From Akkermansiaceae bacterium (GTDB lineage Bacteria > Verrucomicrobiota > Verrucomicrobiia > Verrucomicrobiales > Akkermansiaceae), in NCBI GenBank assembly GCA_013001695.1, contig JABDMC010000179.1, forward strand, positions 1-40,303: a stretch of 40,303 nt of DNA. Direction: 5' to 3'. This document shows positions 1 to 40,303 of this stretch, piece after piece. The translations under genes and the position numbers were made by a program. The stretch's first letter is position 1, and the number at the start of each line of letters is the position of its first letter. The notes beneath the pieces are model-generated. The model was not told the DNA's origin. It was given only the letters and a program-made list of their open reading frames with translations, and made no database searches.

Positions 1-64
1 CCTCGAATCGACGAGCTGACCCCGCTTGCACTTGACCGCGGCAGCCACCAAACCAACATGGGGC

Positions 65-331
65 ATGGTCGTGATCTTACTTGTCGTGGTGGTCGTCCTG
101 CTGGTCATCGGCCTCGCCCTCGTGGGCCGGCAGAACAGGATGCTGGCGGAATTGACGGCCATGGTGCAGCAGCACGTCATCCCCGACGAACTCGGGGAGC
201 AAAAGTCGGAGCTGACCAACCAGAACCGCCTCTACCGCGACTTCCTCGCCGAGGACGCGGCCCGCGCGAAGCTTCCTCCCAAGGAGCGCTTCGCCGCATT
301 CGCCACGTGGAAGCAATCCCAGGCGTCCTGA
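65..331 (+). CDS. Small single-pass membrane protein, function unknown
   Basis: I do not recognise this protein. From ATG 65 it has 88 residues. The first ~20 are a very hydrophobic V/L/I membrane segment ending in GRQNR, so the rest is probably cytoplasmic. The remainder is charged and helical (a stretch around EQKSELTNQNRLYRDFL looks coiled-coil-like) and ends in KQSQAS. The ORF track starts at TTG 26, which would add 13 polar residues; I prefer ATG 65 because the hydrophobic segment follows directly. An in-frame TGA at 17-19 shows the gene does not extend off the window. It lies 44 bp before the secreted phosphatase gene and may share its transcript. Confidence 0.6.
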   Translation: MVVILLVVVVVLLVIGLALVGRQNRMLAELTAMVQQHVIPDELGEQKSELTNQNRLYRDFLAEDAARAKLPPKERFAAFATWKQSQAS

Positions 332-375
332 GCCCGGCCCGGCCTCCCGCCGCATCGCGCCACCGGAACCCGCCC

Positions 376-1185
376 ATGCCCTCACTCCTCACCGCCGTCC
401 TCGCCGGCTGCCTCCTCCTCACCGCCGCCATGGCGAGGGCGGATGACCCGGCTCCCTCCCTGCGCATCCTCGCCTACAACATCAAGCACGGCCGCGGCAT
501 GGACGGGAAGGTCGACCTGCGGCGGGCCGCCGCCGTGATCGCCGCGCAGAACCCCGATCTCGTCGCCCTCCAGGAGGTCGACCGGAACTGCACCCGCAGC
601 GGCAAGGTGGATATCGCCGCGGAACTCGGCAGGATCCTCGGGATGGACCACCGCTTCGCCAAGTTCATGGACTTCCAGGGCGGCGAGTACGGGTTGGCGG
701 TCCTCTCCCGGCTGCCGATCACGAAGTCGGTCCGGCACCAGCTTCCGGCCGGCGCCGAACCACGCTGCGCCCTCGAAGTCCGGGTCCGCTTCGCGGCGCT
801 CACCACCCCGCTCTCCTTCCTGAGCATCCACCACGACTGGACCGATGCGAAGATCCGCGTCGGGCAGGTCGAGGCGCTCCTCGCCGCCCTCGAGGGGCAC
901 CGCCACCCGGTCATCCTCGCCGGCGACTTCAACGGCGAGCGGGATGACCCGTCCGTGATCCGTCTCGCCCGGTCCGGTTGGAACGTCCTCCGCAAGGACG
1001 ACCCCGCCGCCCGGCACACCTTCCCCTCGGATGCCCCCCGCAAGGAGATCGATTTCTTCATGCTCCGCGGGGTTCCTGCGGTCCACGTCACCCACCACGT
1101 CGTCGACGAGCGCCTCGCCTCCGATCATCGCCCCATCGCGGCGGTGCTCACCTTCGAAAAGAAGGCCGGTCCCGCGGCCGAATGA
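376..1185 (+). CDS. Secreted endonuclease/exonuclease/phosphatase family protein
   Basis: 269 aa from ATG 376; the ORF track's longer start at 58 adds arginine/proline-rich out-of-gene sequence. An N-terminal hydrophobic segment with a plausible signal peptidase site after ARA (residue ~22) suggests export; an LAGC tetrad at residues 9-12 could also be a lipobox, but it lies very near the N-terminus with no basic residues. The EEP fold is clear: the Asn of AYNIKH (N35), LQEVD (E67), GDFN (183-186), KEID (D226) and SDHRP (249-253) are the family's metal-binding and catalytic positions. Members hydrolyse phosphodiesters or phosphomonoesters (nucleic acids, sphingomyelin, inositol phosphates); the substrate here cannot be told. 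Its stop overlaps the next start (ATGA), so the hydrolase downstream is probably co-translated. Confidence 0.9.
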   Translation: MPSLLTAVLAGCLLLTAAMARADDPAPSLRILAYNIKHGRGMDGKVDLRRAAAVIAAQNPDLVALQEVDRNCTRSGKVDIAAELGRILGMDHRFAKFMDFQGGEYGLAVLSRLPITKSVRHQLPAGAEPRCALEVRVRFAALTTPLSFLSIHHDWTDAKIRVGQVEALLAALEGHRHPVILAGDFNGERDDPSVIRLARSGWNVLRKDDPAARHTFPSDAPRKEIDFFMLRGVPAVHVTHHVVDERLASDHRPIAAVLTFEKKAGPAAE

Positions 1186-1820
1186 TCGCCGCCGCTCGCA
1201 GGTTCCCCCTCATGAATATCACCAGTCACACCGGCGGCGTCGTCCAGACCAACGGATTCATCGTCGAGTCCGATTCCGGCACGGTGGTGATCGATGCCCC
1301 CGGGGGGATCGCCGCCTTCCTGCGGACCCGCAAGCTCACCCCGGACGCCCTCCTCCTCACCCACCAGCACTTCGACCACGTCGAGGACGCCGCCGCGCTG
1401 GCCGACATGGGCGCCACGATCTTCGCGCACTCCGCCTTCTCCCACGACCTGATCCTCGACGAGGTCGCCCGCCGCTGGGGGCTGCCGGTCGAGATCCCGC
1501 CCTTCACGGTCGACACCCGGCTCGCCGGCGAGGAATCCGTGGAGGCAGGCGGAGTCCGCTTCGCCATCTCCCACGTCCCGGGCCACTCCCCGGACTCGAT
1601 CTGCTTCCACCTTCCGGAGGCCGGGACCCTCTTCGGCGGCGACACCCTCTTCGCCGGATCGATCGGCCGCACCGACTTCCCCGGGGGCGATCACCCCCTC
1701 CTCCTCGCCGGAATCCGGGCCAAGTTATTCACCCTCCCGGACCCCACCGCCGTCCATCCGGGCCACGGGCCCTCCACCACGATCGGGCGGGAACGCGCCT
1801 CGAACCCCTTTTTGGCCTGA
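1182..1820 (+). CDS. MBL-fold metallo-hydrolase, glyoxalase II-like
   Basis: 212 aa from ATG 1182, which overlaps the upstream stop as ATGA; ATG 1212 (MNITSHTGG, 202 aa) is an equally good start by homology. The metallo-beta-lactamase signature THQHFDH gives the dinuclear metal site. HVPGHSPDS supplies the third His, GGDTLF the bridging Asp, and VHPGHGPST the last His. The length (~200 aa) and short C-terminus match the small YcbL/GloB-like group that hydrolyses thioesters, not full-length GloB, which carries a C-terminal substrate-binding domain. No signal peptide is seen, so it is cytoplasmic. The substrate is unknown. It is followed by 136 bp without a gene, which probably holds the promoter of the envelope operon, although I could not pick convincing hexamers. 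Confidence 0.9.
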   Translation: MIAAARRFPLMNITSHTGGVVQTNGFIVESDSGTVVIDAPGGIAAFLRTRKLTPDALLLTHQHFDHVEDAAALADMGATIFAHSAFSHDLILDEVARRWGLPVEIPPFTVDTRLAGEESVEAGGVRFAISHVPGHSPDSICFHLPEAGTLFGGDTLFAGSIGRTDFPGGDHPLLLAGIRAKLFTLPDPTAVHPGHGPSTTIGRERASNPFLA

Positions 1821-1956
1821 TTTCCCAACAATTTTTCGCCCCCTGTGTCGTTTCCCCAGTGGGCCATGGCCGGGATTATCCACTGGAAGGGGCCCCCCTC
1901 CTCTGCGAGAATGTAGCAATAGCGCGCCTGTGCGCCGCGTAATCGACCCCTGACCA

Positions 1957-4614
1957 ATGGCCGCCGACTCATCTTCCCCTTCCAAGCCCAAGCAGACTCC
2001 CCTTCCCGAGAGCCTCAAGGAGCAGCTGACCGGGTTCCGCAGCCAGTTGTGGAAGATCAAGGTCGCGGAAGCAGTCCTCTGCGGCTTCTTCGGCCTGCTG
2101 GCATCCTACCTGGTGGTCTTCGGCCTCGACCGGGTGTGGGCCACCCCGGCGACGGTGCGCCTCGCGGTGCTCATCGGCGGCACCTCCCTCTTCGTCTTCT
2201 TCGCGCCCTACTGGATCCACCGCTGGGTCTTCGGCCATCGCCGTGAAGACCAGCTCGCCCGCCTCATCGCGCGCCGCTTCCCGAAACTCGGCGACCGCCT
2301 CCTCGGCGTCGTCGAGTTGCAGCGCCAGAACGAGGCCGAGGAACTGCTCTCCCCGGAGCTGCGCGCCGCGGCGATGAAGAACGTCGCCAAGGAGGCCAAG
2401 GGACGCGACTTCGTGCAGGCCCTCCCCGCCTCCCGTCACCGCAGCTGGTCGCTGGCGGTGCTGGCCACCTTCGCCGTGGCCGGGGCCGCCCTGGTGTTTG
2501 TCCCGAAAGCCGGGCTCAACGCCCTCAAGCGCTGGATCATGCCGCTCTCCGACACGCCGCGCTACACGTTCACCCGCCTCGAGGATTTTTCGAAGCACAT
2601 GGTGGTCCCCTACGGCGAGTCGTTCGATCTCGCCCTGAAGCTGCGGGACGACAGCGACAACCGCCCGCCCCTCGGCACCGCCCGCTACGGCGCCCAGCCC
2701 GCCGTGGAGTCCGCCCTCGATGATTCCGGCCTCTACGTCTTTTCCTTCCCCGGCCAGCAGGCCCAGGACTTCATCACGATCCACATCGGCGACGCCCGGC
2801 ACCGGATCTCGGTCGAACCGACCCTGCGCCCAACCGTGGAGTCCCTCTCCGCGGTGGTGACCTACCCGGAATACCTCGAACTGCCCGAGAAGCGCATCGA
2901 CCTGCGCGCCGGGGTCCTGCCCGTGGTGGTCGACAGCACCGTCGGCCTCGAGGCCACCGCCTCGCGCGAACTGCAGTCCGCCTCCCTCGTCAACCGGCCC
3001 CTGCCCCTCCACGAGGGCCTCCCGGATTCCGAGGCCTCTCCCGAGCCGCCGCCGCCCAGCGAATCCTCCCTCCGCGTCCACAAGCGCAAGCTCTTCGCTC
3101 CCGCCATTCCGGTGACCGCTCATCCCGCCGAGCTCACGCTCTCGTGGACCGACGTCCTCGGGCTCGAGGGCGCCGGCCGCTTCCGCCTGCGCGTCGATCC
3201 CGTCGTGGACCAGGCGCCGTCGGTCTACATCCAGGGCATCGACCGCCAGCGTGTCATGCTCGAGGAGGAAACCGTGGAGTTCGACGTCCTCGGCGAGGAC
3301 GATTTCGGGGTGAAGCGCATCGGCATCGAGTGGCGCGGCCAGTTCACCAAGCCCACCGACGAAACGCCCGCCAACGGGGAACTCGCCCTCGCCGACAGCG
3401 GCGACACCTCGGACCTGCAGCGCCTCAGCGAGGAGGTGGCCTTCTCGCCGTCGACCCTCGGAATCTCCCCGCAGAAGCTGATCATCCGCGCCTACGCCGA
3501 GGACTTCCGCCCGGACGGCCCGCGGGCCTACTCGGATCCCATCACGATCTTCATCCTCACCCGCGACGAGCACGCCCAGCTCCTCAAGAACACCTTCGAC
3601 GGCATCATCGGCGAGCTCGAGGACGCCGCCCGCCGCGAACAGAACAACTTCGACGAGAACCAGCGCCTCGAGCGTCTCGAGGACCCCAAGCTCCAGGAGG
3701 ACGAGGCCCGCGACCGCCTCCAGCAGCAGGAAGCGGCCGAGGCCGAGAACACCGAGCGCATGCAGGACCTCGCGCGCCGCATGGAGGAACTCCTGAAGGA
3801 CGCCGTGCGCAATGGCGAGATCGACAAGGAGACCATGACCAAGATCGCCCGCGCCATGCAGAAGATGCAGGAGCTCGGGAACCAGGACATGCCCGAGGTG
3901 GAGCAGTCCCTGCGCGACAGCCAGGACCAGCGGTCCACCCCGGACCAGTCCAAGAAGGACCTCCAGGAAGCCATCGAGAAGCAGAAGGACGTCCTCGAGA
4001 AGATGCAGGAGACCATCGAGGAGGCCAACGAAGCGAACCGGAACTTCGAGGCGAGCACCTTCATCAACCGCCTCAAGCGCGCCGCCTCCGAGGAGGATTC
4101 CATCGCCGCGGCCCTCATCGATTCCATCAACTCCATCATCGGGATGTCGGTGGAGGGGCTCGACCCCGCCGACCAGCGCCTCATCGGCGAGTTGTCGATG
4201 CAGCAGCGCCGCACCGCCTCCGACGTCCGCTGGATCCAGGAGGACCTCGGCCACTTCTACGCGCGGACCCAGAAGGAGATCCACAAGGAGCTCCTCACCG
4301 AGATGCAGGCCTCGCATGTCGACACGGCCCTCGATGACAACCGCGAGCGGATCGCCGAAAACCAGAGCTACAAATCCATCGCCATCTGCAAGCAGTGGGC
4401 CGAGCAGTTGCGCGAGTGGGCCGCCAAGCTCGAGGGCCCCAAGGACGGCGGCGGCGGCGGGGGTGGCGGCGGCGGCGGGGCCGGCCCCAACGACGACGAC
4501 TTTGAATTCATGCTGAAGGTCATGCGCATGATCCAGAAGGAGCAGGACATCCGCTCCCGCACCCGCGCCCTGGAGCAACTCCGCCGCAGCCTCGGACAGA
4601 TCGCGACCCCCTGA
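1957..4614 (+). CDS. Large three-TM protein with periplasmic coiled-coil region (DUF4175-like)
   Basis: 885 aa. A polar Ser/Pro/Lys leader is followed by TM helices at ~36-58 and ~67-88, a cytoplasmic-looking loop with a REDQLARLIARRFP motif, and a third TM at ~164-184. The rest should be extracytoplasmic: a beta-rich part (~195-520, beginning TPRYTFTRLE) and then a long Glu/Gln/Arg coiled coil (~540-840) interrupted by an unbroken run of 11 glycines near residue 829. The layout resembles DUF4175-type proteins found in PVC and alphaproteobacterial genomes, whose role is unknown. It heads an operon whose other members are mostly secreted, so an envelope scaffold is a fair inference. Most of the antisense strand is also open (882 aa), which I treat as a GC-bias shadow. 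Confidence 0.88.
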   Translation: MAADSSSPSKPKQTPLPESLKEQLTGFRSQLWKIKVAEAVLCGFFGLLASYLVVFGLDRVWATPATVRLAVLIGGTSLFVFFAPYWIHRWVFGHRREDQLARLIARRFPKLGDRLLGVVELQRQNEAEELLSPELRAAAMKNVAKEAKGRDFVQALPASRHRSWSLAVLATFAVAGAALVFVPKAGLNALKRWIMPLSDTPRYTFTRLEDFSKHMVVPYGESFDLALKLRDDSDNRPPLGTARYGAQPAVESALDDSGLYVFSFPGQQAQDFITIHIGDARHRISVEPTLRPTVESLSAVVTYPEYLELPEKRIDLRAGVLPVVVDSTVGLEATASRELQSASLVNRPLPLHEGLPDSEASPEPPPPSESSLRVHKRKLFAPAIPVTAHPAELTLSWTDVLGLEGAGRFRLRVDPVVDQAPSVYIQGIDRQRVMLEEETVEFDVLGEDDFGVKRIGIEWRGQFTKPTDETPANGELALADSGDTSDLQRLSEEVAFSPSTLGISPQKLIIRAYAEDFRPDGPRAYSDPITIFILTRDEHAQLLKNTFDGIIGELEDAARREQNNFDENQRLERLEDPKLQEDEARDRLQQQEAAEAENTERMQDLARRMEELLKDAVRNGEIDKETMTKIARAMQKMQELGNQDMPEVEQSLRDSQDQRSTPDQSKKDLQEAIEKQKDVLEKMQETIEEANEANRNFEASTFINRLKRAASEEDSIAAALIDSINSIIGMSVEGLDPADQRLIGELSMQQRRTASDVRWIQEDLGHFYARTQKEIHKELLTEMQASHVDTALDDNRERIAENQSYKSIAICKQWAEQLREWAAKLEGPKDGGGGGGGGGGGAGPNDDDFEFMLKVMRMIQKEQDIRSRTRALEQLRRSLGQIATP

Positions 4615-4651
4615 CACCTCCCTCTCCCGAATCTACCAACAAACCAATACC

Positions 4652-5005
4652 ATGAGACCCGGAATCAAGATCATCACCGCCGCCCTGCTGGCCGCAGCCA
4701 TGGCGGGCGTCGGCATCGCCGACGAGGAAGCCGCCAAGGAGGGCCTCAAGAAGCACGAGGTCGGCTCGCAGAAGCTGGCCGGCGAGCAGGATGAGCTTTC
4801 CGCCGACGTGCAGGACCTCATCGAGGAACAGACCGCCGAGGACGTCATCGGCCTTCTCGAGGAGGTCGAGGAGATCATGGCGGAGGTGACCACCAGCCTC
4901 GACACCTTCGACACCGGCGGCCCGACCATCGCCGCCGAAACCGAGATCATCGAGAAGATCTTCGAAGCCGCAAGAAAGCGCTCCCAGCAGTCCGGCGGCA
5001 CATGA
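4652..5005 (+). CDS. Small secreted helical protein, function unknown (upstream half of a UGA-split pair)
   Basis: 117 aa. A signal peptide (basic MRPGIK, hydrophobic AALLAAAMAGVG, cleavage near IAD) is followed by an acidic, Glu-rich helical domain and a C-terminal Gln/Ser/Gly tail (RSQQSGGT). I do not recognise a family. It lies 37 bp after the DUF4175-like gene. The stop is TGA at 5003-5005. The next ORF (5018) is in the same reading frame, and reading through the stop gives a continuous glycine-rich linker. The two may therefore be one gene split by a nonsense codon, a recoded UGA, or two truly separate cistrons; see the finding. Confidence 0.72.
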   Translation: MRPGIKIITAALLAAAMAGVGIADEEAAKEGLKKHEVGSQKLAGEQDELSADVQDLIEEQTAEDVIGLLEEVEEIMAEVTTSLDTFDTGGPTIAAETEIIEKIFEAARKRSQQSGGT

Positions 5006-5017
5006 GAGGGTACCGGA

Positions 5018-5287
5018 ATGAGCATGGGTGCCATGCTCGACATGATGCAGCGGATGATGGGCCAGAGCCCCGATGGCGACAAGGCCGGCCAGAAGGAGGG
5101 CGAGGGCCAGGGGCAGTCCGCGGGCGAGGGCCAGACCGGCGACTCCAGCGCCGCCAACACCGACGTGGACGGCAACCCCGACGGCAAGACCGGCGACCGC
5201 CGCGTCCCCAAGAGCTCCGGATCGACCGGCTCCGATTTGCCGGAGGAATTTCGCAAGGCGCTTGAAGCCTACAACCGGCCCCGCTGA
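5018..5287 (+). CDS. Small Met/Gly-rich protein, function unknown (downstream half of a UGA-split pair)
   Basis: 89 aa from ATG 5018. A methionine-rich N-terminus (MGAMLDMMQRMMGQ) leads into a low-complexity Gly/Glu/Lys/Gln segment and ends in LPEEFRKALEAYNRPR, a tail that looks like a conserved helix. There is no signal peptide of its own. The purine run GAGAGGG (5004-5010) lies 7 nt before this ATG and overlaps the upstream TGA. This is one of the few convincing Shine-Dalgarno sequences here and suits termination-reinitiation. If translated alone the product would be cytoplasmic; if joined to the preceding ORF it would be exported. It ends 4 nt before the next gene. Confidence 0.6.
   Translation: MSMGAMLDMMQRMMGQSPDGDKAGQKEGEGQGQSAGEGQTGDSSAANTDVDGNPDGKTGDRRVPKSSGSTGSDLPEEFRKALEAYNRPR
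5020..5038 (+). other. Perfect 8-bp stem-loop just downstream of an in-frame UGA
   Basis: GAGCATGG (5020-5027), loop GTG, CCATGCTC (5031-5038) form an uninterrupted 8-bp stem. It begins 14 nt after the TGA at 5003-5005 that separates two same-frame ORFs, and directly abuts the ATG at 5018. It lies inside coding sequence, so it may be chance. The position would suit a readthrough, recoding or reinitiation element. Confidence 0.45.
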
Positions 5288-5291
5288 CCCC

Positions 5292-6284
5292 ATGCTTCCG
5301 CCCCGCCTCGTCATCCCCCTTCTCGCCGCCGCCCTCGTGGCGCCGGTGATGGCGCAGTCCCTGCCCCGCCGGCAGGACGACCCCATCGCGCCCCAGGTCG
5401 AGGCGATGTACACCAAGGGGCTCCGCTTCCTCGCCAGCACCCAGACTGCGGAAGGCAACTGGCCCGATCGCACCGGCAGCGAGCCGGGCGTCGTCGGGCT
5501 CTGTGTCATGGCCTTCCTGGCCCACGGCGAAGACCCCAATCACGGCCCGTTCGCCAACAACATCTCCAAGGGGCTCGACTACATCCTCCGCCAGCAGTCG
5601 GACACCAACGGCTACATCGGGTCGAGCATGTACAATCACGGCTTCGCGACCCTCGCGCTCGCCGAGGCCTACGGGGTCCTCCAGGACGACCGCCTCGCCC
5701 CCGCCCTGCAGAGCGCCGTCGACCTGATCCTCAGCGCCCAGGAGCGGAATCCCCGCGGCGCGTGGCGCTACACCCCGGAGAGCCCGGACGCCGACACGAC
5801 CGTCACCGGCTGCCAGTTGGTGGCCCTCTTCGCGGCCCGCAATGCCGGCATCCCGATCCCCGACGAGGCCCTCAAGAAGGGCCAGAAGTTCATGATCCGC
5901 TGCCGCGGCACCGACGGGTCCTACGGATACACCTCCGCGGGCAGCGGCAAGCCGACCCTCACCGCCATCGGGTGCCTCACCCTCGCGCTCGCCAAGGAGA
6001 AGGACAGCAAGGGGTTCGCCTCCAGCCTCGGCTACCTCAAGCGGCGCCTCAATTACCGCGACCGCTACTACCCGTACTACTTTGAATACTACATGTCGCA
6101 GGCCCTCTTCCACGCCGAGGACGACGCCTGGACGGAATGGAACTCGCGCAACATCCGCTACCTCGCGGCCCTCCAGAGCCGGGAAGGATCCTGGCCCGGC
6201 AACAAGGGGCCGGCCTTCAGCACCGCCGGGGCGCTGCTCTCCCTCGCCCTCAACTACCGCTTCCTGCCGATTTACGAGAAGTAA
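5292..6284 (+). CDS. Secreted prenyltransferase/squalene-oxidase-repeat protein
   Basis: 330 aa from ATG 5292; the ORF track's start at 5073 is an artefact running through the previous gene. A signal peptide (LVIPLLAAALVAPVMAQS) is followed by an alpha/alpha-toroid built from QW-like repeats: QTAEGNWP (~51), Q..TNGYIG (~102), Q.RNPRGAWRY (~150), GTDGSYGY and QSREGSWPG. These repeats define the squalene-hopene cyclase/prenyltransferase fold. The cyclase acid motif DxDD is not intact: the nearest stretch is PDADTTVTG (~165-173). At half the usual cyclase length and exported, it is unlikely to be a hopene synthase. A binding or scaffold role alongside the neighbouring beta-rich secreted proteins fits better, as inference. 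Confidence 0.88.
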   Translation: MLPPRLVIPLLAAALVAPVMAQSLPRRQDDPIAPQVEAMYTKGLRFLASTQTAEGNWPDRTGSEPGVVGLCVMAFLAHGEDPNHGPFANNISKGLDYILRQQSDTNGYIGSSMYNHGFATLALAEAYGVLQDDRLAPALQSAVDLILSAQERNPRGAWRYTPESPDADTTVTGCQLVALFAARNAGIPIPDEALKKGQKFMIRCRGTDGSYGYTSAGSGKPTLTAIGCLTLALAKEKDSKGFASSLGYLKRRLNYRDRYYPYYFEYYMSQALFHAEDDAWTEWNSRNIRYLAALQSREGSWPGNKGPAFSTAGALLSLALNYRFLPIYEK

Positions 6285-6295
6285 CCCCTGTCCTG

Positions 6296-7807
6296 ATGCG
6301 CTTCCCCCACCTGCCCTGCGCGGTCCTCTGGTTCGCCACCACCGCCCTGATCTTCGCCGAGGCTCCCGCCGAGGGCGACACCGATCTGCTCCGCTTCACC
6401 AACGGGGACTCCCTCCACGGGCGGTTCAACGGAATGGAGGACGCCTCCGTGGTCGAATGGTCCCGCAGCAACATCCGCAATCCCCTCATCCTCGGGACCG
6501 CCAAGCTGCGCCGGATCGCGCTGAACGGCGGCCGCGGAATCAAGTCCCTCGACACCCCGTCCTTCGTGGCGCTCACCAACGGCGATCGCATCCCCGGGCG
6601 GGTCACCGCGGTCGACGGCGAGACCGTGACGCTCGAAACCAGCTTTGCCGGCACCCTGGCCCTTCCCCGCAAGCACGTCACCACCATCGCCCCCAATCCG
6701 CACGGGGGCGCGGTGCACTACATCGGCCCCTTCTCCGAGGAGGGCTGGGAACTCCTCGAGTCCGGCGACGCGGACCCCGATCCCGGGGAGGAGCCCGCCG
6801 AGGAAGACGACCTCAAGAAGGCCGACGCCGATGACGCCGAGCCCGCGCGCCCCTGGGTCTTCAGCGGCGGAGCGTGGTACAGCAACGCCCAGGTGCCCAT
6901 CGCCATCGACGCCCACCTCCCGGACAAGGCCCGCATCCGCTTCCGCATGGCGTGGCGCAACCGCCTCAGCGCCGTGATCGCCTTCCACGCCACCCTCGAG
7001 ACCCCCGACCCGCCCGAACCGGAGGAAGGGGCGAAGGCCCCGGCCCAGCTCCGGGAGCGGCAGGGCAACGGGTTCGCGCAAACCTACGGCGAAAGTTATG
7101 TCCTCAACGTCTACTCGAGCTACGCCATGCTCTACCGCTGTTCCTTCGACAAGGAGGGCGCTCCCCAGATGGACCGCCTCTCCGCCAACAGCGCCAACGT
7201 GCGCCTCAGCGAGGTCGGCGAAGCGGACTTCGAACTGCGCTGCGACCGCACCAGCAACAACATCAGCCTCTACATCGACGGCCGCTTCGTCAGCCAGTGG
7301 GAGGACCCGAACGGCTACTCCGGGACCGGCACGCACCTCGCCTTCGCGTCCCAGAACAGCCCCGGCCGCCTCCGCATCTCCGACGTGGTCGCCAGTTCGT
7401 GGAACGGCATGCTCGACTCGGCCCGCAGCATGGAGTCCACCGAGCGCGATGTCGTCCTCCTCACCAACGGCACCGACCGCTTCTCCGGGGAGATCGCGGG
7501 CCTCGAGAACGACAAGTTCCTCCTCAACGGAACCTTCGCCGAGATGCGCCTGCCTGTCGCGGAAATCGAGGAGATCCGCTTCGCCCGGAAGTCGCGGGTG
7601 AAGCTCCCGGAGGCGAGCGGCCAGGCGATCCGCATCCTGCTTCAACCCGCCGGCCGCCTCACGGTCGAACCGGTCAAGTCCACCCGCGCCAGCATGTCGG
7701 CGCGCAGTGCGGCCTTCGGCGACTTCGCCCTCGACCTCGGCTACGCCAGCCTCCTCGAGTTCTCCTTCAGCGACAGCATTCTCGACGACTGGGACGAAGA
7801 TTTCTGA
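6296..7807 (+). CDS. Secreted NGD-repeat / LamG-like protein, paralogue 1
   Basis: 503 aa from ATG 6296, with a signal peptide ending near FAEAPAEG. Two short beta repeats open the mature protein: FTNGDSLHGRFNG and LTNGDRIPGRVTAVDG, the latter continuing to FAGTLALPRKHVTTI. An acidic linker follows, then a concanavalin/LamG-like sandwich (~190-370: ARIRFRMAWRN, ISLYIDGRFVSQWED, LRISDVVASSWNG). A third repeat (LTNGTDRFSGEIAGLEND) and a C-terminal beta unit ending LLEFSFSDSI complete it. I cannot name the family. The next two genes encode the same architecture. Its TGA shares two bases with the next start (TGATG at 7805-7809), implying translational coupling. Confidence 0.85.
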   Translation: MRFPHLPCAVLWFATTALIFAEAPAEGDTDLLRFTNGDSLHGRFNGMEDASVVEWSRSNIRNPLILGTAKLRRIALNGGRGIKSLDTPSFVALTNGDRIPGRVTAVDGETVTLETSFAGTLALPRKHVTTIAPNPHGGAVHYIGPFSEEGWELLESGDADPDPGEEPAEEDDLKKADADDAEPARPWVFSGGAWYSNAQVPIAIDAHLPDKARIRFRMAWRNRLSAVIAFHATLETPDPPEPEEGAKAPAQLRERQGNGFAQTYGESYVLNVYSSYAMLYRCSFDKEGAPQMDRLSANSANVRLSEVGEADFELRCDRTSNNISLYIDGRFVSQWEDPNGYSGTGTHLAFASQNSPGRLRISDVVASSWNGMLDSARSMESTERDVVLLTNGTDRFSGEIAGLENDKFLLNGTFAEMRLPVAEIEEIRFARKSRVKLPEASGQAIRILLQPAGRLTVEPVKSTRASMSARSAAFGDFALDLGYASLLEFSFSDSILDDWDEDF

Positions 7808-9147
7808 TGATACCATTGCGATGCATCCTCCTGGCGGCCCTGGCCGCGGGAACCGCGCTCTCCTCGGGCGACCAGGTCAGCCTGCGGAACGGCAACCTCG
7901 TCACCGGGGATGTCGAGGCGATCTCCGCCGACGGCCGCGTCACGGTGGCTTCGCCGAACCTTGCCGGGCCGCTCGTCCTGCGTGGCAGCGCCATGCGCTC
8001 CATCGAGTTCCATCACGAGGCCCCCGGCGACGCCGACCACGGGGAGCGTCTCCAGCTCGTCAACGGCGACGTCCTGCCGGGCGAGCTCCTCGGCCTCAAT
8101 GAAGACAGCCTCGAGTTCCGCACCGCCTTCGCCGGCGACCTCAGCGTGGCGAGGAATGTGGCCCGCTCGCTTGATTTCGGCGTCACCCCCCAGAAGCTCG
8201 TCTACCGGGGCGTCCGGGACCTCTCCGGGTGGGTCAAGAACGACAACTGGAAGATCGAGGGCGGCAACCTGACCTGCGCCACGAACGGCTCCATCGCCCG
8301 CCCCGAGGTCCTCCCCGCGAACTTCATCCTGCGCTTCCGCCTCCGCTGGGAGCAGAACCCGAATCTGCGCTTCTACTTCTGCGACGATCTCCTCGAGCGC
8401 CGCGGCGACGCCGACCGCTACTACTTCGAGATCAACACCGGCGGCCTGCAGCTCAAGCGGCAGACGAAGGACGGCGACCGCCGCTGGATCCCGATCGCCA
8501 GCCTCGAACGCCGCCCCGAGGAATTCGCGGACGCCACCGTCGAGATCGAGATCCGCGTGAATCGCGAAAACCGCCTCATCTACTTCTACCTCGACGGCGA
8601 GAAGGAGGGCCGCTACCTCGACCCCATCGACGATTTTCCCGAGGGCACGGGGATCATGCTCTACAGCCTCGCCGCCGGGGACATGAAGAACGTCGTCGAG
8701 TTGATCGAGGTCTACGAATGGGACGCGGTCTCGCAATTGCGCCGCAGCGAGGGCCACAGCGATGACGACACCGATGCCATCGTGTCCAACACCGGGGAAC
8801 GCTTCAGCGGGACCGCGGAGCGTCTCGTGCGCGAAGGCGACGGACCCCGCATCCTCTTCAACAGCCCCCACTCCGACGACCCCTTCCGCATCCCGCAGCG
8901 GCGCATCTCGACCCTGTATTTCCGCAGCGTCGAGGGCTCCCGCGGCAGCGGTTCGGCGGCCTTCACCACCGACTGGGAAGGGGGCGGCCATCTGCACCTC
9001 AACTCCCTGCAACTCACCGCCGACAAGGCCACCGCCCAGCATCCCCTCCTCGGTGACCTCGTGCTCGACCGGGCCTCCCTGCGCCGCATGCAGGTCCCCG
9101 CCGCCGAGGATCCCGACGACGCCAAGCCCCCCTCTCCCTCGAAATGA
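7807..9147 (+). CDS. Secreted NGD-repeat / LamG-like protein, paralogue 2
   Basis: 446 aa from ATG 7807, overlapping the previous stop. The signal peptide is MIPLRCILLAALAAGTALSSG. The domain order matches its neighbours: repeat 1 (LRNGNLVTGDVEAISADG), repeat 2 (LVNGDVLPGELLGLNED, then FAGDLSVARNVARSLDF), a LamG-like core (FILRFRLRWEQNPNLRFYF, LIYFYLDGEKEGRYLD, NVVELIEVYEWD), and repeat 3 (SNTGERFSGTAERLVREG) with a short C-terminal beta unit. The repeats are less regular than in paralogues 1 and 3. No catalytic signature is visible. The final codons overlap the next start as ATGA (9144-9147). Confidence 0.85.
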   Translation: MIPLRCILLAALAAGTALSSGDQVSLRNGNLVTGDVEAISADGRVTVASPNLAGPLVLRGSAMRSIEFHHEAPGDADHGERLQLVNGDVLPGELLGLNEDSLEFRTAFAGDLSVARNVARSLDFGVTPQKLVYRGVRDLSGWVKNDNWKIEGGNLTCATNGSIARPEVLPANFILRFRLRWEQNPNLRFYFCDDLLERRGDADRYYFEINTGGLQLKRQTKDGDRRWIPIASLERRPEEFADATVEIEIRVNRENRLIYFYLDGEKEGRYLDPIDDFPEGTGIMLYSLAAGDMKNVVELIEVYEWDAVSQLRRSEGHSDDDTDAIVSNTGERFSGTAERLVREGDGPRILFNSPHSDDPFRIPQRRISTLYFRSVEGSRGSGSAAFTTDWEGGGHLHLNSLQLTADKATAQHPLLGDLVLDRASLRRMQVPAAEDPDDAKPPSPSK

Positions 9148-10508
9148 AACTTGCCGCCCTTTTCCTTCTCATCGCCGCCGGGGTGCTCGGCGCCGAACCC
9201 GGCTCCCCCGTCACCGGGATGCTCAACTTCGTCAACGGCGACCGCCTCAGTGGCGTTCCCGGCGATCTCAACGACGACGGGAACCTCGTCTGGACCGCGG
9301 GCGACATCCTGCACCAACCGGTCCAGATCCGCCTCGATACCATCCTCGACATGCGCCTCGAGGGCGGCCCGGCGGAACCCGCGGGCGAAGCCGGCCACCA
9401 CGCCCTCCTGAGCCTCACCAACGGCGACACGGTGCGGGGCCAGCTCGCCGGCCTCGACGAGGAGTACGTCACCCTCGACACCGCCTACGCCGGGAAGATG
9501 CGCGTCAAGCGCACCATGGCATCCGGCCTCGAGGTGGTCCGCTTCGAGCGGGCCCTCTACTCCGGCCCCGACAGCCTCGACAACTGGACCGTGAGCGGCG
9601 AACCCGGCGCGTGGTCGTTCCACAACGGCCACCTCGTGGCCCGCAAGGGCGCGGGGATCTCCCGGGAGATGGAACTCCCGGAGCGGGCCCGGCTCAGCTT
9701 CGACCTCGCGTGGCGCAACTCCCTGCGCTTCCGCCTCCTCCTCTTTTCCGACGATCCCAAGACGACGCAGCCCGCCAATTGCTACGACCTCGTCTGCCAG
9801 CGGCGCTTCGTTTACATGCGCAAGCGCTGGTCGACGAACGCCTCGACCGGCAGCCGCATCATCGGCCAGTCGGCGAATATCCGCGAACTCGCGGAAAGCG
9901 AGAAGGTCAGCATCGATTTTTACATCGATCGCAAGGCGGGCAACATCGCCTTCTACGTCGACGGGCGCCAGGCCCAGGTCTGGTCCGACCAGGACCCCAA
10001 CGAGGGCGACTTCGGCAACTGGATGCACTTCGTCTCGGAGGATTTCTACCCCATCCGGATCTCGCGCATGCAGGTCTCGCCGTGGAAGGGGGATCTCCCG
10101 GAAAATGCCGACCTCCAGCCCGATGACGACATCCTCGAGGAAGACGGCCAGCAGATCCGCCTCCAGAACGGCGACCTCGTCATCGGTGAAGTCGGCGAGA
10201 TCGAGGACGGGGTGCTGAGCATCAAGACCAAGCACGCCGACATCGCGATCCCGGTGGAGCGGATGCGCACCGTGAACCTCTCCGGCAGCGAGTTCGAGGA
10301 ACCCAAGCGGATGAAGGGCGACGTGCGCGCCTGGCTCCGGGAAGGAGGACGCCTCACGTTCCGTCTCGATGCCTTCCGCGACGGCAGGATCAAGGGCTAC
10401 AGCCAGACCTTCGGCGACGCCGAGTTCGACCTGTCGGCCTTCTCCCGCCTCGAGTTCAACATCTACAACGAGGACCTCGAGTCCAACCGGGGCGGCCCGG
10501 AGTGGTAG
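9144..10508 (+). CDS. Secreted NGD-repeat / LamG-like protein, paralogue 3
   Basis: 454 aa from ATG 9144, overlapping the upstream stop by 4 nt. The signal peptide is MKLAALFLLIAAGVLGAEP. Repeat 1 is FVNGDRLSGVPGDLNDDG, repeat 2 LTNGDTVRGQLAGLDEE (then YAGKMRVKRTMASGLEV). The core holds LSFDLAWRNSLRFRLLLFS, IAFYVDGRQAQVWSD and ISRMQVSPWKGD. Repeat 3 is LQNGDLVIGEVGEIEDG, followed by a C-terminal unit (GDVRAWLREGGRLTF to FSRLEFNIY). The C-terminal unit aligns by eye with those of paralogues 1 and 2, so all four modules are shared. This is the last gene of the run and converges on the sigma factor gene; a hairpin lies between them. Confidence 0.85.
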   Translation: MKLAALFLLIAAGVLGAEPGSPVTGMLNFVNGDRLSGVPGDLNDDGNLVWTAGDILHQPVQIRLDTILDMRLEGGPAEPAGEAGHHALLSLTNGDTVRGQLAGLDEEYVTLDTAYAGKMRVKRTMASGLEVVRFERALYSGPDSLDNWTVSGEPGAWSFHNGHLVARKGAGISREMELPERARLSFDLAWRNSLRFRLLLFSDDPKTTQPANCYDLVCQRRFVYMRKRWSTNASTGSRIIGQSANIRELAESEKVSIDFYIDRKAGNIAFYVDGRQAQVWSDQDPNEGDFGNWMHFVSEDFYPIRISRMQVSPWKGDLPENADLQPDDDILEEDGQQIRLQNGDLVIGEVGEIEDGVLSIKTKHADIAIPVERMRTVNLSGSEFEEPKRMKGDVRAWLREGGRLTFRLDAFRDGRIKGYSQTFGDAEFDLSAFSRLEFNIYNEDLESNRGGPEW

Positions 10509-10564
10509 GGCGCCGCCCGGAAACCTGCCCGCCGCCCGCCGCAAGCGAAAAGCGGCAACCGAAA

Positions 10565-10593
10565 AGAGCGGCAGGATTTTGTCCCGCCGCTCT
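10565..10593 (-). terminator. Stem-loop between convergent genes, probable terminator
   Basis: AGAGCGGC (10565-10572) pairs with GCCGCTCT (10586-10593), and the stem extends inward by GGA/TCC after one mismatch, leaving a TTTTG loop. Read on the - strand (downstream of the sigma gene) the stem is followed by TTTCGGTT, a weak U-tract; on the + strand there is none. It could serve both converging transcripts. Confidence 0.45.
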
Positions 10594-10628
10594 GCACACC
10601 TGCGATCCCAATCGCAATGGATTGTGAT

Positions 10629-11495
10629 TTATGGAGCCGGCACCGGTCCGTCGTTCAACGGCGCCGGGATCGGCTTTTCCTTCTTACGGAGGGCGCGGCG
10701 CATCTTATCAAGCGCCACGTTCTGAAGCTGGCGGATCCGCTCCCGGGTGACCCCGAATTCGCGGCCCACATCCTCCAGGGTCATCGGCTTTTTGCCGTTC
10801 AGGCCGAAGCGGGCATCGATAATGCGGTGCTCGCGCTCGTCCAGAACATCCAGCAAATCGTCGAGCTGGTTGTGGAGGTTCTTGTCGGCCAGGGCATCGA
10901 GGGGGTTCACGGCGCGTTCATCACCGATGATGTCCCCGTAGTCGGTCCGCTCGCCGTCGTTGAGGGGCGCGTCGAGCGACGTCGGCCGCTGCGAGGCCCT
11001 CTTCAGCATGGCGAGCTTGCGGCGCGGCAGCCCGAGTTCCTCGGAGAGCTCCTCGTCCGTCGGTTCCCGGCCGAGCGACTCGCCCAGGAGCATCGAGATC
11101 CGGCGCATCTTCGCGATCTTGTCGACCATGTGGACCGGCAGGCGGATCGTCTTGCTCTGGTTCGCCAGGGCCCGCTTGATGGACTGCTTGATCCACCAGG
11201 CCGCGTAGGTGCTCAGTTTCCCGCCCTTCTTCGGGTCGAAGCGCTCCACGGCCTTCATGAGGCCGATGTTGCCCTCCGAGATGAGGTCGGCCAGCGGCAG
11301 GCCATACCCGGAGTAATCCTGCGCGATCTTCACGACCAGGCGCAGGTTCGCCTTGATCATGTGCGTCCGCGCCTTCTTGTCGCCGCGCTTGATGCGTGCC
11401 GCGAGTTTCACTTCTTCGGCAGGCGTCAGCAGGTCGGTTTTCGAAATCTCCCGGAGATATACCCGGAGACTGCTGTCTGAATCTAGTCGTGCCAT
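10629..11495 (-). CDS. RNA polymerase sigma-70 family factor (RpoD/RpoS-like, no region 1.1)
   Basis: 288 aa. Region 1.2 (SLRVYLREISKTDLLTPAEE) is followed by region 2 with NLRLVVKIAQDY, DLISEGNIGLMKAVERFDP and the -10-recognition helix YAAWWIKQSIKRAL. Region 3 follows (IRLPVHMVDKIAKM, PTDEELSEELG), then region 4.2 with TLEDVGREFGVTRERIRQLQ, which reads the -35. The motifs are close to primary sigma factors, but region 1.1 and the non-conserved insert are missing, as in RpoS/HrdB-type group 2 factors; whether it is the main sigma cannot be decided here. The Pro-rich tail (KEKPIPAPLNDGPVPAP) is unusual. The start at 11495 has AGAAAGGA about 12 nt upstream on its strand. A long AT-rich leader with two candidate promoters precedes it. 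Confidence 0.93.
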   Translation of the reverse strand: MARLDSDSSLRVYLREISKTDLLTPAEEVKLAARIKRGDKKARTHMIKANLRLVVKIAQDYSGYGLPLADLISEGNIGLMKAVERFDPKKGGKLSTYAAWWIKQSIKRALANQSKTIRLPVHMVDKIAKMRRISMLLGESLGREPTDEELSEELGLPRRKLAMLKRASQRPTSLDAPLNDGERTDYGDIIGDERAVNPLDALADKNLHNQLDDLLDVLDEREHRIIDARFGLNGKKPMTLEDVGREFGVTRERIRQLQNVALDKMRRALRKKEKPIPAPLNDGPVPAP

Positions 11496-11569
11496 GGTTG
11501 CTGTAGTCCTTTCTGTGGGTTGCCGCTACAGGTGAAACGTCGCGGAGGAGGGTTTTGTTCTGCTTATTT

Positions 11570-11607
11570 TGTGATCACATTGTAGCAACATGATCTGCCA
11601 AAAGTCT
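11570..11607 (-). promoter_or_regulatory. Candidate sigma-gene promoter P2 with palindrome TGTGATCACA
   Basis: On the - strand AGACTT (11602-11607) and TACAAT (11579-11584) are 17 nt apart; the -10 matches consensus at 5 of 6 positions but the -35 is poor. The 10-bp palindrome TGTGATCACA (11570-11579) abuts the -10 and would cover the start point, an operator-like position. Confidence 0.4.
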
Positions 11608-11641
11608 GTGCAGCGACCATGCCACCGTCGAGGACAAACTT

Positions 11642-11658
11642 AGAATTGTTCCAATTCT
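11642..11658. promoter_or_regulatory. Operator-like inverted repeat AGAATTG-N3-CAATTCT
   Basis: A perfect 7-bp inverted repeat with a TTC spacer lies one base beyond the -10 of candidate promoter P1 on the - strand, so a bound repressor would cover the transcription start of the sigma gene. The binding protein is unknown. Confidence 0.4.
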
Positions 11659-11659
11659 T

Positions 11660-11689
11660 TCTGTATGCCTGTTACTTTCTCGCTGTCAA
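11660..11689 (-). promoter_or_regulatory. Candidate sigma-gene promoter P1 (consensus TTGACA)
   Basis: Read on the - strand, a perfect TTGACA (11684-11689) is followed after 18 nt by TACAGA (11660-11665). The leader to the sigma start would be about 155 nt. The -10 is only partly consensus. Confidence 0.4.
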
Positions 11690-11945
11690 CGGATTGTAGG
11701 AATATATCTATGAGAAAAGTTGGCCAAATCAGCCGATGAAATTACCCATTTGGCCCCTCCTGTGACACCCTGTCCGGGTTCTGCACGACCGATCGGGTCA
11801 AAACGTCTCATCCTGCACCCTGCGAGTGCCGGAACAGATTTCCGGCGGTCGGGCCGGCGGGGCCCATGGCCACTCCCGGGCGGCCCGCGGGAAGCCCGCG
11901 GCGAATGGCGAAAGACGGGCGGGGCGAGGCGGGTTCTACTCTTCC

Positions 11946-13340
11946 GTGCGACTGCTCCTTCTCCTCTGCGTCCTGGGATCCCTCCCGGCGCCCGCGGCCG
12001 AACGGCCCAACATCCTCTGGATCTTCATCGAGGACATGTCGGCGTGGATCGATTGCTACGGCGACAAGGTGAACAAGGGAAAGACGCCCGCCATCGATGG
12101 CCTCGCCGCCAAGGGGGTCCGCTTCACGCGCTGCTACGTCCCCTGCCCGGTGTGCTCGCCGTGCCGCTCCGCCATGATCACCGGCGCCTACCAGACCACC
12201 ACCGGGCTCCACAACCACCGGTCGTCCCGCAGCGAGGCGGGGGCCATTCAGCTGCCGGAGGGCGTCACGACCGTTCCCGAGATCTTTCGGCGCCATGGCT
12301 ACGCGACCTTCAACGCCGGAAAGGACGACTACAACTTCGCCTACGACCGCGCCGACCTCTACTCGCTGCCCGGGATGAGGAAGTCGTCCTTCGACGCGTG
12401 GCGCAAGGTGCCCGGCGGGACCCCCTGGTTCGGCCAGATCCAGTTGCGCGGCGGCAAGAGCAACACCGCGAAGTGGAAGGACAAGGTCGACCCGTCCACC
12501 GTCACCCCCCCGCCCTACGTCCCCGACAACGGGCTCTTCCGCAAGTGGCACGCCCACCACTTCGACACCGTCCGGCGGACCGATGCCGAAACGAACACCA
12601 TCATGGAGAATCTCAGGGAGGACGGCCTCCTCGATAACACCATCATCTTCTGGTTCACCGACCACGGCAACAACCACTCCCTGCGCGGCAAGCAGTTCTG
12701 TAGCGAGCTGGGAACCCACGTGCCCCTCATCGTCGTCGGTCCCGACGAGCGCCTCCGGCCCGGGTCGGTCCGCAAGGATCTCGTCTCGACCCTCGACATC
12801 CCGGCGACCTCCCTCGCCCTCGCCGGCATCGACATCCCGGCGTACTTCGATGGCGCCAACCTCTTCGCCCCCGACTTCAAGCCGCGGGAGCACGTCATTT
12901 CCGCGCGGGACCGGTGCGACTACACCATCGACCGGATCCGCTCGGTCCGCACCGACCGCTTCCGCTACATCCGGAACTTCCTGACCGACCGACCCCTCCT
13001 CCAACCCCAGTACCGCGACAACCGCGACTACACCCGCTTTCTCCGGCAGGGGCATGCCGACGGGACCCTCCCGAAGCTCACCGAAGAGATCTTCTTCGGG
13101 CCCCGCCCCGCGGAGGAACTCTACGAAACCGGCATGGATCCCCACGAGATCAGGAATCTCGCCCGGGATCCCGCCTTCGCCGCCGAGCTGCAGCGCCATC
13201 GCGACATTCTCGAGACGTGGATCGAATCCACCGGCGACCAGGGGCAGCATCCCGAGTCCGACGCCGGCCTGCGCGAGGTCCTGAAGCAGTGGAAGGACCG
13301 ATGCGTGAATCCCGAATACGACCGGGTCCGCGCCAACTAG
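11946..13340 (+). CDS. Secreted Cys-type sulfatase
   Basis: 464 aa from GTG 11946, which gives a clean signal peptide (RLLLLLCVLGSLPAPAAE). The ORF track's extra 40 residues upstream are Gly/Arg/Ala-rich and unlikely. The family fold starts at PNILWIFIED (first metal Asp, D30). The formylglycine site is C70-S-P-C-R74, inside RCYVPCPVCSPCR with four Cys in 11 residues; MITG follows. FTDHGNN carries the second metal-ligand Asp-His. Cys-type sulfatases need maturation by FGE or anSME, not seen in this window. The gene precedes uxaC and a second sulfatase, which points to sulfated, uronate-containing polysaccharide; the exact substrate cannot be read from sequence. Confidence 0.88.
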   Translation: MRLLLLLCVLGSLPAPAAERPNILWIFIEDMSAWIDCYGDKVNKGKTPAIDGLAAKGVRFTRCYVPCPVCSPCRSAMITGAYQTTTGLHNHRSSRSEAGAIQLPEGVTTVPEIFRRHGYATFNAGKDDYNFAYDRADLYSLPGMRKSSFDAWRKVPGGTPWFGQIQLRGGKSNTAKWKDKVDPSTVTPPPYVPDNGLFRKWHAHHFDTVRRTDAETNTIMENLREDGLLDNTIIFWFTDHGNNHSLRGKQFCSELGTHVPLIVVGPDERLRPGSVRKDLVSTLDIPATSLALAGIDIPAYFDGANLFAPDFKPREHVISARDRCDYTIDRIRSVRTDRFRYIRNFLTDRPLLQPQYRDNRDYTRFLRQGHADGTLPKLTEEIFFGPRPAEELYETGMDPHEIRNLARDPAFAAELQRHRDILETWIESTGDQGQHPESDAGLREVLKQWKDRCVNPEYDRVRAN

Positions 13341-13347
13341 AGCGCCC

Positions 13348-13396
13348 CGGCCGGACCGCCGCCATCCTCCCCGGCCCTCCCCGGCGGGTCCGGCCG
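13348..13396 (+). terminator. Strong GC hairpin after the first sulfatase
   Basis: CGGCCGGACCGCCG (13348-13361) pairs with CGGCGGGTCCGGCCG (13382-13396) over 14 bp with a single bulge, around a 20-nt pyrimidine-rich loop. It starts 8 nt after the stop codon. No U-tract follows, so it is either an atypical terminator or an mRNA-stabilising hairpin. Confidence 0.42.
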
Positions 13397-13439
13397 CGGG
13401 CCTCCGGGCGGTTCTTCACCCGGGGAGGCCCCTCGGCGC

Positions 13440-13469
13440 TTGAACAGCGCCGTCCGCGCCCCGTAGCCT
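13440..13469 (+). promoter_or_regulatory. Candidate leaderless promoter of uxaC
   Basis: TTGAAC (13440-13445), 18-nt spacer, TAGCCT (13464-13469), then only 6 nt to ATG 13476. A -10 whose last T lies 6 nt before the start codon puts transcription start at or next to the A of ATG. No Shine-Dalgarno is present. Confidence 0.5.
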
Positions 13470-13475
13470 CCCGGC

Positions 13476-14894
13476 ATGCCGCGGCCGTTTCTCGACGACG
13501 ACTTCCTCCTCCGCTCCGAGACCGCCCGACGGCTTTTCCACGAGGTCGCCGCGCCCCTCCCGGTCATCGACTACCACACGCACCTCCCGCCGCGGGAGAT
13601 CGCCGAGGACCACCGCTGGGACAACCTCACCACCCTCTGGCTCGGCGAGGACCACTACAAGTGGCGCGCCATGCGGGCCAACGGCATCCCCGAGTCCCAC
13701 ATCACCGGCGACGCCAGCCCCCGCGAGAAGTTCCAGGCGTGGGCCGAGACCGTCCCCCACACGATCCGCAACCCGCTCTACCACTGGACCCACCTGGAAC
13801 TCAGCCGCTGCTTTGCGATCGACACCCTGCTGGGACCCGATACCGCCGAGGAGATCTGGAACGCCGCCAACGAACGCATCGCGGACAGCACCTTCAGCGC
13901 CCGCGGCCTCCTGCACAAGTTCATGGTCGACACCGTCGGGACCACCGATGACCCCGCCGACCCGCTCGTCTGGCACGAGGCCTGTGCCACCATCCCGATG
14001 AACACCAAGGTCTACCCGACCTACCGCCCCGACCGGGCCCTCATGGTCGACCGGCCCCACCTCCTCAATCCCTTTTGCGACCAACTCGGGGTGGTCGCCG
14101 GCACTTCCGTCAACACCTTCGAGAGCCTCCTCGCGGCCCTCCGGAAACGCCACGACGACTTCCATGCCCTCGGGTGCCGCCTCTCCGACCACGGCCTGAA
14201 GTCCTGCCCGGCGACGCCGTGCTCCGCCGCCGATGCCGCCGCCATCTTCCACAACGCCCGCTCCGGACTGGACGTCGACGCCGACGATACCGACCGCTTC
14301 GCGGCCCGCGTCATGCAGGAGGTCGCCGCCTGGAACGCCGAGCGCGGATGGACGATGCAGCTCCACCTCGCCCCGGTCCGCAACCCGAACTCGCGCTACT
14401 TCGAACAACTCGGCCCCGACTCCGGCTTCGACACCATCGGCGACTGGCCCCAGGGCGAGGCCCTCCTCGGGTTCCTTGACCTCCTCGACCGCGAGAAGTC
14501 CCTCCCCCGGACGATCATCTACAACCTCAATCCCCGCGACAACGCCCTCTTCGCCGCGGCGTGCGGGTCGTTCCAGGAAGGCCCCGCCGCCTCCAAGATC
14601 CAGTGGGGGGCGGCGTGGTGGTACAACGACACCCTGCGCGGCATGACCGAGCACCTCGACACCCTCTCCTCCATCGGGCTCCTCTCGCGGTTCGTCGGGA
14701 TGCTGACCGACTCGCGCTCCTTCCTGTCCTCTCCGCGGCACGAGTATTTCCGGCGCCTCCTGTGCAACCTCATCGCCACCGACGTCGAGAACGGGGAGAT
14801 TCCCGACGATCCCGCCCTCCTCGACCCGCTGATCAGGAACATCTGCCATGATAACGCCCGCCGCTTTTTCGCGTTCCCTCACCATGCCGCCTGA
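13476..14894 (+). CDS. uxaC: Glucuronate (uronate) isomerase
   Basis: 472 aa, matching the family's usual ~470. UxaC interconverts D-glucuronate with D-fructuronate and D-galacturonate with D-tagaturonate in the cytoplasm. The metal-site motif DYHTHLPP (~33-40) is present, followed by WDNLTTLWLGEDHYKWRAMRANG, NPLYHWTHLEL, LHKFMVDTVGTTDDP, TPCSAADAAAIF and the C-terminal GMLTDSRSFLSSPRHEYFRRLLCN block, all characteristic of the family. It sits between two secreted sulfatase genes and opposite a pectate-lyase-like gene, so it probably handles uronic acid released outside. The rest of the pathway (fructuronate/tagaturonate reductase, mannonate dehydratase) is not in the window. The last 11 nt overlap the next start. 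Confidence 0.94.
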   Translation: MPRPFLDDDFLLRSETARRLFHEVAAPLPVIDYHTHLPPREIAEDHRWDNLTTLWLGEDHYKWRAMRANGIPESHITGDASPREKFQAWAETVPHTIRNPLYHWTHLELSRCFAIDTLLGPDTAEEIWNAANERIADSTFSARGLLHKFMVDTVGTTDDPADPLVWHEACATIPMNTKVYPTYRPDRALMVDRPHLLNPFCDQLGVVAGTSVNTFESLLAALRKRHDDFHALGCRLSDHGLKSCPATPCSAADAAAIFHNARSGLDVDADDTDRFAARVMQEVAAWNAERGWTMQLHLAPVRNPNSRYFEQLGPDSGFDTIGDWPQGEALLGFLDLLDREKSLPRTIIYNLNPRDNALFAAACGSFQEGPAASKIQWGAAWWYNDTLRGMTEHLDTLSSIGLLSRFVGMLTDSRSFLSSPRHEYFRRLLCNLIATDVENGEIPDDPALLDPLIRNICHDNARRFFAFPHHAA

Positions 14895-16770
14895 TTTCAC
14901 GCGCTCCCTCCTCGCCGTCTGCCTGCTCGGCCTCGCCGGCCTCCCCGGGACCCCCGCTTCGGCGGCCGCCTCGCCCAACATCCTCTGGCTCTCCGCCGAG
15001 GACCACGGCCCGCACCTCGGCTGCTACGGCGACGGCTACGCCGTGACCCCCAACGTCGACGCCTTCGCGAAACGCTCGCTGCGCTACACGCACGCCATCT
15101 CGACCGCCCCGGTGTGCGCCCCGGCGCGCACCACCATCATCGCCGGGATGTACGCCCCGGCCCTCGGCGCCCACCACATGCGCTCCGAGGTCCAGCGGCC
15201 GAAGTGGCACCGCCTCTTCCCGGAATATCTCCGCGACGCCGGCTACCACACCACCAACAGCTCCAAGACCGACTACAACTTCTTTTACGATTCGAAGGCG
15301 GTGTGGGATGAATCGTCGCGGAAGGCGCACTACAAGAACCGCCCCGAGGGGAAGCCCTTCTTCGCGGTCTTCAACCAGACCTGCACCCACGAGAGCCAGA
15401 TCCGCAACAAGAACGACAACCCCTCGCACGACCCGGCCAAGGCCCCGCTCCCGCCCTACCACCCCGACACCCCCGAGGTCCGCAAGGACTGGGCCCAGTA
15501 CTACGACCGGCTCGGCAAGATGGACGAGTGGTTCGCGAAGCAGATCGCCGCCCTCGAGGAGACCGGACTGCAGGATGACACCATCGTCTTCTTCTGGGCC
15601 GACCACGGATCCGGCATGCCGCGCGGCAAGCGCTACGCCGGGTGGTCCGGCGTCCACGTCCCCCTCATCGTCCACATCCCGGACAAGTGGAAGCACCTCC
15701 GACCGGAGGACTACTCCGCCGGCGGGATCAGCGGCCGCCTCGTGGGCTTCGTCGATTTCGCCCCGACGATTCTCTCCCTCGCCGGCCTCCGGGCGCCCGC
15801 CTTCCACCAGGGCCGGGCCTTCGCCGGGAAGTTCATCGCGGAGGCCCCGGAGTTCTCCTTCGGCTTCCGCGGCCGCATGGACGAGCGCCCCGACTCGTCG
15901 CGCTCCGTCTTCAACAACCGCTTCGCGTACATCCGCAACTTCATGCCCCACCTTCCGCACGGGCAGAGCCTCCACTACCAGCTCGAAACCCCCACCACCC
16001 GCGTCTGGCGCCGCCTCTTCCGGCAGGGGAAACTCAATGCCGTCCAGGCCCGCTTCTGGCAACCGAAGGCCCCGGAGGAACTCTACGACCTCCAGGCCGA
16101 CCCGCACGAGACGAAGAACCTCGCCGGCGACCCCGCCCACCAGGCCACCCTCCAGCGCTTCCGCGGCGCCCTGAAGGCTCACATGCAGGCCACCCACGAC
16201 CTCGGCGTCTTTCCCGAGGGGATGTTCCACGACAAGTGCGCCGAACTGGGGGTCACCCCGGGCGAGCTGATCAAGTCCCTGCCGGACTTCCCCTGGGACG
16301 ACCTCCACGCCGCCCGCGACCTCGCCCTTCACCCCTCCACCGATGCGCAGCAGGTCAAGGACCTCCTCAACTCCGGCAAGGACGCCTCCATCCGCTACTG
16401 GGCCGCGCTCTATGTCCTCTACCGCGGCGAGCACTTCGCCCACAAGGTCCACGGCGAGCTGAAGCGGCTCCTCTCCGACTCCAGCCGCAGCGTCCAGGTC
16501 GCGGCCGCCGAAACCCTCGCCTTCTACCCGCCCGACGAGGAGACCCGCGACCTCGCCATGCTGACCCTCGTCGCCAATGCCGACCCCGAAACGGCCGGTC
16601 CCTACCACTCCGTGGCCGCCCTCAACGCCCTCGAGCACCTCCCCACCTTGCCGAAGGCCGTCAAGGACCGGATCGCCGCCCTCCCCAAACAGTCCGCCTC
16701 CGCCCCCAAGCGGGCCAACGCCTACGCCGAGCGCATGCACAAGCACATCTTCCGCCCCCTGCCGGATTGA
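14884..16770 (+). CDS. Secreted Cys-type sulfatase with C-terminal HEAT-like extension
   Basis: 628 aa from ATG 14884; an upstream in-frame ATG at 14848 would overlap uxaC further. The signal peptide is SLLAVCLLGLAGLPGTPASA. PNILWLSAED begins the catalytic domain, C78-A-P-A-R82 is the formylglycine motif, and FFWADHGSGMPRGKR carries the second metal-ligand set. After the usual sulfatase end (~460) comes an all-helical extension of ~150 residues (AQQVKDLLNSGKDASIRYWAALYVL and following blocks) that reads like HEAT repeats. Such extensions occur on many PVC sulfatases. The 11-nt overlap with uxaC implies coupled translation. It differs clearly from the first sulfatase, so two desulfation steps or positions are likely. 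Confidence 0.9.
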   Translation: MPPDFTRSLLAVCLLGLAGLPGTPASAAASPNILWLSAEDHGPHLGCYGDGYAVTPNVDAFAKRSLRYTHAISTAPVCAPARTTIIAGMYAPALGAHHMRSEVQRPKWHRLFPEYLRDAGYHTTNSSKTDYNFFYDSKAVWDESSRKAHYKNRPEGKPFFAVFNQTCTHESQIRNKNDNPSHDPAKAPLPPYHPDTPEVRKDWAQYYDRLGKMDEWFAKQIAALEETGLQDDTIVFFWADHGSGMPRGKRYAGWSGVHVPLIVHIPDKWKHLRPEDYSAGGISGRLVGFVDFAPTILSLAGLRAPAFHQGRAFAGKFIAEAPEFSFGFRGRMDERPDSSRSVFNNRFAYIRNFMPHLPHGQSLHYQLETPTTRVWRRLFRQGKLNAVQARFWQPKAPEELYDLQADPHETKNLAGDPAHQATLQRFRGALKAHMQATHDLGVFPEGMFHDKCAELGVTPGELIKSLPDFPWDDLHAARDLALHPSTDAQQVKDLLNSGKDASIRYWAALYVLYRGEHFAHKVHGELKRLLSDSSRSVQVAAAETLAFYPPDEETRDLAMLTLVANADPETAGPYHSVAALNALEHLPTLPKAVKDRIAALPKQSASAPKRANAYAERMHKHIFRPLPD

Positions 16771-16846
16771 TCGCCGCCCCGGCCCATCCCGGCGCCTCCG
16801 TTCTCGCCGGAATCCGGCCACCTCCCCCACCCTCCCTCGTCTACGC

Positions 16847-16884
16847 GGTACCTAACTTCGATAACGTTATCGAAGTTAGGTACC
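16847..16884. repeat. 38-bp perfect palindrome with no spacer
   Basis: The arm GGTACCTAACTTCGATAAC (16847-16865) is followed immediately by its exact reverse complement (16866-16884). It is about 42% GC in a region near 70%. It lies between two converging genes, 76 bp after one stop and 9 bp before the other. Neither side has a U-tract. The TAACTTCG...CGAAGTTA blocks also occur in the arms of loxP, though the distance between them is 10 here versus 16 in loxP. Confidence 0.9.
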
Positions 16885-16893
16885 AAAGCGGAG

Positions 16894-18375
16894 CTAGGGG
16901 CGGGACGGGGGGTGGCGGGAGAGGTAGCGGCTGAGGGCGGTGAGGTTCCTGGCGACGGTGCGGGAGGAGACGATGCCGGCCTCGGGGCGCACTTTCCGGC
17001 CCCGGTGGTCGCGGACCACTCCGGGTTCGAGCCAGATGCCCCGGGGGTCGCGGGTGGCGAGGAGGTCGGCGACGCGTTCGCCGCCGGGGACCGCTGCCGG
17101 CCGGGGCGGCTTTCCGGCGCGGGCCTCGCGGTAGAGCTCCTCGATCTTGTCGAGCCGCGACGGGGTGACGAAGGCGTAATGATCCGGGACGTCGCCGCCG
17201 TCGCCGGTGAGCTTGTAGTCGCGGGTGAAGTAGAGCGGGCGGTTTGTCCGGAGCTCGTAGTAGCGGGCGAGGCGGCCGTCCGGCAGCAATGATCTCCGGA
17301 GGTAGGCGAGGGCGCGCGGGACCGGTTCGAGGAAGCGCTCCTCGCCGGTGGCGTGGAACAGCGCGATCAGGATCTCCATGGCGCCCTGCGACTCGCCGCC
17401 GGTGATGGCGGGCGGCTCGAACTTGCGCTCCCACACCGGGTGCATGTGCTTGTCGTATTGCTGGGCCCAGGCCGGTTGCGGGTCGGGCATCTGGGCGCGG
17501 ATCAGGAACTCCCCTCCCCGCCTGGCGGCGTCGAGGAAGGTCCGGTCACCGAGCACCTCGTGGGCGAGGAGGAGGGTCGCGATGGCGTCCGGCGTGATGT
17601 TGTCGTTGAGGTGGTAGCATCCCGCCCATTCCTTCGGCCAGGTCCGCGGCCACGACTCGGGGTAGCTCGCATCAAACACCGGGTAATCACCGAACTCCGG
17701 CGGCGGGTCCGGAAAGGCGTCGAAGTTGTGCGACCAGGCGCCGCACGGGTACTGCGTCCCGCGCAGGGCCGCGAGCCCGTAGTCGAGGGCCCCGCGCACC
17801 TGCTTGTCGCCCCCGTCGACCTCGCGGTGGAATTCCAGCAGGAAGCGCAGCGCCGCCTGCGTCGTGTCGTCGTCGAGCATGGAACGGTTCCCGCGGTTCT
17901 TCCGCTGCTTCCACGTGTCCCACCCCGCCGGACCGGCCGCCTTGGGATTCGGGCCGCCGTCGACGCGGTAGTTGGTCCCCTTCCGGTCCTCCGGCTCGAA
18001 GTCGATGCGGTAGGGCCACCCGCCGGAATGGAGCTGCCCCCGCACCAGGGCGTGGGCCGTGTCGCGGGCGGCATCGAGGCAGGCGGCCTCGCCGGTGGCG
18101 CGGTAGGCCTCGAGGATGGCCATGCCGACGGTGGGCGATCCGGGTGGTTGCACCCACGCCGCGGTCTGGCCGGCCGGGCCCTCCCCGGCCCGCAGCGAGC
18201 CGTCCGGACTGTAGACCCACACGTAGCCGCCGTGCCGCGCGAATTCGCGGTCGAGGGTCCCCACGGCCTTCACGATCGCGGCGCGCACCTCCGCGGGCCG
18301 GGGGGGCTCCTCCCCCACCGCCGTCCACGCGCAGCCCCCGGCCGCCACGGCCGCCAGCAACAATCTCATGCCCAT
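16894..18375 (-). CDS. Secreted pectate-lyase-like protein (PL10-type alpha/alpha toroid)
   Basis: 493 aa from the ATG ending at 18375 (a second Met 6 nt on is equivalent); the ORF track's 56-residue extension crosses the ispH promoter. The signal peptide is MRLLLAAVAAGGCAWTAVG, containing a possible lipoprotein Cys. The body resembles PL10 pectic-acid lyases: GGWPYRIDFEP, SMLDDDTTQAALRFLLEFH and YHLNDNITPDAIATLL are in the family's order, with helical-toroid spacing throughout. PL10 enzymes cleave polygalacturonate by beta-elimination using an Arg base; I cannot assign that Arg securely. It converges on the sulfatase/uxaC genes and probably belongs to the same catabolic set. Another helical-toroid uronate-active enzyme is the main alternative. 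Confidence 0.72.
   Translation of the reverse strand: MGMRLLLAAVAAGGCAWTAVGEEPPRPAEVRAAIVKAVGTLDREFARHGGYVWVYSPDGSLRAGEGPAGQTAAWVQPPGSPTVGMAILEAYRATGEAACLDAARDTAHALVRGQLHSGGWPYRIDFEPEDRKGTNYRVDGGPNPKAAGPAGWDTWKQRKNRGNRSMLDDDTTQAALRFLLEFHREVDGGDKQVRGALDYGLAALRGTQYPCGAWSHNFDAFPDPPPEFGDYPVFDASYPESWPRTWPKEWAGCYHLNDNITPDAIATLLLAHEVLGDRTFLDAARRGGEFLIRAQMPDPQPAWAQQYDKHMHPVWERKFEPPAITGGESQGAMEILIALFHATGEERFLEPVPRALAYLRRSLLPDGRLARYYELRTNRPLYFTRDYKLTGDGGDVPDHYAFVTPSRLDKIEELYREARAGKPPRPAAVPGGERVADLLATRDPRGIWLEPGVVRDHRGRKVRPEAGIVSSRTVARNLTALSRYLSRHPPSRP
16897..16919 (+). other. G-quadruplex-type G-run motif beside the palindrome
   Basis: Four G-runs of at least three (GGGG, GGG, GGGGGG, GGG) are separated by loops of 1, 2 and 4 nt on the + strand. 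The motif starts 12 nt after the 38-bp palindrome and overlaps the 3' end of the - strand gene. Together they could block transcripts reading through from the + side; this is inference, as G-runs are common in GC-rich DNA. Confidence 0.45.
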
Positions 18376-18444
18376 GAAAACCGCCCCGCGCGCCCCGGTC
18401 TTGCGCCCAATCGCCTCCTCCCCGCTCCGGGACCGAAAATATCG

Positions 18445-18474
18445 CTGCCCCTCGCCGCGGCCATGCAGTAGCGT
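18445..18474 (+). promoter_or_regulatory. Candidate leaderless promoter of ispH
   Basis: TAGCGT (18469-18474) lies 7 nt before ATG 18482, the same arrangement as at uxaC, bamD and the isomerase gene. The best -35 at 18-nt spacing, CTGCCC, is weak. The divergent - strand gene starts 106 bp away. Confidence 0.35.
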
Positions 18475-18481
18475 CTCCTCC

Positions 18482-19711
18482 ATGAGCGACGGCACCACCA
18501 AGGCCAAACGCAAGCGCGTCAACGTCCGCCGTCCGGACGTCATGGAGAAGGTCCAGGCCGAGGTCGAACGCCACTACCGGTCGCCGATCGTCGAGAAACT
18601 CCGCGATCGCGGCGGCGAACTCACCATCGGCAACACCACCCTGCGCCTCGCCGAGCAGTTCGGATTCTGCTACGGCGTGGAGCGCGCCATCGACCTCGCC
18701 TACGCCTCGCGCCGCGTCTTCACCGAGAACCGCATTTTCCTGATCGGCGAGATCATCCACAACCCCGAGGTCAATCGCCAGCTCGTCGACATGGGCATCG
18801 TCTCGCTCCCGTGGCAGGAAATGAACGAGCAGTACGACGAACTGACCGCCGATGACGTCGCCATCGTCCCGGCCTTCGGGGCGCCGCTGGCGTTCATGGA
18901 CAAGCTCGAGGAGCGGGGATGCATCATCGTCGACACCACCTGCGGCGACGTCATGAAGGTATGGCGCCGCGTCCGCGACTACGCCAAGAACGGCGTGACC
19001 TCCATCATTCACGGCAAGGCCGGCCACGAGGAAACCCGCGCCACCGCCTCGCGCGCCATGGGCACCGACGGCAAGGGCCACTATCTCATCATCCTCACCC
19101 TCGAGGACACCGATTTCGTCTGCGACTACATCGCCGGGAAGGGCGATCGCGCCGAGTTCCTCGCCCGCTTCGCGGACGCCCACTCCGAGGGGTTTGATCC
19201 CGACCTCCACCTGCGCGAGGTCGGCGTCGCCAACCAGACGACCATGCTGAAGAGTGAAACCGAGGAGATCCAGAAGCGCATCCGGGACGCCCTCGAAGCC
19301 CGCGACGGCACCAACGCCAACTTCAAGGTCTTCGACACCATCTGCGGCGCCACCCAGGAGCGGCAGGACGCCCTCTTCGATCTCCTCCGCAAGCCCATGG
19401 ACCTCCTCCTGGTGGTCGGCGGATACAACAGCTCGAACACCTCCCACCTCGTCGAGATCGGCGAGAAGGAGCTCCCCACCTTCTTCATCCGCGACGCGGA
19501 ATGCCTCGAATCGCTCGAGACCATCGCGCACTTCGATCTCGAGCGGAGCTCGGAGGTGGAATCGGCCTACCCCGGGCAACTCCTCGAAGGCCGCCCCGCC
19601 ACGATCGGCGTGACCGCCGGGGCCTCGTGTCCCGCGAACCTCATCGAGGCCACCATCCTGCGGGCCTTCGAGCTGCGCGGCATCTCCCGCGAGATGATCG
19701 AGGCGGCCTGA
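18482..19711 (+). CDS. ispH: 4-hydroxy-3-methylbut-2-enyl diphosphate reductase
   Basis: 409 aa from ATG 18482. This [4Fe-4S] enzyme makes IPP and DMAPP in the last step of the MEP isoprenoid pathway. Cluster-ligand cysteines lie in FGFCYGVERAIDLA, DTTCGDVMK and FDTICGATQERQ. IIHGKAGHEETRATASR, NQTTMLKSETEEIQ and VVGGYNSSNTSHLVEI are the substrate-binding blocks. It is ~90 residues longer than E. coli IspH, with a basic N-terminal extension (TKAKRKRVNVRRP) and internal insertions, the layout of the cyanobacterial/plant type. Its product feeds prenyl chains such as the undecaprenyl diphosphate made by UppS elsewhere in the window. It ends 3 bp from the convergent TPR gene. Confidence 0.95.
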   Translation: MSDGTTKAKRKRVNVRRPDVMEKVQAEVERHYRSPIVEKLRDRGGELTIGNTTLRLAEQFGFCYGVERAIDLAYASRRVFTENRIFLIGEIIHNPEVNRQLVDMGIVSLPWQEMNEQYDELTADDVAIVPAFGAPLAFMDKLEERGCIIVDTTCGDVMKVWRRVRDYAKNGVTSIIHGKAGHEETRATASRAMGTDGKGHYLIILTLEDTDFVCDYIAGKGDRAEFLARFADAHSEGFDPDLHLREVGVANQTTMLKSETEEIQKRIRDALEARDGTNANFKVFDTICGATQERQDALFDLLRKPMDLLLVVGGYNSSNTSHLVEIGEKELPTFFIRDAECLESLETIAHFDLERSSEVESAYPGQLLEGRPATIGVTAGASCPANLIEATILRAFELRGISREMIEAA

Positions 19712-19714
19712 CCG

Positions 19715-21436
19715 CTAGTTCCCCTTCACGAGCCTGATCTGCTTCGCGATGCGCGCCGCGTCATCCGTGCGTCCGAGGCCGGCGAGGGCCCGCTCGTAGC
19801 CGCTGAGGCTCGCGAGGTCGTTCGGCCTGCGCGTCAGGCCCTCCCAGTAGGCCTCGGCGGCCTTCTGCGGTTCGTCCATGCGGAGATGATACTCGCCGAG
19901 CCGGATCTCCATCGGGTACAGGGTCGGGGGGGGCATCAGCATGGTGGGCCGCTGCTGCTTGCTCACCGCCGACTTGAACCAGTTGAAGGCGGAGCGCCGT
20001 TCGCTCCCGTCCGCGGCAAGGGCCACCAGCCCGCGCAGTTCCGCGCTGAGGGCCTCGAGGCACCGCAGGGCCCGCACGTACTCGGAGATGGCCGAGCTCC
20101 TGGTGGCCTTCTCCTGGGCGTTCAGCAGCAGGACCCCGGTCTTGCTGAGCGCCGTCCGGAAGTCCCCGGCGAGCTTGCGGTTGCCCCGGTGCAGCTCCCG
20201 CCGCGACCCGAGGTACTGCCGCATGGCCTCGAGGTAGAATATCGACATGGTGCGCTCGCGGAACAACTGCGGGTCGTCCTTGGCCGGCAGCGAGGCGATC
20301 CCGGCGTCGAAATCCGCCTCCCATCCGCGGGCCGCATACAGCCGGGCCGGCAGGGTGCGCGCCTCCCAGAGGACGAGGTCCGCTCCGGGCGAGCCAAAGC
20401 GCTTCTCGTCGATTTGCAGGGCCGCCATCTCCTTGGCGATCTTCATGGCCTCGTCGAAGCGCCCCTGGCTGTAGAGCGCGGCGGCATGGTAGAGCCGGGT
20501 GCGCACCCACCCGTCACAGTCATGGAAGGTGAGCTTGTGCTTCTTCATGTGGGCGGCGTAGAGGTCAGCGGCCCGCGCGAATGCCGCTTCGGCGAGCCGA
20601 TGGTTGCCGCACCGCCACTCGAAGTGGCCGAGGAGGTGCTGGTAGGGCGGGAACTCGGGGGCCAGGCGCGCGATCTTCCGCGCGAACGGCAGAACCTGCC
20701 TGGTCAGCATCTCGATGGCATCGGGCGATTCGGCATGCAGGACCGCCCAGAACGTCAGCACCGCGAGGTTGTCCGGATGCAGGTTCAGGTAGAGCCGCAT
20801 GTTCTCGATGGCCTCTTCCTGGGCCACGGTGGCCTCCCCGAACTCATCGTATCCCCCGCGGCCGAGGTAGGCCGCCAGCAGCTTCGCCTGCAGGTTGTTC
20901 GGGTAGCGTCTCGCCAGCAGCGAGAACTCCCTCGCGGATGATTTTGCGCCGGAGGCATACATCGACGCCAGCGCGAGGGCATAGTCCCGCTCGAGCGCGG
21001 TCCCCGCTTCCGCCTCGATGAGGTCGACCATCCGGCTGATGGCGTTCACCCGTTGCGGGGTGAACTCGTTGTTGGGCGCCGCCAGCGCGAGGCCGATCCC
21101 CCAGTAGGCCATGAGGCAATCGCGGTCGGCGCGCACCGCCTCGCAAAAGTGCCGGTAGGCCTCGAAGTCCCAGCCGGCATTGATCAACGACATCCCCTGC
21201 ACGACATGACGCTGCGCGGTCTCGTTGCGCGCCGTGATCACCATCGGCAGCGCCTCGATCTCCTTGAAGAAATCCGGGGGCGGCAGGCGGGCGATGGCGG
21301 GATGAATCACTTCATCGACCGTGAAGGGCAGCGAAGAGGCGAGATCGCGGTCCTGGGCGGTCACCGGCACGGCGGACATCGCCCCCAGCGACAGCACCAC
21401 GGCCCAAACTCGAAACACCCTGCACCAGCCTCCCAT
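19715..21436 (-). CDS. Secreted TPR-repeat protein, function unknown
   Basis: 573 aa from the ATG ending at 21436; the ORF track starts 12 codons earlier. The signal peptide is VWAVVLSLGAMSAVPVTAQ. The mature protein is all-helical with tetratricopeptide repeats throughout: FEAYRHFCEAVRADRDCLMAY, WRCGNHRLAEAAFARAADLYA, YSQGRFDEAMKIAKEMAALQ and a C-terminal pair DEPQKAAEAYWEGLTRRPND. No catalytic motif is visible. Similar proteins are annotated only as TPR-containing, so a periplasmic interaction platform is all that can be inferred. The gene runs opposite to ispH and proC with hardly any space for a terminator at its 3' end. Confidence 0.85.
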   Translation of the reverse strand: MGGWCRVFRVWAVVLSLGAMSAVPVTAQDRDLASSLPFTVDEVIHPAIARLPPPDFFKEIEALPMVITARNETAQRHVVQGMSLINAGWDFEAYRHFCEAVRADRDCLMAYWGIGLALAAPNNEFTPQRVNAISRMVDLIEAEAGTALERDYALALASMYASGAKSSAREFSLLARRYPNNLQAKLLAAYLGRGGYDEFGEATVAQEEAIENMRLYLNLHPDNLAVLTFWAVLHAESPDAIEMLTRQVLPFARKIARLAPEFPPYQHLLGHFEWRCGNHRLAEAAFARAADLYAAHMKKHKLTFHDCDGWVRTRLYHAAALYSQGRFDEAMKIAKEMAALQIDEKRFGSPGADLVLWEARTLPARLYAARGWEADFDAGIASLPAKDDPQLFRERTMSIFYLEAMRQYLGSRRELHRGNRKLAGDFRTALSKTGVLLLNAQEKATRSSAISEYVRALRCLEALSAELRGLVALAADGSERRSAFNWFKSAVSKQQRPTMLMPPPTLYPMEIRLGEYHLRMDEPQKAAEAYWEGLTRRPNDLASLSGYERALAGLGRTDDAARIAKQIRLVKGN

Positions 21437-21540
21437 GCCCGGGGATTTTCGCTCTCCACCCCTCCAAAACAAGGAAAAGGATGCCGCCGATTGGGCACTA
21501 AGTCTCGACAGCCCCCGGGTGCCGCCGCAGGTTCGCGGCC

Positions 21541-22350
21541 ATGAAAACAGGCCTGATTGGTTGCGGCAGAATGGGCCGGGCCCTTGCCATGGGAGCCATC
21601 GATGCCGGGGCCGTGGGCGCCGCCGACCTCCTCGCCTACGATGTGGTCGACGCCGCCGTGGAGGCCCTCCGCGCCGAGCGTCCCGTCACGGCCGCCGCGT
21701 CAATTCGCGACCTGGCGTCGGCCTGCGAGGTGGTGCTGCTGTGCACCAAGCCCCAGGACGTCCGCGCGGCCCTGAAGGAAGTCGCCGCGGCGGGCCGGGA
21801 CCCGGGCGAGCTCCTTGTCATCTCCGTCGCGGCGGGGGTCACCATCGCCTCCCTCGAGCACCATCTCGGCGGCTCCGCCCGCGTCGTGCGCACCATGCCC
21901 AACACCCCGGCGCTCGTCGGGAAAGGCGCCGCGGCCTTCGCCCTTGGATCCACCGCCACTCCGGCCGATGCCGACACGGCGCGCCGCCTCCTCGAAGCGG
22001 TGGGCACCGCCGTGGAGGTCCCGGAGTCCCTCCTCGACGCCGTCACCGGTCTGTCCGGAAGCGGCCCGGCCTACGTTTACATGCTCATCGAGGCGCTTGC
22101 CGACGGCGGGGTGCGCAACGGCCTCCCGCCGGACCAGGCCCTCGCCCTCGCCGCGCAGACGGTCCTCGGCGCCGCGGCGATGGTGCAGACCACCGGCGAG
22201 CAGCCCTCCGCGCTGAGGGACATGGTGGCCTCTCCCGGCGGCACGACCGTCGCGGGCTTGCAGGCCCTCGAGGATGGCGGATTCCGCGCGGCCTGCATCG
22301 AGGCGGTTTCCGCCGCCACCCGCCGCTCCAAGGAACTCGGGCAGAACTGA
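21541..22350 (+). CDS. proC: Pyrroline-5-carboxylate reductase
   Basis: 269 aa, the usual size. It catalyses the NAD(P)H-dependent last step of proline synthesis in the cytoplasm. The Rossmann motif GLIGCGRMGRALAMG opens the protein, VVLLCTKPQDV follows, and RVVRTMPNTPALVGKGAAAF and TGLSGSGPAYVYMLIEALADGGVRNGLP form the conserved catalytic core. The C-terminal LRDMVASPGGTTVAGLQALEDGGFR is the family signature. It starts at ATG 21541, 104 bp from the divergent TPR gene, with no obvious Shine-Dalgarno. The following gene has its own promoter-like sequence, so operon linkage is uncertain. Confidence 0.95.
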   Translation: MKTGLIGCGRMGRALAMGAIDAGAVGAADLLAYDVVDAAVEALRAERPVTAAASIRDLASACEVVLLCTKPQDVRAALKEVAAAGRDPGELLVISVAAGVTIASLEHHLGGSARVVRTMPNTPALVGKGAAAFALGSTATPADADTARRLLEAVGTAVEVPESLLDAVTGLSGSGPAYVYMLIEALADGGVRNGLPPDQALALAAQTVLGAAAMVQTTGEQPSALRDMVASPGGTTVAGLQALEDGGFRAACIEAVSAATRRSKELGQN

Positions 22351-22429
22351 TCGCGACCTCCGGACGCCAGCCGCGGTTGCTATCGGCGAAACGTTCAAAT
22401 TTTTGTGCCGGTTCGGGAAAAAAAGTCCG

Positions 22430-22457
22430 TTGGCTTTCGGCGCGAAGCGGCTAGCAT
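22430..22457 (+). promoter_or_regulatory. Candidate leaderless promoter of the bamD-like gene
   Basis: TTGGCT (22430-22435), 16-nt spacer, TAGCAT (22452-22457), 7 nt to ATG 22465. The arrangement predicts transcription from or very near the start codon. Confidence 0.45.
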
Positions 22458-22464
22458 CCCGCTC

Positions 22465-23406
22465 ATGCGCGGCCTCCGCCCGATCATCTTTGCGCCGGTT
22501 CTCGCGGCGCTTTGCCTGGCATCCTGCAATTCGTTGCCGAAGGATGCGCCCCCTCCCTCGGGGACCCTCACCGAGGGCGACGGCGCCGCGGCCCGGCTCT
22601 TCTCCGAGGCGACCGCCCTCGAAGCCGCCGGCAAGTCCGGAAAAGCCGAGAAGACCTACGATCGCGTCGCCACCAAGTACCGCTACTCGAAGGTGGCGCC
22701 CGAAGCCCGCTTCCGGCAGGCCGTCCTCCTTGACCGCAAAGGCGAGATCCTCGACGCCTTCGATGCCTACGAGGACTTCATCCAAAACTACCCGTCGAGC
22801 TCCCTCTACACCCAGGCCCTGAGCCGCCAGGCGGTCGTGGCGCACGCCGCCGCCGACGGGCAGATCAAGAATTCCTTCCTCGGCCTGAAGTCGAGACTCG
22901 ACCCGAAGAAGATCACCGAGATGCTGGGCAAGGTGCGGGAAAACGCCCCGCAGGCGCCGAGCGCCCCGAAGGCCCAGTTCGCCATCGGTGAGGTGTGGGA
23001 AAGCGAGAAGCGCGCCCCGCAGGCGATCGACGCCTTTGAGGAGGTCATCGACAACTACAGCACGAGCACCTACGCCCCGGAGGCGCAGTACCGCATCGGC
23101 GCGATTCTCCTGAACCAGGCCGCGCGCGGAAACCAGAACCAGGCGAACCTCGACCGGGCCCGCCATTCCTTCGAGGATCTCCTCCAGCAGTATCCCGGGA
23201 GCCCCCGCGACGCCGACGCCCGGGCCCGCCTCCGCGAGATCGCCTCCCGCGATGTGCAGCGCAGCTTCGACATCGCCGAGTTCTACTTCAAGAAGGGCGA
23301 ACAGACCTCCGCCGCCTTCTACTACAAGGAGGTGATCCGCAACTCCCCCAGCGGAACCCTGCACGACAGGGCGCAGCAGCGCCTCGCAAAGATCTCCGGC
23401 TCGTGA
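22465..23406 (+). CDS. Outer membrane assembly lipoprotein, BamD/YfiO-like
   Basis: 313 aa from ATG 22465; the ORF track's start at 22405 adds 20 non-signal residues. A lipoprotein signal (MRGLRPIIFAPVLAALCLASC, Cys 21 in LASC) anchors it. The rest is tandem TPR: KSGKAEKTYDRVATKYRYSKVAPEARFRQAVLLDRKGEILDAF is the classic opening of YfiO/BamD, and repeats continue to FKKGEQTSAAFYYKEVIRNSPSG. BamD is the essential lipoprotein of the BAM complex inserting beta-barrels into the outer membrane; CpoB-type periplasmic TPR proteins are the main alternative. Its stop overlaps the lptE-like start (GTGA), so the two envelope-assembly lipoproteins are co-translated. Confidence 0.82.
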   Translation: MRGLRPIIFAPVLAALCLASCNSLPKDAPPPSGTLTEGDGAAARLFSEATALEAAGKSGKAEKTYDRVATKYRYSKVAPEARFRQAVLLDRKGEILDAFDAYEDFIQNYPSSSLYTQALSRQAVVAHAAADGQIKNSFLGLKSRLDPKKITEMLGKVRENAPQAPSAPKAQFAIGEVWESEKRAPQAIDAFEEVIDNYSTSTYAPEAQYRIGAILLNQAARGNQNQANLDRARHSFEDLLQQYPGSPRDADARARLREIASRDVQRSFDIAEFYFKKGEQTSAAFYYKEVIRNSPSGTLHDRAQQRLAKISGS

Positions 23407-23927
23407 CCCGCTCCCCCGCCCGCTTTCTGCTCGCGGCGATTCTCGCGGCCGGCCTCCTCGGCGGCTGCACCGGCTACCAGCTCGGCGGATCCAAGCCCGC
23501 GCACCTCCGCGAGGTCGACTCGGTCTACGTCGCGCCGACCCGCAACCAGACGCTCCTGACCCGCGCCTCCGCGCTGGCGACCAACAACATCGTCGACGCC
23601 CTGACCCGCGACGGCACCTACCAGGTCGCCACCCTCGATGCCGCCGACGCGCGGCTCGAAACGACCATCCTGCGGGTCGACTACCAGCAGGTGCGGGCCT
23701 CGACCCGCGACACCCTGTCATCCGAAGAACTCGAGATGACCCTCATTCTTTCCTGGAAGCTGATCGACGCCTCCAATCCCCTGGAGGTTCTCGAGTCGGG
23801 CAGCTCCAGCGGATCGACGCGCTTCTTTGCCGATCCCAACCTGCAGACCGCCCGCCAGACGGCCCTGACCGACGCCCTGAAGCGGGCCACCGATTCGCTC
23901 GTGGCCCGACTCGCGGACGGATTCTGA
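23403..23927 (+). CDS. LPS-assembly lipoprotein, LptE-like
   Basis: 174 aa from GTG 23403, overlapping the bamD-like stop by 4 nt. A lipoprotein signal (LLAAILAAGLLGGC) is followed at once by TGYQLGGSKP, the conserved start of the LptE/RlpB group. The middle SVYVAPTRNQTLLTRASALATNNIVDALTRDGTYQV and the C-terminal LTDALKRATDSLVARLAD fit the alpha/beta LptE fold, in which the protein plugs the LptD barrel that delivers LPS to the cell surface. LptD is not in the window. The coupling to a BamD-like gene supports an outer-membrane role. Sequence conservation in this family is low, so the name rests on signal, length, opening motif and context. Confidence 0.8.
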   Translation: MTRSPARFLLAAILAAGLLGGCTGYQLGGSKPAHLREVDSVYVAPTRNQTLLTRASALATNNIVDALTRDGTYQVATLDAADARLETTILRVDYQQVRASTRDTLSSEELEMTLILSWKLIDASNPLEVLESGSSSGSTRFFADPNLQTARQTALTDALKRATDSLVARLADGF

Positions 23928-24038
23928 CGCCCGCCGGACGGATGGCGCATTCCGGGCTCGCCATCGACCCGGCCCGCGCCGAAGTTCGGGGCCGATCCCC
24001 GCCTTCCCGCCGCCCGAACCCAACCACCCCACCGCACC

Positions 24039-24722
24039 ATGGCCGCGGGCCCACCGACACCCCTGGTCTCCTTTGTCCCGACGCCCATCGGCAACCTCGG
24101 CGACATCACCCTGCGCGCCGTGGAAACCCTCCGCGAGGCCGACTTCATCGCCTGCGAGGACACCCGGCACTCGCGGCGCCTGCTGAATCACTTCGAGATC
24201 AGCAAGCCCCTGCTCTCCCTGCACGACCACAACGAGGACCGGCGCATTCCCGAACTCCTCGAGAAGGCCCGCGGGGGAGCCCGCATCGCGGTGGTGTCCG
24301 ACGCCGGAAGCCCCTGCCTCTCCGACCCCGGGCACCGCTTCCTGCGCGCCTGCATCGCCCACGAAATCCCGTACACCGTCCTTCCCGGACCGTCCGCCAT
24401 CACCACCGCGGTGGTGGCCTCCGGCCTCCCGCCCCATCCGTTCACCTTCGCCGGCTTCCTCGCCGTCAAGAAAGGCAAGCGCCGCCGCGAACTCGCCGCG
24501 GCACTCGAATCCGGTCACACCCACGTCTTCTTCGAGTCTCCACACCGACTTGTTTCAACACTCGAATTATTAAGTGAGATTAATCCTCAATGCCGCGTTT
24601 GTATTACGCGTGAATTAACTAAAAAATTTGAAAACATATATGGCGGCGGTCCTGCGGAATTGTTAGAGGTCTTTACTGCTAAGCCCCCTAAAGGCGAAGT
24701 CACCCTTCTCATCCATTCCTGA
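24039..24722 (+). CDS. rsmI: 16S rRNA 2'-O-ribose C1402 methyltransferase
   Basis: 227 aa. RsmI is a SAM-dependent tetrapyrrole-methylase-fold enzyme that methylates C1402 in the decoding centre. FVPTPIGNLGDITLRAVETL, ACEDTRHSRRLLNHF, VSDAGSPCLSDPG, VLPGPSAITTAVVASGLP, FFESPHRL and ITRELTKKFENIYGG are the family blocks in order. It is shorter than E. coli RsmI (286 aa) because it stops soon after the catalytic domain, lacking the C-terminal helical extension. From about residue 166 to the end the DNA becomes AT-rich (~42% GC) with TTA, ATA, AGT and AAA codons hardly used elsewhere here, yet the protein stays a good match. This suggests a replaced 3' end. Confidence 0.94.
   Translation: MAAGPPTPLVSFVPTPIGNLGDITLRAVETLREADFIACEDTRHSRRLLNHFEISKPLLSLHDHNEDRRIPELLEKARGGARIAVVSDAGSPCLSDPGHRFLRACIAHEIPYTVLPGPSAITTAVVASGLPPHPFTFAGFLAVKKGKRRRELAAALESGHTHVFFESPHRLVSTLELLSEINPQCRVCITRELTKKFENIYGGGPAELLEVFTAKPPKGEVTLLIHS
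24536..24722 (+). other. Low-GC tract forming the 3' end of rsmI
   Basis: Counting 24541-24720 gives 76 G/C of 180 (42%), and the first 120 nt only 39%, against roughly 70% on both sides. The switch occurs inside the codons for the conserved FESPHRL motif and ends near the stop codon; the next ORF begins only mildly AT-richer than average. Confidence 0.9.
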
Positions 24723-24731
24723 TCAAACCCC

Positions 24732-25106
24732 ATGCACACTACTCCTCCCACACGGCAACCGATGAAGCGCCCCACCGCATTTCTTCTTGGAAATCTGGCC
24801 TTCGCGATCTTCATGCTTGTCGCAATTCCATTCATCCGCAGCGGCCAGAGTGACTTCGCCAGCTACGCCAAACTCGACAAGGATTACGTCCAGGCGGTGC
24901 TCGCCGACGGGCGGGTCGAGTCGCTGCAGGACGCCCTCAAGCAGACCGAAGTGGCCCGCGCCCTCGGGCACAAGGAACACGTCGCGACCCTCGGGGTTCT
25001 CCAGTTGGCCACCATCCTTCTCGCGGTCCTCTTTTTCGTGAACGCCATGATGCTCTACGGGATGAGCCGGCCCCAGCCGGTCCCGGCGCGGGTGCCGAAC
25101 CGCTGA
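24732..25106 (+). CDS. Small two-TM membrane protein, function unknown
   Basis: 124 aa from ATG 24732 (ATG 24762, giving MKRPTAFLLG, is an equally good start). TM1 spans ~15-35 (AFLLGNLAFAIFMLVAIPFI) and TM2 ~84-108 (GVLQLATILLAVLFFVNAMMLYGM). Between them is a soluble helical stretch with DYVQAVLADGRVESLQDALKQTEVARALGHKEHV. The hairpin topology with a ~45-residue loop resembles no family I can name. It starts 9 nt after rsmI. Its first ~100 nt are AT-richer than the rest, continuing weakly the anomaly at the end of rsmI. Confidence 0.72.
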   Translation: MHTTPPTRQPMKRPTAFLLGNLAFAIFMLVAIPFIRSGQSDFASYAKLDKDYVQAVLADGRVESLQDALKQTEVARALGHKEHVATLGVLQLATILLAVLFFVNAMMLYGMSRPQPVPARVPNR

Positions 25107-25154
25107 TCCCGGGCGGCGCGGGCCCCCATCGCCGGGCCCGGGCGTCCGATGGCA

Positions 25155-25183
25155 TTGCGGAGCCCTCCTGCCGTTTGTAGGCT
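25155..25183 (+). promoter_or_regulatory. Candidate leaderless promoter of the isomerase-like gene
   Basis: TTGCGG (25155-25160), 17-nt spacer, TAGGCT (25178-25183), then 6 nt to ATG 25190. No Shine-Dalgarno is visible. Confidence 0.48.
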
Positions 25184-25189
25184 ATCCGC

Positions 25190-26149
25190 ATGCTCGCACT
25201 CTCCACGTGCTGGAACAACTCCCGCCATACCGATGGCGAGGGGATGATCGATGAGATCCTCGAGCTGGGCTTCGACACCGTCGAGCTCAGCCACGGAATG
25301 ACGATCACGAAGCTCCCCGGCCTGCAGAAGGCGTTCCGCGCGGGCAAGTTCCGTTGCGCCGGGGTGCACAACTACTTCCCGTCGCCCACCGAGGTCATGA
25401 TCGACGCGCCGGATGCCTACGAGTTCAGCTCGCACCGCACCGGCGACCGGCAGCGCGCCATGGAGATGACGCTCAAGACCCTCGAGGTCGCCGCGGAATT
25501 CGGGGCGGGCTACCTCGTCCTGCACATGGGCTCGGTGCCCCTCATGCCCCACCGGAAGTGGACCGGCCGCCTGACCGGCATGCTGAAGGACGGCCAGGCC
25601 CTCTCCCCGAAGTACGCCGCCCACAAGATCAAGTGCGTCAAGAAGCGCGAGAAGACCGGGCCGGTCTATTTCAACCGCGCCATGGCCACCCTCGAATCGC
25701 TCGCCGCCAAGGCCGAGGAGTACGGCGTGAAGCTCGCGGTGGAATCACGCTCGAAGTACGAGGACGTCCCCACCGAGCGCGAGATGATCGCCCTGCAGGA
25801 ACACTTCAAGGACACGCCGTGGGTCGGCTACTGGCATGATTTCGGACACGTCCAGTTGAAGCACAACCTCGGCCTCCTGGATCACAAGCACTGGCTCTCG
25901 CAGATGGAGCCCTACGTGATCGGGGCCCATGTGCACGACGTGCACTGGCCGCACCGTGACCACCGGGTGCCGTTCACCGGGACCATCGATTACCCGCCCC
26001 TGATGCGGCACTTCCGCCCGGAGATGCCCTTTGTCTGGGAACTCTCCCCGACGCGCGAGGCGGAACAGATCCGCGAGGCCCTCCCGGTCTGGAACCAGCT
26101 CTTCCCGGAAACGCTCCAACCCGTTTCGCCGGAACTCCACCCGGCCTGA
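25190..26149 (+). CDS. Sugar phosphate isomerase/epimerase-like TIM barrel (AP endonuclease 2 fold)
   Basis: 319 aa, no signal peptide. LALSTCWNNSRHTDGEGMIDEILELGFDTVELSHG is the typical first strand-helix unit of the xylose-isomerase-like/AP_endonuc_2 superfamily. GAGYLVLHMGS, EYGVKLAVESRSKYEDVPTE (metal-ligand Glu), WVGYWHDFGHVQLKHN (Asp/His ligands), YVIGAHVHDVHWPHRDHRVPFTGTIDY (His ligands) and MPFVWELSP (Glu) follow in order. Members include inosose dehydratases, hydroxypyruvate isomerases and ketose epimerases, and the substrate cannot be read here. The insertion around LTGMLKDGQALSPKYAAHKIKCVKKREKTG is not seen in the common isomerases. It stands between a small membrane protein and a DUF72 gene. 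Confidence 0.85.
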   Translation: MLALSTCWNNSRHTDGEGMIDEILELGFDTVELSHGMTITKLPGLQKAFRAGKFRCAGVHNYFPSPTEVMIDAPDAYEFSSHRTGDRQRAMEMTLKTLEVAAEFGAGYLVLHMGSVPLMPHRKWTGRLTGMLKDGQALSPKYAAHKIKCVKKREKTGPVYFNRAMATLESLAAKAEEYGVKLAVESRSKYEDVPTEREMIALQEHFKDTPWVGYWHDFGHVQLKHNLGLLDHKHWLSQMEPYVIGAHVHDVHWPHRDHRVPFTGTIDYPPLMRHFRPEMPFVWELSPTREAEQIREALPVWNQLFPETLQPVSPELHPA

Positions 26150-26160
26150 TTGTGACCCCA

Positions 26161-26174
26161 CCGCCGCGAGGCGG
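26161..26174 (+). other. Small hairpin overlapping the DUF72 ribosome-binding region
   Basis: CCGCC-GCGA-GGCGG (26161-26174) forms a 5-bp GC stem with a tetraloop, 12 nt after the isomerase stop and 7 nt before ATG 26182. The only Shine-Dalgarno-like purines (GAGGCGG) are part of it, so the hairpin could damp translation or end the upstream transcript. Confidence 0.35.
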
Positions 26175-26181
26175 CGTCACC

Positions 26182-27126
26182 ATGGACTCTCTCGCGCTCC
26201 AGCCCCGTCTCGCGGCCCTCGCCGCGGAGGGTGTCTACCTCGGCACCTCGTCGTGGAAATACGACGGCTGGTTCGGGCAGCTCTACACGCCGGAGCGCTA
26301 CCACTACCGCGGGAAGGTCGCCAAGACGCGCTTCGAGCGATCCTGTCTCGAGGAGTATGCGGAGGTCTTTCCCACGGTGTGTCTCGATGCCTCCTACTAC
26401 CGGTTCCCCGGCGCCAAGTATCTCGACGGCCTCCACGGCCAGGTTCCGACGGGATTCCTCTTTTCCCACAAGGTCACCGACACCATCACCATCAAGCACT
26501 TCCCGCGACACAAGCGGCACGGCGAATTCGCGGGCAAGGACAACCCGCACTTCCTCGATGCCAGGCTGTTCCTGTCCTCCTTTCTCAAGCCGCTCGAACC
26601 GCACCGCGACAAGACCGGGCTGCTCATCTTCGAGTTCTCGCGCTTCTACCCGCGCGACTACGAGCATGGCCGGGAGTTCGTCGACGACCTCGACGCCTTC
26701 CTCGGCGCCCTCCCGACCGGGGATTGGGACTTCGGCGTGGAGGTCCGCAATGCGGGCTTCCTCGAGCAACCCTATTTCGAGTGCCTCGCGGCGCACGGGG
26801 TGGCGCACGTCTACAACCAGTGGCAGCGCATGCCCTCCCTCGCGGAGCAACTCGCCCTCCATCCGGCCGGCCATGGCGCCGCCCCGGTCGGGGCGCGCCT
26901 CCTCCTGAAGTGCGGGCGGGACTACGAGGAGGCCGTCGACACCTTCGCCCCCTACGACCGCGTCCAGGAGGAACAACCGGAGGTCCGCCGGGCCGCCGCC
27001 GACCTCGTCAAGGCCGTCCGCCAACCGAACCCGGGCCGGAAGACCTACGTCTACGTCAACAACCGTCTCGAAGGCAATGCCCTGTCCACCATCGCGGCCA
27101 TCCTCGATCTTCTCGGGCCGTCCTGA
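26182..27126 (+). CDS. DUF72 family protein (YecE-like)
   Basis: 314 aa from ATG 26182; the ORF track's GTG at 26152 adds 10 residues translated from the hairpin. The DUF72 opening GVYLGTSSWKYDGWFGQLYTPERY is diagnostic, followed by VFPTVCLDASYYRFPG, FLFSHKVTDTITIKHFP, LLIFEFSRFYPRDY, WDFGVEVRNAGFLEQPYFECLAAHGVAHVYNQWQRMPSL and the C-terminal KTYVYVNNRLEGNALSTI. The family is a TIM barrel of unknown biochemical function, often noted beside Fe-S or DNA-repair genes. Here it is ~50 residues longer than the ~250-aa standard, mainly through insertions near PRHKRHGEFAGKDNPHF and LALHPAGHGAAPVGA. It ends 21 bp from the convergent giant gene. Confidence 0.9.
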   Translation: MDSLALQPRLAALAAEGVYLGTSSWKYDGWFGQLYTPERYHYRGKVAKTRFERSCLEEYAEVFPTVCLDASYYRFPGAKYLDGLHGQVPTGFLFSHKVTDTITIKHFPRHKRHGEFAGKDNPHFLDARLFLSSFLKPLEPHRDKTGLLIFEFSRFYPRDYEHGREFVDDLDAFLGALPTGDWDFGVEVRNAGFLEQPYFECLAAHGVAHVYNQWQRMPSLAEQLALHPAGHGAAPVGARLLLKCGRDYEEAVDTFAPYDRVQEEQPEVRRAAADLVKAVRQPNPGRKTYVYVNNRLEGNALSTIAAILDLLGPS

Positions 27127-27131
27127 CCCCC

Positions 27132-27144
27132 CCGGCGGCGCCGG
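27132..27144. terminator. Short GC hairpin between convergent genes
   Basis: CCGGC-GGC-GCCGG sits in the 21-bp gap between the DUF72 stop and the giant - strand gene's stop. The 5-bp stem has no U-tract on either side; it is the only candidate terminator in this gap. Confidence 0.3.
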
Positions 27145-27147
27145 CCG

Positions 27148-30100
27148 CTAGGGCGCGACAAACCGCACCTTCACCCGCCCGAAACGCCCGGGGTGCGTGG
27201 CGGAGCTGAAGGGATCGTCGATGATGACCCGCTCCCAGTCCGCATCGATCGACTCCACCGTCTCGCTGCCCGTGAAATCCACCCATCCATCCGGGGCCAC
27301 GCCGGTCAGGTCGCTCGAGAACTGCACGATGCTCGTGTAGCCCTCGGCGGCGGCGCCCTTCCGGCGGAGGAAGACCACGCGGAGCCCATTCTCCCCTCCG
27401 GGACGGGTCGTGAGACTCAGCCACGGCAGGCCGCTCGGACCATCGGCCCCGACCGCCGCCGCGGGATCGTAGATCCCGCTGTCGTCGACGGTGGGATCGA
27501 GATTGAACATGAACTCGACCAGGTTCGCCCAGCGGTCGCCGTCGTCGTTCGCGAATAGCCCCGCCGCCGCTCCGCTCAGCCCGAATGTCGAGGCCCATTG
27601 CTCGTAGATTCCGTCGTGGCGGACAACGACGGCATTCGACGCGAAGTTCCCGTTGGCGTCGACGTCCGTGGCGACATCCGCGGGCAGGCTGATCGCGACG
27701 GTCGGCGAGGCCGGGTCCACCGTGAGCGTGTAGGCTGCCCCGCTCCCCGAGAATCCCGTGGCCGTTCCGCCGGTCACGACGAAGTCCGCGATGGTCAACC
27801 CCGTCACGCCCTCCGAGAATGCGACGTTCACCTGGAAGGGGCCGGTCACCGCCGTCAGCGGAGCGGTCAGGGTGGGAAGGGGCCGCTCACTGACCAGCTC
27901 CAGCCGGTCGAGGCGGGTCCCGTCGTCCCGCCCGTAAACCGCCACGGTGTGGGCGCCGGCCGAGAGGTTCAGCACCACCGGATCGGCTCCGCCGCGGTTG
28001 TTCATGAGGTCCCAGACATAGGCGGTTCCCGCCAAGGCGGTGTCCCAGAGGTAGACCGGGCCGGCCCCCTGGTTGCCGTCGATCTCCACCCAGAAGGAAT
28101 CGGAGGACGTGCCGGGCGATTGCACGCGGCCGTGGAGGGTCCAGTCCCCGCTGTGCGGAACCACGAAGGTGTACTCCGCGCGGTGGGTCGCATTGAAAGT
28201 CTGCCAGTTCCCCGGGTAGACGTCCTCCGGGAGCCAGACGAATTGCCCGTTGCTGGCGGCGCCGTCGTTCACGATCGTCATTCCGCCGAAGAAGGTGCCG
28301 TCCTCGGCCTCGAGGGCCAGGACGGTCGTCTCGTAGGTCAGGATGACGGATTCCCCGGCTCCCATGACATTGCCGGCGAGGTCGACCACCGCCCCGGCGA
28401 GGATCTCGATCGTCACGGCCCCCTCCGCGTCCGGGGTGACCGCCAGCGAATAGGAATCGGGTCCCCCGCCGAGAGCCGTGAGCGTCCCGTTGGTGACAAC
28501 AAGGTCCGCGGGCTCCAGCCCGGTGACCTCCTCTCCGAAGTCGAGGTTGATCGAGAACGGTCCGCTGACCGTGCCGCCACCCGGAAGATTCGTGAAGACC
28601 GGCACCGGCGGCCGGGTGTCCTCGAACACGACCGAAATGCTGTTGGATGCCAGGTTGCCGCCGCCTCCCGGGCCCGCGAGAACGTCCTGCGGGAGGTCGA
28701 CGTCGACGGCGGCGGCGCTCGGTCGCACCGTCGCAACGTAGTAGTAGCCGGCGCCGCGCACATCCACGACGGATCCGCCGGTGACGTTGAAATCACCCGC
28801 GTCCACATCGTCGACGTCGTAGTCGAGCACGAGGGTCACCTCGAAGTCGCCCGCCACCGTCCCGGCGGGGCCGCCGAGCATGGTGCGCGCCGGGCGACTC
28901 CCGACGAGGCTGTCGAAGGTCTGCTCCGCGGTCCCGTCGGGATAGGTCCCCGAGGCCACCGGCGCGAAGTTCGACCCGTCCGCACTGACCTCCAGCCGCC
29001 AATCGCCGACGCGCCCGTTGGGACTCGCCTGGCGCGGCAGGTATCGGATCCCGCCGACCGGCTTCACGGACCCGAGGTCGAGGGTGATCCAGTGCGGGTG
29101 CGGGGCGTCCGGGTCCGGCGTGGTCCAGACGCTGTGCCAGATGGTCCCGGGATTGCCGTCGAGGACATTCACGGCCCGGCCGTCCTCCCCGACGGTCTCC
29201 TCCCCGTCCGTGTCCGCGATCGTGATGGTATTCTGCGGGATCACCGCGCCGCTTCCATCGAGAACGTTCAGCTCCGCGATGGAACTCCACGGCTGGCCGT
29301 TGACCTCGGAGTCCGCGAGGAACCGCACGTATCGCGCCGTCGTCCCGCCCGCCAACTGGAACTGCGCATCGATCAAGCCGTCGATCCAGGCCGCCACCTC
29401 CTGCACCGCGGCCCCGTCGATCTCGTTCTTGGCGATGGGCGGCATGGCGTTCGGGTCCGGGTTGGCGTGGTTCATCCGAAAGTGGATCGCCGACATCGCC
29501 ACGTCCATCGGCTTCACGATGGCGTCGTCCGGACCGAGGTCAAAATCGCGCTCCAGCGGGGCGTTCACGATGTTCTGCAGGGCGAGCGGCGTGCTCAGCC
29601 GCGCGTCGAAGGTGCCCCCCGGCGCACCCGGCCGGTGACAGTGCGCGCAGTTCGAATCGAGATAGGACCGCACGCGGTGCTCGAGCGGCGCGCCGGCGTC
29701 GTCGAGGGCCCGCGACTCGATGAAATCCTCGAGCTGCGCCTGGCTCAGGCTGGTGTCGAACATCCCGAGGGCGTTCCAGGTGTCGAGCTGGTTGCCGGTC
29801 CGCCCGGTGGCCGGATACAGCAGGTCGCAGTTCAACTGGTGGGTGCGCACTCCCAACGCCTGTCCCGAGTAGGTGTTGTGGCACAACAGGCAGTCGCCGC
29901 GGCTCGGGAACTGCCACGTCTGTTCGCGGGTCCCCCCGCCCGCTTCCGCAATGGTGTAGGTCCCGGTTTCGCCCGCGGTGAGGAGATAGGCGTCCGACTG
30001 GTCCGGCAGCCACCGGTAGGTCACCCCGTACTTCCCGCCCGCGTTCGTGCAGACGATGAACCGCGTCTCCAGCCGGGTCGTGGCCCCCGGGTCGGTCTCG

Positions 30101-31809
30101 TCGGTGGGCAATTCGAAGTGCTTCACGATCACCGTCCCCGCCGGGAAGATCCAGTTCCCCTTCCCGCTGAAGGCCACCTGCTCCGCGGCGGAGTTGTGGC
30201 TGCCGTCGTTCGGCACCATGATCCACCGCTCCTTCAACGCGTTGTCGGAGAACAACTGGTTTCCGACCGTGTAGGGGACCATCGCGGCGGCCGGAACGAG
30301 ATTGGGCACGTCGGTGAAGGCGCCGGTCTGCGACAACCACGCGGGGGGCTCGCCCGAGACGCCCTCCGCCACGAGGCGCTGCACGATGCCGCCCGGAATG
30401 TCGGTCCCATTGAGGTCCATCAGGTAAACCTCTCCGGCCTCGTCCCGGCAGATGTTTCCGAGACCCACCTTCAATCCGGTGTGGAAACCGCTGATGATCT
30501 CCTCGACGACCGGCGGCTGGCCCGGCGTGTACTCCAGGGTCCAGAGACGGCCGCGCCCGTGGTCCCCGAAGAGGACCTTCCCGCCGAGGGCGGCGGCGTG
30601 CACCCCGCCCTGGTAGAGGAATCCGCCAATGATGCAGTTCCCCGTCCCGCGCCCGTAGTCGTGGATCGGCAGAGCCTCGATTCCCAGGAGGGTGCCCGGC
30701 TGGGCGCGCGGTCCGCCCACGATCCCTTCCCGGTAGGCCCACTGGAAGTTCGGTCCCTCCCCGGACCCCACCGGGTTGGCCGGGTCGAGCTGGAACATGC
30801 TCATCTCCTCCCGCGACCCCTGCCCGACGTCCCCGACCCACACCTGCCCGCTCACCGGGTCGTAGTGCATGGTGTGCGGGCTCCGCAGGCCGACCGCATA
30901 AAATTCCTCGAGCACGCTCGACGACCCGCTGTAGGGCGCCGCCCCCTCGACGAAGGGGTTCGAGTTCGGGATGAAGTAATTCTGCGAGAAGCTCGCCGGC
31001 CATCCCGCGGGGCGGTTCGAATCCTGCGGCTGCCGGCGGATCGGGTGGCTGGTGGCCGGGTTCATGTCGACGTCCATCCGGTAGATGCCCCCGAAGAACC
31101 CGTAATTGATCGCCTGCGAGTACCCGAACTGGTCCCCGCCCCCGCCGCCGTCACCGCTGGCGGCGTAGAGGAATCCCTCCGGACCAAAGAACAGCGGCCC
31201 GCCGTTGTGCCACAGGTTCGGATCGAACTGGCTGATCAGGATGGTCTCCGAGGCCGGATCGATCACCGAGCTCGAATCCGGCACGCCGCCCGGGCCGTCA
31301 TCCATCGTGAAGCGCGTCACCCGCCAGTAGGTTTGGTTGTCATTGTCGACTCCCTGCTGGTGGCGGTGGCTGTAGCAGACGTAAACGAAGCCGCGGTGGG
31401 CGGATCCGGCCTGCCCGAACTCCGGGTGGAAGGCGAGGCTGTAGAATCCCTGGTCCTCGGATGTCTCGGTGTGGGCCGACCAGTCGAGGATCAACTGCAT
31501 CTCCGCCATGGTGACATCGCTGCGGTTCTCGAAGCGGTAGATCCGCCCCGTCTTCTCCACCACCACGAAGTCGTTGGTCCCGGGGTAGGGCGCCAGCCAG
31601 AGCGGGTCGGTCCAGCTCAGGTTCGGAAAGGCGTTCTCCGTCGTCCATCCGGTGGCCGTTCCCGGCGCCGACGACGGAAGCACCCCGTTGAGGAATGCCC
31701 CGACCGGCACGGGTTGATCGAGGCCGGGCTGCGCTCCCGCCGGGGCGGCAACGAGGAGGGCCATCACGAGGAGGGCACCAAACGCCCTGCCGGGGGAAAA
31801 GCAGTTCAC
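27148..31809 (-). CDS. Giant secreted propeller / dihaem cytochrome c / adhesin-domain protein
   Basis: 1553 aa from GTG 31809, which yields a normal signal peptide (MNCFSPGRAFGALLVMALLVAAPAGAQ); TTG 31851 is the track's longer start. Numbering from the GTG: a glucose/sorbosone-dehydrogenase-like beta-propeller (~60-485: DPLWLAPYPGTNDFVVVEKTGRIYRF, GLRSPHTMHYDPVSGQVWVGDVGQG) is followed by a dihaem cytochrome region (~490-820) with CLLCH (640-644), CAHCH (721-725) and a possible axial Met in NAMPPIAKNE. It resembles the SO2930-type dihaem family. Next are a discoidin-like domain (~824-966), two Ig-like repeats, a CBM6/35-like beta domain (LALEAEDGTFFGG), a third Ig-like repeat (VTGPFQVNVAFSEGVTGLTIADF) and a C-terminal FANDDGDRWANLVEFMFNLDP unit seen in many PVC exoproteins. 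It probably oxidises a sugar or alcohol while bound to carbohydrate. There is no PEP-CTERM or other sorting tail. Confidence 0.88.
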   Translation of the reverse strand: MNCFSPGRAFGALLVMALLVAAPAGAQPGLDQPVPVGAFLNGVLPSSAPGTATGWTTENAFPNLSWTDPLWLAPYPGTNDFVVVEKTGRIYRFENRSDVTMAEMQLILDWSAHTETSEDQGFYSLAFHPEFGQAGSAHRGFVYVCYSHRHQQGVDNDNQTYWRVTRFTMDDGPGGVPDSSSVIDPASETILISQFDPNLWHNGGPLFFGPEGFLYAASGDGGGGGDQFGYSQAINYGFFGGIYRMDVDMNPATSHPIRRQPQDSNRPAGWPASFSQNYFIPNSNPFVEGAAPYSGSSSVLEEFYAVGLRSPHTMHYDPVSGQVWVGDVGQGSREEMSMFQLDPANPVGSGEGPNFQWAYREGIVGGPRAQPGTLLGIEALPIHDYGRGTGNCIIGGFLYQGGVHAAALGGKVLFGDHGRGRLWTLEYTPGQPPVVEEIISGFHTGLKVGLGNICRDEAGEVYLMDLNGTDIPGGIVQRLVAEGVSGEPPAWLSQTGAFTDVPNLVPAAAMVPYTVGNQLFSDNALKERWIMVPNDGSHNSAAEQVAFSGKGNWIFPAGTVIVKHFELPTDETDPGATTRLETRFIVCTNAGGKYGVTYRWLPDQSDAYLLTAGETGTYTIAEAGGGTREQTWQFPSRGDCLLCHNTYSGQALGVRTHQLNCDLLYPATGRTGNQLDTWNALGMFDTSLSQAQLEDFIESRALDDAGAPLEHRVRSYLDSNCAHCHRPGAPGGTFDARLSTPLALQNIVNAPLERDFDLGPDDAIVKPMDVAMSAIHFRMNHANPDPNAMPPIAKNEIDGAAVQEVAAWIDGLIDAQFQLAGGTTARYVRFLADSEVNGQPWSSIAELNVLDGSGAVIPQNTITIADTDGEETVGEDGRAVNVLDGNPGTIWHSVWTTPDPDAPHPHWITLDLGSVKPVGGIRYLPRQASPNGRVGDWRLEVSADGSNFAPVASGTYPDGTAEQTFDSLVGSRPARTMLGGPAGTVAGDFEVTLVLDYDVDDVDAGDFNVTGGSVVDVRGAGYYYVATVRPSAAAVDVDLPQDVLAGPGGGGNLASNSISVVFEDTRPPVPVFTNLPGGGTVSGPFSINLDFGEEVTGLEPADLVVTNGTLTALGGGPDSYSLAVTPDAEGAVTIEILAGAVVDLAGNVMGAGESVILTYETTVLALEAEDGTFFGGMTIVNDGAASNGQFVWLPEDVYPGNWQTFNATHRAEYTFVVPHSGDWTLHGRVQSPGTSSDSFWVEIDGNQGAGPVYLWDTALAGTAYVWDLMNNRGGADPVVLNLSAGAHTVAVYGRDDGTRLDRLELVSERPLPTLTAPLTAVTGPFQVNVAFSEGVTGLTIADFVVTGGTATGFSGSGAAYTLTVDPASPTVAISLPADVATDVDANGNFASNAVVVRHDGIYEQWASTFGLSGAAAGLFANDDGDRWANLVEFMFNLDPTVDDSGIYDPAAAVGADGPSGLPWLSLTTRPGGENGLRVVFLRRKGAAAEGYTSIVQFSSDLTGVAPDGWVDFTGSETVESIDADWERVIIDDPFSSATHPGRFGRVKVRFVAP

Positions 31810-31851
31810 GGGTTTCAGGGAGGAGTTGGGGAACAGGCCGGGTGTCTCCAA

Positions 31852-32149
31852 TCGGCGAAATTCCAGCTAAACAGGCTCGCGGGTGCATTCAATCCGGAAC
31901 TTCCCGCCGCCCCCGCTCCCCTCCCTCCCGGGGACGACCGTCCCACCCTCACCCCCCTTCGCGGACCCGTTCTCGCGGAAAATGGCAATTTTGGGCCGGC
32001 CGACGGGTCGATTTTCGGCTGCTTGCGGAAAAATGGAGCATTTTCCGGAGTCGGGACCGCCTTGGTTGCCGGATTTCGCCTCAAGATGCCCGTTTTGCCT
32101 TGTCAATATCTCGAAAATCCGGATAGTTCCCCGCCAACAGGCAATTTTC
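31852..32149. other. 298-bp divergent intergenic region
   Basis: The region lies between the giant - strand gene and ilvB. Its first half (31884-31970) is C/T-rich on the + strand and its second half AT-richer. GGAAAAATG...CATTTTCC (about 32028-32047) can form an imperfect hairpin in the ilvB leader. I found no branched-chain-amino-acid leader peptide; the ilvB frame stays open upstream but with arbitrary composition. Confidence 0.5.
32100..32127 (+). promoter_or_regulatory. Candidate ilvB promoter
   Basis: TTGTCA (32100-32105, 5 of 6 to consensus) and GATAGT (32122-32127, 4 of 6) are 16 nt apart and lie 22 nt before ATG 32150, leaving a short ordinary leader. Confidence 0.4.
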
Positions 32150-33877
32150 ATGGCAAAACAGGAAATCGACGGAGCCCAGGCCCTCATCAAGACCCTCGAT
32201 GATTTGGGGATTGAGTATATTTTCGGGTATTCGGGAGGGGCGGCCCTTCCGATTTTCGACGCTCTCGAGACCGTCGAGTCGAAGATCAAGTTCGTCCTCG
32301 TCCGCCACGAGCAGGGGGCGGTCCACATGGCGGACGGCTACGCCCGGTCCACCGGCCGGCCGGCGGTGGTCCTCGTGACCTCCGGTCCGGGTGCCGGCAA
32401 CACTGTCACGGGCCTCATGACGGCCCAAATGGATTCCGTGCCGATGATCTGCATCACCGGCCAGCAGGTCACCTGGATGCTCGGCAAGGATGCCTTCCAG
32501 GAAGCCGACATCTTCGGCATCACCATGCCGGTGGTGAAACACAACTTCCTCATCAAGGACACCAACGAGATTCCCAAGTGCGCCCGCGAGGCCCATTACA
32601 TCGCGACCACCGGCCGCCCCGGGCCGGTGCTCATCGACATTCCGAAGGACATCTCGCAGGGGCCGTTCACCGGCGACCTCGATCCCGACATCGATCTTCC
32701 CGGCTACCATCCCGAATCCGCCTTCGAGATCGATCTCGGCGCCATCGACGCCGCCGACCAGCTCCTCTGCCGGGCGCGCAAGCCGGTGATCCTCGCCGGG
32801 CAGGGTTGCATGATCGCCCGGGCCGGCGACGCCCTCCTCGAGCTCGCCGAGACCCTCCAGTGCCCGGTGACCTCCACCCTCCTCGGGAAAGGGGTCTTCC
32901 CCGAAACCCACGACCTCTCCCTCGGCATGCTGGGCATGCACGGGACCGCCTACGCCAACAAGGCCATCGTGGAGGCGGATCTCATCCTCAATGTCGGCTC
33001 GCGGTTCGACGACCGCATCATCGGGCAGGCCGACAAGTTCGGGGCGCAGGCCCGGATCATCCACATCGACATCGACCCGGCCGAGATGAACAAGATGATC
33101 CAGCCCGACGTGCAGATCATCGGCGACGCCAAGGCCGCCCTGGTGGAACTCAACAAGCGCGTGTCACGCCTCGACACCGACGAATGGGTCACCCACCTCG
33201 GCACCTACAAGAAGAAGTACCCGCTGCAGTTCAAGAAGCAGGGCGGCCTGCGCATGCAGCAGGTCATCGACGAGCTCTACAACCTGACGGACGGCTCCGC
33301 CATCGTGGCCACCGACGTCGGCCAGCACCAGATGTGGGCCGCCCAGTTCTACAAGAACGACGCCCCCTACAAGTGGCTGTCGTCCGGCGGGGCCGGCACC
33401 ATGGGATTCGGCTTTCCGGCCGCCATCGGGGCCCAGTTCGCCTGCCCGGACGACCTCGTGATCTCCATCTCGGGCGACGGCGGGTTCCAGATGACCCTCT
33501 TCGAGCTGGCCACCGCCGCCCTGCACAAGCTCCCCATCAAGATCGTGGTTCTCAACAACCACTACCTCGGGATGGTGCGCCAGTGGCAGGAACTCTTCTT
33601 CGATGACCGCAAGAGCGGCGTCGATCTCGAGGGAAATCCCGACTTTGTGAAGCTCGCCGCGGCCTACGGCATCCAGGGATTCAACATCAAGCGGCCCGCC
33701 GACGTCTCGCGCGTCCTGCAGAAGGCCCTCGATTACAACGAGGGCCCGTGCCTCATCCACGCCGAATGCGTCAAGACCGACAACGTCTTCCCGATGATCC
33801 CGGCCGGCGCCGCCCTCGAGGACATGCTCATCGAACCGCCCAAGCACAAGATGGCCAAGCCCGTCGGATCCACCTAG
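32150..33877 (+). CDS. ilvB: Acetolactate synthase, large (catalytic) subunit
   Basis: 575 aa from ATG 32150; the track's 89-residue extension is Pro/Arg/Phe-rich non-coding leader. The ThDP enzyme condenses two pyruvates, or pyruvate and 2-oxobutyrate, in the first common step of valine, leucine and isoleucine synthesis. The catalytic Glu is in [16 protein letters not shown] (E54). [23 protein letters not shown] and [14 protein letters not shown] are typical AHAS blocks. The ThDP motif starts at [13 protein letters not shown] (~441) and runs to [17 protein letters not shown]. The length and motifs are those of anabolic AHAS rather than catabolic AlsS, and the regulatory subunit follows 169 bp downstream, confirming that role. 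Confidence 0.96.
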
Positions 33878-34046
33878 GCCCACCCCGCCGGCGAGGGCCG
33901 CATTTCGCCGTGGGATCACGGGCGAATGGACCTCCTGAATCGCCGGCGCCGGCGGCATGCCCGCGGGCACCCCGCATCGCAGATCCAGGATTCACCATCG
34001 AACATCGGACGCACCGCAGTTTCGTCGCGCCACCTTCCCGACTCCC

Positions 34047-34589
34047 ATGCCCAAGAAAATCGTCACCACCGACACGCCCGTCCCGTCCTCGCAGAACTCC
34101 GCGGGGCACACCCTCTCGATCTACGTCAACAACAAGGCCGGGGTCCTGATGCGGATCTGCCAGGTCTTCGCGCGCCGCGGGTTCAACATCGACTCCCTCG
34201 TGGTCTCCCAGGGACGTGACATCCGCTTCTCGCGGATGACGATCGGCATCTCGGGCGACCCCGAAGGGCTCGAACAGATCATCAAGCAGGTCAACAAGCT
34301 CATCGACGTCATCCACTGTTTCGAGCACACCGCCGCGGATGCGGTCGCCAAGGAGATGCTCCTCGTCAAGTTCCTCGCCGAAGACGGCCAGCAACGCACC
34401 GACGCCCTCCAGATCATCGAGCATTTCAACGGCAAGACGGTGGACCTCACTCCCACCTCCATGGTCGCCCTCATCACCGGCGATTCCCCCAAGGTCGACG
34501 CCGCGGTCGGCATGCTCGGCCAGTTCGACATCATCGAGACGGTCCGCACCGGCAAGGTCGTCATGGCCCGCGGCGAGCAGCCGACCTGA
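34047..34589 (+). CDS. ilvN: Acetolactate synthase, small (regulatory) subunit
   Basis: 180 aa from ATG 34047 (MPKKIVTTD). An N-terminal ACT domain (HTLSIYVNNKAGVLMRICQVFARRGFNIDSLVVSQ...RFSRMTI, ~26-100) binds the feedback inhibitor, usually valine. The C-terminal domain (AKEMLLVKFLAED...FNGKTVDLTPTSMVALITGDSPKVDAAVGML) completes the full-length ~160-180-aa IlvN/IlvH form. The 169-bp gap after ilvB is unusually long for this pair and contains a 14-bp self-palindrome (CGCCGGC/GCCGGCG, 33941-33954), so the subunits may be separately tuned. The start could lie earlier (TTG/GTG forms), but the upstream reading is low-complexity His/Arg. ilvC is not adjacent. Confidence 0.95.
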   Translation: MPKKIVTTDTPVPSSQNSAGHTLSIYVNNKAGVLMRICQVFARRGFNIDSLVVSQGRDIRFSRMTIGISGDPEGLEQIIKQVNKLIDVIHCFEHTAADAVAKEMLLVKFLAEDGQQRTDALQIIEHFNGKTVDLTPTSMVALITGDSPKVDAAVGMLGQFDIIETVRTGKVVMARGEQPT

Positions 34590-34784
34590 GGACGCCGCCC
34601 GGCCGGAATTCGGATCCGGGGGTTGGGGTCCCCGCCGGCCGGCTGGCCCGGGCCGCCCCCGGACATCCACACCGGCCGCCCCCTCCCTGGATGCCCGGGC
34701 TGGATCGCCCCTCCCGCGCCTGTTCGCACCCCGCGCTTTCTTTCCTTGCTTCCGGGCCGGGAATCCTGAGGATGCCGCCGGTTG

Positions 34785-35924
34785 ATGGAAGCCATACTCG
34801 CCCTGGAAGACGGCCGCACCTTTGGCGGCAAGGCGTTTGGACACCCGGGCACCAGCACCGGCGAGGCCTGTTTCAACACCTCCATGACGGGCTACCAGGA
34901 GGTCCTCACCGACCCCTCCTACCGCGGGCAGATCGTCGCGATGACCTACCCGCTGATCGGGAACTACGGGGTGAACCCGGAGGACGCCGAGTCACGCGAG
35001 CCGCACGTCCGCGGATTCGTGGTCGCGGAACTCTGCCGCGTCCCGTCGAACTGGCGGTCGAAGCAGTCGCTCGACGATTACCTGAAGCAACACGAGATCC
35101 TCGGGATCGAGGGCGTCGACACCCGCGCCCTGACCAAGCATCTCCGCTCCGCCGGAGCGATGCGCGCCTGCCTGACGACCGAGCTCGACAAGGACGCCGC
35201 GGTGGCCGCCGCCAGGGAGTCGCCCTCGATGGAGGGCATGGACTACGTCCAGGAGGTCACCACCCCGAAAAACTTCACCTGGGACGCGGAATCGCGCGAA
35301 TGGACGATTCCCAATCCGTCCGTCGGCCAGGAAGGGAACTACCTCGAGCTGGAGCCCGCGAAGCACCGCATCGTCGCCTATGATCTCGGGGTGAAGTTCA
35401 ACATCCTGCGCTGCCTTCGCCAGGAAGGGTTCGAGGTGGAGGTCGTCAACGCCCGCACCCCGGCCAAGGACGTCCTGGCCCGCGACCCCGACGGCATCTT
35501 CCTCTCGAACGGCCCGGGCGACCCGGCGGCGCTCGATTACGTGCACGCCGAGATCCGGCAACTCATCGGAAAGAAGCCCATCTTCGGGATCTGCCTCGGT
35601 CACCAGGTCCTCTCGCACGCCTTCGGCGGCAAGACCTTCAAGCTGAAGTTCGGCCACCGCGGCGGGAACCAGCCGGTCAAGGACCTCCGGAGCGGGAAGG
35701 TCTCCATCACCTCCCAGAACCACGGCTTTGCGACCGACAGCGAGGGCCTCCCGTCCCATGTCGAAGTCACCCACCTCAACCTCAACGACGACACCGTGGA
35801 GGGCATCCGCTCCACGCAGGATCCCGTCTTCTCCGTCCAGTATCACCCCGAAGCGGCCCCCGGCCCCCACGACGCCTCCTACTTCTTCCGCGAGTTCGCC
35901 GACCTCATCGAGGCGGCGAAGTGA
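34785..35924 (+). CDS. carA: Carbamoyl-phosphate synthase, small (glutaminase) subunit
   Basis: 379 aa from ATG 34785 (the track's TTG 34782 immediately precedes it). CarA releases ammonia from glutamine and channels it to CarB for arginine and pyrimidine synthesis. The N-terminal domain has FNTSMTGYQEVLTDPSYRGQIVAMTYPLIGNYGVN. The class I amidotransferase domain has LSNGPGDPAALDY, the nucleophile in FGICLGHQ (Cys 270), SQNHGF and SVQYHPEAAPGPHD (His 354, Glu 356). All catalytic residues are intact. carB does not follow; purA does, after an inverted-repeat element. TGAGGA about 15 nt upstream is a weak Shine-Dalgarno. The 195-bp gap from ilvN is rich in GGCCGG-type self-complementary stretches but holds no ORF. 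Confidence 0.96.
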   Translation: MEAILALEDGRTFGGKAFGHPGTSTGEACFNTSMTGYQEVLTDPSYRGQIVAMTYPLIGNYGVNPEDAESREPHVRGFVVAELCRVPSNWRSKQSLDDYLKQHEILGIEGVDTRALTKHLRSAGAMRACLTTELDKDAAVAAARESPSMEGMDYVQEVTTPKNFTWDAESREWTIPNPSVGQEGNYLELEPAKHRIVAYDLGVKFNILRCLRQEGFEVEVVNARTPAKDVLARDPDGIFLSNGPGDPAALDYVHAEIRQLIGKKPIFGICLGHQVLSHAFGGKTFKLKFGHRGGNQPVKDLRSGKVSITSQNHGFATDSEGLPSHVEVTHLNLNDDTVEGIRSTQDPVFSVQYHPEAAPGPHDASYFFREFADLIEAAK

Positions 35925-35926
35925 GC

Positions 35927-37363
<1,437 letters not shown>

Positions 37364-37478
37364 CGCCGTGGCACCCCTGGTCGACCGGGCCCGGGGCGGC
37401 CGAATCGGCGTGAATTAGTGGTTCCGTATTGGGCGATTCGAGGCCAGATTCGCGCGCCGGCGCGGGAATCCTCACCCC

Positions 37479-38198
37479 ATGGTCACTGAAACCTCGTCAT
37501 CCGACATCCCGAAGCACGTGGCCGTCATCATGGATGGCAACGGCCGGTGGGCGCGCGCCCGGGGTTTGCCCCGCCGGGAGGGACACCGGGCCGGCGCCGA
37601 GTCGGTCCGGGAAGCGGTCGAGGCCTGCAAGGAACTCGGAATCGGCTATCTCACGCTCTACGCCTTCTCCTCCGAGAACTGGAACCGCCCGCGCCAGGAG
37701 ATCGAGGCCCTGATGATCCTGCTGGAGCGCTTCCTGAAGGAGAAGACGCCGGAAATGCACAAGCAGAACGTCCGGTTGCACGCCATCGGCCGCCTCGACT
37801 CGCTTCCGGACCGCTGCCGCAACGAGCTCCGGCGGGCCATCGAGGCCACCTCCGGAAACGACGGCCTGAACCTCATCCTGGCGCTCTCCTACGGCGCCCG
37901 CGAGGAGATCACGGATGCCGCCAAGGCGATCGCCGAGGATGTCGCCGCGGGACGGCTGACGCCGGACGAGATCGACCGGGAGCTCTTCGCCTCCTACCTG
38001 TACACCTCGGCCTTCCCCGATCCGGACCTCCTCATCCGGACCTCCGGGGAGCTGCGCCTCTCGAACTTCCTCCTGTGGCAAATCTCTTACGCTGAGATCG
38101 TTATCACCAAAAAATTCTGGCCGGATTTCCGCAAAGCCGACTTGCACGCCGCAGTCGAGGAGTATACCAGCAGGCAACGGCGCTTCGGCGCCATCTGA
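37479..38198 (+). CDS. uppS: Isoprenyl transferase (undecaprenyl diphosphate synthase)
   Basis: 239 aa. This cis-prenyltransferase extends FPP with IPP to undecaprenyl diphosphate, the lipid carrier for peptidoglycan and O-antigen. HVAVIMDGNGRWA contains the catalytic Asp (D19). GHRAGAESVREAVEAC, LYAFSSENWNRPRQEI, LNLILALSYGAREEI and DLLIRTSGELRLSNFLLWQISYAEI are the other family blocks. The usual partner genes (cdsA, dxr, frr) are not next to it; purA and a response regulator are. The start at ATG 37479 has no Shine-Dalgarno. The last ~120 nt (from CAAATCTCTTACG) are noticeably AT-richer than the rest, a milder echo of the rsmI tract. Confidence 0.95.
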   Translation: MVTETSSSDIPKHVAVIMDGNGRWARARGLPRREGHRAGAESVREAVEACKELGIGYLTLYAFSSENWNRPRQEIEALMILLERFLKEKTPEMHKQNVRLHAIGRLDSLPDRCRNELRRAIEATSGNDGLNLILALSYGAREEITDAAKAIAEDVAAGRLTPDEIDRELFASYLYTSAFPDPDLLIRTSGELRLSNFLLWQISYAEIVITKKFWPDFRKADLHAAVEEYTSRQRRFGAI

Positions 38199-38218
38199 GC
38201 CTCCGGCTCGGGGAGGCC

Positions 38219-39618
<1,400 letters not shown>

Positions 39619-39622
<4 letters not shown>

Positions 39623-39648
39623 CACCCCGGGAGCGCGGCCGCTCTAGT
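39619..39648 (+). promoter_or_regulatory. Candidate upp promoter
   Basis: A perfect TTGACA (39619-39624), overlapping the regulator's TGA stop, is followed after 18 nt by TCTAGT (39643-39648, 4 of 6). The GTG start of upp lies 85 nt further on. Confidence 0.42.
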
Positions 39649-39733
39649 GGCTCCGCGGGGCGACGCCCCCCGGTGGTGCCCCGCCTCGCGACGAGGACGG
39701 GAGCCCCCGTTCTCTTCCAACCGCACCTCATTC

Positions 39734-40303
39734 GTGACGCTCGTCGACCACCCCCTGATCGCGGACCGGGTCACGCGCTTGCGGGACGTCCACACGCCCT
39801 CGGCGCAGTTCCGCCAGTTGGTCCGGAGCATCGGTCAATTGATGGTGCCCGCCGTCACGGAGGATTTTGAAACCGCCAAGAGCCGGATCGAGACGCCGCT
39901 CGAGCCGATCGACGGCCGTCGCCTCGCGCACCCGGTCGTCCTGGTGCCCATCCTGCGGGCCGGGCTCGGCATGCTCGACGGCTTTTTGGACCTCCTCCCG
40001 GAAGCCCGGGTGGCGCACATCGGCCTGGCCCGCAACGAGGAAACGCTCGAACCCGACACTTATTACTACAACGCGCCGGTGGAACTGACCTCCAGCGAGG
40101 TGCTCGTCCTCGACCCCATGCTGGCCACCGGGGGGACCGCCAGCGAAACCCTGCGGCGCCTCAAGAAGCAGGGAGCCCAGCGCCTCCGCTTCGTGTGCCT
40201 CGTGGCCTGCCCGGAGGGACTCCGACGGCTCGAAACCGACCACCCCGACGTCCCGGTCTTCGCCGCCGCGATGGACCGGGAACTCGATGCCAAGGGCTAC
40301 ATC
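39734..40303 (+). CDS. upp: Uracil phosphoribosyltransferase (3' end cut by the window)
   Basis: 190 codons are open to the last base, with no stop in the window, which is why the ORF track omits it. Upp makes UMP from uracil and PRPP in pyrimidine salvage. The start GTG 39734 gives MTLVDHPLIADRVTRLRD, aligning with the family's opening (KHPLVxHKL). VPILRAGLGMLDGFL, LARNEETLEPDTYYYNAP and the PRPP loop VLVLDPMLATGGTASET are unmistakable, and DRELDAKGYI corresponds to the conserved block about 18 residues before the normal C-terminus (PGLGDAGDR), which is missing here. Upstream TCTAGTGGCTCC resembles a sequence before uppS. Confidence 0.94.
   Translation, partial: MTLVDHPLIADRVTRLRDVHTPSAQFRQLVRSIGQLMVPAVTEDFETAKSRIETPLEPIDGRRLAHPVVLVPILRAGLGMLDGFLDLLPEARVAHIGLARNEETLEPDTYYYNAPVELTSSEVLVLDPMLATGGTASETLRRLKKQGAQRLRFVCLVACPEGLRRLETDHPDVPVFAAAMDRELDAKGYI

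Follow-up and report, generated by a model that had tools for sequence, protein, structure and literature searches.

A spacerless palindrome family dispersed at low copy number in a single Akkermansiaceae genome

The palindrome and its genomic context

The window, by which we mean the whole stretch of 40,303 nucleotides analysed, is contig C339 of the host MAG, an Akkermansiaceae genome of 5.13 Mb in 399 contigs (97% complete, 67% GC). The palindrome under study lies between a sulfatase gene and a Pec_lyase-family gene, and the features of the locus are as follows:

14848 to 16770, plus strand: sulfatase gene (PF00884, E 8.7e-37), its 3' end toward the palindrome across a gap of 76 bp
16847 to 16884, no strand: full palindrome, window copy, 19-bp arms without a spacer
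16847 to 16849, no strand: left outer arm GGT, which varies among copies yet pairs with the right outer arm
16850 to 16881, no strand: 32-bp extended core ACC..GGT, found in the window, C72, C107/C398 and C237 copies
16853 to 16878, no strand: 26-bp core TAACTTCGATAACGTTATCGAAGTTA, common to all copies
16882 to 16884, no strand: right outer arm ACC, pairing with 16847-16849
16894 to 18369, minus strand: Pec_lyase-family gene (PF09492, E 1.6e-13), its stop codon 9 bp from the palindrome

An earlier note on this DNA had described a 38-bp perfect, spacerless palindrome at a convergent junction, without U-tracts on either side, and each of these points was confirmed for the window copy. Positions 16847-16884 read GGTACCTAACTTCGATAACGTTATCGAAGTTAGGTACC, an exact palindrome of 19+19 bases around a 0-bp spacer; the sulfatase gene (+) ends at 16770 and the Pec_lyase-family gene (-) at 16894; and T-runs, sought on both sides of the palindrome, were found on neither. 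Beside these two genes, the translation of positions 13476-14894 resembles glucuronate isomerase (uxaC), a predicted neighbourhood that suggests use of uronate-rich polysaccharide.

Base composition gives an expectation, for arms of at least 19 bp, of about 1.3e-6 per window and 1.7e-4 per genome. The runner-up spacerless palindromes within the window (GC 67.5%) have arms of only 8 bp, and the longest perfect palindromes elsewhere in the genome have arms of 10-11 bp in about 470 kb of 40 other contigs, which were either arbitrary picks or carriers of transposase or integrase matches. The sampling for other palindromes covered about 600 kb; contig C2, which reads as N, was set aside. The earlier judgement that chance could hardly have produced the palindrome holds: with an expectation of about 1e-6 per window and a sequence present at seven places, a single-copy chance palindrome is ruled out. 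Other repeats were seen at the starts of two contigs: C390 opens with a run of five hairpins, each different, in its first 120 bases (L135 1-120), the last being the spacerless palindrome CGGAAATTTCATGAAATTTCCG, and C350 with a near-identical direct repeat of about 170 bp (L131 1-330).

Copies in the host genome

The host MAG carries the 26-bp core, TAACTTCG(A/T)TAACGTTA(T/A)CGAAGTTA, at seven places (C72, C107, C189 twice, C237, C339 and C398), at least six of which are independent. The genome-wide count of exact cores that the earlier note had called for thus shows that the palindrome is not single-copy, and the idea of a dispersed intergenic repeat is supported. No copies beyond the seven were found in the host genome when as many as 3 mismatches were allowed over 28 bp, nor were any half-copies (half-site, 1 mismatch), so that degenerate or decayed copies are absent at those limits. 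The sequences flanking the copies are mutually unrelated, and all copies lie outside coding sequence with the sole exception of one overlap with a stop codon. The settings of the copies are as follows:

Window copy (C339): convergent, sulfatase and Pec_lyase-family genes
C72 copy: divergent, DUF7133-cytochrome c and GFO_IDH_MocA genes
C398 copy: divergent, a 71-aa ORF and a DUF3500 gene
C237 copy: tandem, from the end of an ORF that appears transketolase-like to the start of a TonB receptor gene
C107 copy: 3' of an RNB-domain (RNase R-like) gene
First C189 copy: over the stop codon of an SNF2 helicase gene, convergent with an NTP transferase gene
Second C189 copy: 3' of a methyltransferase gene

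The junctions are thus convergent, divergent and tandem, a mixture that argues against a promoter-only or terminator-only role and does not bear out the preference for convergent junctions raised in the earlier note. The sole Rfam match on the copy-bearing contigs was a tRNA, which the C237 copy has at a distance of about 5 kb.

The last 97 bp of C107 are also found in C398 (L018 8590-8686 and L021 9545-9641); palindrome and right flank, including the start of the DUF3500 gene, are identical, while the left flanks differ. This identity may stem from overlap in the assembly, or the palindrome may mark a true alternative junction; because of the former possibility, the number of independent copies can safely be put only at six or more. 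On C189, the contig end coincides exactly with the edge of the second copy, a break that a self-complementary word in the assembly graph could have caused. The two copies on this contig, 11 kb apart, both have the T..A core variant and the outer arm CGCCRCC, and their left flanks agree at about 18 of 20 bp, which is consistent with local copying. A duplicated SNF2 gene end was considered as the source of the second copy and set aside, there being no convincing protein-level match near that copy; the shared left flank comes to about 20 bp only.

Search for copies in other genomes

Searches of 386 further genomes from the order, of the GTDB species genomes, of IMG/VR and of plasmid and phage records found no true copy outside the host MAG. 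A set of 57 relatives gave one match, with other spacing and sequence between the blocks. At 1 mismatch, the 386 other order genomes gave three chance-like single matches, of which two (G023 and G190) were rejected as asymmetric and the third (G372) because it does not prolong the palindrome. One match in a GTDB species genome (Nitrospinota) was rejected as a chance, asymmetric match in apparently coding DNA, and IMG/VR, plasmid and phage records gave zero matches. As for the earlier thought of a single copy absent from sister strains, the absence from sister species stands, with no true copy in any of them, but the single copy does not, given the seven places in the host. At the available search depth the family is private to one lineage, and its absence from the 386 other genomes of the order fits a recent, lineage-limited spread. 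No orthologous empty site was obtained in the genus, in which no Pec_lyase-family ortholog was close enough.

Sequence variation among the copies

Within the core, 24 of the 26 positions are invariant, and the single variable pair changes on both sides at once, reading A..T at five places and T..A at both C189 copies. The centre is fully symmetric and spacerless in all copies, and the perfect arms reach 17-21 bp at five ATAACGTTAT sites. Just outside the core, ACC/GGT is common to four sites (window, C72, C237 and C398/C107). Beyond these bases the arms read GGT/ACC, GAA/TTC, CCCGT/ACGGG and T/A, which differ yet are complementary; complementarity past ACC/GGT of 3, 3, 1 and 5 bp at four sites has a chance P of about 4e-5. 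The outer 4-8 bp accordingly vary among copies while staying complementary (GGTACC, GAAACC, CCCGTACC), and once the 32-bp core is taken away, three sites are left with GGTACC, GAATTC and CCCGTACGGG. Both C189 copies have CGCCRCC at the left, which in the first copy pairs at 5 of 7 positions with the right-hand TGCGGCG; the second has just GGC at the right before the contig ends. A longer imperfect inverted repeat enclosing the core was also considered and dropped, since the comparison of left flanks with reverse-complemented right flanks scored like shuffled sequence at most sites.

This contrast between a core with one variable pair and outer arms that vary almost freely suggests recognition of the core. 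On this view the sequence of the core would be read, whereas the outer arms would serve just to form a stem, or derive from the target. One possible reading, although on the unlikely side, is that a host protein binds the core as duplex DNA, at an operator, architectural or segregation site that purifying selection keeps perfect; an operator or nucleoid site of this kind is a close rival to a mobile unit. It would account for an almost invariant core between free outer arms, and several copies stand about 38-160 bp upstream of predicted starts (C72 and C398 on both sides, and C237). The absence of degenerate copies also speaks for it, although regulons normally have degenerate sites. Moreover, two copies lie at convergent 3' ends (window and first C189 copy), the adjoining genes have no obvious common theme, and the symmetric arms of 17-21 bp at five sites exceed the usual dimer site.

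A binding site in the specific form of parS is disfavoured, since the core does not match the TGTTCCACGTGGAACA of related genomes and no copy lies near parB, the ParB contig (C70) being free of them. The parS-like TGTTCCACGTGGAACA, common in related genomes, is itself absent from the host genome, and C70, the contig with parB, has two GCCGACACGTGTCGGC sites (L118 125-140 and 311-326), which together suggest a putatively shifted parS.

Transcription termination

The copies could also be bidirectional terminators or hairpins that protect 3' ends, perhaps with assistance from Rho, as the earlier note had proposed in part. Such a role is possible for the window copy, which, like the first C189 copy, lies at a convergent junction, and the predicted RNA hairpins are stable, at -20 to -32 kcal/mol (-26.3 kcal/mol for the window copy). 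Flanks are rich in C to the left and in G to the right at the window (16847-16884, value 0.87), C72 (L017 9465-9502, 0.72) and first C189 (L019 8088-8113, 0.37) copies, whereas at most 5.6% of control intergenic centres reach 0.35 or more in any junction class; RNA entering these three copies from either side would therefore be C-rich, as in Rho loading sites. A same-genus relative (G010, L143 3625-3654) has a spacerless 30-bp palindrome, AAAAAGCGCGGTCTATAGACCGCGCTTTTT, whose A and T tails make it look like a bidirectional terminator, and such terminators resemble the window copy in being spacerless hairpins at convergent junctions. They differ from the present family, however, in their A/T tails, in lacking a fixed core and in not occurring at divergent junctions. 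The window copy has no T-run after the stem; the copies do not always lie downstream of a gene end, those of C72 and C398 being flanked by divergent starts, a setting in which transcripts are not expected to end; and termination does not explain a fixed 26-bp sequence. For the family as a whole we therefore consider a terminator role unlikely.

Recombination, telomere resolution and artefact

The earlier note had likened blocks of the palindrome to loxP and other tyrosine-recombinase sites. Such sites likewise have two inverted 13-bp arms containing the 8-bp block TAACTTCG, but the likeness goes no further: lox- and dif-like sites place their arms around an asymmetric spacer of 6-8 bp (8 bp in loxP), whereas the centre here is symmetric, and the seven copies are scattered and have no linked recombinase. 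The genome does encode several phage-integrase-family proteins, but all of these matches fall on other contigs and no tyrosine recombinase was found on the copy-bearing ones. In C107 and C398, different left flanks are joined to a single right flank precisely where the palindrome lies, the arrangement that an exchange would produce, although the common 97 bp stand at a contig end and are perhaps an assembly-graph overlap. With half-sites also missing elsewhere in the genome, we judge a tyrosine-recombinase site to be very unlikely.

Telomere-resolvase sites of the ResT/TelK type are spacerless perfect palindromes of similar length. Here, by contrast, the 97% complete genome gave zero resolvase matches (PF16684), and the copies are mostly contig-internal with unrelated flanks on both sides; this candidate is disfavoured.

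An adapter, a cloning remnant or a chimeric assembly, which the earlier note had allowed for, could be suspected from the KpnI-like GGTACC ends and from the two of seven copies at or near contig ends. Yet the outer arms and flanks differ, the core itself has a symmetric variant, most copies are contig-internal, and plasmid and phage records gave no match. An adapter or vector remnant was rejected on the varied flanks and the missing plasmid or phage match, and an artefact of any kind is very unlikely.

Comparison with REP/REPIN elements

REP/REPIN elements are palindromes that bear a GTAG or CGTC tag and are associated with RAYT transposases (PMC3733652, PMC3116915); REP families carry loops besides their GTAG or CGTC tags, and many have 20-100 units or even fewer (PMC3733652). 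Like them, the present family consists of short extragenic palindromes with complementary stem changes, it is confined to one species as some REP families are, and its host genome has Y1_Tnp proteins. It differs in other respects. No GTAG/GGAG or CGTC tag was found at the stem end in the flanks of any copy, all copies are spacerless where REP stems have a loop of at least 2 bp, the perfect arms are 17-21 bp long at the five ATAACGTTAT sites, and there are seven places rather than tens to thousands of copies. No RAYT is linked, none of the ten Y1_Tnp matches being on a copy-bearing contig. Bacterial perfect inverted repeats in general favour intergenic siting and 4-bp spacers (PMC13155455); the family has the former but not the latter.

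Discussion

Our analysis shows that the palindrome is real, that it is repeated and private to its lineage, and that it belongs to none of the families tested. We tentatively favour, at somewhat less than even chances, the reading that this extragenic palindrome, private to one genome and dispersed there at low copy number, has a core that is recognised by sequence and has probably spread in trans as a small non-autonomous unit. Seven exact cores with unrelated flanks, at mixed junctions and without half-copies, speak for this reading. Against it, integrase and Y1 transposase matches occur only on contigs without copies, no close relative with an orthologous empty site was found, and seven copies are few for a mobile repeat, that of C107 perhaps being an assembly overlap.

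We infer both mobility and recognition from the sequences of the family. A protein acting in trans would recognise the 26-32-bp core by sequence, and the unit would be copied as a small non-autonomous element. Its outer arms could be kept complementary by passage of the element through a hairpin; alternatively, intrastrand template switching may repair the arms, since such stems are reported to be both formed and mended by template switching (PMC8794818). A further alternative is that the element enters the centre of short palindromic targets, as the GGTACC, GAATTC and CCCGTACGGG left at three sites after removal of the 32-bp core would suggest. At convergent junctions such as that of the window, the RNA hairpin may incidentally mark 3' ends. 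A more specific and distinctly less probable proposal, which we offer as speculation, is that the spacerless, AT-rich palindrome of 26-42 bp would be a minimal mobile or recognised unit that either is inserted, by copying in trans, at the midpoint of short palindromic targets or rebuilds its own symmetry, such that its outer arms differ between sites yet are complementary.

The REP-type palindromes known from bacteria have tags and loops and are often RAYT-linked, in contrast to the family described here. Being private to one species and spacerless, with a frozen core between outer arms that vary but keep their complementarity, this family offers a clean test case for palindrome spread, and it bears on how arms stay matched, whether by selection, hairpin passage or template switching.
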